A stretch of DNA of 64,000 nucleotides, from positions 186,001 to 250,000 of the forward strand of contig NZ_RJKN01000003.1 in assembly GCF_003751265.1 (NCBI RefSeq). Reading direction: 5' to 3'. This DNA comes from Pseudokineococcus lusitanus (lineage in GTDB: Bacteria > Actinomycetota > Actinomycetes > Actinomycetales > Quadrisphaeraceae). Positions 1 to 64,000 of this stretch are shown here, piece by piece. The notes beneath the pieces were generated by a model. That model saw nothing but the letters and a program-made list of their open reading frames with translations, ran no database searches and had not been told where the DNA came from. Made by a program: the position numbers and the translations under genes. Positions within the stretch are counted from its first letter, which is position 1; every line of letters starts with the position of its first letter.

Positions 1-24
1 TGCACGGCGGACCGACCGGCAAGG

Positions 25-603
25 CTACCGCAGGCCCCGCGGTGCGCCGTCCGCGCGAGGACGCCGCCGGACGGCGAGCACGAGCACCCCCGCGAGGACG
101 GCGGCGAGCGCCCCGCCGGCGCCGGCCGCCGCGAGGGGGACGACGGGCCCGTGGCCGCCCTCGTCGGCCCCCTCGACGGGCGCCCGGACGTCGGCGGGGC
201 GGGCGGCGTCGAGCTCCGCCGTCGTCACGTCCCCGCCGTCACCCACGACGAGGACGGAGCACGCGTCGGTCCGCGACCCCCGCAGCGCGACGAGGTACCG
301 CTCGCCCTCGACCAGCTCGACGTCCCCCGACGACGAGACGTCCGGCGACGTCTCCCCCGTCACGACGCGGGACCTCGGTGCTCGGTCCGGCCCGGACCAC
401 ACCTCCTCGACGTCGAGGACGGCGCGGTGCCCGTCGACCTCGACCGCGGTGCCGAGCACGACCTCGCCGCCGTCGAGCAGGGACGCGGGCGTCACCTCGG
501 CGCACGACGCCGCGGCGGGCGCGGCGCCCAGCAGCGCGCCGCCGACGACGACCGGGGCCACGAGGAGCGCCCGTCGACGGCGGGCGGCGCGGCGGTCAAC
601 CAC
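25..603 (-). CDS. secreted, membrane-anchored protein (tandem paralogue 1)
   Basis: 192 aa, GTG start. Residues 1-32 form a signal peptide (Arg-rich n-region, hydrophobic core, AAPAAAS-type cleavage region). The mature part opens with Cys and has a second Cys in the TDACSV motif. A hydrophobic segment near residues 152-176 is followed by RRRPR, so the C-terminus should be a membrane anchor with a cytosolic basic end. It shares CAxVT, VEEVWSGPDR, VVTG, SSS and TDAC motifs with the gene directly upstream, whose stop it overlaps by 8 bp. The two arose by tandem duplication and are co-transcribed. The two-cysteine ectodomain loosely recalls netrin/TIMP-like (NTR) modules; this is a guess and the function is unknown. 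Confidence 0.8.
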   Translation of the reverse strand: MVDRRAARRRRALLVAPVVVGGALLGAAPAAASCAEVTPASLLDGGEVVLGTAVEVDGHRAVLDVEEVWSGPDRAPRSRVVTGETSPDVSSSGDVELVEGERYLVALRGSRTDACSVLVVGDGGDVTTAELDAARPADVRAPVEGADEGGHGPVVPLAAAGAGGALAAVLAGVLVLAVRRRPRADGAPRGLR

Positions 604-1198
604 GGCGGGGCCCGCGCCGACGCCGGAGGACGACGACGCCCGCGCCGACGACGGCCAGCGCGAGCGCCCCGGTCCCCAGCGCCGCGGCGACGGGCGGCCC
701 GGCGTCGTCGGCGTCGTCGGCGCCGTCGGCGCCGGAGCCGGCGTCCGGGTCGCCCGCGGCGACGACCGCCGCCTCCTCGACCACGGGGTCCCGGGCGTCG
801 GCGGGACGGACGGCGGCGACGGCCGCCTCGTCGTCCACCGTCATCACGGCGCACGCGTCCGTGCTCGGGGGGTCCCCCGCGAGGTCGACGAGGTAGTGCC
901 ACCCCTCCCGGAGCCGGATGTCGGCGGACGACGACACCCCGGGCCGCAGCTGGCCGGTGACGACCGTGAGGCGCTCGGGGCGGTCGGGCCCCGACCACAC
1001 CTCCTCGACGAGGAGGTCGGCCCGGTCCTCGTCCGACCGCTCGACCTCCGCGACGACGAGGGAGTCGGCGTCGGCGACGAACTCCTCGAGCGTGACGGCC
1101 GCGCAGAGCGCCGCGGCCGGTGGCGCCACGGCCACCGCCCCGGCACCGAGCACGAGCGTGACCAGCGAGAGCGGCAGGGGCGCGACCGGCGGCGGCAT
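596..1198 (-). CDS. secreted, membrane-anchored protein (tandem paralogue 2)
   Basis: 200 aa, ATG start. First gene of the pair; its 3' end overlaps the next gene by 8 bp. Signal peptide about residues 1-31 (ends PPAAALC). Ectodomain carries CAAVT, LLVEEVWSGPDRPE, VVTG, SSSAD and TDACAVM, matching the downstream paralogue. An Asp/Ala/Gly-rich acidic linker (about residues 150-168) leads to a transmembrane segment and a terminal RRRRGPRR. Topology is therefore an extracytoplasmic domain on a flexible stalk with one C-terminal anchor. No enzyme motif is visible. Function unknown; the adjacency to coaD gives no clue. Confidence 0.8.
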   Translation of the reverse strand: MPPPVAPLPLSLVTLVLGAGAVAVAPPAAALCAAVTLEEFVADADSLVVAEVERSDEDRADLLVEEVWSGPDRPERLTVVTGQLRPGVSSSADIRLREGWHYLVDLAGDPPSTDACAVMTVDDEAAVAAVRPADARDPVVEEAAVVAAGDPDAGSGADGADDADDAGPPVAAALGTGALALAVVGAGVVVLRRRRGPRRG

Positions 1199-1264
1199 GG
1201 CGCTCGGACGCCGCCGCGCGCCGCGCGGTTCCCGCCCCGCCCGGCCCCGCCCTGGGGGCCCGCG

Positions 1265-1762
1265 TCAGCCCTCGGCGAGCGCCGCGCGCACGGCGCGCCC
1301 GACGGCGGGCGGGACCATGTCGTCGACGTCGCCGCCGAGCCGGGCGATCTCCCGCACGAGCGACGAGGCCACGTGCTGCCAGCGCGGGTCGGCGGGCAGG
1401 AGCAGCGTCTCGAGGCCGGACAGGTGCCGGTTCATGAGCGCCATGGGCGTCTCGGCGTCGACGTCGGACCCTCCCCGCACGCCCTTGACCACGCACGCCG
1501 CCCCGACGCGGCGGCAGGCGTCGACGAGGAGCCCGCCGTCGACGAGCTCGACGCGGACCCGGCCCGGCGCGTCGCCGACGGCGTCGGGCAGCACCTCCTC
1601 GAGGAGGGCGGCCCGGCGCGCGGGCGCCAGCAGCCCGCGCTTGGACGGGTTGGGCACGACGAGGACGACGACCTCGTCGAAGAGGCGCGCCGCGCGGGCC
1701 ACCACGTCGAGGTGGCCGTGCGTCACGGGGTCGAAGGAGCCGGGGACGGCCGCGGTGCTCAC
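1265..1762 (-). CDS. coaD: phosphopantetheine adenylyltransferase
   Basis: 165 aa from the GTG at 1762, the usual family length. Catalyses ATP + 4'-phosphopantetheine to dephospho-CoA, the fourth step of coenzyme A synthesis, in the cytoplasm. The N-terminus has PGSFDPVTHGHLD with the TxGH nucleotidyltransferase motif; the C-terminal half has the family SSxxR/K element as VASSLVREI. An in-frame ATG at 1837 would add 25 non-conserved residues reaching into the intergenic region, so the internal GTG is preferred. In many actinobacteria coaD directly follows rsmD; here an opposite-strand M20/AbgT unit separates them by about 3 kb. Confidence 0.95.
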   Translation of the reverse strand: MSTAAVPGSFDPVTHGHLDVVARAARLFDEVVVLVVPNPSKRGLLAPARRAALLEEVLPDAVGDAPGRVRVELVDGGLLVDACRRVGAACVVKGVRGGSDVDAETPMALMNRHLSGLETLLLPADPRWQHVASSLVREIARLGGDVDDMVPPAVGRAVRAALAEG

Positions 1763-1851
1763 CGCCCCAGGATGCCCGTCCCCCGTTGCCACCCGCCCCG
1801 CCGCGGACCACGGTGGGCGCGGTCCCACCCCCTGCACCGAGGAGCTCCGCC

Positions 1852-3237
1852 GTGCCGAGCACCACGCCTCCCCCGTCCGCCGTGGGCGACGGCGGCCCCC
1901 TGCCGCCCGACCCCACCTACCTGCGCTCGGTGCAGGCGCAGGTCGACGCCGCCGCCCGGGTCGCGCCGCCGCTGGCCTCGGACGCGGCCGGGGCGCCGGA
2001 GGACCTCGTGCGGGACGTCGTCGCGGCGGTGGAGCGGCTCGGCCCCGAGCTGGTCGCGCTCTCGCAGGACCTCGCCGCCCACCCGGAGACGGCCTTCGAG
2101 GAGCACCGGAGCGCCGGTGCCGTCGCCGACCTCGCGGGGCGCCACGGCCTGGCGGTGCAGCGCGGCGCCCACGGGCTGGGGACGGCGCTGCGGGCCGACG
2201 TGGCCGGCGGCGGCGGCCCGGACGCCCCCGTCGTCGCCCTCATGAGCGAGTACGACGCGCTGCCCGGCATCGGGCACGCGTGCGGCCACAACGTCATCGC
2301 GGCCGCCGGGCTCGGTGCGGCGCTGGGCCTCGCGGCCCTCGGCGACCGGCTGCCCGGCGGCGTCCGCTGGCTCGGCACGCCGGCCGAGGAGGGCGGTGCC
2401 GGCAAGGAGACGATGGCCCGGCACGGCGCGCTCGACGGCGTCGACGCGGCGCTCATGGTCCACCCCTTCGGCTACGACGTCGCCGACCACCTGTTCCTCG
2501 GCCGCCGCCAGCTCCGCGCCACCTTCACGGGGGTCACGGCGCACGCGTCGGCGCAGCCGTTCATGGGCCGCAACGCGCTCGACGCCGTCGCGCTCACCTA
2601 CCAGGCCGTCGGGCTGCACCGGCAGCAGATGCCGCCGTCGGACCGGCTGCACTGCGTCGTCACCGAGGGCGGCGACCGGCCCAACGTCATCCCTGGGCGC
2701 GCGCAGGTGCTCTTCTACCTGCGCTCCGCCCAGCCGGGGACGCTGCGGGTGCTGTCCGACCGGCTCGAGGCCATGTGCCGCGGCGCCGCGCTCATGACCG
2801 GGTGCGGCGTGGAGCTGGGCTGGGACGAGAGCCCGGCCACGCTGCCGGTACGGGCCAACGGCCCGCTCGCCGGCCGGTGGGGCGCCCGCCTCGCCGACCG
2901 CGGGCGGCGGGTCCTCCCGCCCGGGGTCGTGCCCTCGCTGCTGGCGGCGTCCACCGACTTCGGCAACGTCAGCTACCGGGTGCCGTCGCTGCACCCGATG
3001 ATCGCCGTCAGCGACCCGGGGACGTCCCTCCACACCCGGGAGTTCGCGACGGCGGCGGCGGGCCCCGACGGCGACCGCGCGGTCGTCGACGGCGCCGTCG
3101 GGCTCGCGCTCGTCGCGCTCGACCACCTCGCCGACGCGGACCTGCGGGCCGCCGTCCACGCCGACTTCGCCGCCGACGGCGGGGCGGTCGACGTCCCGGC
3201 CTACTTCGACGCCCCGGCCGAGGGGGCGGGCGCGTGA
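1852..3237 (+). CDS. M20-family amidohydrolase (AbgB/ACY1L2-like)
   Basis: 461 aa from GTG 1852, chosen because GAGGAG lies 7 nt upstream. Zinc-dependent peptidase fold: HPETAFEE, the metal-site stretches SEYDALPGIGHACGHN and GTPAEEGGAGK, a dimerisation-domain TAHASAQP, and a late ASTDFGNVSY region. This arrangement is that of the aminobenzoyl-glutamate/Xaa-dipeptide hydrolase branch of M20. It overlaps the next gene, an AbgT-family transporter, by GTGA, so the pair is probably a translationally coupled uptake-and-cleavage unit for p-aminobenzoyl-glutamate or another small amide-linked peptide. The exact substrate cannot be read from sequence. Confidence 0.88.
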   Translation: MPSTTPPPSAVGDGGPLPPDPTYLRSVQAQVDAAARVAPPLASDAAGAPEDLVRDVVAAVERLGPELVALSQDLAAHPETAFEEHRSAGAVADLAGRHGLAVQRGAHGLGTALRADVAGGGGPDAPVVALMSEYDALPGIGHACGHNVIAAAGLGAALGLAALGDRLPGGVRWLGTPAEEGGAGKETMARHGALDGVDAALMVHPFGYDVADHLFLGRRQLRATFTGVTAHASAQPFMGRNALDAVALTYQAVGLHRQQMPPSDRLHCVVTEGGDRPNVIPGRAQVLFYLRSAQPGTLRVLSDRLEAMCRGAALMTGCGVELGWDESPATLPVRANGPLAGRWGARLADRGRRVLPPGVVPSLLAASTDFGNVSYRVPSLHPMIAVSDPGTSLHTREFATAAAGPDGDRAVVDGAVGLALVALDHLADADLRAAVHADFAADGGAVDVPAYFDAPAEGAGA

Positions 3238-4856
3238 GCGCGGCGTCCCCGGCGACGGCGGGCCCGGGGGGCCCCGCCGGCAGGAGCGACCGGTTCCTCG
3301 GCTGGGTCGAGCGGACGGGCAACCGGCTGCCCGACCCCTTCGTCCTGTTCCTCGGCCTCTTCGTGCTCGTCGCGCTGGTGTCGACGGCGGCGGCGCTGGC
3401 CGACGTGCAGGTCACGGTGCCCGGCGCCGACGAGCCCGTCGTCGTCCGCGGCCTCTTCACCGGGGAGGGCCTCACCTGGCTGACGACGAACCTCGGCGCC
3501 AACTTCATCGGCTTCCCGCCGCTGCTGACCGTGCTGACGATCCTCCTGGCCGTCGGGGTCGCCGAGCGGTCGGGCCTGCTCGGCGCCGTCGTCCGGCTCG
3601 CCTTCCACTCCGCGCCGCCGTGGGCGCTGCCCTACGTCGTCGGCGTCGTCGGCGTCACCGCGTCGGTCATGAGCGACACGGCCTTCGTCGTCGTCCCGCC
3701 GCTGGCCGCGATGGTGTTCCGCGCCGCCGGCCGCCACCCCGTCGCGGGCCTGCTCGGCGGCTTCGCCGCGGCGGGCGCCGGGTACTCGACCAACTTCCTC
3801 GTCACGAGCCTCGACGCGCTCTTCGCGGGCATCACCAACGCGACGGCCGCGGTGCTGCCGGACCCGGGCACGACCGTCACGCCCGTCTCGAACCTCTTCT
3901 TCAACGTCGTGTCCGCGGCGGTGCTGTCGGTCATCACCGGCCTCGTCATCACGCGGGTGCTCGAGCCGCGGCTCGAGCGGATCGGCGTCCCCCGCGAGCG
4001 GCAGGCCGAGGAGGCCGACGAGGGGGTCGTCGGCGGGGCGGGCGGGGCCGAGGACGCCCCGGTCGACGTCGAGGAGGGCCAGGACCTCACGCCCGAGGAG
4101 CGGCGGTCCGTGCGGCGCGCCGGCGTCGCCGCCCTCGTCACGGCGGTCGTCATGCTCGTCGCGGTGCTGCTGCCGGGCTCGCCCTGGCGCGGCGAGGGCG
4201 GCGGCTACCTCCCGGAGTCGCCGCTGCTCGACTCGGTCGTCTTCATCGTCTTCACGATGTTCCTCGTGCCGGGCCTCGTCTACGGCCGCTCCGTCGGGAC
4301 CCTGCGCACGGGGGCCGACGTCCCGCGCTTCATGGTCGGCGCCGTGCGCGACCTCGCGCCCTTCGTCGCCCTGGCCTTCGTGCTGGGCAACTTCATCGCC
4401 CTCTTCACGTGGTCGGGCGTCGGCACGTGGCTGGCCGTCTCGGGGGCCGGGGCCCTGGAGGACCTCGGGCTCACCGGCTACCCGGTGGTGCTGCTCTTCG
4501 TCCTGCTGGCCTCGCTGCTCAACCTGGTCATCATCTCGGGCTCGTCGCTGTGGGCCCTCATGGCCGCGGTGTTCGTGCCGCTGTTCGCGCTGCTCGGCTT
4601 CGAGCCGGCCTTCACCCAGGCGGCCTTCCGCGTGGGCGACTCGGCGACGCAGGTCCTGACGCCGCTCAACCCCTACATGATCGTCCTGCTGACGATGCTC
4701 CGGCGGTACGAGCCGCAGGCGGGGCTCGGCAGCATCATCAGCCGGATGCTGCCGTTCTCGGTGACCTTCTGGCTGGCCTGGGTCGCCGTCCTCACGCTCT
4801 TCTACGTGACGGGCACGCCGCTCGGGCCGGGCGCCGGGATCCGGCTCGACGGCTGA
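3234..4856 (+). CDS. abgT: AbgT-family transporter
   Basis: 540 aa from the GTG overlapping the stop of the M20 peptidase (GTGA). Polytopic inner-membrane protein with about a dozen hydrophobic helices, beginning after LGWVERTGNRLPDP. Family-like stretches include SDTAFVVVPPLAAMVF, AGAGYSTNFLV and, near the end, GDSATQVLTPLNPYM. A charged acidic loop rich in Glu/Asp/Gly (about residues 255-290) sits in the middle. AbgT proteins import p-aminobenzoyl-glutamate, and some homologues export sulfonamides; coupling to an M20 peptidase favours import here. The coding frame is open far upstream, but only this start matches the family N-terminus. Confidence 0.9.
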   Translation: MSAASPATAGPGGPAGRSDRFLGWVERTGNRLPDPFVLFLGLFVLVALVSTAAALADVQVTVPGADEPVVVRGLFTGEGLTWLTTNLGANFIGFPPLLTVLTILLAVGVAERSGLLGAVVRLAFHSAPPWALPYVVGVVGVTASVMSDTAFVVVPPLAAMVFRAAGRHPVAGLLGGFAAAGAGYSTNFLVTSLDALFAGITNATAAVLPDPGTTVTPVSNLFFNVVSAAVLSVITGLVITRVLEPRLERIGVPRERQAEEADEGVVGGAGGAEDAPVDVEEGQDLTPEERRSVRRAGVAALVTAVVMLVAVLLPGSPWRGEGGGYLPESPLLDSVVFIVFTMFLVPGLVYGRSVGTLRTGADVPRFMVGAVRDLAPFVALAFVLGNFIALFTWSGVGTWLAVSGAGALEDLGLTGYPVVLLFVLLASLLNLVIISGSSLWALMAAVFVPLFALLGFEPAFTQAAFRVGDSATQVLTPLNPYMIVLLTMLRRYEPQAGLGSIISRMLPFSVTFWLAWVAVLTLFYVTGTPLGPGAGIRLDG

Positions 4857-4860
4857 GCCG

Positions 4861-5490
4861 TCAGCCGGCGTCCGCCGGGCCGTCGCCGGCGGGGTCGTCG
4901 ACCAGCTCCGCGGACCACAGCACGGTGTCCCCGTACCGCTTCTCGGCGTAGCGCTCGAGGCGTGCGGGCCACGTCGGCTCCGGCGTGCGCCGCGCCCGCT
5001 CGACGACGACCACCGCGGCGGGCGCGAGCCAGCCGTGCGCCACGAGGTCGCCGAGGACGCGGGCGAGCGCGTCCTCGGCGAGGTCGTACGGCGGGTCGAC
5101 GAGGACGAGGTCGGCCCCGGGCGCGAGCGCCGCGGTGGCCCCGCCGGGCGTCGCGGCGACGACGCGCTCGACGGGCTGCTCGACGACGACGAGGCCGTCA
5201 CCGCCCAGGGCGGCGGCCAGGCCGGTGCCCTCGGCGTTGCGCCGGCAGGCCCCGGCGGCCTCGCGCCCGGCGTCCACGAGGACGACGGCGGCGGCGCCCC
5301 GGCTGGCCGCCTCGAGGCCGAGCGCCCCCGAGCCGGCGTAGAGGTCGAGCACCCGGGTGCCGTCGCACAGGCCCTCGTGCTCCAGCCGGCTGAAGAGCGC
5401 CTCGCGGACCCGCTCCGACGTCGGGCGGGTGGCCCCCCGGGGGACGACGAGCGTGCGCCCACCGGCGCGGCCCGCCACGAGCCGGGTCAC
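4861..5490 (-). CDS. rsmD: 16S rRNA (guanine966-N2)-methyltransferase
   Basis: 209 aa from GTG 5490, which overlaps the upstream permease stop (GTGA). SAM-dependent Rossmann methyltransferase that methylates G966 of 16S rRNA in the 30S subunit. Visible signatures: N-terminal RLVAGRAGGRTL, RPTSERVREALFS, motif I LDLYAGSGALGLEAASRGA, and the catalytic DPPY as VLVDPPYDLAEDAL. The gene ends 4 bp beyond the stop of the convergent abgT gene. It is the last gene of the chain recG - ABC ATPase - ABC permease - rsmD, in which every junction is a 4-bp overlap. Confidence 0.95.
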   Translation of the reverse strand: MTRLVAGRAGGRTLVVPRGATRPTSERVREALFSRLEHEGLCDGTRVLDLYAGSGALGLEAASRGAAAVVLVDAGREAAGACRRNAEGTGLAAALGGDGLVVVEQPVERVVAATPGGATAALAPGADLVLVDPPYDLAEDALARVLGDLVAHGWLAPAAVVVVERARRTPEPTWPARLERYAEKRYGDTVLWSAELVDDPAGDGPADAG

Positions 5491-7277
5491 CGGGCACCGC
5501 CCGGCGCGGGCACGCGGGCGTCGCGCTCCACCGGCCGCGGCCGGGCGCCCGCCGCGGCCGCCGCCCCGAGGGCGAGCCCGAGCAGCAGCGCCACGAGCAC
5601 GAGCGCGGCCGTCGTGGCGGGCGCGAGCCCGCCCGCGACGTCGGCGGCGAGGGCGCCGAGGGCGAGGGGCAGCAGCGCGACGAGGACGAGGTCCGGGCCG
5701 CGCAGGAGGTGCGTGACCACGCCGAGCGGCACCGGCCCGGCGGCCGTCGCGACGACGGCCGTCGACGGGTCGAGCTCGGCCCGCGCCGCCCCGCGCAGCG
5801 CCGCGGCCGCGACCCCGGGCGCCGAGGCGACGACGAGCCACGCGGGCAGCGCCCCGGGGGCCAGCAGCTCGAGGACGAGCGCGGCCGCCGTCGTGGGGAC
5901 CGCGGTGAGCAGGACGAGCGCCAGCAGGTGCGCCCAGGCCGCGGCCCCCGCGGAGATCGGCAGGACGGCGTCGAGGGCGGGGACGACGACGCGGTGGCGG
6001 ACGGGCTCGGCCAGCGTCGTCGCGGCCGCGTAGGAGCACGCCGCGACGGCGAGCAGCGCCGGCCAGGTGCCCCCGCCGGCGGCGACCGCGACGGCGCCGG
6101 GCAGCAGCGCGAGCACCGCGGCGGTGACGACGCGGCGCGGCTCGCGGACCACCGCGAGGACGTCCGCGACGACGAGGACGCCGACCGGGCCGCGCGCCAC
6201 CGCCCGGGCCGCGCGCGAGCGGGTGGCGGCCGCCGCGGCGGGCACCGCCCCCCGGCGCCCCGCGCGCCGGGCCCGGCCGCCGGGGACGGGGCGCCCCGGC
6301 CCGGCGAGCGCCCGGCCGAGCGCCCGGGTGTCGAGCAGGAGCCCCGAGCCGGTGACCTGCGCCGTCAGCGCGCCGGAGGCGGTGAGGGCCGCGGCGGGCA
6401 CGCGGCCGGCGCGCCGCCGGGCGACGAGGGCGACGACGACGCCCGCGACGAGGGACGCCACGGCGGCCGCCGCCGCGACCGCCGCCGCCGCGACCGCCGC
6501 CGCCACGTCCCCGCTCGCCGCGCCGGCGGGGACCGGGGCGGCGCCGGCCACCGCCGGCCGCCCGAGCAGCACGTCGTCGGCCGCGGCGACGACGACGAGC
6601 AGCGGGGCGGCGAGGACGGCCGCGTCGGCGAGCCGCCGCACGGCGGTCGGGGGCCGGGCCCCCGCCTGCTCGACGACCGCGGCGGCCACGAGGAGCGCGA
6701 CGACGGCCCCGGCGGCGAGCGCGAGCGGGGCGACCGCCCCCGTCCCGGCGGGCAGCACGAGGACGCCCAGCGCCGCCACGAGCGCTCCGGCGACGACCGC
6801 CGCGGGCACGACCCGCCACGGCAGCACCGGGCGCAGGAGCGCGCCGCGGTCCACCGGCAGCGGCAGCCACCACGCGGCGCGGGCCGGCGGGAGCGACAAC
6901 GGGCCCAGCCGGGCCAGCAGCCCGACGACGCCGCCGACGAGCAGGAGGACGCCCGCGGCCGCCAGCAGCGGCGCCGGCACCCCGGCGACGCCGAGCCCGG
7001 TGCCGCCCGCGGCGTCGGACGGGACCCCGCCGAGCGCCCCCAGCCGGCCCGGCGAGCCGGACAGCACGAGGGCCGTGAGGGCCACCGCGAGGACGCCCGT
7101 GTAGACGTCGCCGAGGACGTCGCCGAGGCCCGCCCCCGGCAGCCGGCGGGCGGCCCGGCGCGCGTCCGCCCGCAGGGCGGCCGCCGACGTCCCGGGCCCG
7201 TCGGCCTCGGGGTGCAGGACGTGCGCCGGCACCGCGCGGAGGTCGTCGTCCGGCGGGCCGCCGGTCGCGCCCGTCAC
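5487..7277 (-). CDS. large hydrophobic ABC-type membrane protein (DUF6297-like)
   Basis: 596 aa from GTG 7277. Highly hydrophobic: after a cytosolic N-terminal stretch (about 60 residues) I count a dozen or more Ala/Val/Leu-rich membrane segments, divided by a charged central loop. Its stop overlaps the start of rsmD and its start overlaps the stop of an ABC ATPase gene, so it is most likely the membrane subunit of that transporter. It resembles the actinobacterial DUF6297 proteins that accompany such ATPases; that family name is from memory. Substrate and direction are unknown. Confidence 0.75.
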   Translation of the reverse strand: MTGATGGPPDDDLRAVPAHVLHPEADGPGTSAAALRADARRAARRLPGAGLGDVLGDVYTGVLAVALTALVLSGSPGRLGALGGVPSDAAGGTGLGVAGVPAPLLAAAGVLLLVGGVVGLLARLGPLSLPPARAAWWLPLPVDRGALLRPVLPWRVVPAAVVAGALVAALGVLVLPAGTGAVAPLALAAGAVVALLVAAAVVEQAGARPPTAVRRLADAAVLAAPLLVVVAAADDVLLGRPAVAGAAPVPAGAASGDVAAAVAAAAVAAAAAVASLVAGVVVALVARRRAGRVPAAALTASGALTAQVTGSGLLLDTRALGRALAGPGRPVPGGRARRAGRRGAVPAAAAATRSRAARAVARGPVGVLVVADVLAVVREPRRVVTAAVLALLPGAVAVAAGGGTWPALLAVAACSYAAATTLAEPVRHRVVVPALDAVLPISAGAAAWAHLLALVLLTAVPTTAAALVLELLAPGALPAWLVVASAPGVAAAALRGAARAELDPSTAVVATAAGPVPLGVVTHLLRGPDLVLVALLPLALGALAADVAGGLAPATTAALVLVALLLGLALGAAAAAGARPRPVERDARVPAPGGAR

Positions 7278-7966
7278 CGGCCCAGCTCCCGGACGGCCTC
7301 GGCGGCGCTGACCCGGCGGGAGCCGTCCTCGGCGAGGAGCACCACCTCGTCGGCGACCTCCTCGAGCAGGAGCGGGTCGTGGGTGGCGAGGAGCAGGCCC
7401 GTGCCCGCCTCCTTGTCCTCGACGAGCCGGTCCACGAGGTCCTCGCGCCCGACGAGGTCCAGCCGCTGCTCCGGCTCGTCGAGGACGAGGAGCCGCCGCG
7501 GCCGCACGAGGGCGGCGGCGAGGAGCAGCCGCCGGCGCTGGCCCGACGAGAGGGACGACGGCGCCCGCTCGGCCACCGGCTCGAGGCCGAGGTCGGCGAC
7601 CGCCTGGTCGACGACGTCCTCGGCGTCGCGCACCCCGTGGCCGCGCGCCACGAGGTCGAGGTGCTCGCGCACCGAGAGGCCCGGCAGGGCCGCGTCGACG
7701 TCGAGGACGGCCGCGACGTCGCGCCGGAAGGCGGCGGACCGCTCGTCCACCGGCCCGCCGAGGACCTCGAGCCGGCCGCCGACGGGGACGAGGTGGCCGA
7801 GGACCGCCCGCAGCACCGTCGTCTTGCCCGCCCCGTTGAGGCCGACGAGCGCGACCGCCCGGCCCGGGTGGACGCGGAACGACGTGGGCGCCGTCACGGG
7901 CTCGCCGGTCCAGCCGACGAGGAGCCGCTCGGCGACGACGACGGGAGCGGGTCGGGGGCCGCTCAC
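7274..7966 (-). CDS. ABC transporter ATP-binding protein
   Basis: 230 aa from GTG 7966 (overlaps the recG stop by GTGA). Complete nucleotide-binding domain: Walker A GLNGAGKTT near residue 40, ABC signature LSSGQ, Walker B LLVLDEP followed by EQRLD, and H-loop ATHD. The length is that of a stand-alone ATPase. It is coupled by a second GTGA overlap to the hydrophobic subunit downstream. Together they form a probable exporter or immunity-type transporter; no solute-binding protein is encoded nearby, which argues against an importer. Transcribed from the recG promoter, so constitutive expression is expected. Confidence 0.9.
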   Translation of the reverse strand: MSGPRPAPVVVAERLLVGWTGEPVTAPTSFRVHPGRAVALVGLNGAGKTTVLRAVLGHLVPVGGRLEVLGGPVDERSAAFRRDVAAVLDVDAALPGLSVREHLDLVARGHGVRDAEDVVDQAVADLGLEPVAERAPSSLSSGQRRRLLLAAALVRPRRLLVLDEPEQRLDLVGREDLVDRLVEDKEAGTGLLLATHDPLLLEEVADEVVLLAEDGSRRVSAAEAVRELGR

Positions 7967-10335
7967 GCACGCTCCAGGAAGTCCTCGTGCTGCGGGCGCA
8001 GCAGCTCGCCGATGGCCCCCGCCAGCGCGGGGTGGTGCCGCAGGTCCGGGTCCGCGGCGACGACCCGCGACGCGTCGGCCCGGGCGGCCTCGATGACCTC
8101 GACGTCGCGGACCACGCGCAGCAGCCGCAGCGACGAGCGGACGCCGGACTGGCGCGCGCCGAGGACGTCGCCCTCGCCGCGGGTCTCGACGTCGAGCTGC
8201 GCGAGGGCGAAGCCGTCCGTCGTCGCCGCCACCTCCTGCAGGCGGGCGACGCCCGGGTGGCCCGCGGGCAGCTGGGTGACGAGGAAGCACGTGCCCGGGT
8301 GGCCGCCGCGCCCCACCCGGCCCCGGAGCTGGTGCAGCTGGGAGATGCCGAAGCGGTCGGCGTCCAGGACGACCATCGCCGTGGCCTCCGGCACGTCCAC
8401 CCCGACCTCGACCACCGTGGTCGAGACGAGGACGTCCACCTCGCCGCGGGAGAAGGCCTGCATGACGGCGTCCTTGTCGTCCGGCGCCAGGCGCCCGTGG
8501 AGGAGGGCGCGGCGCACGTCGGCGAGCGCGGGGACCTGCCGCAGCAGCAGCTCGGCGCGGACGGCGGAGGTGAGGACCCGGCCGTCCGCCGTCGTGTCGG
8601 TCCGCCGTGCCTCCGGGGTGTCGACGCCCGAGGCCAGCGCGTCCTCGTCCCCGATGCTCGGGCAGACGACGTACACCTGGTGGCCGGCGTCGACCTCCTC
8701 GCGCAGCCGGGCGAACATCCGCTCCACCCACGTCTCCTTGCCGGTGGGCACGACGTGCGTGGCGATGGGCGAGCGCCCCGCGGGGAGCTCGCGCAGCACC
8801 GACGTCTCGAGGTCCCCGAAGGACGTCATGGCGACGGTCCGCGGGATCGGCGTGGCGGTCATGACGAGCAGGTGCGGCACGGCCGACGCCTTGGCGCGCA
8901 GCCGGTCCCGCTGCTCGACGCCGAAGCGGTGCTGCTCGTCGACGACGACGAGGCCGAGCTCGGCCAGCTGCACCTTCTCCTCCAGCAGGGCGTGCGTCCC
9001 GACGACGATGCCCGCCTCGCCGCTCGCCGCCGCCAGCATCGCCTCGCGCCGTGCCCGCGCGCCGAGGCTGCCGGTGAGGAGGACGACGCGCGTGGCGCCC
9101 TCCGCCGCGCCGAGGGTGCCGCCGCCCGCCAGGTCGCCGAGCATCCGCTCGAGGGTGCGGTGGTGCTGCGCCGCGAGGACCTCGGTGGGCGCGAGGAGGG
9201 CGGCCTGGCCGCCCGCGTCGACGACGGCGAGCATCGCCCGCAGCGCGACGACGGTCTTGCCCGACCCGACCTCCCCCTGCAGCAGCCGGTTCATGGGGTG
9301 CGGCCGGGCGAGGTCCGCGGCCAGCTGCTCGCCGACCCGCTGCTGCCCCTCGGTGAGCGTGAAGGGCAGCCGCGCGTCGAAGGCGGCCCGCAGGCCGTCC
9401 TCGCGGGGCGGCCGCGGGACGGCGGTCTCGGCGTCCGTCCGGAGCCGGCGGCGGGCGAGCTCGGCCTGGAGGACGAACGCCTCCTCGTAGCGGAGGCGCT
9501 CGAGCGCCGCCTCCTCCCCGGCGCCGACCTCGGTCGAGTGCACGCGCCGCAGGGCCTCGTGCAGGCTCGGGAAGACGTGCTGCTCGACCACCTCGGCGGG
9601 CAGGGGGTCGGGCACGTCCTCGGGCGCGAGCCCGTCGAGGACGAGGCGGACGGCGCGGGCCACCGTCCAGCTCTGGACGCCGGCGGCGGCCGCGTAGATG
9701 GGGACGACCCCGTTGACGTAGGCGTCGACGGCCGCCAGGGCCTCACCGGGGTCGGGCTCGACGGGCGCCGGGGCCGGGCCCGTGCCGGGCAGCGCGTCGG
9801 TGGGGCCGACGTCCCGGGCGGCGCGGCCGCCCGCGCCGAGCAGCTCGTACTGCGGGTGCACGAGCTGCGTGACGCCGCGGTACTGGCTGACCTTCCCGGA
9901 GAACAGGGCGGTGGCGCCGACGGCGAGCTGGCGGTGCAGCAGCGCCAGCGGGCCGCGGCCGCGGGGGAAGAAGGCCAGGCGCAGCTCGGCGGCGCCGTCC
10001 GTGACGGTGACGTCGGCGATGAACCCGCTCTTCTGCTTCATCGGCCGGCTCTTGAGGGAGGCGACCCGGGCCAGGACGGTGACGTGCTCGTCCGTCTCGA
10101 GCGAGCGCAGGTCGGTGAGCTGGCCCCGGCGGCGGCGGTCGCGCGGGTAGTGCCGCAGGAGGTCGCCGACCGTCCGCAGGCCCAGCTTCTCCTCGAGCAG
10201 CGCGGCCGTCCTCCCGCCGACGACCTTGACGAGGGGCTCGCCCATGCGCCCGACGAGCGGCGGGTCCTCGGGCGCCCGCGCGGCGGGCACCCTGTCCCAC
10301 GACGGCGCGGCCCCGGCGCCCGGCTCCCCCGGCAT
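7963..10335 (-). CDS. recG: ATP-dependent DNA helicase RecG
   Basis: 790 aa. Branch-migrating helicase that remodels stalled forks and Holliday junctions. N-terminal wedge/OB region (about 55-200), Walker A GEVGSGKT (about 354-361), DEQH box in [13 protein letters not shown] (about 465-468), TATPIPRT, and C-terminal QLRGRVGRG. Start: ATG 10335 is preferred over the GTG at 10344 because a TACTGT -10 box (10348-10343) overlaps that GTG and lies 7 nt before the ATG, predicting a leaderless mRNA. Divergent from rpmB. The fakA/DAK2-type gene often found between rpmB and recG in actinobacteria is absent here. Confidence 0.96.
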
Positions 10336-10342
10336 GTCCCGC

Positions 10343-10348
10343 ACAGTA
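10343..10348 (-). promoter_or_regulatory. recG -10 box (leaderless)
   Basis: TACTGT on the minus strand, 7 nt before the ATG at 10335. The spacing puts the transcript start at or next to the start codon. Confidence 0.55.
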
Positions 10349-10426
10349 GGGGCGGCCCCCGACGGCCCGGTGGCGGCGTCCCCGGGTCGGTCCGGGCCGG
10401 GGCGGTGGACGACGTCGTCGGGCCGG

Positions 10427-10456
10427 TTGGGAGCACCCCGCCGCCTCGGCTACCCT
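10427..10456 (+). promoter_or_regulatory. rpmB promoter
   Basis: TTGGGA (10427-10432), an 18-bp spacer and TACCCT (10451-10456), with rpmB starting about 160 nt downstream. The rest of the recG-rpmB gap (10336-10618) shows no gene. Confidence 0.5.
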
Positions 10457-10618
10457 GGCTCCCGATCGCGCCACCGGTGCGCCCAGCGGGCCGCACGACC
10501 ACGCCCCCGGGCACCGACGAGCGCCGACGCACCAGCACGACCGACAGACGCCACCCGCACGGGGTGCGCCCGCACCGGGCCGCTCCCCCGCACGACGAGA
10601 CCGCACAGGAGACTGACC

Positions 10619-10804
10619 GTGGCTGCCACCTGCGAGATCTGCGCCAAGGGCCCGAGCTTCGGCCACTCGATCTCCCACTCCCACCGCCGCACCAAGCGCC
10701 GCTGGGTCCCGAACATCCAGCGCGTCCGCGTGGTCGAGGGCGGCACGCCCAGGCGTCGCAACGTCTGCACCTCCTGCCTCAAGGCCGGGAAGGTCACGCG
10801 CTGA
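10619..10804 (+). CDS. rpmB: 50S ribosomal protein L28
   Basis: 61 aa from GTG 10619, with AGGAGA 6 nt upstream. Core L28 sequence: [11 protein letters not shown] at the N-terminus, [15 protein letters not shown] in the middle, and a second CTSC near the end. The two CxxC pairs make this the zinc-binding form of L28; actinobacteria commonly also carry a cysteine-free copy used under zinc limitation, not present in this window. Monocistronic, followed by a strong terminator hairpin. Confidence 0.97.
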
Positions 10805-10824
10805 CCTGACCGACGAGCACGGCC

Positions 10825-10859
10825 GACGGCCCGGCACCCCCTCGGGGTGCCGGGCCGTC
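10825..10859 (+). terminator. rpmB terminator
   Basis: Perfect 16-bp stem (10825-10840 with 10844-10859) closing a 3-nt loop, 20 bp after the rpmB stop. Little U-tract, as usual at this GC content. The remainder of 10860-11046 is GC-rich spacer with no recognisable gene. Confidence 0.85.
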
Positions 10860-11046
10860 GTCGTCCCACCCCCTCGACCTCTCCCCGAGGCCCGCCCCGG
10901 ACTCCCCCCGCCCCGACCCACCCCTCACCTCCGCCCTCTCCCCACGTGTGAGCTCGTGGGGCCCGGAGCACTCCCGCGCCCCGACGAGGTCGCACGTCGG
11001 GGCGGACGTGCCCGTGGAAGGGCCGACCCGCGCGGCGAGGACACCA

Positions 11047-11078
11047 TGCAAAGAGATCTTTGCAAAGTCCTCTTTGCG
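11047..11078 (+). promoter_or_regulatory. operator of the ArsR-type regulator: three alternating half-sites
   Basis: TGCAAAG (11047-11053), CTTTGCA (11058-11064) and CTTTGCG (11072-11078); the middle TGCAAAG (11061-11067) is shared, giving two overlapping inverted repeats with 4-bp spacers. The AT-rich site stands out from its surroundings. A plausible promoter, TTGCAA (11060-11065), 16 bp, CACGCT (11082-11087), lies within it, so bound repressor would cover the -35 box. CACGCT ends 6 nt before the ATG at 11094. Confidence 0.65.
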
Positions 11079-11093
11079 TGCCACGCTGGCGGC

Positions 11094-11783
11094 ATGCCCA
11101 CCCCCCGCGACCCGGCCGCCCCGCCGGACGACGCCGTCGTCGTCACCGAGGCGGCGCAGCTGCGGGCCCTGGCCCACCCGCTGCGCCTGCGGCTGCTGGG
11201 GCTCCTCCGCCTCGAGGGGCCGTCGACCGCCTCGCGGCTCGCCGGCCGCACCGGGGAGTCCTCCGGGCTGACGAGCTACCACCTGCGGCAGCTAGCGGCG
11301 TCGGGCTTCGTGGCCGACGCCCCCGCGCCCGGCGACGGCGCGGGCGGGCGGGAGCGCTGGTGGCGGGCCGCCCACCGCTACACCTGGACGTCCTCCCCGC
11401 CCCCGCAGGACCTCGAGGCCGTCGCCGCGGCCGAGGACTTCGAGCGCGTCGTCGTCGGCGTCTACGCGGAGAGCACCCTCGCCTGGCTGCAGGCACGGCC
11501 GTCGTGGCCGCAGCCGTACGTCGAGGCGGCGAGCTCGAGCGACGTCTCGCTCCGGCTGACGGCGGCCGAGATGACGTCCCTCCGGGACGAGCTCTTCGAG
11601 GTCGTGGAGCGGTACCGCCGGCACGACCCCGACGACCGGGCGCCGGCCGCCGACGGGGGCCCGCCCGACGACGCCGTCGTCGTCACCGCCCGCCTGCAGG
11701 TCCACCCCGAGCCGGGCCAGACGCCCCCGCCGGGCGCCCACGACGGCACGGACGACGACGGCACGAAGGGCGGGGACCGCTGA
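11094..11783 (+). CDS. ArsR-type winged-helix transcriptional regulator
   Basis: 229 aa from ATG 11094. The winged helix spans about residues 20-85: AAQLRALAHPLRLRLLGLL, then the recognition region ASRLAGRTGESSGLTSYHLRQLAASGFV, and a wing ending RERWWRAAHRY. The C-terminal half (about 100-195) is a helical, Trp-containing region usual for ArsR/DUF-type regulators paired with MFS pumps; the last 40 residues are a disordered, Asp/Gly/Pro-rich tail. No ArsR metal-binding Cys motif is present, so metal sensing is unlikely. The stop overlaps the MFS start (TGATG). Likely an autorepressor acting at the half-sites just upstream. Confidence 0.88.
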   Translation: MPTPRDPAAPPDDAVVVTEAAQLRALAHPLRLRLLGLLRLEGPSTASRLAGRTGESSGLTSYHLRQLAASGFVADAPAPGDGAGGRERWWRAAHRYTWTSSPPPQDLEAVAAAEDFERVVVGVYAESTLAWLQARPSWPQPYVEAASSSDVSLRLTAAEMTSLRDELFEVVERYRRHDPDDRAPAADGGPPDDAVVVTARLQVHPEPGQTPPPGAHDGTDDDGTKGGDR

Positions 11784-13072
11784 TGGTCCGGCCCCGCGGC
11801 GCGCTCGCCGGCGTCGTCGGCGCGACGTTCGTCTCCTCGGCCGGCAACACGGCCACCGTGGTCGCAGCACCCTTCTTCGTGCTCTCCCTCGGCGGCGGCC
11901 CGGCCCAGGTGGGCCTCGCGGCCGCGGCCGCCAGCGCGCCCGTCGTCGTGGGGAGCGTCCTCGGCGGCGTCCTCGTGGACCGCCTGGGGCACCGCCGCAC
12001 GAGCGTCGCCTCCGACGTCGCCAGCGGGACGACGTCGCTCGCGGTCGCCGTCCTCGCCCTCACCACGGGCCTGCCGTTCGCCGCCTTCTGCGCCCTCCTC
12101 GTGCTCGGGGCCCTCGTCGACGCGCCGGGGCAGAGCGCCCGCCTCGTCATGCTGCCGCGGCTCGCGACCCGGGCGGACGTCCCGCTGCAGCGGGCGGTGG
12201 GCCTGGGCAGCGGCGCCGAGCGCCTCGGCCAGATGCTGGGCGCCCCGCTCGGCGGGCTGCTCGTCGTCGGCGTCGGCCCCGAGGGCGCCTTCGCGACGAC
12301 GGCCGCCGGCTTCGCCGTGTCGGCCGTCCTCGTCCTCGCGTGCGCCCCGGCCGGCCGCGTGCTCGCGCCCACCGACGTCCCCGGCGCGCCGGACCGCCCC
12401 GACGATGCTCCGGCGCAGGGCTTCTGGCGCGACCTCCTCGAGGGCGCGCAGGCGCTGCGCCGGATCCCGGTCCTCGCATTCGTGGCGGTCGTGTGCCTCG
12501 TGCTCAACCTCCTCGACGCCGCCCGCTGGTCGGTGCTCCTGCCCCTCCACGCCGACGCGGTGCTCGGCGGCGCGGCGGCCGTCGGCCTCGTGCTCGGCGC
12601 CCTCTCCGCCGGGTCGGTCGGGGGCGCGGTGCTCTACGGCACCGTCGGGCACCGGCTCCCGCACCGCGGGACCTTCGTCCTCGCCTTCGTCCTGACCGGC
12701 GGCCCGACGTCGGTCGCGCTCGCCACCGGGGCCTCGCTGCCCGTCCTCGTCGTCGTCGCCGCGGCCGCGGGGCTGTCGGGCGGCGTCCTCAACCCGCTCA
12801 TCGGGGTCCTGCGCCTCCAGCTCTGCCCGCCGCACCTCCTCGCGCGGGTCGACGGCCTCGTCCGCGCCGCGGCCTGGTCCGGCATCCCCGTCGGCACGCT
12901 CCTGGCGGGGGCGCTGGCGGGCCCGCTGGGGCTCGCCACCTGCTTCGCGGCGATCGGCGTCGTCTACGTCGCCGTCGCGCTCGTGCCGCTCGTCGGCCGC
13001 CCGTGGCCGACGGCCCCGCCGGACGGCGTCGGCACACGGGCGGCGGGCGCCGCGGCGGCCGCCCGCACCTGA
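11783..13072 (+). CDS. MFS transporter (drug-exporter type)
   Basis: 429 aa, start codon overlapping the regulator's stop. Twelve hydrophobic helices with the MFS loop 2-3 motif as GGVLVDRLGHRRT (about residues 62-75) and a central charged loop (about 195-225, ending FWRDLLEG) between the two halves. The sequence resembles the MFS_3/enterobactin-exporter-like group. Translational coupling to the ArsR-type regulator suggests a substrate-inducible efflux unit; the substrate cannot be inferred. Confidence 0.88.
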   Translation: MVRPRGALAGVVGATFVSSAGNTATVVAAPFFVLSLGGGPAQVGLAAAAASAPVVVGSVLGGVLVDRLGHRRTSVASDVASGTTSLAVAVLALTTGLPFAAFCALLVLGALVDAPGQSARLVMLPRLATRADVPLQRAVGLGSGAERLGQMLGAPLGGLLVVGVGPEGAFATTAAGFAVSAVLVLACAPAGRVLAPTDVPGAPDRPDDAPAQGFWRDLLEGAQALRRIPVLAFVAVVCLVLNLLDAARWSVLLPLHADAVLGGAAAVGLVLGALSAGSVGGAVLYGTVGHRLPHRGTFVLAFVLTGGPTSVALATGASLPVLVVVAAAAGLSGGVLNPLIGVLRLQLCPPHLLARVDGLVRAAAWSGIPVGTLLAGALAGPLGLATCFAAIGVVYVAVALVPLVGRPWPTAPPDGVGTRAAGAAAAART

Positions 13073-13121
13073 GCCTCGTCCCGGCGGCGACCGGACGGGA
13101 GGACCGGCGCCGCAGTGCCTC

Positions 13122-14036
13122 TCACCCGACGAGCGCCGCCCGCAGGGCGCGGGTCTGCGCGGCGAGGAAGTCCCGGGACACCCCGGCGCGGCGCTGGACG
13201 ATGTCGAAGCCGTGGTAGGCGCCGTCGACCACCACCACCTCGCAGGGCACGTCGGCCTCGCGGAGCCGGCGGGCGTAGGCCAGGTCCTCGTCGTGGAAGA
13301 GGTCGAGGGAGCCCACGCCCACCCACGCCGGCGCCAGGCCGCGCAGGTCCTCCGCCCGGGCGGGCGCGGCCGGGGCGGGCACCCGCTCCCCCACGCCCGC
13401 GAGGTAGGAGCGCCAGCCGAAGTCGTTGCTCGCGGGGTCCCACAGCCGCATCGGCCCGGCGTCGACGTCGGTGCGCCGCGTCGTCCGGTCGTCGAGCATC
13501 GGGTAGACGAGCAGCTGGAGGGCCAGCGGGACACCGCGCTCGCGGGCCAGCAGGGCCAGGCCCGCGGCCAGCCCGCCGCCCGCGCTCGCGCCGCCGACGG
13601 CCATGCGCCCGGCGTCGACGTCCGGCATGGCCCGCAGGTGCTCCAGCGCCCGCCAGCAGTCCTCCAGCGGCGCCGGGTAGGGGTGCTCGGGCGCCAGGCG
13701 GTAGTCGGGCGCCGCCACGACGACACCGAGCTCGTCGGCCCAGCGCCGGCACAGCCGGTCCTCCGCGGAGGCGCTGCCCATGACCATCCCCCCGCCGTGG
13801 ACCCACAGCAGGGCCGGCACCGGGCCGCTCGCGTGCGCCGGCCGGTGCACGCGCACCGCGGCCGTCCCGGTGCCGAGCGGCACGACCTCGGTGCGGGGCC
13901 GTTCCCGCGGCGCGGGGAGGACGCGGAAGACCGCGCGCTGCACCCGCAGGCGCCGGGGCCCGGCGACGCCGCGGGGCAGGAGGCGCGCGGCGCGCAGGTC
14001 GGGGTGCAGGGCCGGGCGGGAGGGCCGGGTCGTCAT
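13122..14036 (-). CDS. alpha/beta hydrolase, hormone-sensitive-lipase (HSL) family
   Basis: 304 aa, ATG start. Hallmarks of family IV (HSL) esterases: oxyanion-hole HGGGMVMG (about residues 81-88), nucleophile GGASAGGG (GxSxG), an acid in VGVGSLDLFHDED and a catalytic His in GAYHGFDI near the end. Should hydrolyse short-chain esters or lactones in the cytoplasm; no signal peptide is seen. Convergent with the MFS gene (50-bp gap). Physiological substrate unknown. Confidence 0.88.
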   Translation of the reverse strand: MTTRPSRPALHPDLRAARLLPRGVAGPRRLRVQRAVFRVLPAPRERPRTEVVPLGTGTAAVRVHRPAHASGPVPALLWVHGGGMVMGSASAEDRLCRRWADELGVVVAAPDYRLAPEHPYPAPLEDCWRALEHLRAMPDVDAGRMAVGGASAGGGLAAGLALLARERGVPLALQLLVYPMLDDRTTRRTDVDAGPMRLWDPASNDFGWRSYLAGVGERVPAPAAPARAEDLRGLAPAWVGVGSLDLFHDEDLAYARRLREADVPCEVVVVDGAYHGFDIVQRRAGVSRDFLAAQTRALRAALVG

Positions 14037-14184
14037 CGGTCGCCGTCCTCGGGGAGGTGGGGTGGTCCGTCGCCCACGGATCCTCCCCGCTCGGCGGGCG
14101 CGGAGCCACGGACCGTCGGTCCCCCCTTCCCCCTTCCCGGCGGCCGGCCCGCGCCGTCCCGGACGCGGCCGCCACGGGGGGGGG

Positions 14185-15252
14185 TCAGGCGCCGAAGTGG
14201 TCCCAGCCGCCGCCGCCCGCGCGGGGCCGCCCGTCGAGCAGCGCCCCCGGCACGGTCGTCGCGGTCACGACGCCGACGAGCGAGAAGCCCTCGGGCAGCA
14301 CGGCGCCCGGCGGGAAGGTGGCGAGGAGACCGTGGTCCTCCCCGCCCGTGAGCACGAGCTCCCACGGGTCGAGCCCGAGGAGGTCGGCGGCCGGGGCGAC
14401 CGCGTCGACGTGCGGCAGGAGCAGCTCCGACGACAGGTCGACGGCGACGACCGAGGCGCGCCCCACCCGGCCCGCGTCGCGCAGCAGGCCGTCGGAGACG
14501 TCGAGCATGGCGGTCGCGCCCGCCTCCGCCGCCGCGGGCCCGGCGGCCACGGGCGGCCGCGGGCGCCGGTGGGCCCGCACGAGGTCCGCCACGCCCTCGT
14601 CGGCGGCGGACTCGACGCCGCCCGACCCGCCCGCCCACGCCGCGGCGCCGCGCTGCAGGCGCCGCTCGAGGACGGCGAGCCCGGCGGCCGAGCGTCCCAG
14701 CGTGCCGGCGAGGGCCACGAGGTCGCCGGGCCGCGCGCCGTCGCGCCGCACCGGCGGCACGCCGCCGAGGTCGCCGAGCGCGGTGACGGCCACGACCACC
14801 TGGTCGCCGCCGGTGAGGTCGCCGCCCACGACGCCGCAGCCCTCGGCGCCGGGCAGGCGGGCGCAGGCCGCCGCGAGGCCACGCGCCAGCGACGTCGTCC
14901 AGCCGTCCGCCCAGGGCCGGGGCGGACGGGCGGGCACGACGAGCGAGACGACGAGCGCGGTCGGGACGGCTCCCATGGCGGCGACGTCGGCGAGGTTCTG
15001 CGCGGCGGCCCGCCAGCCCACGTCCTCCGGCGACGCGGTGCGGGGCCGGAAGTGCCGCTCGGCCACGAGGGCGTCGGTGGTCACGACGACGCGCCCGTCG
15101 GGCGTGCCGACGACGGCGGCGTCGTCGCCCGGGCCGAGCTCGGTGAGGTCGCCCGCCGGCAGCTCGGGCAGCAGGCCGGCCAGCAGCTGGTCCTCGCCGG
15201 CCGGGGCGGCGTCGCCCGGCTCGGGGTTCTCGGGGGAGGTCTCGTCGGGCAC
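14185..15252 (-). CDS. thiL: thiamine-monophosphate kinase
   Basis: 355 aa from GTG 15252. Phosphorylates thiamine monophosphate to thiamine pyrophosphate. Visible motifs: GPGDDAAVVG (metal/ATP-binding, about residues 34-43), TTDALVAERHF, AAAQNLADVAAMGAVP, GGDLTGGDQ, LDVSDGLLRDAG and the C-terminal LTGGEDHGLLATF. The start follows a CCGGAG ribosome-binding sequence. A TACCGT -10 box on the minus strand (15376-15371) gives a leader of about 110 nt; it does not contain the conserved CTGAGA of a TPP riboswitch. Neighbouring Lrp-like, DUF3515 and ddl genes are the usual context. Confidence 0.94.
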   Translation of the reverse strand: MPDETSPENPEPGDAAPAGEDQLLAGLLPELPAGDLTELGPGDDAAVVGTPDGRVVVTTDALVAERHFRPRTASPEDVGWRAAAQNLADVAAMGAVPTALVVSLVVPARPPRPWADGWTTSLARGLAAACARLPGAEGCGVVGGDLTGGDQVVVAVTALGDLGGVPPVRRDGARPGDLVALAGTLGRSAAGLAVLERRLQRGAAAWAGGSGGVESAADEGVADLVRAHRRPRPPVAAGPAAAEAGATAMLDVSDGLLRDAGRVGRASVVAVDLSSELLLPHVDAVAPAADLLGLDPWELVLTGGEDHGLLATFPPGAVLPEGFSLVGVVTATTVPGALLDGRPRAGGGGWDHFGA

Positions 15253-15613
15253 GTCGCTCCGGTCTGCGAAGGGGGCCCGGGGCGCGGGGCCGGCGGGACG
15301 GTGCCCGCGCGGGGGTCGCGGCACCCCGGCCGGGTGGTCGTCCGGCCGCGGTGCGGAGCACGGGCGCCGCCACGGTAGCGTCGCCCCCGCCCGCCCCGGC
15401 GGTCGCCGTCGCGGCGTCCGAGGCCGCAGCCGCACCAGGCCGCACCCGAGGGCGACGGCGGACCTCCCCACCCGGGCCCGGACCGCCGCGCCCGCCCGCG
15501 ACGCCGACGACCGCCGACGGCGGGCCCCGACCGTCACGAGCAGACATCCGTCCCGCCGCGCGCGGGACGGTGCGAGGACGGCGCCGCGGCGCGGCGCCGC
15601 GAGGAGGTGCCCC
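15253..15613. other. divergent intergenic region thiL / Lrp-like gene
   Basis: 361 bp without a gene. It holds overlapping -10 boxes in opposite directions: TACCGT (minus, 15376-15371) and TAGCGT (plus, about 15375-15380). The GAGGAGG ribosome-binding site of the rightward gene is at 15601-15607. No riboswitch, small RNA or leader peptide was recognised. Confidence 0.5.
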
Positions 15614-15844
15614 GTGGAGCAGGCCTACGTGCTGGTCCAGACCCAGGTCGGCCGGTCGGCGGAGGTGTCCGCCGCCCTCGCCGCCATCAGCGGGGTCGTC
15701 CTCGCCGAGGACGTCACGGGCCCCTACGACGTCATCGCGCGCGTCGAGGCCGCCACCTCCGGCGAGCTCGGCCGGCTCGTCCAGCAGAAGGTGCAGCAGG
15801 TCGACGGCATCACCCGCACGGTGACGTGCGCCGTCGTGGCGTGA
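15614..15844 (+). CDS. stand-alone Lrp/AsnC ligand-binding (RAM) domain protein
   Basis: 76 aa from GTG 15614 with GAGGAGG 6 nt upstream. The whole protein is one RAM (Lrp effector-binding) domain with the typical beta-alpha-beta-beta-alpha-beta pattern: YVLVQTQVG, VSAALAAISGVVLAEDVTGPYDVIARVEA, then a helix with VQQKVQQVDGITRTVTCAVV. There is no DNA-binding helix-turn-helix. Such proteins form oligomers and may bind amino acids or modulate full-length Lrp proteins. Overlaps the next gene by GTGA; conserved in this position beside DUF3515 and ddl in actinobacteria. Confidence 0.9.
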   Translation: MEQAYVLVQTQVGRSAEVSAALAAISGVVLAEDVTGPYDVIARVEAATSGELGRLVQQKVQQVDGITRTVTCAVVA

Positions 15845-16341
15845 CCTCTCTCCCCCGGCCGTCCGCCCGTCGGCGCCGTCCCTGCCGACCGGGCGCCGTC
15901 GTCGCCGCCCCCGTGGCGGCGCTGGCGGTCCTCGCGGTGGCGGGCTGCGGCTCCGCCGTCGACGTGCCGGCGGCCGAGGGAGCCGCCGACCCCGGCTGCG
16001 CGGAGGTCCTCGTGCTCCTGCGCGACGTCGACGAGCTCGCGGGCCTCCCCCGCGTGCCGACCACGGGGCAGTCGACCGCCGCGTGGGCGTCCGACGACCG
16101 CTCCACGCGCGTCGAGCTGCGGTGCGGCGTCGAGCTGCCCGCCCCGACGACGGACGCCTGCGTCACGGTCGACGGCGTCGACTGGGTGACGGCCGACGAG
16201 CAGGGCAGCCCGCCCTTCACGACCTACGGCCGGGCGCCCGCCACCCGGGTCGACGTCACGGGCGACGTGACGGCCGGCGACGTGCTGCCAGGCCTGGCCG
16301 GCGCCGTCGGGGCGCTCGAGGCGCAGCGCGCCTGCGTCTGA
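15841..16341 (+). CDS. DUF3515 lipoprotein
   Basis: 166 aa from GTG 15841, overlapping the stop of the RAM-domain gene. Lipoprotein signal: basic n-region, hydrophobic AAPVAALAVLAV, and lipobox VAGC, giving a diacylglyceryl-modified Cys near residue 37. The mature domain has four further cysteines, among them the C in ELRCGVELP and the penultimate C in RACV, and a VDGVDWV motif. Matches DUF3515, an actinobacterial family of unknown function almost always next to ddl, so a cell-envelope role is inferred from context only. Convergent with ddl (27-bp gap). Confidence 0.85.
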   Translation: MTSLPRPSARRRRPCRPGAVVAAPVAALAVLAVAGCGSAVDVPAAEGAADPGCAEVLVLLRDVDELAGLPRVPTTGQSTAAWASDDRSTRVELRCGVELPAPTTDACVTVDGVDWVTADEQGSPPFTTYGRAPATRVDVTGDVTAGDVLPGLAGAVGALEAQRACV

Positions 16342-16368
16342 CCCCGGACCGCCGGCACGGCGCGGGCG

Positions 16369-17580
16369 TCAGCGCAGCCCGGTCCGCCGCTCCAGCGCCA
16401 GCTCGAGCAGCCGGTCGACGAGCTGCGGGTAGCCCACGCCCGACGCCTCCCACAGCCGGGGGAACATCGACGACGGCGTGAAGCCGGGCATCGTGTTCAC
16501 CTCGTTGACGAGGACCCGGCCGTCCGGCTCGACGAAGACGTCGACGCGCGCCAGCCCCTCGCACCCGAGGGCCTCGAAGGACCGCAGCGCCGTGGCGCGG
16601 ACGGCCTCGGCCGTGGCGTCGTCGACGTCGGCGGGGCAGGTGAGCGCCACCGCGTGGGGGTCGAGGTACTTGGCCTCGAAGTCGTAGAAGGCGCGGCCGT
16701 CCGTGACGGCGACCTCCCCGACGACCGAGGCCTCGGGCGCCCCGCCGCCGGGCACCTCGAGGACGCCGCACTCGAGCTCGCGGCCCGGCGTCGCCACCTC
16801 GACGAGGACCTTCGGGTCGTGCTCGCGGGCGGCCTCGACGGCCGCCGCGAGCGCGGACCGCGCCGACGCCGCGTCGTCGGGCAGGACGACCCGGGAGACG
16901 CCCATGGACGACCCGGCGCGGCAGGGCTTGACGAAGACGACGGACGCGCCGGCGTCCGCGGCGGTCGCCAGGACGGCGTCGAGGCGCCCCGCCGGGTCCT
17001 CCCGCCAGGCGCGGTCGGTGAGGACCACCCACGGGCCCACCTCGACGCCCGCGGCCGCGAGGACGACCTTGGCGTAGTGCTTGTCCATGGCCAGCGCCGA
17101 CGCCAGCACCCCCGAGCCGACGTAGCGGGTGTCGGAGAGCTCGAGCATCCCCTGCAGCGTGCCGTCCTCGCCGAAGGGGCCGTGGAGCAGCGGGAGGACG
17201 ACGTCGACGGCGCCCAGCGCGCGCGGGACCTCGCCGTCGGCGAGCACCGTCAGCGACGGCTCGACGGGCGAGCGGGGCGCGAGGACGCCGGGGCCGTCGG
17301 CGGCGTCGACGGACGGCAGCGTCCCGTCGACGAGCGCGAGGCGCCCGGGGTCGTCGTCGACGAGGACCCAGCGCCCCTCGGGGGTGATGCCGACGGGGAC
17401 GACGTCCCAGCGGTCGCGGTCGAGGGCGGTCAGCACGCCGGCCGCCGTCACGCAGCTGATGCCGTGCTCGCTGGAGCGGCCGCCGAAGACGACGGCCACG
17501 CGGCGGCGCGGGGGCCGCCCCCCCGACGTCGCGCCGTCCCCCACCCGCTCGACCCCGTCCGCCGTCGTCCCGCTCGTCAC
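16369..17580 (-). CDS. ddl: D-alanine--D-alanine ligase
   Basis: 403 aa from GTG 17580. ATP-grasp enzyme joining two D-Ala for peptidoglycan. Motifs: VFGGRSSEHGISC (about residues 31-43), LPLLHGPFGEDGTLQG, ATP-binding VFVKPCRAGSSMGVSRV, and C-terminal EVNTMPGFTPSSMFPRLW. The first 25 residues are a non-conserved extension, but a TAGCGT -10 box lies exactly 7 nt upstream of this GTG, supporting a leaderless start here. The gene is on the opposite strand to the trans-sulfuration gene whose start is 150 bp away. Confidence 0.95.
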   Translation of the reverse strand: MTSGTTADGVERVGDGATSGGRPPRRRVAVVFGGRSSEHGISCVTAAGVLTALDRDRWDVVPVGITPEGRWVLVDDDPGRLALVDGTLPSVDAADGPGVLAPRSPVEPSLTVLADGEVPRALGAVDVVLPLLHGPFGEDGTLQGMLELSDTRYVGSGVLASALAMDKHYAKVVLAAAGVEVGPWVVLTDRAWREDPAGRLDAVLATAADAGASVVFVKPCRAGSSMGVSRVVLPDDAASARSALAAAVEAAREHDPKVLVEVATPGRELECGVLEVPGGGAPEASVVGEVAVTDGRAFYDFEAKYLDPHAVALTCPADVDDATAEAVRATALRSFEALGCEGLARVDVFVEPDGRVLVNEVNTMPGFTPSSMFPRLWEASGVGYPQLVDRLLELALERRTGLR

Positions 17581-17716
17581 GGCGGGGACGCTACCGGCGC
17601 GGTCGGGGCCCTCCCGGGAGGCGCCCGCAGGCGCGGGGGCCCGGCGACGGGCAGGAGCTCGGCCGTCCGCCCCGGCGCGGGCGTGGACGCGCCGCCGGGC
17701 GGGTGCCCCGGCGACC

Positions 17717-17722
17717 TACGCT
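17717..17722 (+). promoter_or_regulatory. -10 box of trans-sulfuration gene (leaderless)
   Basis: TACGCT, 7 nt before the ATG at 17730. This decides against the upstream in-frame start at 17703, which would precede the -10 box. Confidence 0.55.
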
Positions 17723-17729
17723 CGCCGCC

Positions 17730-18971
17730 ATGGCCGACGCCCCGCTCCCGCCCGACACCTCGCCCGCGCAGGTCGCCCCGCACGGCCCGGCCGCCGGCCG
17801 CTCCTGGGCCCCGGCGACGGTCGTCGTCGCGGCGGGACGCCCTCCGCGGGAGCCGGACGCGCCGGTCAACCACCCCGTGCACCTGTCGTCGACCTTCGTC
17901 GGCCAGGGCCCGCCCCCGGCGGGCGCGCGGGGCTACGCCCGCTCGGGCAACGCGACGTGGGAGCCGCTCGAGGAGGTGCTCGCCGCCCTCGAGGGCGCGG
18001 GCGAGGACGGCGGCTGCCGCACCTTCGCCTCGGGGATGGCGGCGGTGTCCGCCGTCCTCGCGCTCGTCCCCCACGGGGGCCGCGTCGTGGCGCCGCGCTC
18101 GTCCTACAACACGACCGTCGAGGTGCTGGAGGCCTGGCACGCGGAGGGCCGTGCCGAGGTCACGTTCGTCGACGTGGCGGACACCGGTGCCGTCCGCGCC
18201 GCCCTGGGCGGGAGCGCCGCGCTGCTGTGGCTCGAGTCCCCCACGAACCCCCTCCTCGAGGTCGCCGACCTCGCCGCGTGCGCGGAGGCCGGCCGCGCCG
18301 CGGGCGCCCTCGTCGCCGTCGACGGCACCTTCGCGACGCCGCTCGTCCAGCAGCCCCTCGCGCTCGGTGCCGACCTCGTCGTCCACTCGGTGACGAAGCT
18401 GCTGGCGGGGCACTCCGACGTCCTGCTGGGCGCCGTCGTCACCCGGGACGCCGCGCTGCTGCAGCGCCTCTCGACGTACCGCCGGGTGCACGGGGCCATC
18501 CCCGGCCCCATGGAGGCCTGGCTGGCGCTGCGCGGCGTCCGCACGCTCGCCCTGCGCGTCGAGCGCGCGCAGGCGACGGCGGCCGCCCTCGCCGCCCGGC
18601 TCGACGCCTCGCCGGCGACCGGCCGGGTGCGGCACCCCTCGCTGCCCTCCGACCCCGGGCACGACCGCGCGCGGGCGCAGATGCGCGGCTTCGGCAGCGT
18701 GCTGTCGGTCGAGCCGCCCGCCGACGTGGCCGCCGACGACGCCGCGGCGACCGCCTGGGGCGACGCGGTCGTCGCCGCGGTCCGCCTGTGGACGCCGGCG
18801 ACGAGCCTCGGGGGCGTCGAGTCCCTCGTCGAGCGTCGGCGCCGCCACGCCAACGAGCCCGCGACGACGCCGCCGGGCCTGCTGCGCCTGTCGGTGGGGC
18901 TCGAGGACGCGGACGACCTCCTCGAGGACCTCGAGCAGGCCCTGGCCGCGGCCGGCTCAGCCGGCGCCTGA
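17730..18971 (+). CDS. PLP-dependent trans-sulfuration enzyme (cystathionine synthase/lyase family)
   Basis: 413 aa from ATG 17730. Cys/Met metabolism PLP fold: N-terminal VNHPVHLSSTFV, GYARSGNATWEPLE, ASGMAA, SSYNTT, substrate-loop WLESPTNPLLEV, then VDGTFATPL and the PLP-lysine region VVHSVTKLLAGHSDVLLG. The C-terminus has LWTPATSLGGVESL and LLRLSVGLEDADDL. Cystathionine gamma-synthase, gamma-lyase or beta-lyase cannot be separated by eye. Its last 15 bp overlap the end of the convergent pentapeptide-repeat gene. It interrupts the usual ddl-gpsA adjacency. Confidence 0.9.
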   Translation: MADAPLPPDTSPAQVAPHGPAAGRSWAPATVVVAAGRPPREPDAPVNHPVHLSSTFVGQGPPPAGARGYARSGNATWEPLEEVLAALEGAGEDGGCRTFASGMAAVSAVLALVPHGGRVVAPRSSYNTTVEVLEAWHAEGRAEVTFVDVADTGAVRAALGGSAALLWLESPTNPLLEVADLAACAEAGRAAGALVAVDGTFATPLVQQPLALGADLVVHSVTKLLAGHSDVLLGAVVTRDAALLQRLSTYRRVHGAIPGPMEAWLALRGVRTLALRVERAQATAAALAARLDASPATGRVRHPSLPSDPGHDRARAQMRGFGSVLSVEPPADVAADDAAATAWGDAVVAAVRLWTPATSLGGVESLVERRRRHANEPATTPPGLLRLSVGLEDADDLLEDLEQALAAAGSAGA

Positions 18972-19655
18972 GCCCTCCCGGGGCGCCGGGTCGACGACGC
19001 GCGCCCCGAGGTGCCGGGCCAGGACCTCGGCGAGGTCGGTCGCCTGCGCGGCGGAGAGCACGAGGCCCCGCAGCGGCGCGCGACGGTCGTCGAGGGCGTC
19101 GAGGACGGCGACGTCGGCCCCCGTGACGTCGAGCCCGTCCGGCGGGGCGAGGTCCGTCCCGCGCAGGACCAGCCGCTCCACGCGGCACCGGCGCAGCACG
19201 ACGTGCGCGCCCTCGGCGTCCGTCAGGTCGAGCTCGCCGACGGTGCAGTCCTCGAGGAGCACGTCGTGCAGCCGGGCGCCGCGGGCGTCGACGTGGTGCA
19301 GGCGCGCCCCGCTCGCCCGGACCCGCTGCAGCGTCGCCCCGGCCAGGCCGAGGACGCCGAGGCGGCCTCCCTCGACGACGACCTCGCGCCACGAGGACCC
19401 GCCGGCGTCCAGGGCCCGCGCCGCGAGGTCGACGAGCCGCACCGACGACAGCCGGGCGCCGGGCAGGCGGGCGCCGTCGAGGCGGCACCCGGAGAGCTCG
19501 ACCTCGAGCAGCCGCAGGTCGGGCAGGTCGGCCCCGGCGAGGTCGAGGCCCGTCAGGCGGACGGCGTCGAGGACCTCGCCCGCCCGCGGCGCCCGCGCCA
19601 GCTCCTCGAGCGCGGGCAGCACGACCTCGAGCCGCTCCTCGGCACGTCGTCGCAC
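18957..19655 (-). CDS. pentapeptide-repeat protein
   Basis: 232 aa from GTG 19655. After a charged helix (RRRAEERLEVVLPALEEL) the protein consists of A(D/N)LxX-like repeats: LTGLDLAGADLPDLRLLEV, CRLDGARLPGARL, ASGARLHHVDARGARLHDV, CTVGELDLTDAEGA. These predict a right-handed quadrilateral beta-helix of about 8 coils. Some pentapeptide proteins mimic DNA and protect gyrase, but nothing here shows that role. It lies 31 bp downstream of gpsA on the same strand and may share its transcript. Upstream starts exist in the frame but lie inside gpsA. Confidence 0.82.
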   Translation of the reverse strand: MRRRAEERLEVVLPALEELARAPRAGEVLDAVRLTGLDLAGADLPDLRLLEVELSGCRLDGARLPGARLSSVRLVDLAARALDAGGSSWREVVVEGGRLGVLGLAGATLQRVRASGARLHHVDARGARLHDVLLEDCTVGELDLTDAEGAHVVLRRCRVERLVLRGTDLAPPDGLDVTGADVAVLDALDDRRAPLRGLVLSAAQATDLAEVLARHLGARVVDPAPREGSGAG

Positions 19656-19686
19656 GGCTCCCCGCCCCTCGTCGGTCCCGGAGGGC

Positions 19687-20691
19687 TCAGCCTGCCTCGT
19701 GCTTGCGGTCGCGGGCCAGCAGCGCGCGCCCCGCCTCGCGGGCCGAGACCTCGCCGCGGACGACGGCGACGACCTGCTCGACGATGGGCATCTCGACGCC
19801 GACGCCGTGGGCGAGCGCGAGCACCTCCGGCGCGGAGCGGACCCCCTCGGCGGTCTGGCGGACGACGGCGGCCGCCGCCTCGACGTCCAGGCCGCGGCCG
19901 AGCTGGACGCCGGTCTGGTGGTTGCGCGACAGCGGCGAGGCGCACGTGGCGACGAGGTCGCCCATCCCCGCCAGCCCGGCGAGGGTCGCCGGCTCGGCGC
20001 CGAGCGCCACGGCCAGCCGTGACGTCTGCGCCAGGCCGCGCGTGATGATCGAGGCCTTGGCGTTGTCCCCGTAGCCGAGGCCCTCCGCCATGCCGACGGC
20101 GAGGCCGACGACGTTCTTGACGACCCCGCCCAGCTCGACGCCCAGCACGTCGTGGTGGGTGTAGGGCCGGAAGGCCGCGGTGGCGCACGCGTGGGCGACC
20201 TCCTCGGCGACCGCGTCGTCGGGGGCGGCCACGACGCTGGCGGTGGGCTGCCGCTCGGCGACCTCCCGCGCGAGGTTGGGTCCCGACAGCACGGCGACGC
20301 GCCCGGGCGCCGCTCGCGTCGCCGCGACGACGACCTGGGACATCCGCAGCCGTGTCCCCCGCTCGAGCCCCTTCGCGAGGCTGACGAGCGGGGCGCCGGC
20401 GGGCAGGTCGCCCGCGAGGTCGCCGAGCACCGAGCGCATCGACGACGACGGCAGCCCCAGGACGACGAGGTCGGCACCGGCCAGCGCCTCGCGGGGGTCG
20501 GTCGTCGCCGTGACGGCGGGCGGGAGCGGCAGGCCCGGCAGGTACACGGGGTTGCCCTGCCCGGCCGAGATGGCCGCGCAGAGCTCCGGCCGGCGCCCCC
20601 ACATGACGACGTCGGCACCCGCGTCGGCGAGGACGAGCGCGAAGGCGGTGCCCCAGCTGCCCGTGCCCAGCACGGCGACGCGGCGGCTCAC
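19687..20691 (-). CDS. gpsA: glycerol-3-phosphate dehydrogenase [NAD(P)+]
   Basis: 334 aa, GTG start. Reduces dihydroxyacetone phosphate to sn-glycerol 3-phosphate for phospholipid synthesis. Nucleotide-binding VLGTGSWGTAFA at residues 7-18, VMWGRRPE, LPSSSMRSVL, SLAKGLE, SGPNLAREV, the catalytic-Lys region LGGVVKNVVGLAVGMAEGLGYGDNAKA and RNHQTG near the substrate site. Length and motif order are typical. Divergent from cofC with a 62-bp gap. Confidence 0.96.
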   Translation of the reverse strand: MSRRVAVLGTGSWGTAFALVLADAGADVVMWGRRPELCAAISAGQGNPVYLPGLPLPPAVTATTDPREALAGADLVVLGLPSSSMRSVLGDLAGDLPAGAPLVSLAKGLERGTRLRMSQVVVAATRAAPGRVAVLSGPNLAREVAERQPTASVVAAPDDAVAEEVAHACATAAFRPYTHHDVLGVELGGVVKNVVGLAVGMAEGLGYGDNAKASIITRGLAQTSRLAVALGAEPATLAGLAGMGDLVATCASPLSRNHQTGVQLGRGLDVEAAAAVVRQTAEGVRSAPEVLALAHGVGVEMPIVEQVVAVVRGEVSAREAGRALLARDRKHEAG

Positions 20692-20753
20692 CGCCGCACC
20701 CCCCGGTCGTCCGCGCGGGGCGTCCGGCGCCCCGCGGCTGGCAGCATCGGCAC

Positions 20754-21488
20754 GTGCCCCCGCACCGCACCCCCGGCCGGCCCGGCGACGACGCGCCCCG
20801 CCGCTGGCACGTCGTCCTGCCCGTCAAGGGCGGGGCGGACGCCAAGAGCCGCCTGGGCGGGGAGCCCGTCGCCCGCCGGGCGCTCGCGCTGGCGATGGCC
20901 GTCGACTGCCTCGAGGCCGTGACGCGCACGCCCGGCGTCGCCGGGACGCTCGTCGTCACCGACGACGACGCCGCGGCCCGTGCCGCCCGCGACCTCGGCG
21001 CACGGGTCGTCCGCCCGGGCCCCGTGCCACCGGGCCGTCGGGCCCTCGACGCCGCCGTCGCCGACGGCCTCTGCGCGGCAGCCGCTCTGGCCGCGGACGG
21101 GGAGGACGCCACCACGGGCGTCGCCGTGCTGCTCGCGGACCTGCCGGCCCTGCGGCCGGAGGACCTCGCCGTCGCGCTGCGTGCCGCCGCGGACGCCCTC
21201 GACGACGGCGCCGCGGCCGTGCTCGTGCCGGACGCCGCCGGGACGGGCACCTGCCTGCAGGCCGCCCGCCGGGCCGCCGACGTGCCGGTGGCCTACGGCA
21301 CCGGGTCCGCGGCGCGCCACGAGCGCGCGGGCGCCCGCCGTCTCGCGCTCGACGTCCCCCGGCTGCGCCGCGACGTCGACGTCGCCGACGACCTCCGCGC
21401 GGCCCGGGTGCTCGGCGTGGGCCGCCGCACGGCGGCCGCGCTGGACGGCGCCGCGCACGACGTCGGCCTGCGCGGCCGGGCGTCCTGA
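20754..21488 (+). CDS. cofC: 2-phospholactate/phosphoenolpyruvate guanylyltransferase (F420 synthesis)
   Basis: 244 aa, GTG start. CofC/FbiD family nucleotidyltransferase that makes the guanylyl donor used to build coenzyme F420. Motifs: WHVVLPVKGGADAKSRLG (GTP-binding loop), VVTDD, LLADLPALRPEDL (metal-binding Asp), VPDAAGTGT and the C-terminal LDVPRLRRDVDVADDL. In actinobacteria the enzyme is thought to use phosphoenolpyruvate. Its presence implies that the organism makes F420, although cofD/cofE partners are not in this window. Followed by a 10-bp stem terminator. Confidence 0.92.
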   Translation: MPPHRTPGRPGDDAPRRWHVVLPVKGGADAKSRLGGEPVARRALALAMAVDCLEAVTRTPGVAGTLVVTDDDAAARAARDLGARVVRPGPVPPGRRALDAAVADGLCAAAALAADGEDATTGVAVLLADLPALRPEDLAVALRAAADALDDGAAAVLVPDAAGTGTCLQAARRAADVPVAYGTGSAARHERAGARRLALDVPRLRRDVDVADDLRAARVLGVGRRTAAALDGAAHDVGLRGRAS

Positions 21489-21490
21489 GG

Positions 21491-21514
21491 GCCGCCCGGC
21501 GACGGCCGGGCGGC
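21491..21514 (+). terminator. cofC terminator
   Basis: Perfect 10-bp stem (21491-21500 with 21505-21514), 4-nt loop, just after the cofC stop. May also serve murA from the other side. Confidence 0.7.
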
Positions 21515-21552
21515 GACGGACGGGCAGGAGGGCGGCGGAGGGGGCCGCCACC

Positions 21553-22911
21553 TCAGGCGGGGACCGGCTGGGACCGGTCGGCGCGCGCGCCGGTGGACCA
21601 GTCGGCGTCGGCCCCGAGCGCCTCGAGCTTCTCGGCGAAGCGCTCGTAGCCGCGGTCGATGAGCTCGATGCCCCTCACCCGGGAGACCCCCGTGGCCGCC
21701 AGGGCCGCGACGAGGTAGCTGAAGCCGCCCCGCAGGTCGGGGACGACGATGTCGGCGCCGTGCAGCGGCGTCGGGCCCGAGATGGCCGCGGAGTGGCGGA
21801 AGTGCGCGCCGCCGAAGCGGCACGGCGTCGACCCGAGGCACTCGCGGTACACCTGGATGCGCGCGCCCATGCCGCCGAGGGCCTCGGTGAAGCCGAAGCG
21901 GTTCTCGTACACCGTCTCGTGGACGATCGACAGACCGTCGGCCTGCGTCAGCGCCACGACGAGGGGCTGCTGCCAGTCGGTCATGAAGCCGGGGTGGACG
22001 TCCGTCTCGAGCGCGATGGCGCGCAGCGGGCCGCCCGGGCTCCAGAAGCGGATGCCCTCGTCGGTGACCTCGAACTCGCCGCCGACCTTCCGGAAGACGT
22101 TGAGGAAGGTCATCATCTCGGGCTGCGTGGCGCCCTCGACGAAGACCTGGCCCCGGGTCGCGAGGGCGGCGCAGGCCCACGAGGCCGTCTCGATGCGGTC
22201 GGTCAGCGCGCGGTGGTCGTACCCGCGGAGACGCTCGACGCCCTCGACGCGGATGGTCCGGTCGGTGTCGACGCCGATGATGGCGCCCATCTTCTGCAGG
22301 ACGGCGACGAGGTCGAGGATCTCCGGCTCGGTGGCCGCGCCGTGCAGCTCGGTGAAGCCCTCGGCGCGGACGGCGGTGAGCAGGACCTGCTCCGTCGCGC
22401 CGACGCTCGGGTAGGGCAGCTCGATCCGCGTGCCGCGCAGGCCGTCGGGCGCGCTGATGCGGATGCCGCCCTCGCGCTTGTCGACGACGGCGCCGAACTG
22501 CCGCAGGACGTCGAGGTGGTAGTTGATGGGCCGGTCGCCGATCCGGCAGCCGCCGAGGTCGGGGATGAAGGCCTCGCCGAGGCGGTGCACGAGCGGCCCG
22601 CAGAAGAGGATCGGGATGCGGCTGGCGCCGGCGTGCGCGTCGATGTCGGCCACGTGCGCCGACTCGACGTCGGTCGGGTCCATGACGACCACGCCGTCCG
22701 CGGGCCGCGAGACGTCGACCCCGTGCAGGCCCAGCAGGCCGGTCACGACCGAGACGTCGCGGATCTCCGGGACGTTGCGCAGCACGCTCGGGGTCTCCCC
22801 CAGCAGCGCCGCCACCATCGCCTTGGAGACGAAGTTCTTCGCCCCCCGGACGGCCACACGGCCGTCCACCGGTCGTCCGCCCTGCACGGTGAGCACGTCG
22901 CCCATGGGCAC
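21553..22911 (-). CDS. murA: UDP-N-acetylglucosamine 1-carboxyvinyltransferase
   Basis: 452 aa from GTG 22911; an ATG at 22905 is nearly equivalent and an ATG at 22959 is possible. GAGGAGG ends 5 nt before the GTG, which is why it was chosen. First committed step of peptidoglycan synthesis (enolpyruvyl transfer from PEP). Motifs: RVAVRGAKNFVSKAMVAALL (Lys-Asn of the PEP site), GGCRIGDRPINYH with the active-site Cys that is the target of fosfomycin, so sensitivity is expected from this residue, and C-terminal DLRGGFSYLVAALAA. Transcribed in the same direction as hup, with a terminator between them. Confidence 0.95.
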   Translation of the reverse strand: MPMGDVLTVQGGRPVDGRVAVRGAKNFVSKAMVAALLGETPSVLRNVPEIRDVSVVTGLLGLHGVDVSRPADGVVVMDPTDVESAHVADIDAHAGASRIPILFCGPLVHRLGEAFIPDLGGCRIGDRPINYHLDVLRQFGAVVDKREGGIRISAPDGLRGTRIELPYPSVGATEQVLLTAVRAEGFTELHGAATEPEILDLVAVLQKMGAIIGVDTDRTIRVEGVERLRGYDHRALTDRIETASWACAALATRGQVFVEGATQPEMMTFLNVFRKVGGEFEVTDEGIRFWSPGGPLRAIALETDVHPGFMTDWQQPLVVALTQADGLSIVHETVYENRFGFTEALGGMGARIQVYRECLGSTPCRFGGAHFRHSAAISGPTPLHGADIVVPDLRGGFSYLVAALAATGVSRVRGIELIDRGYERFAEKLEALGADADWSTGARADRSQPVPA

Positions 22912-23018
22912 CGGGACCTCCTCGCCGCGGCGCCGGTCGGCACCGCTCCGGCGGACCATGATGCCCCCGCCGGGGCCGTGCCCCGGACCGCCGCGCGGGG
23001 CGCCGCCCGGGGCGCGGC

Positions 23019-23049
23019 CGACGGGACGGGCCCGCGGCCCGCCCCGTCG
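23019..23049 (-). terminator. hup terminator
   Basis: 14-bp stem with one G-T wobble (23019-23032 with 23036-23049), 3-nt loop, 10 bp beyond the hup stop. Confidence 0.75.
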
Positions 23050-23058
23050 ACGGCGCTG

Positions 23059-23661
23059 CTACTTCTTCTTGCCCTTGGCCTTCTTGCCGTCCTTGGCGTC
23101 CTTCGTCTCCTTGGCGGCCTTGGGCTTCTTGGCCGGCTCGGCGTCCTTCTTCTTGGCCTTCGACCCCTTCGCGGGCTTCTCGTCCTCCGCGGGCGGCGGG
23201 GCGTCCCCCACGGCCCCGACGGCCGCCGGCGCCGAGCCGGCCTCCTCCGTCCCGTCGGCCACGGCCGCGGTCGTCCGCGACGGGGCCGCCGGGCGGTCGG
23301 ACAGCTCGACGCCGCCGCGCCGGGTCGTCGCCGCCCGGAGCGCGCCGCCGGCGGAGGGGTCCTGCTGCCCGGGCTCGGGCAGGGAGCCGGGCTCGGCCAC
23401 GAAGGCGCGGAAGGCGGTGCCCGGCTTGAAGCGCGGGACGGAGGTGCCGGCGATCGGCACCGTCTCGCCGGTGCGGGGGTTGCGGCCGGTCCGCGGGGCG
23501 CGGTCCGCCCGCTCGAAGGTGCCGAAGCCGCTGATGGCGACCCGCTCGCCGCGCGCGACGGCGCGGACGACGGCGTCGAGCACCGACTCCATCGCGTCGC
23601 TCGCCGCGCGGCGGCTCCCCAGCCGCTGCTCGAGCAGGTCCACGAGCTCGCCCTTGTTCAT
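23059..23661 (-). CDS. hup: HU-type nucleoid protein with lysine-rich tail
   Basis: 200 aa, ATG start with GGAGG 5 nt upstream. Residues 1-90 are a full HU domain: MNKGELVDLLEQRLG, VAISGFGTFERADRAPRTGRNPRTGE (the DNA-wrapping beta-arm) and FKPGTAFRAFV. Residues about 95-160 are a disordered Ala/Pro/Glu linker and the last 40 residues are a histone-H1-like KAKKK/KKPKAAK/KGKKK tail. This two-domain form is the actinobacterial HupB/HupS type, which compacts DNA and is involved in stress survival. The basic tail is followed directly by the stop. Confidence 0.95.
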   Translation of the reverse strand: MNKGELVDLLEQRLGSRRAASDAMESVLDAVVRAVARGERVAISGFGTFERADRAPRTGRNPRTGETVPIAGTSVPRFKPGTAFRAFVAEPGSLPEPGQQDPSAGGALRAATTRRGGVELSDRPAAPSRTTAAVADGTEEAGSAPAAVGAVGDAPPPAEDEKPAKGSKAKKKDAEPAKKPKAAKETKDAKDGKKAKGKKK

Positions 23662-23840
23662 CCTGGCCTCCGGTGGGCGCCGGGCGGGCCCGACCGTCGG
23701 GCTCGGGGCGTCTGCCGCGTGACCGTAGGGCCCAGCGCGCCTGCGCGCCAGACCTTCCCGGCGCGAGCACCCGGCCGCCGCCGTGAGAGCGGTGCCACGC
23801 GGTCACACGTCGTGCGCGCGCTCGCCCTGCGTGAGCGCGA

Positions 23841-23880
23841 GGACGCCGTCCGGCGGCACGTCGTGCGCCGGACGGCGTCC
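23841..23880 (-). terminator. leuCD terminator
   Basis: Perfect 15-bp stem (23841-23855 with 23866-23880) around a 10-nt loop that can itself pair CAC/GTG; 14 bp after the leuD stop. Confidence 0.8.
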
Positions 23881-23893
23881 CGGGGCGGGCCGG

Positions 23894-24490
23894 TCAGCGC
23901 TCGGCGAGCGTCCGCGGCAGCCAGGGGTGCCGCTGCTCCTCGAAGGCGGAGACGGCGTCGACGTCGCGCAGCGTGAGGCCGACGTCGTCGAGCCCCTCGA
24001 GCAGGCGCCAGCGGGTGTAGTCGTCGATCTGCAGGGGCGCCACGAGGTCGTCGCAGAGGACGACGCGCTCCTCGAGGTCCACGGTCACCTCGGTGCCGGG
24101 GCGCGCCTCCAGCGCCTTCCACAGCAGCTCCACGTCCTCCTGGGCGAGCTGCCCGGCGACGAGGCCCTGCTTGCCGGCGTTCCCGCGGAAGATGTCGGCG
24201 AAGCGGGAGGACAGGACGGCGCGGAAGCCGTAGTCCTTGAGCGCCCAGACGGCGTGCTCGCGCGACGAGCCGGTCCCGAAGTCGGGGCCCGCCACGAGGA
24301 CGCTGCCGCCGCCGTACGCCGGCTGGTTGAGGACGAAGGACGGGTCCTGCCGCCAGGCGGAGAACAGGCCGTCCTCGAAGCCCGTGCGGGTCACGCGCTT
24401 GAGGTAGACGGCGGGGATGATCTGGTCGGTGTCGACGTCGCTGCGGCGCAGCGGCACGCCCACGCCGGTGTGACGGGTGACGGGGTCCAC
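23894..24490 (-). CDS. leuD: 3-isopropylmalate dehydratase, small subunit
   Basis: 198 aa from GTG 24490. Small (swivel) subunit of isopropylmalate isomerase in leucine synthesis. Motifs: [72 protein letters not shown] (shown here only as the family landmark around residues 82-128, with the GTGSSREHA substrate loop). Begins 47 bp after the leuC stop; the two form an operon controlled at the ndgR-leuC intergenic region and end at a strong terminator. Confidence 0.97.
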
Positions 24491-24537
24491 GGTGGCCTCC
24501 TGGCCGGTGCTCTCGGGTCGGTGCGGGCGGGCGGCCG

Positions 24538-25974
<1,437 letters not shown>

Positions 25975-26090
25975 CTCGTCCTCCCGGTCTCCGCACCGCG
26001 TGGGTGCTCGCGTCACCGGGCCCGTGCGGGCCCGGCACCAGCGTCGAGCGGCGTCGCCGCGGGCTCGCCCCCGGGTCGGGGGCGGGCACT

Positions 26091-26119
26091 TGCCGTCTCA
26101 CAGTGAGAGATGGCAATAT
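26091..26119 (+). promoter_or_regulatory. ndgR promoter with leuC/ndgR operator
   Basis: Palindrome TCTCA-CAG-TGAGA (26096-26108) within TGCC...GGCA (26091-26114). It lies between a possible -35 TTGCCG (26090-26095) and -10 CAATAT (26114-26119) of ndgR; CAATAT ends 6 nt before the ndgR ATG. On the other strand TTGCCA (26117-26112) could be the -35 box of leuC. Binding by NdgR would affect both genes; this is inference from position and symmetry. Confidence 0.6.
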
Positions 26120-26125
26120 CGACCT

Positions 26126-26848
26126 ATGGACAAGTCTAGCGGAGTCGGCGTGCTCGACAAGGCCGCCGCCGTGCTCGCCGCGCTCGAGGCGGGCCCCGCC
26201 AGCCTCGCCCAGCTCGTGGCCGCCACGGGACTGGCACGACCCACGGCCCACCGCCTCGCGGTGGCGCTCGAGCACCACCGCCTCGTCGGCCGCGACATGC
26301 AGGGCCGCTTCGTCCTGGGCCCGCGCCTCCCGGAGCTCGCGACGGCGGCCGGCGAGGACCGCCTGCTGGCCGCCGCCGGGCCCGCGCTCCTGGCCCTGCG
26401 CGACCACACGGGCGAGAGCGCCTCCCTCTTCCGCCGCCAGGGCGACGCCCGCGTGTGCGTGGCCGCCGCCGAGCTCCCCATGGGCCTGCGCGACTCCGTG
26501 CCGGTCGGCGCGTCCCTGTCGATGCTCGCCGGCTCGGCCGCCCAGGTCCTCCTCGCCTGGGAGGAGCCCGACCGCCTGCACCGCGGCCTCCAGGGCGCCC
26601 GCTTCACGGCGACGGTGCTGTCCGGCGTCCGCCGCCGCGGGTGGGCCCAGAGCGTCGGCGAGCGCGAGCAGGGCGTCGCCTCGGTCTCGGCGCCCGTCCG
26701 CGGGCCGGCGGGGCGCGTCGTCGCCGCCGTGTCGATCTCCGGCCCCCTGCAGCGCCTGTCCCGCCAGCCCGGCCGTCTGCACGCGGCCGCGGTGGTCTCG
26801 ACCGCCAACCGGCTCTCCGAGGCCCTCAAGCGCACCGACGCGTCCTGA
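26126..26848 (+). CDS. ndgR: IclR-family regulator NdgR/LtbR-like
   Basis: 240 aa from ATG 26126. IclR helix-turn-helix at residues 5-65 ([38 protein letters not shown]) and a C-terminal IclR effector domain. The sequence follows Streptomyces NdgR closely along its length, e.g. [37 protein letters not shown] and [13 protein letters not shown]. NdgR-type proteins control leuCD and other amino-acid genes. Divergent from leuC, with a palindromic operator between the two. Ends at a 15-bp stem terminator. Confidence 0.95.
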
Positions 26849-26858
26849 CGCCCCCCGC

Positions 26859-26893
26859 CGACGCCGCCCCGCCCCGCCGGCGGGGCGGCGTCG
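26859..26893 (+). terminator. ndgR terminator
   Basis: Perfect 15-bp stem (26859-26873 with 26879-26893), 5-nt loop, 11 bp after the ndgR stop. Confidence 0.85.
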
Positions 26894-26902
26894 ACACGTC
26901 GG

Positions 26903-27010
26903 GGCCGCACGTCGCGACCTGCGAGGGCACCCGTGGGACGACACGGCCGCACGTCGCGGTCCACGAGGGCTCGGCCGACGCGGCACGGCCACCCATCGCG
27001 GAGCAGAGGG
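26903..27010. repeat. degenerate 42-bp tandem repeat (about 2.5 units)
   Basis: Units start at 26903, 26945 and 26987, each opening with GGCC(G/A)C(A/C)C(G/A)TCGCG; the third is partial. Exact 42-bp spacing, non-coding, between the ndgR terminator and the tRNA-Glu terminator. Confidence 0.6.
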
Positions 27011-27032
27011 GGGCGAGCGCCCCCGGACGCGA

Positions 27033-27068
27033 AGAAGGCCCGGTCCTCCGAGGAGGACCGGGCCTTCT
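27033..27068 (-). terminator. tRNA-Glu terminator
   Basis: 17-bp inverted repeat (27033-27049 with 27052-27068) 4 bp downstream of the tRNA-Glu 3' end, followed on the minus strand by TTCTTC. Confidence 0.85.
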
Positions 27069-27072
27069 GCTG

Positions 27073-27145
27073 TAGCCCCGACCGGATTCGAACCGGCGCT
27101 ACCGCCTTGAGAGGGCGGCGTGCTAGGCCGCTACACAACGGGGCC
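27073..27145 (-). tRNA. tRNA-Glu (anticodon CUC)
   Basis: 73-nt cloverleaf on the minus strand. Acceptor GGCCCCG pairs with CGGGGCU (first pair G-U). Anticodon stem CCGCC/GGCGG holds loop CUCUCAA with anticodon CUC. T arm has GGTTCGAATCC. The 3' CCA is not encoded. Located upstream of gltX's 3' end together with tRNA-Gln, the usual actinobacterial arrangement. Confidence 0.96.
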
Positions 27146-27213
27146 GTGACACTGCGGTGGTGCTCGTGGTGCTGGTGGTGCGTGGCCCGCACGGGTGCGG
27201 ACCGGGTCTAGCG

Positions 27214-27285
27214 CTGGGGTACCAGGACTCGAACCTAGACTAACTGGACCAGAACCAGTCGTGCTGCCAATTACACCATACCCCA
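27214..27285 (-). tRNA. tRNA-Gln (anticodon CUG)
   Basis: 72-nt cloverleaf on the minus strand. Acceptor TGGGGTA pairs with TACCCCA. Anticodon stem ACTGG/CCAGT encloses TTCTGGT with anticodon CUG. T arm AGGTTCGAGTCCT. Discriminator G73; CCA not encoded. 68 bp upstream of tRNA-Glu and probably co-transcribed with it. Confidence 0.96.
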
Positions 27286-27416
27286 CCGGGGTACTTCGCC
27301 GGCCGCTGGCCTGCGCTGTTCCCGAGGAGGGACAGTACCCGCTGGCCGGGGCGGACCTCAAATCCCCGGGCGCCGGCCCGGTCGGAGGAACGGCACGGGC
27401 CCGACCCCGCGGCCGG

Positions 27417-28313
27417 TCAGGCGCCGTCCGGGGGCGTGAACTGGGTGAGCGTGACGTCGGCGCCCACCGGGTCGCGGACCTCCACGCTGCGGGTCCACCC
27501 GTCGTCGGCCGCCCGCAGCACCTCCCCGCCCAGCTCCTCCACCCGGGCCGCGGCGGCGTCCCGGTCCGCGACGCCGAAGGAGACCTCCCAGCGCGGCCGG
27601 TCCCCCGGCGGCACCGGCTGGACCGCGGCGACGACGTCGGCGAAGCCCTCCGGGGCGAAGGACTGCTCCTCGTGGATCCGGGGCTCGCTCGTGGCGGCGA
27701 GGTGGTCGCCGTAGCCGGGCAGCGTGATCCACGGCGGGCTGCCCGGCCACAGCTCCCGGACGCGCCACCCGAGCAGCGGCACGTAGAAGGCGAGCGCCGC
27801 CGCGACCGCGTCGTCGTCGCCGGCGCGCAGGTGGCTGAACCCCCACCCGCCGGGCACGTTGACGTGCTGGGCGCCGAGCCGCCGCCCGGCCTGCCAGAGG
27901 CGGAGGTCGAGGCCCTGCGGGTCCCGGCACAGGACGGCACGGCCGGCGGCGCCGCCGGGGCCCACGTCGGTCGGCCCGTGCAGGACCCGGCCGCCCGCGG
28001 CACGGACGGCGTCGGCCGCCGCGTCGGCGTCGTCGACGGCGACGTAGGTCGACCACGCGGGCGGCAGCGGCGGGGCGTCCGGGTCGGGCGTGCCGATCGC
28101 GGCGACGTCCAGGCCGCCGACGGTGGCGACGAGGTAGCTCCCGGGCACCCCGGGCGGGACGGCGTCGGCCAGCTCCCACCCGAGGAGACCGGCGTAGAAG
28201 TCGGCGGCGGCGCCGACGTCGTCGACCTCGAGGTCGACCCAGCAGGGCACGCCCTGCGGGTAGGTCCTCGGCACCGGCGTGCCCGGTCCGTCCGTCGTCC
28301 CCTGCGTGCTCAA
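27417..28313 (-). CDS. two-domain VOC (glyoxalase/bleomycin-resistance) protein
   Basis: 298 aa from TTG 28313, preceded by AGGGGG 5 nt upstream; an in-frame ATG at 28397 would add 28 low-complexity residues overlapping the gltX terminator. Two repeated vicinal-oxygen-chelate modules: residues about 20-140 (PCWVDLEVDDVGAAADFYAGLLGWEL...) and about 150-290 (FYVPLLGWRVRELW ... EVRDPVGADVTLTQF). Similar proteins are annotated as glyoxalase-like or methylmalonyl-CoA-epimerase-like, but substrate cannot be told. No operon partner. Confidence 0.82.
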   Translation of the reverse strand: MSTQGTTDGPGTPVPRTYPQGVPCWVDLEVDDVGAAADFYAGLLGWELADAVPPGVPGSYLVATVGGLDVAAIGTPDPDAPPLPPAWSTYVAVDDADAAADAVRAAGGRVLHGPTDVGPGGAAGRAVLCRDPQGLDLRLWQAGRRLGAQHVNVPGGWGFSHLRAGDDDAVAAALAFYVPLLGWRVRELWPGSPPWITLPGYGDHLAATSEPRIHEEQSFAPEGFADVVAAVQPVPPGDRPRWEVSFGVADRDAAAARVEELGGEVLRAADDGWTRSVEVRDPVGADVTLTQFTPPDGA

Positions 28314-28380
28314 CGCGGCCCCCTGTCGTCGTCGACGTGGCGGCAGCAGTGGAGCACCGTCGGGCGCCCGCGGTCCAGAC

Positions 28381-28410
28381 CCCCGGGGCACCCGCACGGG
28401 TGCCCCGGGG
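28381..28410 (-). terminator. gltX terminator
   Basis: Perfect 13-bp stem (28381-28393 with 28398-28410), 4-nt loop, 6 bp after the gltX stop. Confidence 0.85.
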
Positions 28411-28416
28411 ACGGCG

Positions 28417-29973
28417 TCAGGACAGGCGCTGCCGCAGCGCGGCGAGGCGGTGCAGCGTGCTCGCCCGGCCCAGCAGCTCCATCGACTCGAAGAGCGGCGG
28501 CGAGACCCGCCGCCCCGTCACCGCGACCCGCAGCGGGCCGAAGGCGAACTTGGGCTTCACGCCGAGGCCGTCGACGACGGCGGCGCGCAGCGTGGCCTCG
28601 AGGGCCGCGGCGTCCCACGTGCCGAGGTCGACGAGGGCCGCCGCCGAGACGTCGAGCACCTCGGCCGCCTCGGGCCGCAGGGAGGCGACGGCGTCGTCCT
28701 CGACGACGAGGGCGTCGTCGCCGACGAGGAGGAAGCCGAGCATGCCCGGCCCCTCGGAGAGCACGGCCATCCGCGTCTGGACGAGCGGCACGGCCGCCGC
28801 GAGCACCCGGCGCTGATCCCCGGTCGGCTCGCCCTCGAGGACGCCGCCGGCGCGCAGGTAGGGCAGCAGCCGCTCGAGGAGCACCTCGGGCGGCAGCATC
28901 CGCACGTGGTCGCCGTTGATGGCCTCGGCCTTCTTCTGGTCCCACCGGGCCGGGTTGGCGCCGATGTCCCGGACGTCGAAGGCCGCCACCATCTCCTCGC
29001 GCGTGAAGACGTCGCGGTCGGCCGCGATCGACCAGCCGAGGAGGGCCAGGTAGTTGACCATCCCCTCCGGCAGGAGCCCGCGCTCGCGGTGGAGGAAGAG
29101 GTCGGACTCGGGGTCGCGCTTGGAGAGCTTGCGGTTGCCCTCCCCCAGCACGAGCGGGAGGTGGCCGAACTGCGGGACCCGCTGCGAGTAGCCCATCTCC
29201 ACGAGCGCGCGGTGCAGGACGACCTGCCGCGGGGTCGAGGACAGGAGGTCCTCGCCGCGCAGCACGTGCGTGATGCCCATGACGGCGTCGTCGAAGGGGT
29301 TGACCAGCGTGTACAGGGGCTGGCCGTTCGCGCGGACGACGACGAAGTCGGGCACCGAGCCGGCCGGGAAGACGACCTGGCCGCGCACGAGGTCGTCGAC
29401 GACGACGTCCTCGTCGGGCATCCGCACCCGCAGCACGGGCTCGCGGCCCTGGTCGCGGAAGGCCTGGACCTGCGCGGGCGTGAGGTCGCGGTCGAAGCCG
29501 TCGTAGCCGAGCTGGGGGTCGCGCCCGGCGGCGCGGTGCCGCTCGGTGACCTCCTCCGGCGTGGACCACGACTCGTAGGCGTAGCCCTCCGCGAGGAGGC
29601 GGCGCGCGACCTCGTCGTAGAGCGGGCGCCGCTCGCTCTGGCGGTACGGCGCGTGGGGGCCCCCGACGCCCGGGCCCTCGTCGTGGTCGAGGCCCAGCCA
29701 GGACAGGGCGTCGACGAGCGCGTCCATCGACTCCTGGCTGTCGCGGGCGGCGTCGGTGTCCTCCACGCGGAAGACGAAGGTGCCGCCCGTGTGACGGGCG
29801 TACGCCCAGTTGAAGAGGGCCGCGCGCATGACGCCGACGTGCGGCGTCCCCGTGGGCGAGGGGCAGAAGCGGACGCGGACGTCCGCCCCGGTCGCCTCGG
29901 CCAGGCCGGTGGCCGTGGCCGTGCGGGTCGTGCCCGCCGGCGTCGTCGCGGTCGGACCGGTCACGTCGCTCAT
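28417..29973 (-). CDS. gltX: glutamyl-tRNA synthetase
   Basis: 518 aa from ATG 29973, overlapping the stop of the FAH gene (ATGA). Class I synthetase charging tRNA-Glu. HIGH-type motif in [52 protein letters not shown] and the KMSKS-type KLSKRD. Residues 1-30 are a Thr/Ala-rich non-conserved leader. The gene for its likely substrate, tRNA-Glu, lies downstream. As most actinobacteria also use GatCAB, the enzyme may misacylate tRNA-Gln as well; a gatB 3' end is present at the right edge of the window. Confidence 0.96.
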
Positions 29974-30746
29974 CGCTGCACCACCGGGTTGGAGAGGACG
30001 CCGATGCCCTCGATGTCGACCTCGACGCGCTGGCCCGCGGTGACGGGACCGACGCCGGCGGGCGTGCCGGTGAGGATGACGTCCCCCGGCAGCAGCGTGA
30101 AGGCGGCCGAGACGGCGGCCACGAGGTCGGGGACGTCGAAGACCATGTCGGAGGTCCGGCCGTCCTGGACGGTCCGCCCGTCGAGGCGCGTCCGCAGGGC
30201 GAGGTCGTCGACGTCGAGCTCGGTGGTGATCCACGGCCCGAGCGGGCAGGAGGAGTCGAAGCCCTTGGCGCGGGCCCACTGGCCGTCGCCCTTCTGCGCG
30301 TCCCGGGCGGTGACGTCGTTGGCGCACGTGTAGCCGTAGACGACCTCGGCGGCGCGCTCGCGCGGCACGTCCTTGCAGATCCGGCCGATGACGACGGCGA
30401 GCTCGCCCTCGTAGTGGACGTCCTCGGAGAAGTCCGGCAGCACCACCGGGTCGTCGGGGCCGACGACGGCGGTGTTCGGCACGAGGAACATGAGCGGCTT
30501 CGTCGGGACGTCGTTGCCCATCTCCGCCGCGTGGTCGCGGTAGTTGCGGCCGATGCCGACGACCTTGCTGCGGGGGATGACGGGTGCGAGCAGGCGGACC
30601 TCGTCGAGGCCGACGACGGCGCCGGTCGGGCGCAGCGGCGCGTAGAGGGGGTCGCCCGCGACCACGTGCAGGCGCTCCTCCCCCGGCCCGCCCTCCACGA
30701 GGCCGTAGCTGATGTCGTCGTCCCTCGTGAATCTCGCGATACGCAC
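29970..30746 (-). CDS. fumarylacetoacetate-hydrolase (FAH) family protein
   Basis: 258 aa from GTG 30746, with a TACCCT -10 box 7 nt upstream (leaderless). FAH fold with metal-binding acids in [16 protein letters not shown]; other landmarks are [43 protein letters not shown] and [18 protein letters not shown]. Such proteins act as oxaloacetate/fumarylpyruvate-type hydrolases or decarboxylases in aromatic or amino-acid catabolism; here the exact substrate is unclear. Translationally coupled to gltX, a pairing common in actinobacteria. Confidence 0.92.
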
Positions 30747-30860
30747 GTCCGCGAGGGTAGCCACGGGCGCCGCTACGGTCGCCGGACCCGGGGCGACGGC
30801 GCCCCGGCCACCCCGCTGGTGCACCGAGCAGCGCGTGCACCGCCGCACGCCCGAGACGTC

Positions 30861-30893
30861 CTCGAGAAGCCCTCGAGAAGCCCCCGAGAAGCC
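30861..30893 (+). repeat. three 11-bp tandem repeats in the cstA leader
   Basis: CTCGAGAAGCC at 30861 and 30872, then CCCGAGAAGCC at 30883. They lie 22 bp before the cstA GTG, downstream of a possible TACGGT -10 box (30774-30779), so would be in the 5' untranslated region. Confidence 0.75.
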
Positions 30894-30914
30894 CTGAGCC
30901 ACCTGGAGCCCCGT

Positions 30915-33241
<2,327 letters not shown>

Positions 33242-33245
<4 letters not shown>

Positions 33246-33457
33246 CCGCCCTGGCCCTGCGCGGCGCCGACGCCGTGCGCCGCGGTGCCGCGGGCGTCCG
33301 GTGGTACGTGACCTCGCTCATGGGCGACACCGCGTACGCCCGCTACTGCGCGCACCTGCGGCGCGACCACGCCGACGCCCCCGTGCCGACCGAGCGGGAG
33401 TACTGGCGCGCCCGGCACGCCGCGGCCGACGCGCGGCCGGGGGCGCGCTGCTGCTGA
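33242..33457 (+). CDS. YbdD/YjiX-family small protein
   Basis: 71 aa from the GTG overlapping the cstA stop. Family features: GVRWYVTSLMGDTAYARYCAHLRRDHADAPVPTEREYWRARH region (residues about 18-58) with WY, MGD.AY..Y, H and P(V/T).EYW elements. In E. coli the homologues YbdD and YjiX accompany CstA and BtsT and appear necessary for transport. Ends with two cysteines, which is not typical. Together with cstA it makes a two-gene operon. Confidence 0.9.
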
Positions 33458-33473
33458 CGCCCTCCTGCTGACG

Positions 33474-33535
33474 CGCCGAGACCGACGGACGGCTGGTCCC
33501 CGAGCACGGGAACCGGCCGTCCGTCGGTCTCGGCG
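33474..33535. repeat. 62-bp palindromic element, copy 1
   Basis: Perfect 19-bp inverted repeat (33474-33492 with 33517-33535) around a 24-nt loop containing ACGGGAACC. Homologous over its full length to 53153-53214. Could terminate cstA-ybdD transcription. Confidence 0.8.
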
Positions 33536-33563
33536 TGCGTCGGCCGGTCCGTACCCTCGGGAC

Positions 33564-34544
33564 GTGACCTCCGCCCCCGCCGCCACGGCCGACGTCGTGG
33601 ACGTGCTGGCCGAGGACGTGTGGGTGGCCCGCGCGGAGGCCCACCGCGAGGCCGTCGAGATGCTGACCGCCGGTCACCGCGAGCGCGCCACGGCGGGCCG
33701 GCCCCACCCCGTCGAGGACTTCCTCTTCACCTACTACCGCTTCCGCCCGGGGCAGCTGGCGCGCTGGCACCCGGGCGCCGGCGTCGTCCTCACCGGACCC
33801 GCGGCGCGGGAGCGGCGCTCGTGGCGCGGCTACGTGCCGTGGGCCGGCGACGGCGCCGACGGCGTCGTCGTCGACCCGGTCGCCGCGGTCCCCCGCCCGG
33901 ACCGGCTGCGGCACGTGCGCGACGTCGTCGCCGCGACCCGGGAGCGCCCGGCCGAGCTGGGCTGCTTCGGGCTGCACGAGTGGGCGATGGTGCACGGCTC
34001 GGGCGCGGACCCGTCGGTCCTGCGCCACGAGGGGCAGCCGCTCCGGCTCGGAGCGGCGGCCACGGACGCCGTCGTCGAGGAGGGCGCCCGACGGGGGTGG
34101 CTGCGCTGCACCCACGTCGACGCGTTCCGCTTCTACCCGGGCAGCGCCGTCGCCCTCAGCCCGCTGCGCCCGACCCGGGACACGCAGCCACTGCTCGAGC
34201 AGCCCGGCTGCCTCCACGCGGGGATGGACCTCTATCGGGCGGCCTTCCTCCTCGTGCCGCTGGCGCCGTCCTCGCTCGTGCTCGACGCCTTCCGCCACGC
34301 CCGCGACATCCGCGAACTCGACATGCGCGCCTCGCCGTACGACCTCTCGGCGTACGACCGCACTCCGGTCCGGGTCGAGACGCCGGAGGGACGGGCGGAG
34401 TACGCGGCGACGCAGCGCGCCCTGGCCGTCCGGGGCCAGGCGCTGCGCGACCGGCTGCTCCCCCTGCTCGACCGCGCCGTCGCCGGCACCACCCAGGGCG
34501 TGGGCGAGACGACTACTGCACCCCTGCAGCGCTCCCAGGAGTGA
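33564..34544 (+). CDS. conserved actinobacterial protein, 3-methyladenine-glycosylase-annotated type
   Basis: 326 aa from GTG 33564; a TACCCT -10 box 6 nt upstream fixes this as a leaderless start. Recurrent landmarks: HREAVEMLTAGHRERATAGRPHPVEDFLFTYYRFRPGQLARWHPG (about residues 28-72), CFGLHEWAMVHG, HVDAFRFY, QPGCLHAGMDLYR, and DLSAYDRTPVRVETPEGR. Homologues are often labelled 3-methyladenine DNA glycosylase in databases, but I see no helix-hairpin-helix or other glycosylase motif, so that label is doubtful. Function unknown. The last 18 residues look like a read-through extension. Confidence 0.8.
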   Translation: MTSAPAATADVVDVLAEDVWVARAEAHREAVEMLTAGHRERATAGRPHPVEDFLFTYYRFRPGQLARWHPGAGVVLTGPAARERRSWRGYVPWAGDGADGVVVDPVAAVPRPDRLRHVRDVVAATRERPAELGCFGLHEWAMVHGSGADPSVLRHEGQPLRLGAAATDAVVEEGARRGWLRCTHVDAFRFYPGSAVALSPLRPTRDTQPLLEQPGCLHAGMDLYRAAFLLVPLAPSSLVLDAFRHARDIRELDMRASPYDLSAYDRTPVRVETPEGRAEYAATQRALAVRGQALRDRLLPLLDRAVAGTTQGVGETTTAPLQRSQE

Positions 34545-34580
34545 AGCAGGCGTCGACGTCACGTCCGAGGGACCTCCGAA

Positions 34581-34604
34581 GGTGACGTAGGCGTCGACGT
34601 CACC
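34581..34604. repeat. inverted repeat between convergent genes
   Basis: GGTGACGT / ACGTCACC (34581-34588 with 34597-34604). The sequence AGGCGTCGACGTCAC also occurs directly repeated at 34548-34562 and 34589-34603. Possible bidirectional terminator for the 33.6-kb gene and ilvE. Confidence 0.5.
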
Positions 34605-34652
34605 GTCGCGCGCAGCGCACGGTGGGCGAGACGTCCGGGTCAGAGGCAGCCG

Positions 34653-35840
34653 TCAGACGAGGCGGTGGAGCCAGCCGTGGGTGTCCTCGGCGCGGCCGGT
34701 CTGGACGTCGGTGAGGCGCTGCCGGACGGCGGCCGTGACCTCGCCCGTGCCGCCGTCGCCGGCGACCGAGCGGCGGCCCGGCTCGACGAGGGCGCCGACG
34801 GGGGTGACGACGGCGGCGGTCCCGCAGGCGAACACCTCGCGGACGCGGCCGCTCTCGCAGCCCTCGCGCCACTCCGCGACGTCGACGCGGCGCTCCTCGA
34901 CCCGGTGGCCGAGGTCGGCGGCGATCTGGAGGACCGACGAGCGGGTGACCCCCTCGAGGATCGTGCCGCTGAGCTCGGGGGTGACGAGCGTGCCGTCGTC
35001 CATGACGAAGAAGAGGTTCATGCCGCCGAGCTCCTCGACCCAGCGGTGCTCGACCGCGTCGAGGAAGGCGACCTGGTCGCAGCCGTTCTCCGACGCCTCG
35101 GCCTGGGCGCGCAGGCTCGCGGCGTAGTTGCCGCCGCACTTCGCGGCGCCCGTGCCGCCCGGGGCCGCGCGGGAGTACTCCTGCGACAGCCAGATCGACA
35201 CGGGCGTGATCTCGCCGCCGCCGAAGTAGGACCCGGCGGGCGAGGCGATGACGAGGTAGGTGACCTCGGCCGCCGGCCGGACGCCGAGGAAGGACTCCGA
35301 GGCGAACATGAAGGGGCGCAGGTAGAGGCTGTTCTCGCCGCCGGTCGGCACCCAGTCGACGTCGGCGCGGACGAGCTGCTCGACGGAGCGGACGAAGGCG
35401 TCCTCGGGGAGGACGGGCAGGGCGAGCCGGCGGGCCGACGCCGCGAAGCGCGCGGCGTTGGCCTCGGGGCGGAAGGCCCAGACGGACCCGTCGTCGTGCC
35501 GGTAGGCCTTGAGCCCCTCGAAGACCTCCTGCGCGTAGTGCAGGACAGCGGCGGCCGGGCTCAGCGTGATGGGCGCGTGGGCGACGACGCCGTCCTGGCC
35601 CCACCCGGCGGGCGTCCAGACGGCGCGGGCCATGTGGTCGGTGAAGTGACGCCCGAAGCCCGGGGCGGCGAGGACCTCCGCGCGGTCGGCCTCGGGCAGC
35701 CGCGGCACGCCCGCGCCGATCTCGAAGGCGAGCTCCACCGGCTGGTGCCCGGCGGTGGGCACGCCCGCCGCCGAGGTCGCGGGGGCGTCGGGGGCCGCGG
35801 TGGGCGCCGGCGCGCCCGGGGTCTCGGTGCTGCTCGCCAT
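34653..35840 (-). CDS. ilvE: branched-chain amino acid aminotransferase
   Basis: 395 aa from ATG 35840; a TACGGT -10 box 6 nt upstream predicts a leaderless mRNA. Class IV PLP aminotransferase for the last step of Val, Leu and Ile synthesis. Motifs: LHYAQEVFEGLKAYRHDDG, SLYLRPFMFAS, the PLP lysine in GGTGAAKCGGNYAAS, FLDAVEHRWVEELGGMNLFFV and GTILEGVTRSSVLQIA. The first 35 residues are an Ala/Pro/Thr-rich extension. leuB lies 67 bp upstream on the same strand with its own promoter. Confidence 0.96.
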   Translation of the reverse strand: MASSTETPGAPAPTAAPDAPATSAAGVPTAGHQPVELAFEIGAGVPRLPEADRAEVLAAPGFGRHFTDHMARAVWTPAGWGQDGVVAHAPITLSPAAAVLHYAQEVFEGLKAYRHDDGSVWAFRPEANAARFAASARRLALPVLPEDAFVRSVEQLVRADVDWVPTGGENSLYLRPFMFASESFLGVRPAAEVTYLVIASPAGSYFGGGEITPVSIWLSQEYSRAAPGGTGAAKCGGNYAASLRAQAEASENGCDQVAFLDAVEHRWVEELGGMNLFFVMDDGTLVTPELSGTILEGVTRSSVLQIAADLGHRVEERRVDVAEWREGCESGRVREVFACGTAAVVTPVGALVEPGRRSVAGDGGTGEVTAAVRQRLTDVQTGRAEDTHGWLHRLV

Positions 35841-35907
35841 GGCGGCACCGTAGTCGTGCCCGCCCCGCCGCCGCGGTCCCCCGCCGCGGGCGGCGGCGGG
35901 CGCCGGG

Positions 35908-36951
35908 TCAGGCCAGCGACGTCGCGATCGCGTCGCCGACCTGCGACGTCGTCCGCGGCCCGAGGTCGCCCCGGCGCAGGAGGTCGTCGCCCACGGCGCG
36001 GACGACGCGCTCGGCGGCGTCGGCCTGCCCGAGGTGCTCGAGCAGGAGCGCGACCGACAGCACCGTGGCCGTCGGGTCGGCACGCCCGGTGCCGGCGATG
36101 TCGGGCGCCGAGCCGTGCACGGGCTCGAACATGCTCGGCGAGCGCCGCGTCGGGTCGACGTTGCCGGACGCCGCCAGCCCGATGCCGCCCGTGATCGCGG
36201 CGGCGAGGTCGGTGACGATGTCGCCGAAGAGGTTGTCGGTGACGACGACGTCGAAGCGGGACGGCTCGGTGACGAGGTAGATCATCGCGGCGTCGACGTG
36301 GCAGTAGTCGACGGCGACGTCCGGGTGCTCGGCGCCGACGGCGTCGACCGTGCGGCGCCACAGGTCGCCCGCGTACGTCAGCACGTTGTGCTTGTGGACG
36401 AGCGTCAGCTTCCTCCGGGGCCGCGCCTGCGCCCGGGCGAAGGCGTCCCGCACGAGCCGCTCGACGCCGAAGGCGGTGTTGACGCTGACCTCGGTGGCGA
36501 CCTCGTGCGGCGTCCCGACGCGGAGCGCGCCGCCGTTGCCCGTGTACGGCCCCTCGGTGCCCTCGCGGACGACGACGAGGTCGACGTCGCCGGGCGCCGC
36601 CAGCGGGGAGGCGACCCCGGGCAGGAGCCGGCTGGGCCGGAGGTTGACGAACTGGTCGAGCGCGAAACGCAGCCGCAGCAGCAGGCCGCGCTCGAGCACG
36701 CCGCTCGGGACGCCGGGGTCGCCGACGGCGCCGAGGAGGATCGCGTCGTGCCCGCGGACCTCCTCGAGCACGCTGTCCGGCAGCGTCTCCCCCGTGGCGT
36801 GCCAGCGGCGGGCGCCGAGGTCGTAGTGCGTGGGCGCGACGTCGAGACCCACGCTCGGGGCGACGACGTCGAGCACCTTGAGGCCCTCGGCCACCACCTC
36901 GGGACCGATGCCGTCGCCCGCCACCACTGCCAGCCTGACCGTCTGCGCCAT
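35908..36951 (-). CDS. leuB: 3-isopropylmalate dehydrogenase
   Basis: 347 aa from ATG 36951; TACCGT 7 nt upstream indicates a leaderless start. NAD-dependent oxidative decarboxylase of leucine synthesis. Motifs: [78 protein letters not shown], the metal-binding [30 protein letters not shown] region (residues about 225-254) and [18 protein letters not shown]. The serA gene often found beside leuB in actinobacteria is not here. Confidence 0.96.
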
Positions 36952-37057
36952 GCCGCCGACGGTACCGACGCGTCCGCGGGCTGGGACGGCCGTCCCGCGG
37001 AGCAGGACGCTCCCGGGCGGCCGCGCCGGGGCCGTCGGCGCCCGGCAGGCTGGCGGC

Positions 37058-37387
37058 ATGGCTGACACCCCTGTCGTGAAGATCAACGCCATCTCCGTGC
37101 CGGAGGGGGCGGGCCCGGAGCTCGAGCGCCGCTTCGCCGCCCGTCTCGGCGCCGTCGACGGCACGCCCGGCTTCCTCGGCTTCGAGCTGCTGCGCCCGAC
37201 CGCCGGCGAGGAGCGCTACTTCGTCGTCACGCGCTGGGCCGACGACGCCTCCTTCCGCGCGTGGAGCGAGAGCGGGGACGCGAGGAAGGCCCACTCCGGT
37301 GAGCGCGCCCGGCCGGTCGCCTCGGGCGCCGACCTGCTCGAGTTCGAGGTCGTCGACCTCGTCGGCCTCCAGGCCCCGCCCGCCTGA
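37058..37387 (+). CDS. antibiotic-biosynthesis-monooxygenase (ABM) domain protein
   Basis: 109 aa from ATG 37058 (CAGGCT -10-like box 6 nt upstream). Single ABM ferredoxin-like domain: [54 protein letters not shown] and KAHSGER. The GFELLRP...W...H pattern resembles IsdG/MhuD-like and HmoB-like heme-degrading monooxygenases, where the His ligates heme. That reading is plausible but not proven; other ABM proteins act on quinones. Monocistronic, followed by a terminator. Confidence 0.82.
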
Positions 37388-37394
37388 CGCGACG

Positions 37395-37424
37395 ACGCGC
37401 GCGGCCCCGAGGGGTCGCGCGCGT
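37395..37424 (+). terminator. terminator of the ABM gene
   Basis: 14-bp stem with one G-T wobble (37395-37408 with 37411-37424), 2-nt loop, 7 bp after the stop. Confidence 0.75.
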
Positions 37425-37446
37425 GGTCGGCGGTGCTCGGCGGACG

Positions 37447-37737
37447 TCAGCGGCCGTCGTCCTCGCCGTCGTCGCCCTGGTCGTCGTCACCGTCGCCGTC
37501 GGACCGGTCGCCGTCGCCGTCCTGGTCGCCCTGGTCGCCCTGGTCGCCGTCGTCGCCCCGGTCGTCACCGCCGAAGCCCTGGCCGCCCTCGTCGTCGCGG
37601 TCGTCGTCGCCCTCCCCGTCCGCGGGGGCCGGGCAGCCGGCGAGCAGCAGCGCCCCGACGAGCGCGACGGCGCCCGCCCCGCCCGCGCGCAGGACGCCCC
37701 GCCGCGGCAGGAGGGCGCCGTCGCGCTCGTCGCTCAC
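37447..37737 (-). CDS. small lipoprotein with Asp/Gly-rich acidic tail
   Basis: 96 aa from GTG 37737, overlapping the stop of the AMIN-like gene (GTGA). Lipoprotein signal with an RR-containing n-region (PRRGVLRAGGAGAV) and lipobox LLAGC at about residue 35. After PAPADGEG the remaining 55 residues are almost only Asp, Gly, Gln, Glu and Arg in DGD/DQGDQ-type repeats, strongly acidic and certainly disordered; it may bind cations at the cell surface. No known domain. The composition also fits an artefact of GC-rich codon use, but the signal and coupling support a real gene. Confidence 0.6.
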   Translation of the reverse strand: MSDERDGALLPRRGVLRAGGAGAVALVGALLLAGCPAPADGEGDDDRDDEGGQGFGGDDRGDDGDQGDQGDQDGDGDRSDGDGDDDQGDDGEDDGR

Positions 37738-38273
37738 CAGGAGTGGGCGACGTCGACGACGAGGCGCGACCCGGTGCCCGGGCCGTCGAGGACGTAGGCG
37801 CGGAACGGCAGCTTCGCGCGGACCCCGAGCCCGAGGTCGGTCGTGCCCTCCCAGCTCTCCACGAAGGCGACTTGGCGGAACGTCCGGTAGCCGCTCGTGC
37901 TGACGAGCTCGCGCCCGTTGGCCGGGCTGTACGTCTCCCGTCCGGTCGCGGCGTCGTACGAGGGGGCGAAGGCGGTGACCTGCAGCTTGGCCCCACCGCG
38001 CAGGGGGACGACGTCGTACGAGGTCTTCCGCACCTGGTCGACGTACTGCACGGAGTAGCTGTCGAGCTTGCCGTCGATGTCCACGACCAGCCGGTCGAAG
38101 CAGGCCTGCCGGCCGGCGCGGACGTCCGTGACCCTGCCGCCCAGGTCGGTGACCGACGACTTGGCTCCGGACCCCCACGGCGTCGAGCACGTGGCGGCGG
38201 ACGCCGGGAGGGCGGCCGGGGCGAGGAGCACGGCCCCCAGCACGGCGGCGAGGGCGGCGCGGACGATCTTCAT
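37734..38273 (-). CDS. secreted AMIN-like domain protein
   Basis: 179 aa from ATG 38273. Sec signal peptide of about 29 residues (MKIVRAALAAVLGAVLLAPAALPASAA). The mature protein has CSTPWGSGAKS, then TDVRAGRQACFDRLVVDIDGK, an FRQVAFVESWEGTTDLGLGVRAKLPFRAYVLD stretch (about 125-160) and a closing RLVVDVAHSW. The R(L/V)VVDI pattern with two cysteines matches actinobacterial AMIN-like proteins, suggested to bind cell-wall glycans. Likely operonic with the acidic lipoprotein. A TAGCGT -10 box lies at 38347-38342 on this strand. Confidence 0.82.
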   Translation of the reverse strand: MKIVRAALAAVLGAVLLAPAALPASAATCSTPWGSGAKSSVTDLGGRVTDVRAGRQACFDRLVVDIDGKLDSYSVQYVDQVRKTSYDVVPLRGGAKLQVTAFAPSYDAATGRETYSPANGRELVSTSGYRTFRQVAFVESWEGTTDLGLGVRAKLPFRAYVLDGPGTGSRLVVDVAHSW

Positions 38274-38407
38274 GGACGTTCCCCTGTCGTCGGCCGCCTC
38301 GTGGGCGGCGCGGGCACCCCCCGTCGGGTCCCGGTGCTCGGACGCTAGGGGCGCCCCTCGCCCGGCGCGCGGCGAGTACCGACCCGTGACCGAGGTGCAA
38401 CGGTGAC

Positions 38408-38458
38408 GTGATCGGACGCTCCCGTGGCACTGCCGCCGGGGCGTCTCAGGCCGATCAC
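38408..38458 (-). terminator. hairpin at the end of the LysR gene
   Basis: GTGATCGG (38408-38415) pairs with CCGATCAC (38451-38458); an inner GACGC..CCCG/CGGG.CGTC stem extends it. It overlaps the LysR stop codon. Confidence 0.5.
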
Positions 38459-39342
38459 GCGGTCTGCTCGACGAGCAGCCGCCGCACCTCCGCCGCGGCC
38501 CGGCCGAGCGGGACGTCCTTGCGGTGCGCGACCCCGACGGTCCGCGACCACCCCGGCCCCCGCAGCGGGGTCGACCGCAGCGCCCCGCCGGCCGCCTCGA
38601 CGACGGTGCGCGGCAGCACCGCGGCCCCCACCCCGGCGCGCACGAGGGCGACGACGACGTCGAGCTCCCCGCCGTCGGCGACGACCCGCGGCGACACCCC
38701 TGCCCCGGCGCAGGCGTCGAGGACGCTGGCCCGCAGGTCGTACCCCTCCCCCGGCAGGACGAGGTCGACGTCGCCGAGGTCGGCCGCCGCGGCGCTCGGC
38801 CCGGCGACGGGCGCGGGCCCGTCGGCCGCCGCCGCGAGGAGCAGCGCGTCCCGCAGCAGCGGCGTCGTCGCCAGGGCCCCGCCGTGGGCGGCGACGGGCA
38901 GGACGACGACGGCCAGGTCCAGCGCGCCGACGGCGAGCCGCTCGACGAGGTCGCGCGAGCCCGCCTCCGCCAGCTCGAGCCGGACGCCCGGGTGCGCGTC
39001 GTGGAAGCGCCGCAGGACGGGCGGCAGGAGCGCGGTGCCGGCGCTCGGCGTCGCCCCCACCCGCAGGACGCCCGTCTCGAGGCCGCGCACCCGTTGCATC
39101 TCCGCCGTCGCGGCCGCGGCGTCGGCGAGGATCCGCCGCGCGTAGGGCAGCAGCCGCTCGCCCGCCTCGGTGGGCCGGACGTCGCCGCGCCGCCGGTGCA
39201 GCAGCGGGCCGCCCACCTCTCGCTCGAGCGACCGCACCTGCGCGGACAGCGAGGGCTGCGCCACGTGGAGCCGGGCGGCCGCCCGCGTGAAGTGGCCCTC
39301 GTCGACGACGGCGACGAAGCACGCCAGCTGCTGCAGCTGCAC
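38455..39342 (-). CDS. LysR-family transcriptional regulator
   Basis: 295 aa from GTG 39342; TACGGT 6 nt upstream supports a leaderless start. N-terminal winged HTH (residues 1-60: LQQLACFVAVVDEGHFTRAAARLHVAQPSLSAQVRSLE as landmark) and a periplasmic-binding-like effector domain starting VLRVGATPSAGTALLPPVL. Divergent from sdhA across 149 bp, so sdhA is its most likely target besides itself. No effector can be inferred. Confidence 0.92.
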   Translation of the reverse strand: MQLQQLACFVAVVDEGHFTRAAARLHVAQPSLSAQVRSLEREVGGPLLHRRRGDVRPTEAGERLLPYARRILADAAAATAEMQRVRGLETGVLRVGATPSAGTALLPPVLRRFHDAHPGVRLELAEAGSRDLVERLAVGALDLAVVVLPVAAHGGALATTPLLRDALLLAAAADGPAPVAGPSAAAADLGDVDLVLPGEGYDLRASVLDACAGAGVSPRVVADGGELDVVVALVRAGVGAAVLPRTVVEAAGGALRSTPLRGPGWSRTVGVAHRKDVPLGRAAAEVRRLLVEQTA

Positions 39343-39409
39343 GGGCCGACCGTAGACGCCCGCCCGACCGACCGATAGGCGATTCCTCTCGTCACCGGTC
39401 CGACGATCG

Positions 39410-39438
39410 TCGACCGCGACGGCGAGGCGCCCTACCCT
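39410..39438 (+). promoter_or_regulatory. sdhA promoter
   Basis: TCGACC (39410-39415), 17-bp spacer, TACCCT (39433-39438). Gives a leader of about 45 nt ending in AGGAGG shortly before the sdhA GTG. Confidence 0.5.
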
Positions 39439-39491
39439 GGCCGCAGGAGCGGCCGTCCCCGGTCGCCGACCGTCGACCAGGAGGTCCCCCC

Positions 39492-41258
39492 GTGGTCCAG
39501 ACCCACATCTTCGACGTCGTCATCGTCGGCGCCGGCGGCGCGGGCATGCGCGCGGCCATCGAGTCCGGCCAGCGCTCGCGCACCGCCGTCCTCACCAAGC
39601 TCTACCCCACGCGCTCCCACACCGGCGCGGCGCAGGGCGGCATGTGCGCCGCCCTCGCCAACGTCGAGGAGGACAACTGGGAGTGGCACACCTTCGACAC
39701 CGTCAAGGGCGGCGACTACCTCGTCGACCAGGACGCCGCCGAGGTCATGTGCCGCGAGGCCATCGACGCGGTCCTCGACCTCGAGAAGATGGGCCTGCCG
39801 TTCAACCGCACGCCCGAGGGCAAGATCGACCAGCGGCGCTTCGGCGGCCACACCCGCAACCACGGCGAGTCCGCGGTCCGCCGCTCGTGCTTCGCGGCCG
39901 ACCGCACCGGCCACATGATCCTGCAGACGCTCTACCAGCAGTGCGTCAAGCACGAGGTGGAGTTCTACAACGAGTTCTACGTCCTCGACCTGCTCATGGG
40001 CACGAACGAGCAGGGCGAGCAGGCCGCCGCCGGCGTCGTCGCCTACGAGCTGGCCACGGGCGAGATCCACGTCTTCCGCGGCAAGGCCGTCGTCCTCGCC
40101 ACCGGCGGCGTCGGCAAGGTCTACAAGACGACGTCGAACGCCCACACGCTCACGGGCGACGGCATGGGCATCGCCTACCGCCGCGGCATCCCCCTGGAGG
40201 ACATGGAGTTCTTCCAGTTCCACCCGACGGGCCTCGCCGGCCTGGGCATCCTCCTGTCGGAGGCCGCCCGCGGCGAGGGCGGCATCCTCCGCAACGCCGA
40301 GGGCGAGCGCTTCATGGAGCGCTACGCCCCGACGATCAAGGACCTCGCGCCGCGCGACATCGTCGCGCGGTCGATGGCCAACGAGGTCCGCGAGGGCCGC
40401 GGCGCCGGGCCGGACAAGGACTACGTCCTCCTCGACCTCACCCACCTCGAGCCGGCGCACATCGACGCGAAGCTGCCGGACATCACGGAGTTCGCGCGCA
40501 CCTACCTCGGCGTCGAGCCGTACACCGAGCCGGTGCCCGTCTACCCGACGGCGCACTACGCCATGGGCGGCGTGCCGACCAACGTCGAGGCCGAGGTCCT
40601 CGCCGACAACGACACCGTCATCCACGGCCTCTACGCCGCGGGCGAGGTCGCCTGCGTGTCCGTGCACGGCTCCAACCGCCTCGGCACCAACTCGCTCCTC
40701 GACATCAACGTCTTCGGCAAGCGCGCCGGCCTCGCGGCGGCGGAGTACGCGGCGCGGCCGACGTCGAAGCTGCTCGAGGTGGAGGACGACCCCGAGCGCG
40801 GCGTCGTCGCGATGATCGAGGACATCCGTGGCCGCGAGGCGGGCGAGCGGGTCTCGACCCTGCGCCAGGCCATGCAGGAGACGATGGACGCCAACGCCCA
40901 GGTCTTCCGCACCGAGGCGAGCCTCAAGCAGTGCCTCACCGACCTCGCCGGCCTGCGCGAGCGCTACCAGCGGGTCGTCGTGCAGGACAAGGGGAAGCGC
41001 TTCAACACGGACCTCCTCGAGGCCGTCGAGCTCGGCTTCCTCCTCGAGCTGTCCGAGGTCATCGTCGTCGGCGCCCTGGCCCGCCAGGAGTCGCGCGGCG
41101 GTCACTTCCGCGAGGACTACACGGCGCGCGACGACGTCAACTTCATGCGCCACACGATGGCCTACCGGGCCGTGGACGAGGACGGCAGCGACGCGGTCCG
41201 CCTCGACTACAAGCCGGTCGTCCAGACCCGCTACCAGCCGATGGAGCGCAAGTACTGA
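39492..41258 (+). CDS. sdhA: succinate dehydrogenase flavoprotein subunit (orphan)
   Basis: 588 aa from GTG 39492, with AGGAGG about 7 nt upstream. Oxidises succinate to fumarate in the TCA cycle/respiratory complex II. FAD-binding VIVGAGGAGMRAA (residues 10-22), covalent-FAD His43 in RSHTGAAQGG, FGGHTRNHGE, EFFQFHPTG, YPTAHYAMGGVPTN, SVHGSNRLGTNSLLDINVFG, and C-terminal RDDVNFMRHTMAYR. Full length and intact. Unusual: no sdhB, sdhC or sdhD is present on either side; a LysR gene diverges upstream and a strong terminator follows. Confidence 0.95.
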   Translation: MVQTHIFDVVIVGAGGAGMRAAIESGQRSRTAVLTKLYPTRSHTGAAQGGMCAALANVEEDNWEWHTFDTVKGGDYLVDQDAAEVMCREAIDAVLDLEKMGLPFNRTPEGKIDQRRFGGHTRNHGESAVRRSCFAADRTGHMILQTLYQQCVKHEVEFYNEFYVLDLLMGTNEQGEQAAAGVVAYELATGEIHVFRGKAVVLATGGVGKVYKTTSNAHTLTGDGMGIAYRRGIPLEDMEFFQFHPTGLAGLGILLSEAARGEGGILRNAEGERFMERYAPTIKDLAPRDIVARSMANEVREGRGAGPDKDYVLLDLTHLEPAHIDAKLPDITEFARTYLGVEPYTEPVPVYPTAHYAMGGVPTNVEAEVLADNDTVIHGLYAAGEVACVSVHGSNRLGTNSLLDINVFGKRAGLAAAEYAARPTSKLLEVEDDPERGVVAMIEDIRGREAGERVSTLRQAMQETMDANAQVFRTEASLKQCLTDLAGLRERYQRVVVQDKGKRFNTDLLEAVELGFLLELSEVIVVGALARQESRGGHFREDYTARDDVNFMRHTMAYRAVDEDGSDAVRLDYKPVVQTRYQPMERKY

Positions 41259-41275
41259 CACCGCTCCCCCCGCTG

Positions 41276-41319
41276 ACGACGACGCCCGCCCCGGCTGCTG
41301 CCGGGGCGGGCGTCGTCGT
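41276..41319 (+). terminator. sdhA terminator
   Basis: Perfect 20-bp stem (41276-41295 with 41300-41319) and 4-nt loop, 17 bp after the sdhA stop; also suited to stop the convergent ASCH gene. Confidence 0.9.
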
Positions 41320-41335
41320 CCGGGAGCGTGGCCGG

Positions 41336-41887
41336 TCAGGCGTCGACGGGCACGGGCTGCCGTTCGCGCACCTCGCGCGGCCGCGGGTGCACGAGCTGCA
41401 GCCCCTCGCAGACGACGGGCATGTCGGCGCGGAACTGCTCCCCGACGAGCGCGAGCCCGGCGCCGAAGAAGCCCTCGTGGACGGCGCGCCAGTGCTCGAG
41501 CGAGCGGTCGCCCTCGCCCTCGGCGTACGCGTGCTCCGCGGTGACCTCGCGGAAGGGCACGACCTCGACGGACGTCGTCCGGACGAGCGCCCGGGGGTGC
41601 CCGGCGCCGTCGAGGACGATCGACAGGTCGCCGGGGCGGGGCAGCTCCTCGCCCTCGGCCTCGTACTCCCAGTGCGCGCTGGCCGTCGCCGTCTTCACCC
41701 CGGTCAGCACGAGCTCGAGCAGCTCGTCGGCCTGCTCGGGCTTGTCCCCGAAGGACCAGGCGGGCGGCGGGACGACCGTCGCGGCGCCCGCGCCCGTCAC
41801 CACGGACAGGCGGCCGAGGCCGGCGCGGCCCCGGGCCAGCTCCCAGAAGCGGACGATCTCGCTGTCACGGCTGCCGTCGGTCTGCAT
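41336..41887 (-). CDS. ASCH-domain protein
   Basis: 183 aa from ATG 41887, with a GGGGGAGA sequence upstream; an earlier in-frame start at 41914 lacks support. The ASCH (PUA-like beta-barrel) domain covers about residues 40-150: WSFGDKPEQADELLELVLTGVKTATASAHWEYEAEGEELPRPGD as landmark, followed by VRTTSVEVVPFREV. ASCH proteins bind or process RNA nucleosides (some are N4-acetylcytidine amidohydrolases). A role in RNA metabolism is inferred. Convergent with sdhA. Confidence 0.88.
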   Translation of the reverse strand: MQTDGSRDSEIVRFWELARGRAGLGRLSVVTGAGAATVVPPPAWSFGDKPEQADELLELVLTGVKTATASAHWEYEAEGEELPRPGDLSIVLDGAGHPRALVRTTSVEVVPFREVTAEHAYAEGEGDRSLEHWRAVHEGFFGAGLALVGEQFRADMPVVCEGLQLVHPRPREVRERQPVPVDA

Positions 41888-41962
41888 GGCGCCAGTCTCC
41901 CCCGCCGCCGGCACCGCCCGGGACGGCGCCCGACGGCCGGGGTCGCACGCCTTCCCGGACGG

Positions 41963-42004
41963 ACGACGGCGCCCGCCCTGCCGGAGCAGGACGGGCGCCG
42001 TCGT
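41963..42004 (-). terminator. ilvC terminator
   Basis: 13-bp outer stem (41963-41975 with 41992-42004) plus an inner CTGC/GCAG stem, 13 bp after the ilvC stop. Confidence 0.75.
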
Positions 42005-42017
42005 CGAGGGGAGAGAG

Positions 42018-43685
<1,668 letters not shown>

Positions 43686-43689
<4 letters not shown>

Positions 43690-45698
43690 CGGTCGTCGTC
43701 CTCGGTCGCGGGGCTCGTGCCCCCGGGCGTACGGGGGTCGGTGCCGGCGACGACGCCCGGGCCCGTGGGCGTCGGGGCGGCGTCGTCCTCGGTGCTGGTC
43801 TCCTCGTCCCGGTCCCACTGCGGCGAGATGCCGCGGGCGTACTGGATCTCGTCGTTGCTGACGCCGGCGGCGACCATCGGCCACACCATCGCGTCGCGGT
43901 GGACGACGAAGTCGACGACGACGGGCCGGTCGGTGACGGCCATCGCCGCCTCGATCGTCGCGTCGAGGTCCTCGGGACGCTCGCAGCGCAGCCCGACGCA
44001 GCCGTAGGCGTCGGCGAGCTTGACGAAGTCGGGGATCCGCTGGCCCATGGCCACCGCCGAGCCGGTGTGCAGGTCGGTGTTGGAGTAGCGGCCCTCGTAG
44101 AAGAGGGTCTGCCACTGCCGGACCATGCCGAGGCTGGAGTTGTTGATGACGGCGACCTTGATCGGGATGCCGTTGAGCGCGCAGGTGGCGAGCTCCTGGT
44201 TGGTCATCTGGAAGCAGCCGTCGCCGTCGACCGCCCAGACGACGCGGTCCGGGTCGCCGACCTTGGCGCCCATGGCCGCCGGCACGGCGAAGCCCATGGT
44301 CCCGAGGCCGCCGGAGTTGATCCAGCTGCCGGGGCGCTCGTAGCGGATGAACTGGGCGGCCCACATCTGGTGCTGCCCGACGCCGGAGACGTAGACGGCC
44401 TCGGGGCCCGCCACCTCGCCGAGGCGCTGGATGACGTGCTGCGGGGACAGCGCGCCGTCCTCGGCCGCGGCGTAGCCGAGCGGGTAGGTCTCGCGCAGCT
44501 GGTCGAGCTGGCGCCACCAGGCGGCCAGGTCGGCGCGGTGCCCCTCGGCGTGCTCGGCCCGGAGAGCGGGCACGAGCTCGGTGAGGACCTCGCGGGCGTC
44601 ACCGACGATCGGCACGTCCACCACCCGGTTCTTGCCGATCTCCGCCGGGTCGACGTCGGCGTGCACGACGGCGGCGTCGGGGGCGAAGGACGAGAGCTTG
44701 CCGGTGACGCGGTCGTCGAAGCGGGCCCCGAGCGTGACGAGCAGGTCGGCCTTCTGCAGCGCGGTGACCGCGGCGACGGTGCCGTGCATGCCGGGCATGC
44801 CGAGGTGGTGCGGGTGGCTGTCCGGCAGGGCGCCGCGGGCCATGAGGGTCGTGACGACCGGCGCGCCCGAGAGCTCGACGAGCTCGGCCAGCTCGGCCGA
44901 GGCGCCCGCCTTGATGACGCCGCCGCCGACGTACAGCACGGGGCGCTCGGCCGCCGCGATGAGGCGCGCGGCCTCGCGCACCTGGCGGCGGTGCGGCGTC
45001 GTCGTCGGCCGGTAGCCCGGCAGGTCGAGGCGCGTCGGCCAGCGGAACGTCGTCGTCGCCTGGAGCGCGTCCTTCGCGATGTCCACGAGCACGGGGCCCG
45101 GGCGGCCCGTCGCGGCGATGTGGAAGGCCTCGGCGATGGTCCGCGGGATGTCGTCCGGGTCGGTGACGAGGAAGTTGTGCTTCGTCACGGGCATCGTCAT
45201 CCCGACGATGTCCGCCTCCTGGAAGGCGTCGGTGCCGATGGCGGCCGAGGAGACCTGGCCGGTGATGGCGACCATGGGCACGGAGTCCATGTGCGCGTCG
45301 GCGATGGCCGTGACGAGGTTCGTGGCCCCCGGGCCGGACGTCGCCATGCAGACGCCGACCTTGCCGCTCGTCTGCGCGTAGCCCTGGGCGGCGTGGCCGG
45401 CGCCCTGCTCGTGGCGGACGAGGATGTGCCGGACGCTCGCGCTGTCGAGCAGCGGGTCGTAGGCCGGGAGGATCGCGCCGCCCGGGATGCCGAAGACGAC
45501 CTCGACCTCGGCGGCCTCGAGCGCACGGACGAGGCTCTGCGCCCCGGTGATGCGCTCCTCGGCGACGGGCGCGGGCGCCCCGCCGGTCGGGCTCGTGGAG
45601 CCGGTGGCGCCCTGGGCCGGCGAGGGCACGGCCGGGGCACCGGGGGCGGGCGGGCGCGGCCCCGGGCGGGGCGTGGTCCGCTGGTCGACGCTGGACAT
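43686..45698 (-). CDS. ilvB: acetolactate synthase, catalytic subunit
   Basis: 670 aa from ATG 45698, with GGAGG 5 nt upstream. TPP enzyme condensing pyruvate to acetolactate (or with 2-oxobutyrate). N-terminal Pro/Ala-rich extension of about 48 residues, then [32 protein letters not shown]; catalytic Glu in [17 protein letters not shown]-binding [15 protein letters not shown] followed by [13 protein letters not shown] disordered C-terminal tail of about 45 residues is extra. Preceded by a leader peptide and hairpin suggesting attenuation by branched-chain amino acids. Confidence 0.97.
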
Positions 45699-45846
45699 GA
45701 GGTCCTCCGGGCGGTGCTCGTGGCGCGGGCCCCGGGACGGGGCCTGCTCGGTGGTGCCGGTGGTGCGGGTCGTGCCTACGTGCGGGTCCTGCTCGTGCTG
45801 CCGTCCGTCATGCTCCCGGTCCCGCGAGGAGGCCCGGACATGACGA

Positions 45847-45886
45847 GACCCCTCGGCCGGCGCGGTGGCCGGCGGTCCGAGGGGTC
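45847..45886 (-). promoter_or_regulatory. candidate attenuator hairpin in the ilvB leader
   Basis: 10-bp outer stem GACCCCTCGG/CCGAGGGGTC (45847-45856 with 45877-45886) and a 5-bp inner stem CCGGC/GCCGG. It begins 37 nt after the leader-peptide stop and about 150 nt before the ilvB start. I could not identify the competing antiterminator pairing with certainty. The rest of 45699-46002 holds only this leader. Confidence 0.6.
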
Positions 45887-45923
45887 GCGTGCGGAGCCGT
45901 GGGTGACGTCGAGGGCGTCGGGC

Positions 45924-45959
45924 TCACGCACGCCCGGGAACTACGAGGAGGCTCTGCAC
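45924..45959 (-). CDS. ilvB leader peptide (VQSLLVVPGRA)
   Basis: 11 codons plus stop: GTG CAG AGC CTC CTC GTA GTT CCC GGG CGT GCG TGA. Four consecutive branched-chain codons (Leu-Leu-Val-Val), including GTA, which is very rare at this GC content. CAGGCT (45971-45966), 18 bp from TTGACG (45995-45990), ends 6 nt before the GTG, so the peptide would be read from the 5' end of a leaderless mRNA. Ribosome stalling on these codons would report leucine/valine supply to the downstream hairpin. Confidence 0.75.
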   Translation of the reverse strand: MQSLLVVPGRA

Positions 45960-45965
45960 GGGGAC

Positions 45966-45995
45966 AGCCTGCTCCGCGGCCCGGGACGTCGTCAA
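45966..45995 (-). promoter_or_regulatory. ilvBNC promoter
   Basis: TTGACG (45995-45990), 18-bp spacer, CAGGCT (45971-45966) on the minus strand. Located just beyond the terminator of the lysine operon. Confidence 0.55.
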
Positions 45996-46002
45996 CCGAC
46001 GG

Positions 46003-46033
46003 GACGCCCGTCCCAGCATGCGGGACGGGCGTC
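46003..46033 (-). terminator. terminator of the lysine-catabolic operon
   Basis: Perfect 12-bp stem (46003-46014 with 46022-46033), 7-nt loop, 18 bp after the aldehyde dehydrogenase stop. Confidence 0.8.
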
Positions 46034-46051
46034 TCAGCGGGCGGAGGGCGC

Positions 46052-47686
46052 TCAGCCGAAGTCGACGCCCTGCGCCAGGGGCAGCTCGTGCGAGGCGTTG
46101 ACCGTGTTGGTCGCGCGGCGCATGTAGGCGCGCCAGGAGTCCGAGCCGGACTCGCGGCCTCCCCCGGTCTCCTTCTCGCCGCCGAACGCACCGCCGATCT
46201 CCGCGCCCGACGTGCCGATGTTGACGTTGACGATGCCGCAGTCGGAGCCGTCGGCGGCCATGAAGAACTCCGCCTCCCGGACGTCGCCCGTGAAGATGGC
46301 GCTCGAGAGCCCCTGCGGGACGTCGTTGTGGACGGCCACGGCGTCGGCCAGGTCGTCGTAGGTCATGACGTAGAGGACGGGCGCGAAGGTCTCGGTGCGC
46401 ACGACGTCGGTCTGCGCCGGCATCCGCACGATCGCCGGCCGCACGTAGCGGGCGGCGGGCGCGTCGTCGGCGAGGACCCGCTCGCCGCCGACGAGGACCT
46501 CGCCGCCGTCGGCCACCGCCTGCGCGAGCGCCGCCTCCATGGCCTCGGCCGCGCGCGGGGCGACGAGGGGGCCGACGAGGGCCCCGGGCGCCGTCGGGTC
46601 CCCGACGGGCAGCCGGCGGTAGACCTCGACGAGGCGCCGGGTGAGCTCGTCGGCCACGGAGGTGTGGACGAGGAGGCGGCGGAGCGTCGTGCAGCGCTGG
46701 CCGGCCGTGCCCGCGGCGGCGAAGACGATGCCGCGGACGGCGAGGTCGAGGTCGGCCGTCGGGGCGACGACGGCGGCGTTGTTGCCGCCCAGCTCGAGCA
46801 GCGTGCGGCCGAAGCGGCCGGCCACGCGGGCGGCGACGTCGCGGCCCATGGGCACCGAGCCCGTGGCGGAGACCAGCGGCACGCGCGGGTCGTCGACGAG
46901 GCGGCGACCGACCTCGGCGTCGCCGAGCACGAGCGGGAAGAGGCCCTCGGGCGCCCCGCTCTCGCGGGCCGCCCGCTCGGCCAGCGCCGTGCAGGCCAGC
47001 GCCGTGAGCGGCGTCAGCTCGGACGGCTTCCACACGACCGGGTCGCCGCAGACGACGGCGAGCGCGCTGTTCCACGACCACACGGCGACGGGGAAGTTGA
47101 AGGCGCTGACGACGGCGACCGGGCCGAGGGGGTGCCACGTCTCCTGCAGGCGGTGCCCCGGGCGCTCCGACGGCATCGTGCGGCCGGTCAGCTGGCGCGA
47201 GAGGCCGACGGCGAGGTCGCAGACGTCGACCATCTCCTGCACCTCGCCGCGCGCCTCGGACGGCGTCTTGCCGACCTCGACGGTGACGAGGGCCGCGAGG
47301 TGCTCGAGGTGCTCGACGAGGAGGGCGCCGAGGCGCTTGACGAGGAAGCCGCGCACGGGGGCCGGCGTCGTCCGCCAGGTGGTGAAGGCGGAGACGGCCT
47401 GCGCGACCGCCTCGTCGACGTGGTCGGGCGTGGAGGCGACGAGCGGGAAGAGGTCCTCCCCCGTCAGCGGGGTGCGCGCGGTGACGACGCGCTCGCCGCC
47501 CGCCGCGGCGCGCTCGCCCTCGGCGGTCAGCGCGGCGGTGTCGACGCCGCACGCGGCGAGGGCCGCGAGCGCCCGCTCGCGCAGCTCCGCGGTCGTCGTC
47601 GTCAGCCGCAGGACGGCCGGCGCGGGCGCCCCGCCCTCGAGCGGCTCCCCCTCGGGGACGTGGGGGGCGGCGGTGGCGGAAGTCAC
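46052..47686 (-). CDS. aminoadipate-semialdehyde/piperideine-6-carboxylate dehydrogenase (ALDH7)
   Basis: 544 aa, GTG start with GAGGAGA 5 nt upstream. NAD-dependent aldehyde dehydrogenase. Landmarks: SAFNFPVAVWSWNSALA, WKPSELTPLTA, general-base LLELGGNNAAVV, catalytic Cys in GTAGQRCTTLRRL, TETFAPVLYV and the ALDH7-specific GGAFGGEKETGGGRESGSD. Family members (antiquitin, AmaB, Pcd) oxidise L-2-aminoadipate 6-semialdehyde to 2-aminoadipate. The aminotransferase that makes this semialdehyde from lysine is encoded two genes upstream, which fixes the role well. It lies 103 bp after the HglS-like gene. Confidence 0.92.
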   Translation of the reverse strand: MTSATAAPHVPEGEPLEGGAPAPAVLRLTTTTAELRERALAALAACGVDTAALTAEGERAAAGGERVVTARTPLTGEDLFPLVASTPDHVDEAVAQAVSAFTTWRTTPAPVRGFLVKRLGALLVEHLEHLAALVTVEVGKTPSEARGEVQEMVDVCDLAVGLSRQLTGRTMPSERPGHRLQETWHPLGPVAVVSAFNFPVAVWSWNSALAVVCGDPVVWKPSELTPLTALACTALAERAARESGAPEGLFPLVLGDAEVGRRLVDDPRVPLVSATGSVPMGRDVAARVAGRFGRTLLELGGNNAAVVAPTADLDLAVRGIVFAAAGTAGQRCTTLRRLLVHTSVADELTRRLVEVYRRLPVGDPTAPGALVGPLVAPRAAEAMEAALAQAVADGGEVLVGGERVLADDAPAARYVRPAIVRMPAQTDVVRTETFAPVLYVMTYDDLADAVAVHNDVPQGLSSAIFTGDVREAEFFMAADGSDCGIVNVNIGTSGAEIGGAFGGEKETGGGRESGSDSWRAYMRRATNTVNASHELPLAQGVDFG

Positions 47687-47789
47687 GGGGTTCTCCTCGG
47701 GCAGGTGGGTCGGTGGGGCGGGAGCACTGCAGCACGGGCGCGGGACCCGCCGGCGGAGGTCCGTCCGCCGGCGGGCCCCGGGCCGCGGG

Positions 47790-49208
47790 TCAGGCGGGGA
47801 CCGGGACGGGCGCGGCCTCGGGCTGCCGCAGGGGCGGCAGGCCGAGCGCGTCGGCCACCTCGGCGGCGCTGCGGGCGCTCACCGCACCGTAGAGGTCGGC
47901 GGGCTCCACGACGTCGCGCCCGAGGGCGCCGGCGAGCCAGGCGGCGTCGCGGGTGGCGGCGGGCGCGTCGTCGGCCCCCGCCCGGCCCTCCTCACAGGCC
48001 GCGTCGAGGTTCGACGCGAAGATCCCGGCGGCGGAGGCCGGCAGGAAGTCCTCGTAGACGACGGGCTCGGCCCGCACCCAGCCGTCGGCCAGGAGCCGGC
48101 CGAGGTCGGCCTCCGGTGCGCGGCCGTCGCGGGCCCGGTCGGTGACGGGCACCCACCGCACGCTCGTGAGGCCGGCGGCGGCCTGCGCCGCGGCGTCGTC
48201 GGGGAAGAGCTCGCGCCAGCGGGCACCCGAGGCGGCGGGGCTGCCCCCCGCGGCGAGCCAGGCGTCGTAGCGCGCGCGGCCCGCCGGGGTGAGGGCGCAG
48301 CCGCGCGCCTCCACCTCGCCGAAGCGCACCCGCAGGGCGCCCTCGGAGACGGCGCCGTCGGTCCCGCGCATCCGCCGGGGCTCGGCGAGCGCACGGAAGC
48401 TCGTCTGCCGCAGCAGGACCGGGGCGCCGCCCCCGGGCGGGCCCTGGATGGCGTCGATCATCGTGATGCCGCGCGCCGTCATCCGGGCGTAGAGCGCGTC
48501 GATGTCGAGCACCCGCGGCGTGAGGTGGTTGACGTGCGTCGAGCCCACGCCGCCGATGTCGGCGGCGACGCCGGAGACGCGCTCCAGCTCGGCGTACCAG
48601 GCGGCGTCGACCGGCTCGGGCGACAGCGCGAAGGCCGCCACGGCGAGCCGGACGAAGGCGTCGGCGTCCTCGGCGTCCAGCCCCCCGGCCTCCTCGGCGC
48701 GGGCCGCGAGCCGCAGCAGGAGCGGGCCGAAGAGCTCTCGCCGTGCGAGCCGCTCCTCGAGCCGGCGCTGCAGGTCGGCGTCGAAGAACCGCCGGTCGTC
48801 GGTGGCCAGGACCGACGTGAAGACGCGGAAGGGGTTGGCGGCCAGCTCGTCCGCGTCGACGGGACGGAACGCCGTCGAGACGACGGGGACGGGCTGGGCC
48901 GCCTCGCGCAGGTCGTAGAAGCCGACCGGGTGCATGCCGAGCGCGGCGAAGACCTGCCCGACCTGGCGCAGCTCCTCGGCCGTGCCGACACGGATGGCGC
49001 CGTGCCGCTCGGCCGTGACCCGCTCGATGCTGCCGAGCTCCTGCGCCGCGGCCGGGTCCGCGGCCATGACCTCGGCGTTGACCTCGGCCGCGACCTCGAC
49101 GAGCGTCCCGTAGGCCGGCACCTCGGTCGCGTAGAGGGCCGACAGCGCTGCTGCGAAGCGGGCCCGCAGCTGCGTCGTGCCGACGGTGCCGCGGGGGCCG
49201 CCGCTCAG
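47790..49208 (-). CDS. hglS: 2-oxoadipate dioxygenase/decarboxylase (HglS, DUF1338)
   Basis: 472 aa if it starts at the CTG at 49208, which overlaps the lat stop as CTGA and follows GGGGGAGG by 4 nt. No in-frame ATG, GTG or TTG exists between an upstream stop and the conserved LRARFAAALSALYATEVPAYGTLVEV. Fe(II) enzyme converting 2-oxoadipate to D-2-hydroxyglutarate. With this start the metal and substrate residues fall at His69 and Arg73 (ERHGAIR), His225 (STHVNHLTPR) and Glu298 (RFGEVEARG), close to the residues I recall for Pseudomonas HglS (His70, Arg74, His226, Glu294). The operon context with lat agrees. Confidence 0.88.
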   Translation of the reverse strand: MSGGPRGTVGTTQLRARFAAALSALYATEVPAYGTLVEVAAEVNAEVMAADPAAAQELGSIERVTAERHGAIRVGTAEELRQVGQVFAALGMHPVGFYDLREAAQPVPVVSTAFRPVDADELAANPFRVFTSVLATDDRRFFDADLQRRLEERLARRELFGPLLLRLAARAEEAGGLDAEDADAFVRLAVAAFALSPEPVDAAWYAELERVSGVAADIGGVGSTHVNHLTPRVLDIDALYARMTARGITMIDAIQGPPGGGAPVLLRQTSFRALAEPRRMRGTDGAVSEGALRVRFGEVEARGCALTPAGRARYDAWLAAGGSPAASGARWRELFPDDAAAQAAAGLTSVRWVPVTDRARDGRAPEADLGRLLADGWVRAEPVVYEDFLPASAAGIFASNLDAACEEGRAGADDAPAATRDAAWLAGALGRDVVEPADLYGAVSARSAAEVADALGLPPLRQPEAAPVPVPA

Positions 49209-50653
49209 GACGCCTCCCCCGCCGTCGTCCCGACGGCCGCGCCCGCACCGGCGCCGGCCATGTGCGGGTCGCCCGAGGCCGCGCCGGACAGCGCGCCGAG
49301 GACGCGGTCGACGGCGGCCAGCGCCTCGTCGATCTCGGCCGCGGTCACGGTGAGCGCGGGGCGGAAGCGGACGCTCCGCGAGCCGCACCCGAGGGCGAGG
49401 ACGTGCTCGTCGGTCTCCAGGCGGGCCAGGAGGGCCGCCCGGTGCTCCCCGTCGGGCAGGTCGAAGGCGCACATGAGGCCCCGGCCGCGGACGTCGGTGA
49501 CCTCGGGGCGGCGGGCGGCGAGGTCCCGCAGGCCGGCCAGCAGGTGCTCGCCGAGGCGGGCGGCGCCGGCGAAGAGGTCGTCGCGCTCGCAGACCTCGAG
49601 GATGCGCCGGGCGCGGACCATGTCGACCAGGCCGCCGCCCCACGTGGAGTTGATGCGGCTGGAGACGCGGAAGACGTTGTCCGGCACGTCGTCGACGCGG
49701 CGGCCGGCCATGACGCCGCACACCTGCGTCTTCTTGCCGAAGGCGACGACGTCGGGCTCGAGGCCGAGCTGCTGGTGCGCCCACGCGGTGCCGGTCATGC
49801 CGCAGCCCGTCTGCACCTCGTCGCAGACGAAGAGGGCGTCGAACTCGTGGCACAGCGCCTGCAGCCCCTGGAGGAAGCGCGGCGTGAGGTGGTTGTCGCC
49901 GCCCTCGCCCTGGATGGGCTCGACGATCGCGCAGGCGATGTCGTGGGCGTGCTCCTCGAAGGCGGCCCGCGCCTGCGCCAGCGCGACGTCCTCGCGGGCG
50001 CGCAGGACGGCGTCGTCCTCGCCCTCGACGGGGTGCGGGTTGTCGATGCGGGGCCAGTCGAACTGCGGGAAGCGGGCGACCTTGTTGGGGTCGGTGTTGG
50101 TCAGCGACATCGTGTAGCCGGTGCGGCCGTGGAAGGCCTGCCGCAGGTGCAGGACCTTCGTGCCGAGCGCCGGGTCGATCCCGTGGGCCTCGTTCCAGCG
50201 GCTCTTCCAGTCGAAGGCCGTCTTGAGGGCGTTCTCGACGGCAAGGCCGCCGCCCTCGACGAGGAAGAGGTGCGGCAGCTCGGGGACGCCGAGGACGCGG
50301 GCGAAGACGTCCACGAAGCGCGCGCGCTCGACCGTGACGATGTCGGAGTTGCTGGGCTTGGACAGCGCGGAGCGCAGCAGCTCGGCGCGGAAGTCCTCGT
50401 CCTCGGCGACGTCCGGGTGGTTCATCCCGAGGGCGTTGGACGCGAAGAACGTGAACATGTCGAGGTAGGTCGTGCCGTCGCGGGCGTCGACGAGGCGCGA
50501 GCCACGGCTGGCCGCGAGGTCGAGGACCATCGCGAGGCCGTCGTCGAGCATGTGCGCGGCGACGCGCTCGTGGGCGGTGGCGGCCGTCGCGAGCTCCTGC
50601 GCGGAGGAGCCGGGCGTCGTGGCCGCGGGGCGGTCGACCGTGGGTGCGCTCAT
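49205..50653 (-). CDS. lat: L-lysine 6-aminotransferase
   Basis: 482 aa from ATG 50653; a TACCCT -10 box 7 nt upstream supports a leaderless start, and an earlier start at 50710 would be upstream of the promoter. Class III PLP aminotransferase moving the epsilon-amino group of lysine to 2-oxoglutarate, giving aminoadipate semialdehyde. Landmarks: LDMFTFFASNALGMNHPD, EGGGLAVENALKTAFDWK, RQAFHGRTGYTMSLTNTDP, EPIQGEGGDNH, CDEVQTGCGMTG and PLP Lys in VAFGKKTQVCGVMAG. This is the mycobacterial Rv3290c type. First gene of lat-hglS-ALDH7. Confidence 0.95.
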   Translation of the reverse strand: MSAPTVDRPAATTPGSSAQELATAATAHERVAAHMLDDGLAMVLDLAASRGSRLVDARDGTTYLDMFTFFASNALGMNHPDVAEDEDFRAELLRSALSKPSNSDIVTVERARFVDVFARVLGVPELPHLFLVEGGGLAVENALKTAFDWKSRWNEAHGIDPALGTKVLHLRQAFHGRTGYTMSLTNTDPNKVARFPQFDWPRIDNPHPVEGEDDAVLRAREDVALAQARAAFEEHAHDIACAIVEPIQGEGGDNHLTPRFLQGLQALCHEFDALFVCDEVQTGCGMTGTAWAHQQLGLEPDVVAFGKKTQVCGVMAGRRVDDVPDNVFRVSSRINSTWGGGLVDMVRARRILEVCERDDLFAGAARLGEHLLAGLRDLAARRPEVTDVRGRGLMCAFDLPDGEHRAALLARLETDEHVLALGCGSRSVRFRPALTVTAAEIDEALAAVDRVLGALSGAASGDPHMAGAGAGAAVGTTAGEAS

Positions 50654-50737
50654 GCGACGGAGGGTAGACGGGAGATCCTCCGGTCGACAAGCGCCTCGGC
50701 GGCACTTCATCCCGCCCTGAGCCGCCCAGGTGGACGA

Positions 50738-51592
50738 TCACCCGTCGGAGACGGTCCGCAGCTGCGCGAGGAGGACCGGGTCGAGGCGGTCGTGGCCGCC
50801 GGGGCGCACGCGCTCCTCGAGGTTGTGCGCGCCCGCCCAGCGCTCCAGGTCGACCTGCAGGTCGCCCCCGCCGGCACCGGCCGCGTCGAGCAGGCGGCGC
50901 ACCTCGGCCCGCAGCCGGTCGTCCCAGGCGAGGAGGTCCTCCGGGGGCGTCCGGCCGAAGAGCAGCTCGTGCTCGGCGAGCATCCGCGCCAGGTGCGCCA
51001 CCGGGTCGGGGTCGTCGTCGCTGCGCAGGTCGACGACGACGTCCGAGCCGCCGTACCCGCCCCCGGGGGCGACGACGACGAGCGCCGCCGACTGCCGGCC
51101 CCGCCGGTCCCCGCCCGCCGCGTCGCCGGCCTCGAGGGCCGCGAGCAGCCGCCGCGGCAGCGACCGCCCGGCCGTCGAGCCCCGCCACGAGGCCACCATC
51201 GCGTCGACGACCTGGGGCCCGGCGAGGATGTTGCCCTGCACGGCGAAGGACCCCTCGGGCCCCTCCCCCGCCTCGCCGCCGGCCCACGGGTGGCAGTCCG
51301 CGCCCGTCCGGGTCGCCGCCCGGCCGCCCGCGTCGACGGCGCCGGCCTGGCGCTCCGCCCGCCCCTCGTCGGCGGCGAGGAAGCGGTCGAGCGCCTCGTC
51401 GGCCGAGGCACCGCCGCGCAGGAGGGCCAGCCCCTCGGCCTTGAGGGCGAGGTTGACGGCCGCCTGCGTCGCGAGGGCGCCGACCCCCACCTCGAGGGCG
51501 GGCACGAAGCCGCCCACGGCGAGGAACTTCGAGGCCACGGCGACGCCGAGCGCGGAGCCGTCGGGGCTGCGCCCCACGATGGAGAAGGTCAC
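50738..51592 (-). CDS. DUF1028 protein (Ntn-hydrolase-like)
   Basis: 284 aa from GTG 51592; TACCGT 7 nt upstream indicates a leaderless start. Begins TFSIVGRSPDGSALGVAVASKFLAVG, the DUF1028 signature, with EVGVGALATQAAVN, GSFAVQGNILAGPQVVDAM and a C-terminal DUF1028-associated region (VAHLARMLAEHELLFGRTPPEDLL). The fold is like N-terminal-nucleophile hydrolases, with Thr2 as possible nucleophile, but no substrate is established for the family. Homologues often sit near amino-acid or peptide utilisation genes, as here upstream of lat. Confidence 0.88.
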   Translation of the reverse strand: MTFSIVGRSPDGSALGVAVASKFLAVGGFVPALEVGVGALATQAAVNLALKAEGLALLRGGASADEALDRFLAADEGRAERQAGAVDAGGRAATRTGADCHPWAGGEAGEGPEGSFAVQGNILAGPQVVDAMVASWRGSTAGRSLPRRLLAALEAGDAAGGDRRGRQSAALVVVAPGGGYGGSDVVVDLRSDDDPDPVAHLARMLAEHELLFGRTPPEDLLAWDDRLRAEVRRLLDAAGAGGGDLQVDLERWAGAHNLEERVRPGGHDRLDPVLLAQLRTVSDG

Positions 51593-51643
51593 GCCCGCGA
51601 CGGTAGCCGCGAGCCCTCGCCGAGGGACGGTGCTCCGCGGGGG

Positions 51644-52537
51644 TCAGCCGGCGGCGCCACCGGGGTCGGCGGCCTGCAGACCACGCACGGCCTCCTCCAT
51701 CACGCGCACGGCCAGGTCGGCGCCGTCCTGGCCGGGGCGGCCCCACACCTGGACGCCGACGAGCAGGTCGCCGGTCCGGGCGGCGCCGTGGAGGACGTCC
51801 TCGTCGGCGGTCCGACGCACCCCGAGCCACGACCCGTCGGCTCCGTCGACGGGGATGTCGATCTGGTCCGGCACGGCGCCCAGCCAGGAGCAGTCGGCGC
51901 GGTCGAGCCGGACGTCGTCGAGCGCGTCGTCGCCGGTGCCCTCGGCCCAGCCGGTGACGGCGACGTCGACGACGAGCTGGTCCAGCCGGTTCGACGCCTC
52001 CTCGGCCCACATCCACTGCCGGCCGGCCACGGGGTCGACGCCGTCGTCGCCGTTGCAGCTCTGCCCCGGCACCGTCGGCGAGAAGCGGTACTGCTCGCCG
52101 ACGCTCATGGTCACGAGCCCGGCCGGCAGGGCGGCGTCCCAGGCGTCGTCGAGGTCCGGGACGTCGTAGGCGACGACGCGGGGGTCGTCCTGCGGAGCGG
52201 GGCTCGGTCGCTCGTCCGCCACCGGCGGCGGCCGGTCGTCCGGTCCCTCCGGCGGCGGCGTCTCCTCCGCGGTCAGCCCCGCCAGGTACGGGTCCTCGGT
52301 CGGCGTCGCGGGGCGCGGGCGGTCGTCCCCGACGGCGGACGCCGGCACGGTGCCCGTCACGACGTCGAGGCCGCCGAGCCCGGCGACCCCGAGAGCCCCC
52401 GCGCCCGCCAGCCCGGCGACCGCCACGGTCGTCCCGAGCGCCCCGACGAGCAGCCGACGCCCGAGCGGGCGCCGTGGCCGCCCGTCCTCGTGGGTGCCGT
52501 CGACCTCGTCGTGGTCCGCCCCGTCGTCGTGCAGCAC
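51644..52537 (-). CDS. membrane-anchored protein of unknown function
   Basis: 297 aa, GTG start. An acidic N-terminus (DDGADHDEVDGTHEDG) is followed by RRPLGRRLL and one hydrophobic segment (about residues 29-55), then a disordered Pro/Asp-rich stretch (about 65-120) and a C-terminal domain (about 125-290) with SVGEQYRFSPTVPGQSCNGDDG, WMWAEEASNRLDQLVVDVAVTGW and DRADCSWLG. Type II topology with an extracytoplasmic domain holding two cysteines, perhaps a disulfide. No family recognised. Same strand as its neighbours; 51 bp upstream of DUF1028. Confidence 0.75.
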   Translation of the reverse strand: MLHDDGADHDEVDGTHEDGRPRRPLGRRLLVGALGTTVAVAGLAGAGALGVAGLGGLDVVTGTVPASAVGDDRPRPATPTEDPYLAGLTAEETPPPEGPDDRPPPVADERPSPAPQDDPRVVAYDVPDLDDAWDAALPAGLVTMSVGEQYRFSPTVPGQSCNGDDGVDPVAGRQWMWAEEASNRLDQLVVDVAVTGWAEGTGDDALDDVRLDRADCSWLGAVPDQIDIPVDGADGSWLGVRRTADEDVLHGAARTGDLLVGVQVWGRPGQDGADLAVRVMEEAVRGLQAADPGGAAG

Positions 52538-52667
52538 GTCGCCCCCCGGCGCTCGGACGCCCCCCGGCGCCGTCGTCGGCCGGGCGTCCGCGCCGCGACC
52601 GCGCCCATCGTGCCCCGGCGGGCCCGCCCCCGGGCCGGAACGGCGGCGGGCGCGCCGTCGGCGCGCC

Positions 52668-53129
52668 TCAGGGCGTGCGGCGCCGTCCCTCGAAGGGCGT
52701 CGAGAGGATGACGGTCGTGCGCGTGGCCACCTGGCCGGCGTGCCGGATGGCGGCGAGGACGTCCTCGAGCCGGCCCGGCGTCTCGGTGCGGACGAGGAGC
52801 ACGTAGCTCTCCTCCCCCGCGACGCTCCAGCACGACTCGACCTCGGCGACGGTGCCGAGGCGCTCGGGGACGTCGTCCGGCGCGGAGGGGTCGAAGGGCG
52901 TCACCGAGACGATGGCCGACAGCGGAAGGCCGAGCGCCTCGTGGTCGACGACGGCCGTGTACCCCTTGAGCACCCCGCGCTGCTCGAGGCGGCGCACCCG
53001 CTGGTGGACGGTCGAGGTGGGCAGCCCCACCTGCTTGCCGAGGTCGGTGTAGCTGGTCCGGCCGTCCGCCACGAGGGCGGCGACGATGGCGCGGTCGACG
53101 TCGTCGACGTCCGCGGGCGGGGCAGGCAT
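52668..53129 (-). CDS. Lrp/AsnC regulator, LrpA type
   Basis: 153 aa from ATG 53129; TAGCGT exactly 7 nt upstream shows a leaderless start and excludes the ATG at 53147. AsnC HTH (DVDRAIVAALVADGRTSYTDLGKQVGLPTSTVHQRVRRLE as landmark, residues 9-48) and a RAM domain with VAEVESCWSVAGEESYVLLVRTETP. Closely follows mycobacterial LrpA (Rv3291c), which adjoins lat (Rv3290c) and is tied to lysine/amino-acid starvation response. Regulation of the lat operon is therefore likely. Confidence 0.92.
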   Translation of the reverse strand: MPAPPADVDDVDRAIVAALVADGRTSYTDLGKQVGLPTSTVHQRVRRLEQRGVLKGYTAVVDHEALGLPLSAIVSVTPFDPSAPDDVPERLGTVAEVESCWSVAGEESYVLLVRTETPGRLEDVLAAIRHAGQVATRTTVILSTPFEGRRRTP

Positions 53130-53152
53130 GGCGGGGACGCTACCCACGAGGG

Positions 53153-53214
53153 CGTCGAGACCGACGAACGGCTGCTCACCAGGCCCGGGAACCTGCCGTC
53201 CGTCGGTCTCGAGG
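53153..53214. repeat. 62-bp palindromic element, copy 2
   Basis: 18-bp inverted repeat with one mismatch (53155-53172 with 53195-53212) around a loop containing CGGGAACC. Homologous to 33474-33535 over its full length. Lies 6 bp beyond the ilvD stop, so may act as its terminator. Confidence 0.8.
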
Positions 53215-53220
53215 GTGCGG

Positions 53221-54966
53221 TCAGGCGAGCACGGCCCCCTGCGACGCCGAGCCGACGAGCTTGGCGTACTTGGCGAGGACGCCGCGGGTGTACCGCTGCG
53301 GCAGCGGCTGCCAGTCCGGCGTGCGGCGGGCGGCCAGCTCCTCGGGGTCGACGAGCAGGTCGAGCGTCTTCTCCGTGACGTCGAGGCGGATGCGGTCGCC
53401 GTCCTGCACGAAGGCGACAGGGCCGCCGTCGACGGCCTCGGGGGCCACGTGGCCGACGCAGAGGCCGGTGGTCCCGCCGGAGAAGCGGCCGTCGGTGAGG
53501 AGGAGGACGTCCTTGCCGAGGCCGGCGCCCTTGATGGCGCCGGTGATGGCGAGCATCTCGCGCATGCCCGGGCCGCCCTTGGGGCCCTCGTAGCGGATGA
53601 CGACGACGTCGCCGGCGGTGATGGTGCCGTCCTCGAGGGCGTCCATGGCGGCGCGCTCGCGGTCGAAGACGCGGGCGGTCCCCTCGAAGACGTCGGACTC
53701 GAAGCCCGCGGACTTCACGACGGCGCCGCCCGGCGCCAGCGAGCCGGAGAGGATCGTCAGGCCGCCGGTCCGGTGGATGGGGGCGTCCATCGCCCGCAGC
53801 ACGGCGCCGTCGAGGTCCGGCGGCGCGATGTCGGCGAGGTTCTCCGCCATCGTCTTCCCCGTCACCGTGAGCGCGTCGCCGTGGAGCAGCCCGGCGTCGA
53901 GCAGCGCGCGCATGACGACGGGGACGCCGCCGACGCGGTCGACGTCGGTCATGACGTGGCGGCCGAACGGCTTGACGTCGGCCAGGTGCGGGACCTTGCT
54001 CCCGATGCGGTCGAAGTCCGCGAGCGTCAGCTCGACCTCCGCCTCGTGGGCGATGGCGAGGAGGTGGAGGACGGCGTTGGTCGAGCCGCCGAAGGCCATG
54101 ACGACGGCGATGGCGTTCTCGAACGCCTCCTTGGTGAGGATGTCCCGCGCCGTGATGCCCTGCTCGAGGAGGTTGACGACCGCGGCGCCGGAACGGCGGG
54201 CGTAGCCGTCGCGGCGGCGGTCCGTCGCGGGCGGGGCGGCCGAGCCGGGCAGCGACATGCCGAGCGCCTCGGCGGCGCTCGCCATCGTGTTGGCGGTGTA
54301 CATGCCGCCGCAGGCGCCCTCGCCCGGGCAGATGGCGCGCTCGATGGCGTCGACGTCCTCGCGGCTCATGAGGCCGCGGGAGCAGGCACCGACCGCCTCG
54401 AAGGCGTCGATGATCGTCACCTGCTTCTCGCTGCCGTCGGAGAGCTTGGCGATGCCGGGGAGGATCGACCCGGCGTAGAGGAAGACGCTGGCGAGGTCGA
54501 GCCGCGCCGCGGCCATGAGCATCCCCGGCAGCGACTTGTCGCAGCCGGCGAGGAGCACCGAGCCGTCGAGGCGCTCGGCCTGCATGACGGTCTCGACGCT
54601 GTCGGCGATGACCTCGCGGCTCACGAGGGAGAAGTGCATGCCCTCGTGGCCCATGGAGATGCCGTCGGACACGGAGATCGTGCCGAACTCCAGCGGGTAG
54701 CCCTGGGCGGCGTGGACGCCGTCCTTGACCGACTTGGCGAGCCGGTCGAGGGAGAGGTTGCACGGCGTGATCTCGTTCCACGAGCTCGCGACGCCGATCT
54801 GGGGCTTGGCGAAGTCGTCGTCGCCGAGGCCGACGGCCCGCAGCATCCCGCGGGACGCCGTGGCCTCGAGACCGTCGGTGACCTGGCGGCTGCGCGGCTT
54901 GATGTCCGCCCCGGACCGCCCGCTGCGGGGGCCGGTGGGACGGGGGCGCTCCGGTGCCTGGGTCAT
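53221..54966 (-). CDS. ilvD: dihydroxy-acid dehydratase
   Basis: 581 aa from ATG 54966; TACACT 7 nt upstream predicts a leaderless mRNA. Fe-S enzyme for the third step of Val/Ile synthesis. Cluster cysteines in [29 protein letters not shown] and [20 protein letters not shown]. Other landmarks: [27 protein letters not shown] and [12 protein letters not shown]. Length and motif order are typical. Its transcription runs into palindromic element copy 2. Confidence 0.96.
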
Positions 54967-55148
54967 GCGCGCGAGTGTAAGGACGCCGTCGGCGGGCCCG
55001 GTCGGGCGTCCGGGCGGTGGTCACGGCCGGACCCGGCCGGCCGACGACGACCCGTCCGGAGCTCCGGGCGCCCTCCGGCGGTGGACCGTCCGGGTGGGGC
55101 GGACGGCGTCCCGCGGACACCGCGCGGGTGCGCCGTCACGCTCCCGCC

Positions 55149-55655
55149 ATGGGCCTCTTCCGCCGCACCCCGCGTCCCGCCGCTCCCCCGGCCGCCCCGC
55201 GGACGCCCCCGCCGCCGGTCGGCGGCGTCGCCCCGCTCACCGACGACGAGGTGCGGTGGTGCGAGCTGCAGATGGAGACCGCCCGCGTGCTCGCCCAACA
55301 CCTCGCGGGCGACGACGGCGACCTCCCGTCCCTCGAGGCCCTCGACACGGTGCTGTTCTCCGGCCTCGACGCCGACGGCCGGATCGCGACGGGGCAGCTC
55401 GTCACGGCCGTGGGCACCGCCTTCGGCGAGCACGTGCGGCGGTCGACCGGGCTGGCCTGGGTGGTCGCCACGGACGAGCACGGCACCGAGCTCGCGCTGC
55501 ACGCCGACCCCGGCCACGTCCTCGTCCACCCGAGCGACGCCGTCGGGAAGCGCCTGCGCGCCGGCGAGCCGGGCGTCCTGCCGGACCTCCACGCGCAGCT
55601 CACGGCCGGGGTGCTGGACGCCCGGGCCCGGGCGGGCAGGGCCCCCGTCTCCTGA
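55149..55655 (+). CDS. small conserved protein, DUF3806-like
   Basis: 168 aa from ATG 55149 (CACGCT 6 nt upstream could be a -10 box). A Pro/Arg-rich N-terminus (about 1-32) precedes one domain: LTDDEVRWCELQMETARVL, DGRIATGQLVTAVGTAFGEHVRRSTGLAWVVATDEHGTELAL and HPSDAVGKRLRAGEPGVLPDL as landmarks between residues 35 and 155. This resembles DUF3806 proteins of unknown function; the family name is from memory. No signal peptide. Convergent with the hydroxyacid dehydrogenase gene (7-bp gap). Confidence 0.72.
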   Translation: MGLFRRTPRPAAPPAAPRTPPPPVGGVAPLTDDEVRWCELQMETARVLAQHLAGDDGDLPSLEALDTVLFSGLDADGRIATGQLVTAVGTAFGEHVRRSTGLAWVVATDEHGTELALHADPGHVLVHPSDAVGKRLRAGEPGVLPDLHAQLTAGVLDARARAGRAPVS

Positions 55656-55662
55656 GGCCCGC

Positions 55663-56700
55663 TCAGCCCACCTCGTTCTCGAGGTCGTCCCCCGCCACGA
55701 GCGCGCGCAGCTGCCGGCGCAGGAGGGCGACGACGCGCGGGCGCATCGCGTCGGTCGCCCCGCCCACGTGCGGCGTGACGAGGGCGCCGTCGAGAGACCA
55801 CAGCGGGTGGTCGGCCGGCAGCGGCTCGGGGTCGGTGACGTCGAGGCCCGCCCGCAGCCGGCCCGCGCGCAGCTCGGCGACGAGCGCGTCGGTGTCCACC
55901 ACCGGGCCCCGGGCGACGTTGACGACGACCGCGCCGTCGGGCAGCGCGGCGAGCACCTCGGCGTCGACCATCCCGCGGGTCGCGTCCGTCAGCGGCACGG
56001 CGAGCACGAGGGCGTCTGCGCCCGGGAGGAGGTCCGGCAGCTCGTCGAAGGCGTGCACGGGCCCGAGGTCGTCGGTGCGGGCCCTCGTCGCGACCCGGAC
56101 GACGTCGACCTCGAAGGGCACGAGCCGCCGGACCACGGCGTCGCCGATGCCGCCCGCGCCGAGCACGAGCACCCGGCGGCCGGCCAGCCCCTGGCGCAGC
56201 CCGTCCGGCGCGCGCCAGCGCCCCTCGGCGGCGTCGCGGACGGCCTCGTCGAGGCGTCGCACCACCCCGAGCAGGAGGGCCACGGCGATCTCGGCCGTCC
56301 CGGCGTCGTGGGCGCCCGCCGCGGTGAGCAGGCGGACCCCGTCGGGGACGTGGGGCGCCACGGCGTCGTAGCCCGTCGTCTGGGTCTGGACGACGCGCAG
56401 CGACGGCAGGTCGCCGAGCGAGCCGATCGCCGCGGGCTGCCCGTGGTACGGCAGCACGACCGTCGAGAGGCGTTCGCGCGCAGCCGGGTTGATCGTGGAC
56501 GGCGGCTCCTCGAGGTCCCACAGCACCGCCTCGACGCCGGGCAGGGCGTCGTCCCCGCCCGACGCGTCCGCCCCGACGAGCCGGACCCCGACCTCGGCGG
56601 CCAGCGCCCCGTCGGGGAAGGACACCAGGAGCGGCCGCCCGTCACCGCCCCCGGAGGTGCCGGCGCTGCCGTCGTCGCTGCCCTGCGCGGGGGTGCCCAT
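55663..56700 (-). CDS. D-2-hydroxyacid dehydrogenase (NAD-dependent)
   Basis: 345 aa from ATG 56700. NAD-binding VLVLGAGGIGDAVVRRL (GxGxxG, about residues 170-180), then substrate-binding Arg in VNVARGPVVDTDAL, catalytic acid region DVTDPEPLPADHPLW and catalytic His in VTPHVGGATDAMRPR. The N-terminal catalytic half has a Gly/Asp-rich extension of about 25 residues. Too short for SerA: the C-terminal ASB/ACT domains are missing, so serine synthesis is not its role. Likely a glyoxylate/hydroxypyruvate or 2-ketoacid reductase; substrate unknown. Confidence 0.85.
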   Translation of the reverse strand: MGTPAQGSDDGSAGTSGGGDGRPLLVSFPDGALAAEVGVRLVGADASGGDDALPGVEAVLWDLEEPPSTINPAARERLSTVVLPYHGQPAAIGSLGDLPSLRVVQTQTTGYDAVAPHVPDGVRLLTAAGAHDAGTAEIAVALLLGVVRRLDEAVRDAAEGRWRAPDGLRQGLAGRRVLVLGAGGIGDAVVRRLVPFEVDVVRVATRARTDDLGPVHAFDELPDLLPGADALVLAVPLTDATRGMVDAEVLAALPDGAVVVNVARGPVVDTDALVAELRAGRLRAGLDVTDPEPLPADHPLWSLDGALVTPHVGGATDAMRPRVVALLRRQLRALVAGDDLENEVG

Positions 56701-56757
56701 GCCGCCATCCTCGGGGCGCGCCGGGATCGGCGCAGGGCGCCGGCGCGTTGGGCGGGC

Positions 56758-58005
56758 ATGAGCCGCCGCCCCAGGACCCGGCCCGTCCCCGCCGCCCTCG
56801 CCGCGGCGGGCCTCGCCGTCGCCCTCGCGGCCTGCGCCGAGGAGGCCCCGGCGCCCGCGCCGACGGCGTCCGTGCCGCCCGCCACGACGGGCGCCGCGCC
56901 CGCAGCGACCGGCGCCCCGCCGACCACGGCGTCGCCCGAGGAGCCCGAGGCGTCCGCGGCGTCCGCGGCGTCCGCGGCGTCCCCGGCGTCCCCGACCCCC
57001 ACCGCCGCCGGCGTCCCCACCGGCGAGGTCGAGGTCGTCGCCGACGGCCTCCCCCTGCCGTGGTCGGCCGTCGCGCTGCCCGACGGGTCGGCCCTCGTGA
57101 GCCTCCGCGACGAGGCGCGGCTCGTCCGCGTGACGCCGGACGGCGACGTCGTCGACGTCACCACGACGGCCGAGGACGGGACCGTCGGCGGCGCCGCCCC
57201 CGCGGGCGAGGGCGGCCTCCTGGGGCTGGCCCTCTCCCCCGCCTTCGCCGAGGACCGGCTGCTCTACGCCTACGTCACCCGCGCCGACGACAACGCCGTC
57301 GTCCGCGCCGTGCTCGACGGCGACGCCCTCGGCGAGCCGGAGGTGGTCCTCGACGGGATCCCCCGGGCGCAGGTGCACAACGGCGGCCGGATCGCCTTCG
57401 GGCCCGACGGCACGCTCCACGTCGCCACCGGCGACGCCCGCGAGCCCGGGCTGTCCCGCGACCCCTCCTCGCCCGCCGGCAAGGTGCTGCGGCTGACGCC
57501 CGACGGCGACCCCGCGCCCGGCAACCCGACGCCGGGCTCCCCCGTGTGGAGCCAGGGCCACCGCAACGTGCAGGGCCTCGGCTGGGACGCGCAGGGCCGC
57601 CTGTGGGCCAGCGAGCTCGGCCAGGACACCTGGGACGAGCTCAACCTCGTCGAGGGCGGCGCCGACCACGGCTGGCCCGACGTCGAGGGCCCCGGCGACG
57701 ACGGGGACCGCGCCGACGGGCTCGTCGACCCCGTCGCCTGGTGGCCGCCGTCCGAGGCCTCGCCGAGCGGCCTGGCCGTCACCGACGACGCGGTGTGGGT
57801 GAGCGCCCTGCGCGGCGAGCGCCTGTGGCGGGTCCCGGTGCCCACGGGGGCCGACGGCGGTGCGGTGGGGCAGCCCGAGCCCTACCTCGTCGGCGAGCAC
57901 GGCCGCCTCCGCGACGTCGCCGTGGCCCCCGGCGGCGGCGCGCTGTGGGTCCTCACCGACGAGGGCGACGGCGACGACGCCCTCCTGCGGGTGCCGCTCG
58001 GCTGA
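56758..58005 (+). CDS. PQQ-dependent sugar dehydrogenase lipoprotein
   Basis: 415 aa from ATG 56758. Lipoprotein signal with lipobox LAAC (Cys about residue 25), then a low-complexity Ala/Pro/Thr/Ser linker (to about residue 85) that includes a run coded by a 9-bp repeat. The catalytic part is a six-bladed soluble-glucose-dehydrogenase-like propeller: LPLPWSAVALPDGSALVSLRD, GEGGLLGLALSP, VHNGGRIAFGPDGTLHVATGD with the catalytic-type His, SQGHRNVQGLGWD and ELGQDTWDELNLVEGGADHGWPD. Acts outside the membrane on sugars or aldose-like compounds with PQQ. Monocistronic. Confidence 0.88.
   Translation: MSRRPRTRPVPAALAAAGLAVALAACAEEAPAPAPTASVPPATTGAAPAATGAPPTTASPEEPEASAASAASAASPASPTPTAAGVPTGEVEVVADGLPLPWSAVALPDGSALVSLRDEARLVRVTPDGDVVDVTTTAEDGTVGGAAPAGEGGLLGLALSPAFAEDRLLYAYVTRADDNAVVRAVLDGDALGEPEVVLDGIPRAQVHNGGRIAFGPDGTLHVATGDAREPGLSRDPSSPAGKVLRLTPDGDPAPGNPTPGSPVWSQGHRNVQGLGWDAQGRLWASELGQDTWDELNLVEGGADHGWPDVEGPGDDGDRADGLVDPVAWWPPSEASPSGLAVTDDAVWVSALRGERLWRVPVPTGADGGAVGQPEPYLVGEHGRLRDVAVAPGGGALWVLTDEGDGDDALLRVPLG
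56951..56995 (+). repeat. 9-bp tandem repeat inside the sugar dehydrogenase gene
   Basis: Five copies of CGTCC(G/C)CG(G/A) encoding a repeated Ala-Ser-Ala/Pro linker. Length variation would not break the frame. Confidence 0.8.
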
Positions 58006-58008
58006 CCG

Positions 58009-60723
58009 TCAGGAGCCGGGGGCCCGGCCGCCCGTCGGCGCCAGCGGGTCGGCCGGCCAGGCGTGCTTCGGGTAGCGCCCGCGCATCTCGGCGCGGACGC
58101 CGGCGTACGGGCCGCGCCAGAACGAGGCGAGGTCCGCCGTGACGGCGAGCGGCCGCCCGGCGGGCGAGAGCAGGTGGACGACGACGGGGACGCGGCCGTC
58201 GACGAGGCGCGGGGCGTCCTCCCACCCGAGGACGTCCTGCAGCCGGACGGCGAGGACGGGCGCGGCCGGGTCCGCGAGGTCCAGCCGGACGGACCGCCCG
58301 GAGGGCACGACGACGTGCTCCGGCACGAGCACGTCGAGCCGGCCGGCCTCCGGCCAGGGCAGGAGCCGGCGGAGCGCACCGGCGACGTCGGTGCCGGCGA
58401 GCTGCCGCCGCGTGCGCGCCCGCTGCAGCTCCGGGCCCAGCCACTCCGGCGCGCGGGCCACGAGGGCCGCCTCCCCGACGTCCGGCCACGGCGCGCCGAG
58501 CGCCCGGTGGACGACGGCCAGCCGCTGCCGCAGCCGCTCGGCGCCGGCCGACGGCGCGAGCAGCGCGAGACCGGCGCGCCGCAGCCCGTCGAGCAGCGCC
58601 GCCGCCAGGGCGTCCCGGGGCGGGTCGGCCAGGGGGCGGTCGGCGAGCACGAGGGCGCCGAGCCGGGTCACCCGCCGGGCCACGACGTCGCCGTCGGCCC
58701 CGCCCGCCCAGCGCACCTCGTCCTCCGAGGTGCGCAGGTGCTCGGCGGCGCGGAGCGCGAGGTCCTCGTCGAGCGGTGCGGCCGCGCGCACGACGGCGTC
58801 GGCCGACCCCAGCGGCCGGTCGACGACGGCGACCGCCAGCCACGCCGGGCCCTCCCCCGGCGCGGGCGGCGTCGTCAGGGCCGTCGTCCACGCCGAGCCG
58901 GGCACGAGCCGGGCGCCCGTCCCGCCCGCCATGAGGAGCTCCGGCGCGGCCGTGCCCGCCCCGCCTCCCCCGCGCCGGGCCCGCGCCACCCGCTCGGGGT
59001 GCGCCAGCGCGACGACGAGGCCGGCGGCCCGGTCGTCGTCGAGGGCCCCGCCCGGGGCGTCGTCGAGCGCACCCGCGCGCGCCGCGGCGGTCCCCGCGAC
59101 ATCGCCCGCCTCCGCGAGCGCGGCCCGCAGCCGCCCGACCTCCTGGCGCCAGCGGCCGGACCGGGCCGGGTCGTCCCCGCGGCGCAGCGCGCGCCAGGCG
59201 GCCACGAGGTCGTCGGCGCCGCGGCCGCCGACGAGGCCGTCCTCGGACAGCAGGGCGACGACCTCGGCGCAGCGCCGCTCCCCCACCGCGGGGGCGCCGA
59301 CGAGCAGCGCCCGGCCGAGCCGCGGGTCGAGCCCGACGCCCGCGACGGCCCGGCCCAGCGGGGTCGGGGTGCCGTCCTCGGCGACGAGCCCGCGGTCGCG
59401 CAGGACCCGCTCCGCCGCGGCGAGCGCCCCGGCGGGCAGCGGGTCCGGCAGCGCGGCGCCCCGGCCGCCGGGCGTCCCCCACGCCGCGAGCAGGAGGGCG
59501 GCCGACGCCAGGTCCGCCGTCGCGACCTCGGGCTCCGCGCGCGGGGGCAGGCGGGCGTCGTCGGCGGCGGACCAGCACCGCAGCGCGACGCCGGACCCCT
59601 CGCGGGCCGCGCGGCCCGCCCGCTGGTCGGCCGACGCCCGCGAGACCCGGACGGTGTCGAGGCCGCCGAGCCCGCGGGCGTGGTCGGTGCGGGGGACGCG
59701 GGCGAGTCCGGCGTCGACGACGACCCGGACTCCCGGCACCGTGAGGCTGGACTCCGCGACCGCGCTGGCGACGACGACCCGGCGCCGCGGCCCCGGCCTC
59801 AGGGCGGCGTCCTGCTCGGCCGCCGGCGTCCGGCCGTGGAGCGCCACGACGTCGACGTCCGGGTGCGCGTCCCGCACGAGCCCGGCCACCCGGGCGATCT
59901 CGCGCGCGCCGGGCAGGACGACGAGGACGTCGCCGGGCTCGTCCGCCGGGCGCTCGGCGAGCGCCTGGCCGACGACGCCGGCGACGTGCGCGAGCAGCCG
60001 CGGGTCGACGCGGAGCCCGCGCGGCGGCTCGAGGCCGGCGGGCGGGGGCACGAGCCGCACGTCGAGGGGGTACGTCGGCGCCGTCGCGACGACGACGGGC
60101 ACCTCGGTGCCGTCCCCGCCGCCGTCCGCGCCGGCGGCGGCCATCGCCCGCCGCCACGCGCCGACGTCCGGGGTCGCGGAGGCGGCGACGAGCCGCAGCG
60201 ACGGGCGCAGCGCCGCCCGCACGTCGAGCAGCAGCGCCAGCGCGAGGTCGGCGTCGAGCGAGCGCTCGTGCACCTCGTCGAGCAGGACGGCGCCCACGCC
60301 CGCGAGCTCGGGGTCGGCCTGCAGCCGCCGCACGAGGAGGCCGGTCGTCACGACCTCGACCCGTGTCCGCGGCCCGCCGCGCCGCTCCCCGCGGACCGCG
60401 TAGCCCACCGTCCGCCCCACGGGCTCGTCGAGCAGCGCGGCCGCGCGGCGGGCGGCCGCGCGCACGGCGACCCGCCGCGGCTCGGTGACGAGGACCCGCG
60501 TCGCGCCGTCGGCCGCCCCGGCGAGGGCGTCCGCGAGGGCCAGCGGGGCGAGCGTCGTCTTGCCCGTGCCGGGCGGGGCGACGAGCAGCGCCGCCCCGGC
60601 CGCGTCGAGCGCGGCGACGAGCGGGCCGAGCGCCGGCACGACGGGCAGGTCGCCGCCCCGGCGGCGCGCGCGGTCCAGGAGCGGCTCCGCCGCAGCGTCT
60701 CCCGCCCCGGGTCCCGGTCCCAC
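58009..60723 (-). CDS. hrpB: ATP-dependent helicase HrpB
   Basis: 904 aa from GTG 60723; a CTG at 60735 overlapping the upstream stop is a possible alternative. DEAH-box helicase: Walker A LLVAPPGTGKTT, TEPRRVAVRAAARR, DEVH in AVLLDEVHERSLDADLALA, SASATP-type AASATPDV, ESSLTVPGVRVVVDAG, QRAGRAAREGSG, a ratchet/HA2 region and the specific HrpB C-terminal domain (RLDVLVPEHVVVPSGRSVRLDL ... RYPKHAWPADPLAPTG). Cellular role of HrpB remains poorly defined in bacteria; an RNA-helicase activity is assumed. Convergent with the sugar dehydrogenase gene (3-bp gap), downstream of the Eis-like gene. Confidence 0.93.
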   Translation of the reverse strand: MGPGPGAGDAAAEPLLDRARRRGGDLPVVPALGPLVAALDAAGAALLVAPPGTGKTTLAPLALADALAGAADGATRVLVTEPRRVAVRAAARRAAALLDEPVGRTVGYAVRGERRGGPRTRVEVVTTGLLVRRLQADPELAGVGAVLLDEVHERSLDADLALALLLDVRAALRPSLRLVAASATPDVGAWRRAMAAAGADGGGDGTEVPVVVATAPTYPLDVRLVPPPAGLEPPRGLRVDPRLLAHVAGVVGQALAERPADEPGDVLVVLPGAREIARVAGLVRDAHPDVDVVALHGRTPAAEQDAALRPGPRRRVVVASAVAESSLTVPGVRVVVDAGLARVPRTDHARGLGGLDTVRVSRASADQRAGRAAREGSGVALRCWSAADDARLPPRAEPEVATADLASAALLLAAWGTPGGRGAALPDPLPAGALAAAERVLRDRGLVAEDGTPTPLGRAVAGVGLDPRLGRALLVGAPAVGERRCAEVVALLSEDGLVGGRGADDLVAAWRALRRGDDPARSGRWRQEVGRLRAALAEAGDVAGTAAARAGALDDAPGGALDDDRAAGLVVALAHPERVARARRGGGGAGTAAPELLMAGGTGARLVPGSAWTTALTTPPAPGEGPAWLAVAVVDRPLGSADAVVRAAAPLDEDLALRAAEHLRTSEDEVRWAGGADGDVVARRVTRLGALVLADRPLADPPRDALAAALLDGLRRAGLALLAPSAGAERLRQRLAVVHRALGAPWPDVGEAALVARAPEWLGPELQRARTRRQLAGTDVAGALRRLLPWPEAGRLDVLVPEHVVVPSGRSVRLDLADPAAPVLAVRLQDVLGWEDAPRLVDGRVPVVVHLLSPAGRPLAVTADLASFWRGPYAGVRAEMRGRYPKHAWPADPLAPTGGRAPGS

Positions 60724-60731
60724 GGCGTCGC

Positions 60732-61997
60732 TCAGAAGTAGTCGAGGACCTCGACGAGGTCCCCGCACGCGAGGACGTCGAGGGCGGCGAGGGCGGCGTC
60801 CTGCGCGGCCGGGTCGTCGCCCAGCACCTGCACGCCCGAGGTGCGGACGGCGCCGAGCGGCGTCACCGCCCCCGCGTAGAGGGCCGCCAGCCCGCCCGGG
60901 GTCAGCCGGGCGACCGCGGGGGCGCCGGTCCGGGTCGCCCGGCCGGTGCCGCCCTCGACCGCCAGCTCCCACGTGCCGGAGTTCCACGGCGCCAGCGCGT
61001 CCTCGATCTCGACGACGACCGCGCCGTGGACCGCGGCGGGCCAGCCGCGCTCGGCCATCGCCCGCTCGAGGTCGACGACCCGGTGCATGACGACCTTGCG
61101 GTCGCAGACCCGCGCGAGCTCGACGGGCAGCGCCGCGGCGACGGCGTCCGCCCGCAGGAGGCGCAGGTGGAGGTTGCGGGCCACGGGCGCCCAGCCGGCG
61201 AGGACGCCGAGGAGCGTCCGGGCGGCGGCCGGGGTGTCGGCGACGACGTCGCGGACCGTGAAGACCGCCTCGCGGCCGTAGCCGCGGCCGCGGGCCCAGC
61301 TGGCGGCGGCGACGAGGCGCCCGGCGTCCTCCACGAGCGTGAGCCCGTCGACCCCCTCGGGCAGCCTCCCCTCGGGCGGCGCGGGGCGGACGAGCATCCC
61401 GCTGCGGGCACGGGCCTCCCGCTCGTAGAGCGCCGCGACCGCCGGGAGGTCCTCGGGGCCGCCCGCGCGGACGAGGAGGCCGGGCGCGGGACCGCCGCGC
61501 TCGAGGGCGTGGGTGGGCACCTCGACGGTGGTGAGGGTGCCGGTGACCTCCCAGCCGGCGCGGCGGTAGAGCCCCGAGACGGTCGGGTAGAGCGCGGAGA
61601 CGGCCGCGCCGCGCTCCCGGCCGCCCTCGAGCAGCGCCCGGAGGAGGCGGGTGGCGACCCCGGCGCCGCGCGCCTCGGGCTGCACGGCCACGTCGGTGAC
61701 GTCGGCCGCGACGAGGCGGCGCCCGCCCCACCACTGCTCCTGCGGCAGGAGGGTCACCGCGCCAAGCAGCTCCCCGCCCCGGCCGTCGGCGTCCGCGCCG
61801 CGCAGCGCGCCGTAGCGGACGGCGCCGGGCGGCTCCGACCCCGCCGCCGGCGGCGACGACAGGTCCTCGCCGAAGGACAGCGCGTGCAGGCGCCACTGCC
61901 GCTCGTGATCCTCCGGCCCGAGCGGCCGCACCACCACGTCGTCGCCGCGGCGGGGCGAGAAGGCGGTGGCGGGGCCGGGCGGGGAGGAGGGAGGCAC
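60732..61997 (-). CDS. Eis-like GNAT N-acetyltransferase
   Basis: 421 aa from GTG 61997; TACCGT 6 nt upstream argues for this leaderless start over the ATG at 62024, which precedes the promoter. Three-part Eis architecture: GNAT domain (about 20-150) with acetyl-CoA loop VAVQPEARGAGVATRLL, a second GNAT-like domain (about 175-290), and a C-terminal SCP2-like domain (about 300-421) ending with a carboxy-terminal Phe (LDYF), which in Eis serves as catalytic base. Mycobacterial Eis acetylates aminoglycosides at several amines; native substrates are unclear. Its stop overlaps the region upstream of hrpB. Confidence 0.9.
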   Translation of the reverse strand: MPPSSPPGPATAFSPRRGDDVVVRPLGPEDHERQWRLHALSFGEDLSSPPAAGSEPPGAVRYGALRGADADGRGGELLGAVTLLPQEQWWGGRRLVAADVTDVAVQPEARGAGVATRLLRALLEGGRERGAAVSALYPTVSGLYRRAGWEVTGTLTTVEVPTHALERGGPAPGLLVRAGGPEDLPAVAALYEREARARSGMLVRPAPPEGRLPEGVDGLTLVEDAGRLVAAASWARGRGYGREAVFTVRDVVADTPAAARTLLGVLAGWAPVARNLHLRLLRADAVAAALPVELARVCDRKVVMHRVVDLERAMAERGWPAAVHGAVVVEIEDALAPWNSGTWELAVEGGTGRATRTGAPAVARLTPGGLAALYAGAVTPLGAVRTSGVQVLGDDPAAQDAALAALDVLACGDLVEVLDYF

Positions 61998-62091
61998 GCG
62001 TCGACGGTACCGGCGCCCCGCCACGACCCCGCCGCCCCGCGTTCACGACGACGACGCCCCCGCGCCACCGGCCCCGGCGCAGCCTGGCCGC

Positions 62092-63756
62092 ATGACCGCC
62101 CCCCGCCCCGCCGCGCCCGGCGCCCTGCCCGCCGCCCTCGCCGGCCTGCACGCCCCGTCCGCCCCGCCGTCGCGGCGCGGCCTGCTGCTCGGGGCGGGCG
62201 CCGCCGCCCTGGCCGCGGGCTCGCTCGCCGCCGCCGCGCCCCCGCGCGCGCTGGCCGCCGCCGGCCCCGTGCGCGGCTACCCCTTCACCCTGGGCGTCGC
62301 CTCGGGCGACCCGCTGCCCGACGGCGTGGTGCTGTGGACGCGCCTCGCGGTCGACCCGCTCGCCGAGGACGGGCGCGGCGGCATGCCGGACCGCGGGGTC
62401 AACGTCCGCTGGGTCGTGGCCGCCGACGAGCGCTTCCGCCGGCCCGTGCGGATCGGCAGCACCGTGGCCCGCCCGGAGCGGGGCCACTCCGTCCACGTCG
62501 AGGTGTCCGGCCTGGAGCCGGGCCGCGAGTACTTCTACCGCTTCCAGGCCCTCGGGCAGGTCTCCCCGACCGCCCGCACCCGGACGGCGCCCGCCGCGGA
62601 CGCGGCCACCGCCTCGCTGACCTTCGCCATGGCCTCCTGCGCCCAGTACGAGCACGGCTTTTTCACCGCCTACCGACGGCTGGCCGAGGACGAGCCGGAG
62701 GTCGTCCTCCACCTCGGCGACTACGTCTACGAGTACCGCGCCGACGACTACGTCGCCCCCGGCGGCAACGTCCGCGACCACGCCGGCCCGGAGACGACGA
62801 CGCTGGCGGGCTACCGGCAGCGGCACGCGCAGTACAAGACCGACCCCGACCTCCAGGCCGCGCACGCCGTCGCGCCGTGGGTCGTCGTCTGGGACGACCA
62901 CGAGGTCGACAACAACTGGGCCGACGAGGTGCCCGAGAGCCTCGAGCGGGACCCGCTGCCAGGCTTCCTCGACCGCCGGGCCGCCGCCTTCCAGGCCTAC
63001 TACGAGAACATGCCGCTGCGCCGCTCGTCGGTGCCCCGCGGCCTCGACCTCCAGCTCTACCGGCGCCTCGGCTGGGGCCGCCTCGCGCAGCTCCACATGC
63101 TCGACACGCGGCAGTACCGCGACGACCAGGCGTGCGGCGACGGCACGGCCACGGGGTGCGCCGAGCGCCTCGACCCGGCGCGCTCCCTGCCCGGCGAGGA
63201 GCAGGAGCGCTGGCTGCTGGACGGGCTCTCCGCGTCCACGGCCACGTGGGACGTCCTCGGCCAGCAGGTCTTCTTCGCCCAGCGCGACTTCGCCGCCGGT
63301 CCGGAGCGGCGGTACTCCATGGACGGCTGGGACGGGTACAGCGCGTCCCGGTCCCGCCTGCTGGCCGGGCTCGAGGAGCGGCAGGTGGCGAACCCCGTCG
63401 TCCTCACCGGCGACGTGCACCGGCACTACGCGTGCGACGTCCACCCCGACGCCCCGGGGGGCGAGGGCGAGCCCGACCTCGGGCGCGCGCCCGTCGCCAC
63501 GGAGCTCGTGTGCTCGTCGATCACCTCCGGCGGCGACGGCAGCGACACGGCGGCGGCGACCGACCTGCAGCTCGCCGAGAACCCGCACATCCGCTACGCG
63601 AGCAGCCTGCGCGGGTACGTGCTCGTCGACCTCACGCCCGAGCGGATGACGGCCCGGTACCGCGTCCTCGACCGGGTGCAGGAGGCCGGCGCCCCGGCGC
63701 GGACGGGCGCGACCTTCGCCGTCGAGGCGGGACGCCCGGGGCTGCAGCCGGTCTGA
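62092..63756 (+). CDS. phoD: PhoD-family alkaline phosphatase/phosphodiesterase, Tat-exported
   Basis: 554 aa from ATG 62092. Twin-arginine signal PSRRGLLLGAGAAALAAG (about residues 23-40) ending near ALAAA, as expected for a metal-loaded Ca/Fe enzyme folded before export. The N-terminal PhoD domain has FTLGVASGDPLPDGVVLWTRL, GLEPGREYFYRF; the catalytic domain has MASCAQYEHGFFTAYRRLAE, LGDYVYEY, VWDDHEVDNNW, LDTRQYR and LTGDVHRHY. Liberates phosphate from mono- and diesters outside the cell; Pho-box control would be expected but none was recognised. Divergent from the Eis-like gene. Confidence 0.94.
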   Translation: MTAPRPAAPGALPAALAGLHAPSAPPSRRGLLLGAGAAALAAGSLAAAAPPRALAAAGPVRGYPFTLGVASGDPLPDGVVLWTRLAVDPLAEDGRGGMPDRGVNVRWVVAADERFRRPVRIGSTVARPERGHSVHVEVSGLEPGREYFYRFQALGQVSPTARTRTAPAADAATASLTFAMASCAQYEHGFFTAYRRLAEDEPEVVLHLGDYVYEYRADDYVAPGGNVRDHAGPETTTLAGYRQRHAQYKTDPDLQAAHAVAPWVVVWDDHEVDNNWADEVPESLERDPLPGFLDRRAAAFQAYYENMPLRRSSVPRGLDLQLYRRLGWGRLAQLHMLDTRQYRDDQACGDGTATGCAERLDPARSLPGEEQERWLLDGLSASTATWDVLGQQVFFAQRDFAAGPERRYSMDGWDGYSASRSRLLAGLEERQVANPVVLTGDVHRHYACDVHPDAPGGEGEPDLGRAPVATELVCSSITSGGDGSDTAAATDLQLAENPHIRYASSLRGYVLVDLTPERMTARYRVLDRVQEAGAPARTGATFAVEAGRPGLQPV

Positions 63757-63780
63757 CGCAGCCGGCCCGCCCCCGGGACG

Positions 63781-63820
63781 ACGACGCCGGCCGGTCCCCG
63801 CGGGGGCCGGCCGGCGTCGT
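63781..63820. terminator. bidirectional terminator phoD / gatB
   Basis: 20-bp stem with one wobble (63781-63800 with 63801-63820, the innermost pairs forming the loop). Sits between the convergent phoD and gatB stops. Confidence 0.85.
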
Positions 63821-63831
63821 CGGTCGGGGCG

Positions 63832-64000
63832 TCAGCCCTGGGCGCCGACCCGCTCGAGGACGAGCTCGCGGACGCGCTTGGCGTCCGCCGCGCCCCGCGT
63901 GGCCTTCATGACGGCGCCGACGACGGCGCCCGCCGCCGCGACCTTGCCACCGCGAATCTTCTCCGCGACGTCGGGCTGGGCCGCGAGCGCCTCGTCGACG
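63832..64000 (-). CDS. gatB: Asp-tRNA(Asn)/Glu-tRNA(Gln) amidotransferase subunit B (3' end only)
   Basis: The last 56 codons; the gene continues beyond the right edge. The visible end reads [36 protein letters not shown] and [18 protein letters not shown], the YqeY-like tail of GatB that contacts tRNA. GatB transfers an amido group to misacylated Glu-tRNA(Gln)/Asp-tRNA(Asn). Nearness to ilvD agrees with the usual actinobacterial order. Confidence 0.9.

Follow-up and report, generated by a model that had tools for sequence, protein, structure and literature searches.

The ilvBNC operon of Pseudokineococcus lusitanus, encoded on the minus strand of the 64,000-nucleotide stretch of DNA analyzed here (hereafter the window; the genome carrying it comprises 3.84 Mb in 19 contigs), is preceded by a short ORF with consecutive Leu and Val codons and by a GC-rich hairpin. 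This raises the question of whether these elements constitute a regulatory device and, if so, how it might operate. Having compared the region with that of other ilvB loci, we consider it highly probable that it is a ribosome-mediated transcription attenuator of ilvBNC, with a leaderless mRNA on which translation of the leader would begin at the very first codon, and very likely that this leader switches the operon on when Leu or Val run out.

Organization of the ilvBNC locus and its upstream region

The operon, together with all the regulatory features described below, lies on the minus strand. ilvB (43686..45698) codes for a 670-aa acetolactate synthase large subunit with the Pfam domains TPP_enzyme_N, M, and C, ilvN (43117..43689), whose start overlaps the ilvB stop, for the small subunit (Pfam: ALS_ss_C and ACT_AHAS_ss), and ilvC (42018..43043) for a ketol-acid reductoisomerase (Pfam: KARI_N and KARI_C). 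A Shine-Dalgarno-like GGAGGA (45703..45708) precedes the ilvB ATG (45698). Further upstream lies a putative promoter with a –35 element, TTGACG (45990..45995), and, after an 18-nt spacer, a weak –10 element, CAGGCT (45966..45971), which ends 6 nt ahead of a GTG (45959-45957). This GTG opens an 11-codon ORF (45924..45959; stop codon TGA at 45926-45924), predicted to be a leaderless leader with the product (V/M)QSLLVVPGRA, which contains the candidate sensing codons CTC CTC GTA GTT (Leu-Leu-Val-Val; 45939..45950).

Three segments of the predicted transcript can engage in alternative pairings. Segment 1 (GUGC-A-GAGCC; 45950..45959) forms its 5' end and is pairable with segment 3, which would mask the start codon. 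Segment 2 (GCGUGCG-U-GAGCC; 45921..45933), which extends over the last codons and the stop codon, likewise pairs with segment 3 (GGCUCCGCACGC; 45887..45898), and segment 3 in turn adjoins a GC-rich, terminator-like hairpin with an inner stem (GACCCCTCGG...CCGAGGGGTC, that is, GACCCCUCGG...CCGAGGGGUC; 45847..45886) and a degraded U-tract (UCGUCAUG). The hairpin begins 37 nt after the leader stop codon and lies about 150 nt ahead of the ilvB ATG. This anatomy, from TTGACG-18-CAGGCT and the GTG 6 nt on, through the 11-codon ORF and the 37-nt interval, to the hairpin and ilvB some 150 nt further, had been set out in the first-pass annotation, and every detail of it is borne out by the sequence, as is its statement that GTA and GTT are rare (10 and 5 of 1,528 Val codons in 36 gene-like window ORFs picked by GC3).

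Two other hairpins in this part of the window are 20-bp, GC-rich, and devoid of a T-run: one lies just behind ilvC (41962-42005, minus strand) and the other (41276-41319) between an sdhA-like gene, named by eye, and its convergent neighbor.

Conservation of the leader in the genus and beyond

A generic scan for promoters and terminators gave no match at the leader locus, since CAGGCT is a weak –10 element and the hairpin lacks a T-run, and Rfam returned no ilvB leader family, either across the whole window at the gathering score or in 45690-46050 at E-values up to 1. The promoter and hairpin of the window alone would not be convincing; it is the comparison with relatives that makes the case. 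This silence of the generic scans, along with the commonness of short ORFs in GC-rich DNA, would be expected if a short BCAA-containing ORF had come to lie by chance between two unrelated hairpins, but the comparative results given below (conservation, spacing, codons, the position of GTA, pairing, covariation, and the hairpin relative to shuffles) refute such a coincidence and render it vanishingly improbable.

In three genomes of the same genus, alignment with the window reveals the leader MSSQQG[VL]LVVPGRA. TTGAC is aligned at the –35 position and CTCGTAGTT at the sensing codons in all four genus members; further conserved blocks are CTCGTAGTTCCCGGGCGTGCGTGAGCCC and, later, GGCTCCGCACGCGACCCCTCG and GGCCGAGGGGTCTCGTCATGTC. 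Conservation extends to the core of the leader, both arms, and the hairpin, while the loop, the stretch towards ilvB, and neighboring stretches vary. The ORF of the window is 9 nt shorter than its genus orthologs and its start is still 6–7 nt from the –10 element; a shorter ORF with an unchanged distance to the –10 element is what a leaderless start predicts.

For the wider comparison, we assembled 150 ilvB loci, including that of the window, from three gatherings of 30, 80, and 40. ilvB was found in 77 of 79 genomes, and the upstream stretches of 70 of these (30 given and 40 fetched) were used, those of G015, G026, G027, G031, G047, G062, and G076 being left out; the further 80 loci are the best 80 among the matches listed. 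A strict leader filter, which required a BCAA run with an Arg downstream of it, an end resembling GCGCG, and 8–20 codons from start to stop, was passed by 96 of the 150 loci. Dropping L031, a Quadrisphaera granulorum contig whose leader stretch is identical to that of L007, left 95 leaders; at L076 and L077, which have two candidate leaders each, one was chosen by hand. Because the filter selects for the peptide, peptide conservation inside this set is partly built in; promoter spacing, codon usage, the position of GTA, the hairpin, the 2:3 pairing, and covariation all lie outside the filter.

A looser scan of the 54 loci that failed the filter, run without a chance control, recovered a T-run terminator together with a BCAA-containing ORF in 26, a terminator alone in two (L068, L072), and no T-run terminator in 26, including L091 and L104, which have no usable upstream sequence. 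On visual inspection, the leader of L017 exceeds the length that the filter admits and that of L005 is divergent, each being followed by a U-poor hairpin; L009 has no leader. Neither a filter-passing BCAA leader nor a T-run terminator is found upstream of ilvB in L092, L093, L095-L099, L101-L103, L107, and L109, which belong, among the matches listed, to Microbacterium, Mycetocola, Pseudoclavibacter, Agreia, Curtobacterium, Schumannella, Gryllotalpicola, and Subtercola, genera that we take to be Microbacteriaceae; this suggests that the attenuator might have been lost or replaced there. In L065, from a metagenome-assembled actinomycetote, a second short ORF with Leu-Ile-Lys repeats (~2230-2277) occurs just upstream of the ilvB leader.

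Codon bias and a fixed position for GTA

The filtered leaders show a marked departure from the codon usage of the genes that they precede. The 249 Val codons of the 95 leaders comprise 104 GTA, 88 GTC, 31 GTT, and 26 GTG, whereas the 3,472 Val codons in the ilvB genes of 68 loci comprise 2147 GTC, 1158 GTG, 123 GTT, and only 44 GTA; the leaders of these same 68 loci have GTA at 77 of 171 Val codons and CTG at 5 of 133 Leu codons. The Leu codon CTG is avoided in leaders (8/176) relative to ilvB genes (1,462/2,736). Where a leader had several candidate starts, its codons were counted from the most upstream one, with the start codon excluded. The first-pass annotation had named a lack of conservation of the Leu/Val codons in relatives as one of the findings that would overturn it; the codons are conserved, and the proposal survives that comparison. 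Its suggestion that rare codons sharpen sensing appears plausible.

The preference for GTA is also positional. In 68 of 87 leaders, GTA occupies the codon that begins 11 nt ahead of the GCGCG core, the denominator being reached by setting aside L074, which has no core, and 7 of the other 94 rows that are out of frame with this slot. A ribosome with the slot codon in its A site would end about where segment 2 begins. Selective tRNA charging offers a possible explanation for the preference for GTA at the level of codon charging. ARAGORN places among the 46 tRNA matches of the genome one gene each for the Val anticodons GAC, TAC, and CAC and for five Leu anticodons, and this one-gene-per-anticodon complement does not decide for or against that explanation.

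A resemblance noted by eye between the CTCG of the leader and the 5' arm of the hairpin, as if the former were a mimic of the latter, was rejected: some loci agree with it, but others, L130, L134, and L138 among them, do not.

Evidence for a leaderless start

The distance between promoter and start codon was assessed on 68 leaders with a single possible start, the 27 with several being kept apart. A promoter-like pair ends 6–7 nt before the start codon in 60 of these 68, against about 0.7 expected from shuffles: the distance is 6 nt in 29 and 7 nt in 31, with one leader each at 5, 8, and 28 nt and five with no pair, and shuffles of the 60 nt upstream yield about 0.3 promoter pairs per distance. 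The –10 box of the relatives takes the form NANNNT in these 60. When 66 single-start leaders are aligned on the start codon, TTGAC-like and TA..T-like boxes emerge at the promoter positions, and C is found at –1 in 59. Among the multi-start leaders, 20 of 27 have one start with a promoter at 6–7 nt, a figure inflated by the choice among starts. At the window, the promoter spacing fits the leaderless class, with the start site predicted from sequence, and the leader peptide probably lies at the very start of the ilvBNC mRNA.

The leader could instead be translated from a leadered transcript that starts further upstream, an arrangement that would itself be compatible with attenuation. The weak –10 element, a GGAG (45975-45972) that ends 12 nt ahead of the leader GTG, and the presence of an SD-like tetramer 4–16 nt upstream of the start in 22 of the 68 single-start leaders all favor such a transcript. 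It is countered by the 6–7 nt spacing in 60/68 and the C at –1 in 59/66, by a 13-bp hairpin without a T-run (46003-46033, minus strand) that lies behind the upstream aldehyde dehydrogenase gene and ends just ahead of the ilvB –35 element, and by homologs found leaderless by experiment (PMC11857589, PMC8079986, PMC5784534); on balance, we regard it as quite improbable. As for the leaderless reading that we prefer, an ATG or GTG at the 5' end is described in PMC4633059 as necessary and sufficient for leaderless initiation in mycobacteria; however, the same text cites less than 10% activity for GTG as a leaderless start in E. coli, which counts against a leaderless GTG.

Pairing between the RNA segments

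Segment 2 and segment 3 show a clear affinity specific to each locus. Duplexes of cognate segments average –23.0 kcal/mol, against –13.9 kcal/mol with a shuffled segment 3, and in 90 of 92 loci the locus' own segment 3 outperforms the mean of those from dissimilar loci. Absent from the duplex, 1:3, and fold comparisons are L116, L117, and L121, which have no hairpin by the stem rule; by eye, L116 has a similar hairpin with one mismatch. An alignment was drawn from a pool of 73 of the 92 loci (stop-to-hairpin distance 16–34 nt, identical stretches taken once), 63 of which were aligned with the window to give 64 leaders, with L046, L069, L074, L113, L128, L133, L135, L136, L138, and L150 left out. 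Across these, 96.7% of cells in the core helix of the 2:3 stem are paired, and 4 of its 7 pairs show compensatory changes, with both sides altered; for the main hairpin helix, the corresponding figures are 91.6% and 4 of 6. RNAalifold, unprompted, selects the cores of both stems. Pairing in the outer part of the 2:3 stem (helix 2) reaches just 39.2% of cells, so this extension is not general. The covariation score is 0.197, against 0.143 for shuffled columns and 0.044–0.144 for versions slid along the alignment, and is reached by 0 of 500 column shuffles, a control that ignores relatedness. The highest-scoring slide, +2, still pairs 68.9% of cells, in our reading because the arms are GC repeats.

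The competition between the two stems is less clear-cut. The lowest-energy fold of 45844-45939 (96 nt) contains both the 2:3 stem and the hairpin. Segment 2 leaves the hairpin 5' arm untouched in 36 of 92 folds, those of two genus members included, and takes four distal bases of that arm in the window's own fold. The stretch with the 2:3 stem and without the 3' arm of the hairpin has a stability like that of shuffles (z –0.63, 51/200). Folding as modeled does not clearly make antiterminator and terminator mutually exclusive, and this is a weak point of the attenuation model.

A further pairing appears at the 5' end. In all four genus leaders, the lowest-energy fold of the untranslated RNA pairs this end with segment 3 and masks the start codon; in the window, this involves GUGC-A-GAGCC with GGCUC-C-GCAC (–17.4 kcal/mol). 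Beyond the genus, the cognate 1:3 pairing beats the mean of shuffled segments in 43 of 65 loci and the average obtained with segment 3 from other loci in 39 of 65, values too weak for a general claim, and we accordingly keep the 1:3 pairing for the genus only.

The hairpin and its degraded U-tract

By our stem rule, 92 of the 95 loci have a hairpin, which means little in itself because the rule also yields one in 388 of 475 shuffled downstream regions. Of the 92 observed hairpins, however, 74 are followed by at least 5 T within 8 nt, a count found in none of the 475 shuffles, and the score of the window hairpin is reached by 1 of the 475. The hairpins of the aligned relatives mostly carry T-runs. 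Over the 92 loci, the T count in these 8 nt is 6–8 in 66, 5 in 8, 4 in 12, and 3 in the remaining 6, namely the four genus members, L006 from the same family, and L015; in the genus members, none of the three T are neighbors. As the window and its three genus relatives have just 3 T in 8 nt, short of a canonical U-tract, we do not file this hairpin as a canonical Rho-independent terminator. Immediately after the T-run, alignment columns 122-134 look conserved by eye ([CG]NTGC or CATGTC/CATGCC), beyond what a U-tract needs.

We also scanned 31 of the 36 gene-like ORF ends in the window, and found six with stems of at least 13 bp within the first 60 nt and 0–2 T in the next 8 nt, representing five distinct hairpins, one of which is common to two convergent genes; only such long stems are meaningful, since 86 of 300 random positions had a stem of at least 8 bp. 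Given that these six long-stem gene ends carry 0–2 T, U-less hairpins may be ordinary terminators in this genome. We regard the degradation of the U-tract as a possible lineage trait and no proof of lost function. The degraded tract, which all four genus members share (3 T in 8 nt), and the folding together of the 2:3 stem and the hairpin might also mean that the leader is real and the hairpin no longer terminates, acting instead on mRNA stability or setting a constant level of expression. Such a loss of function sits poorly with the retention across the genus of the hairpin arms, segments 2 and 3, and the sensing codons while neighboring stretches vary, and with the U-poor long hairpins at the window's gene ends, and we consider it unlikely.

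A proposed mechanism

The ORF, the promoter spacing, the codon bias, the core of the 2:3 stem, and the hairpin stem are established by sequence comparison, and we infer the start site, translation, stalling, termination, and the way in which the 2:3 stem opposes the hairpin. We propose that transcription starts at, or within about one base of, the GTG, and that the ribosome loads there, with no Shine-Dalgarno sequence inside the transcript. As long as charged Leu- and Val-tRNA suffice, the ribosome would reach the stop codon and cover segment 2, whereupon the downstream hairpin would form and transcription would end. When Leu or Val is short, the ribosome would stall on CTC CTC GTA GTT, the most critical stall codon being GTA, which begins 11 nt before segment 2; the stall would free segment 2 for pairing with segment 3 immediately beside the hairpin, and RNA polymerase would read into ilvB. 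Without translation, segment 1 may pair with segment 3, leaving the start codon hidden and the hairpin free to form.

Two extensions of this mechanism are tentative, though we hold them to be possible. Within the genus, the U-less GC hairpin might still terminate, and the 1:3 stem, in which segment 1 is a near-copy of segment 2, might mask the leaderless start such that the switch depends on the loading of the first ribosome; across Actinobacteria, a rare GUA held 11 nt from the antiterminator might serve as a ribosome ruler.

Relationship to known attenuators

The first-pass annotation had regarded leaderless loading as an uncommon design for attenuation. Its overall reading, an ilvBNC attenuator with a predicted leaderless leader and rare sensing codons, stands, but that part of it is not supported: published reports place the ilvBNC transcription start of Corynebacterium glutamicum one nt from the leader start codon (PMC11857589) and that of C. 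diphtheriae ilvB at the leader start (PMC5784534), and describe the Streptomyces lividans ilvL and several other leader peptides as transcribed leaderless (PMC8079986). As leaderless ilvB leaders have already been published, surprise at leaderless attenuation is unwarranted in this phylum; leaderless cysteine attenuators in mycobacteria are likewise the subject of a published title. Leader peptides with terminators before actinobacterial ilvB were proposed in 2005 (PMC1262725), and the C. glutamicum leader is also listed in PMC3890552 and PMC4046766. Dependence of expression on leader translation and BCAA supply is reported for the homologs of C. glutamicum (PMC11857589) and Mycobacterium tuberculosis (PMC13236596); counting against attenuation, substitution of possible regulatory codons before ilvB is reported to have had no effect in S. 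coelicolor (PMC1262725).

Among the closest parallels is the ilvBNC attenuator of C. glutamicum (IlvL MTIIRLVVVTARRLP; Morbach 2000, as recounted in PMC11857589), which has the same operon, a leaderless leader of the kind predicted for the window, and Leu/Val control codons that include GUA, already named there as a control codon. Its terminator and antiterminator, which have putative counterparts here, are accompanied by a further hairpin (H1) that shields the start region and that the 1:3 pairing of our genus resembles (PMC11857589). In contrast, the displacement of a terminator trinucleotide by the antiterminator, a three-nt overlap stressed in that text, has no clear equivalent here, and the window differs from C. 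glutamicum in its degraded U-tract, its shorter peptide, and its other N-terminus. The Corynebacterium ilvB-II motif (PMC10272879) similarly comprises a uORF rich in I/L/V and the stems P1 and P2 about 150 nt before ilvB; its 103 representatives are all from Corynebacterium and, unlike the window, have a U-stretch after P2. The Streptomyces ilvL (MRTRILVLGKRVG; S. lividans TK24, PMC8079986) is leaderless, as predicted for the leader in the window, and likewise has BCAA codons and hairpins before ilvBHC. The Streptomyces loci compared here share CTCGTA and the GCGCG end with the window, but Streptomyces keeps a U-rich tract, and the stop-to-hairpin distance is 39–54 nt in the Streptomyces and Kitasatospora loci versus 37 nt in the window. 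Finally, the M. tuberculosis ilvB1NC uORF has LVVI regulatory codons, GUA being treated as the regulatory one in the model, and a ribosome at the stop codon that masks the antiterminator, as proposed here; that attenuator retains its U-tract and has been tested with reporters (PMC13236596).

A search of titles and the beginnings of abstracts, in which subscription journals are thinly covered, returned among the matches listed no paper on leaderless spacing or a fixed GTA distance across Actinobacteria. Our comparison points to a wide distribution of leaderless ilvB attenuators in Actinobacteria, in which start codon, one rare Val codon, and antiterminator stem lie at fixed distances. It provides a set of loci on which the influence of codon choice on attenuation can be tested, together with a natural system in which to ask whether hairpins lacking a U-tract can terminate in GC-rich actinobacteria. 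The putative attenuator of the window is a conserved switch of a type already described in related actinobacteria, to which the present analysis adds a representative from this lineage, the extent to which the type is conserved, the fixed GTA-to-stem distance, and, in the genus, the start-codon-masking pairing and the degraded U-tract.
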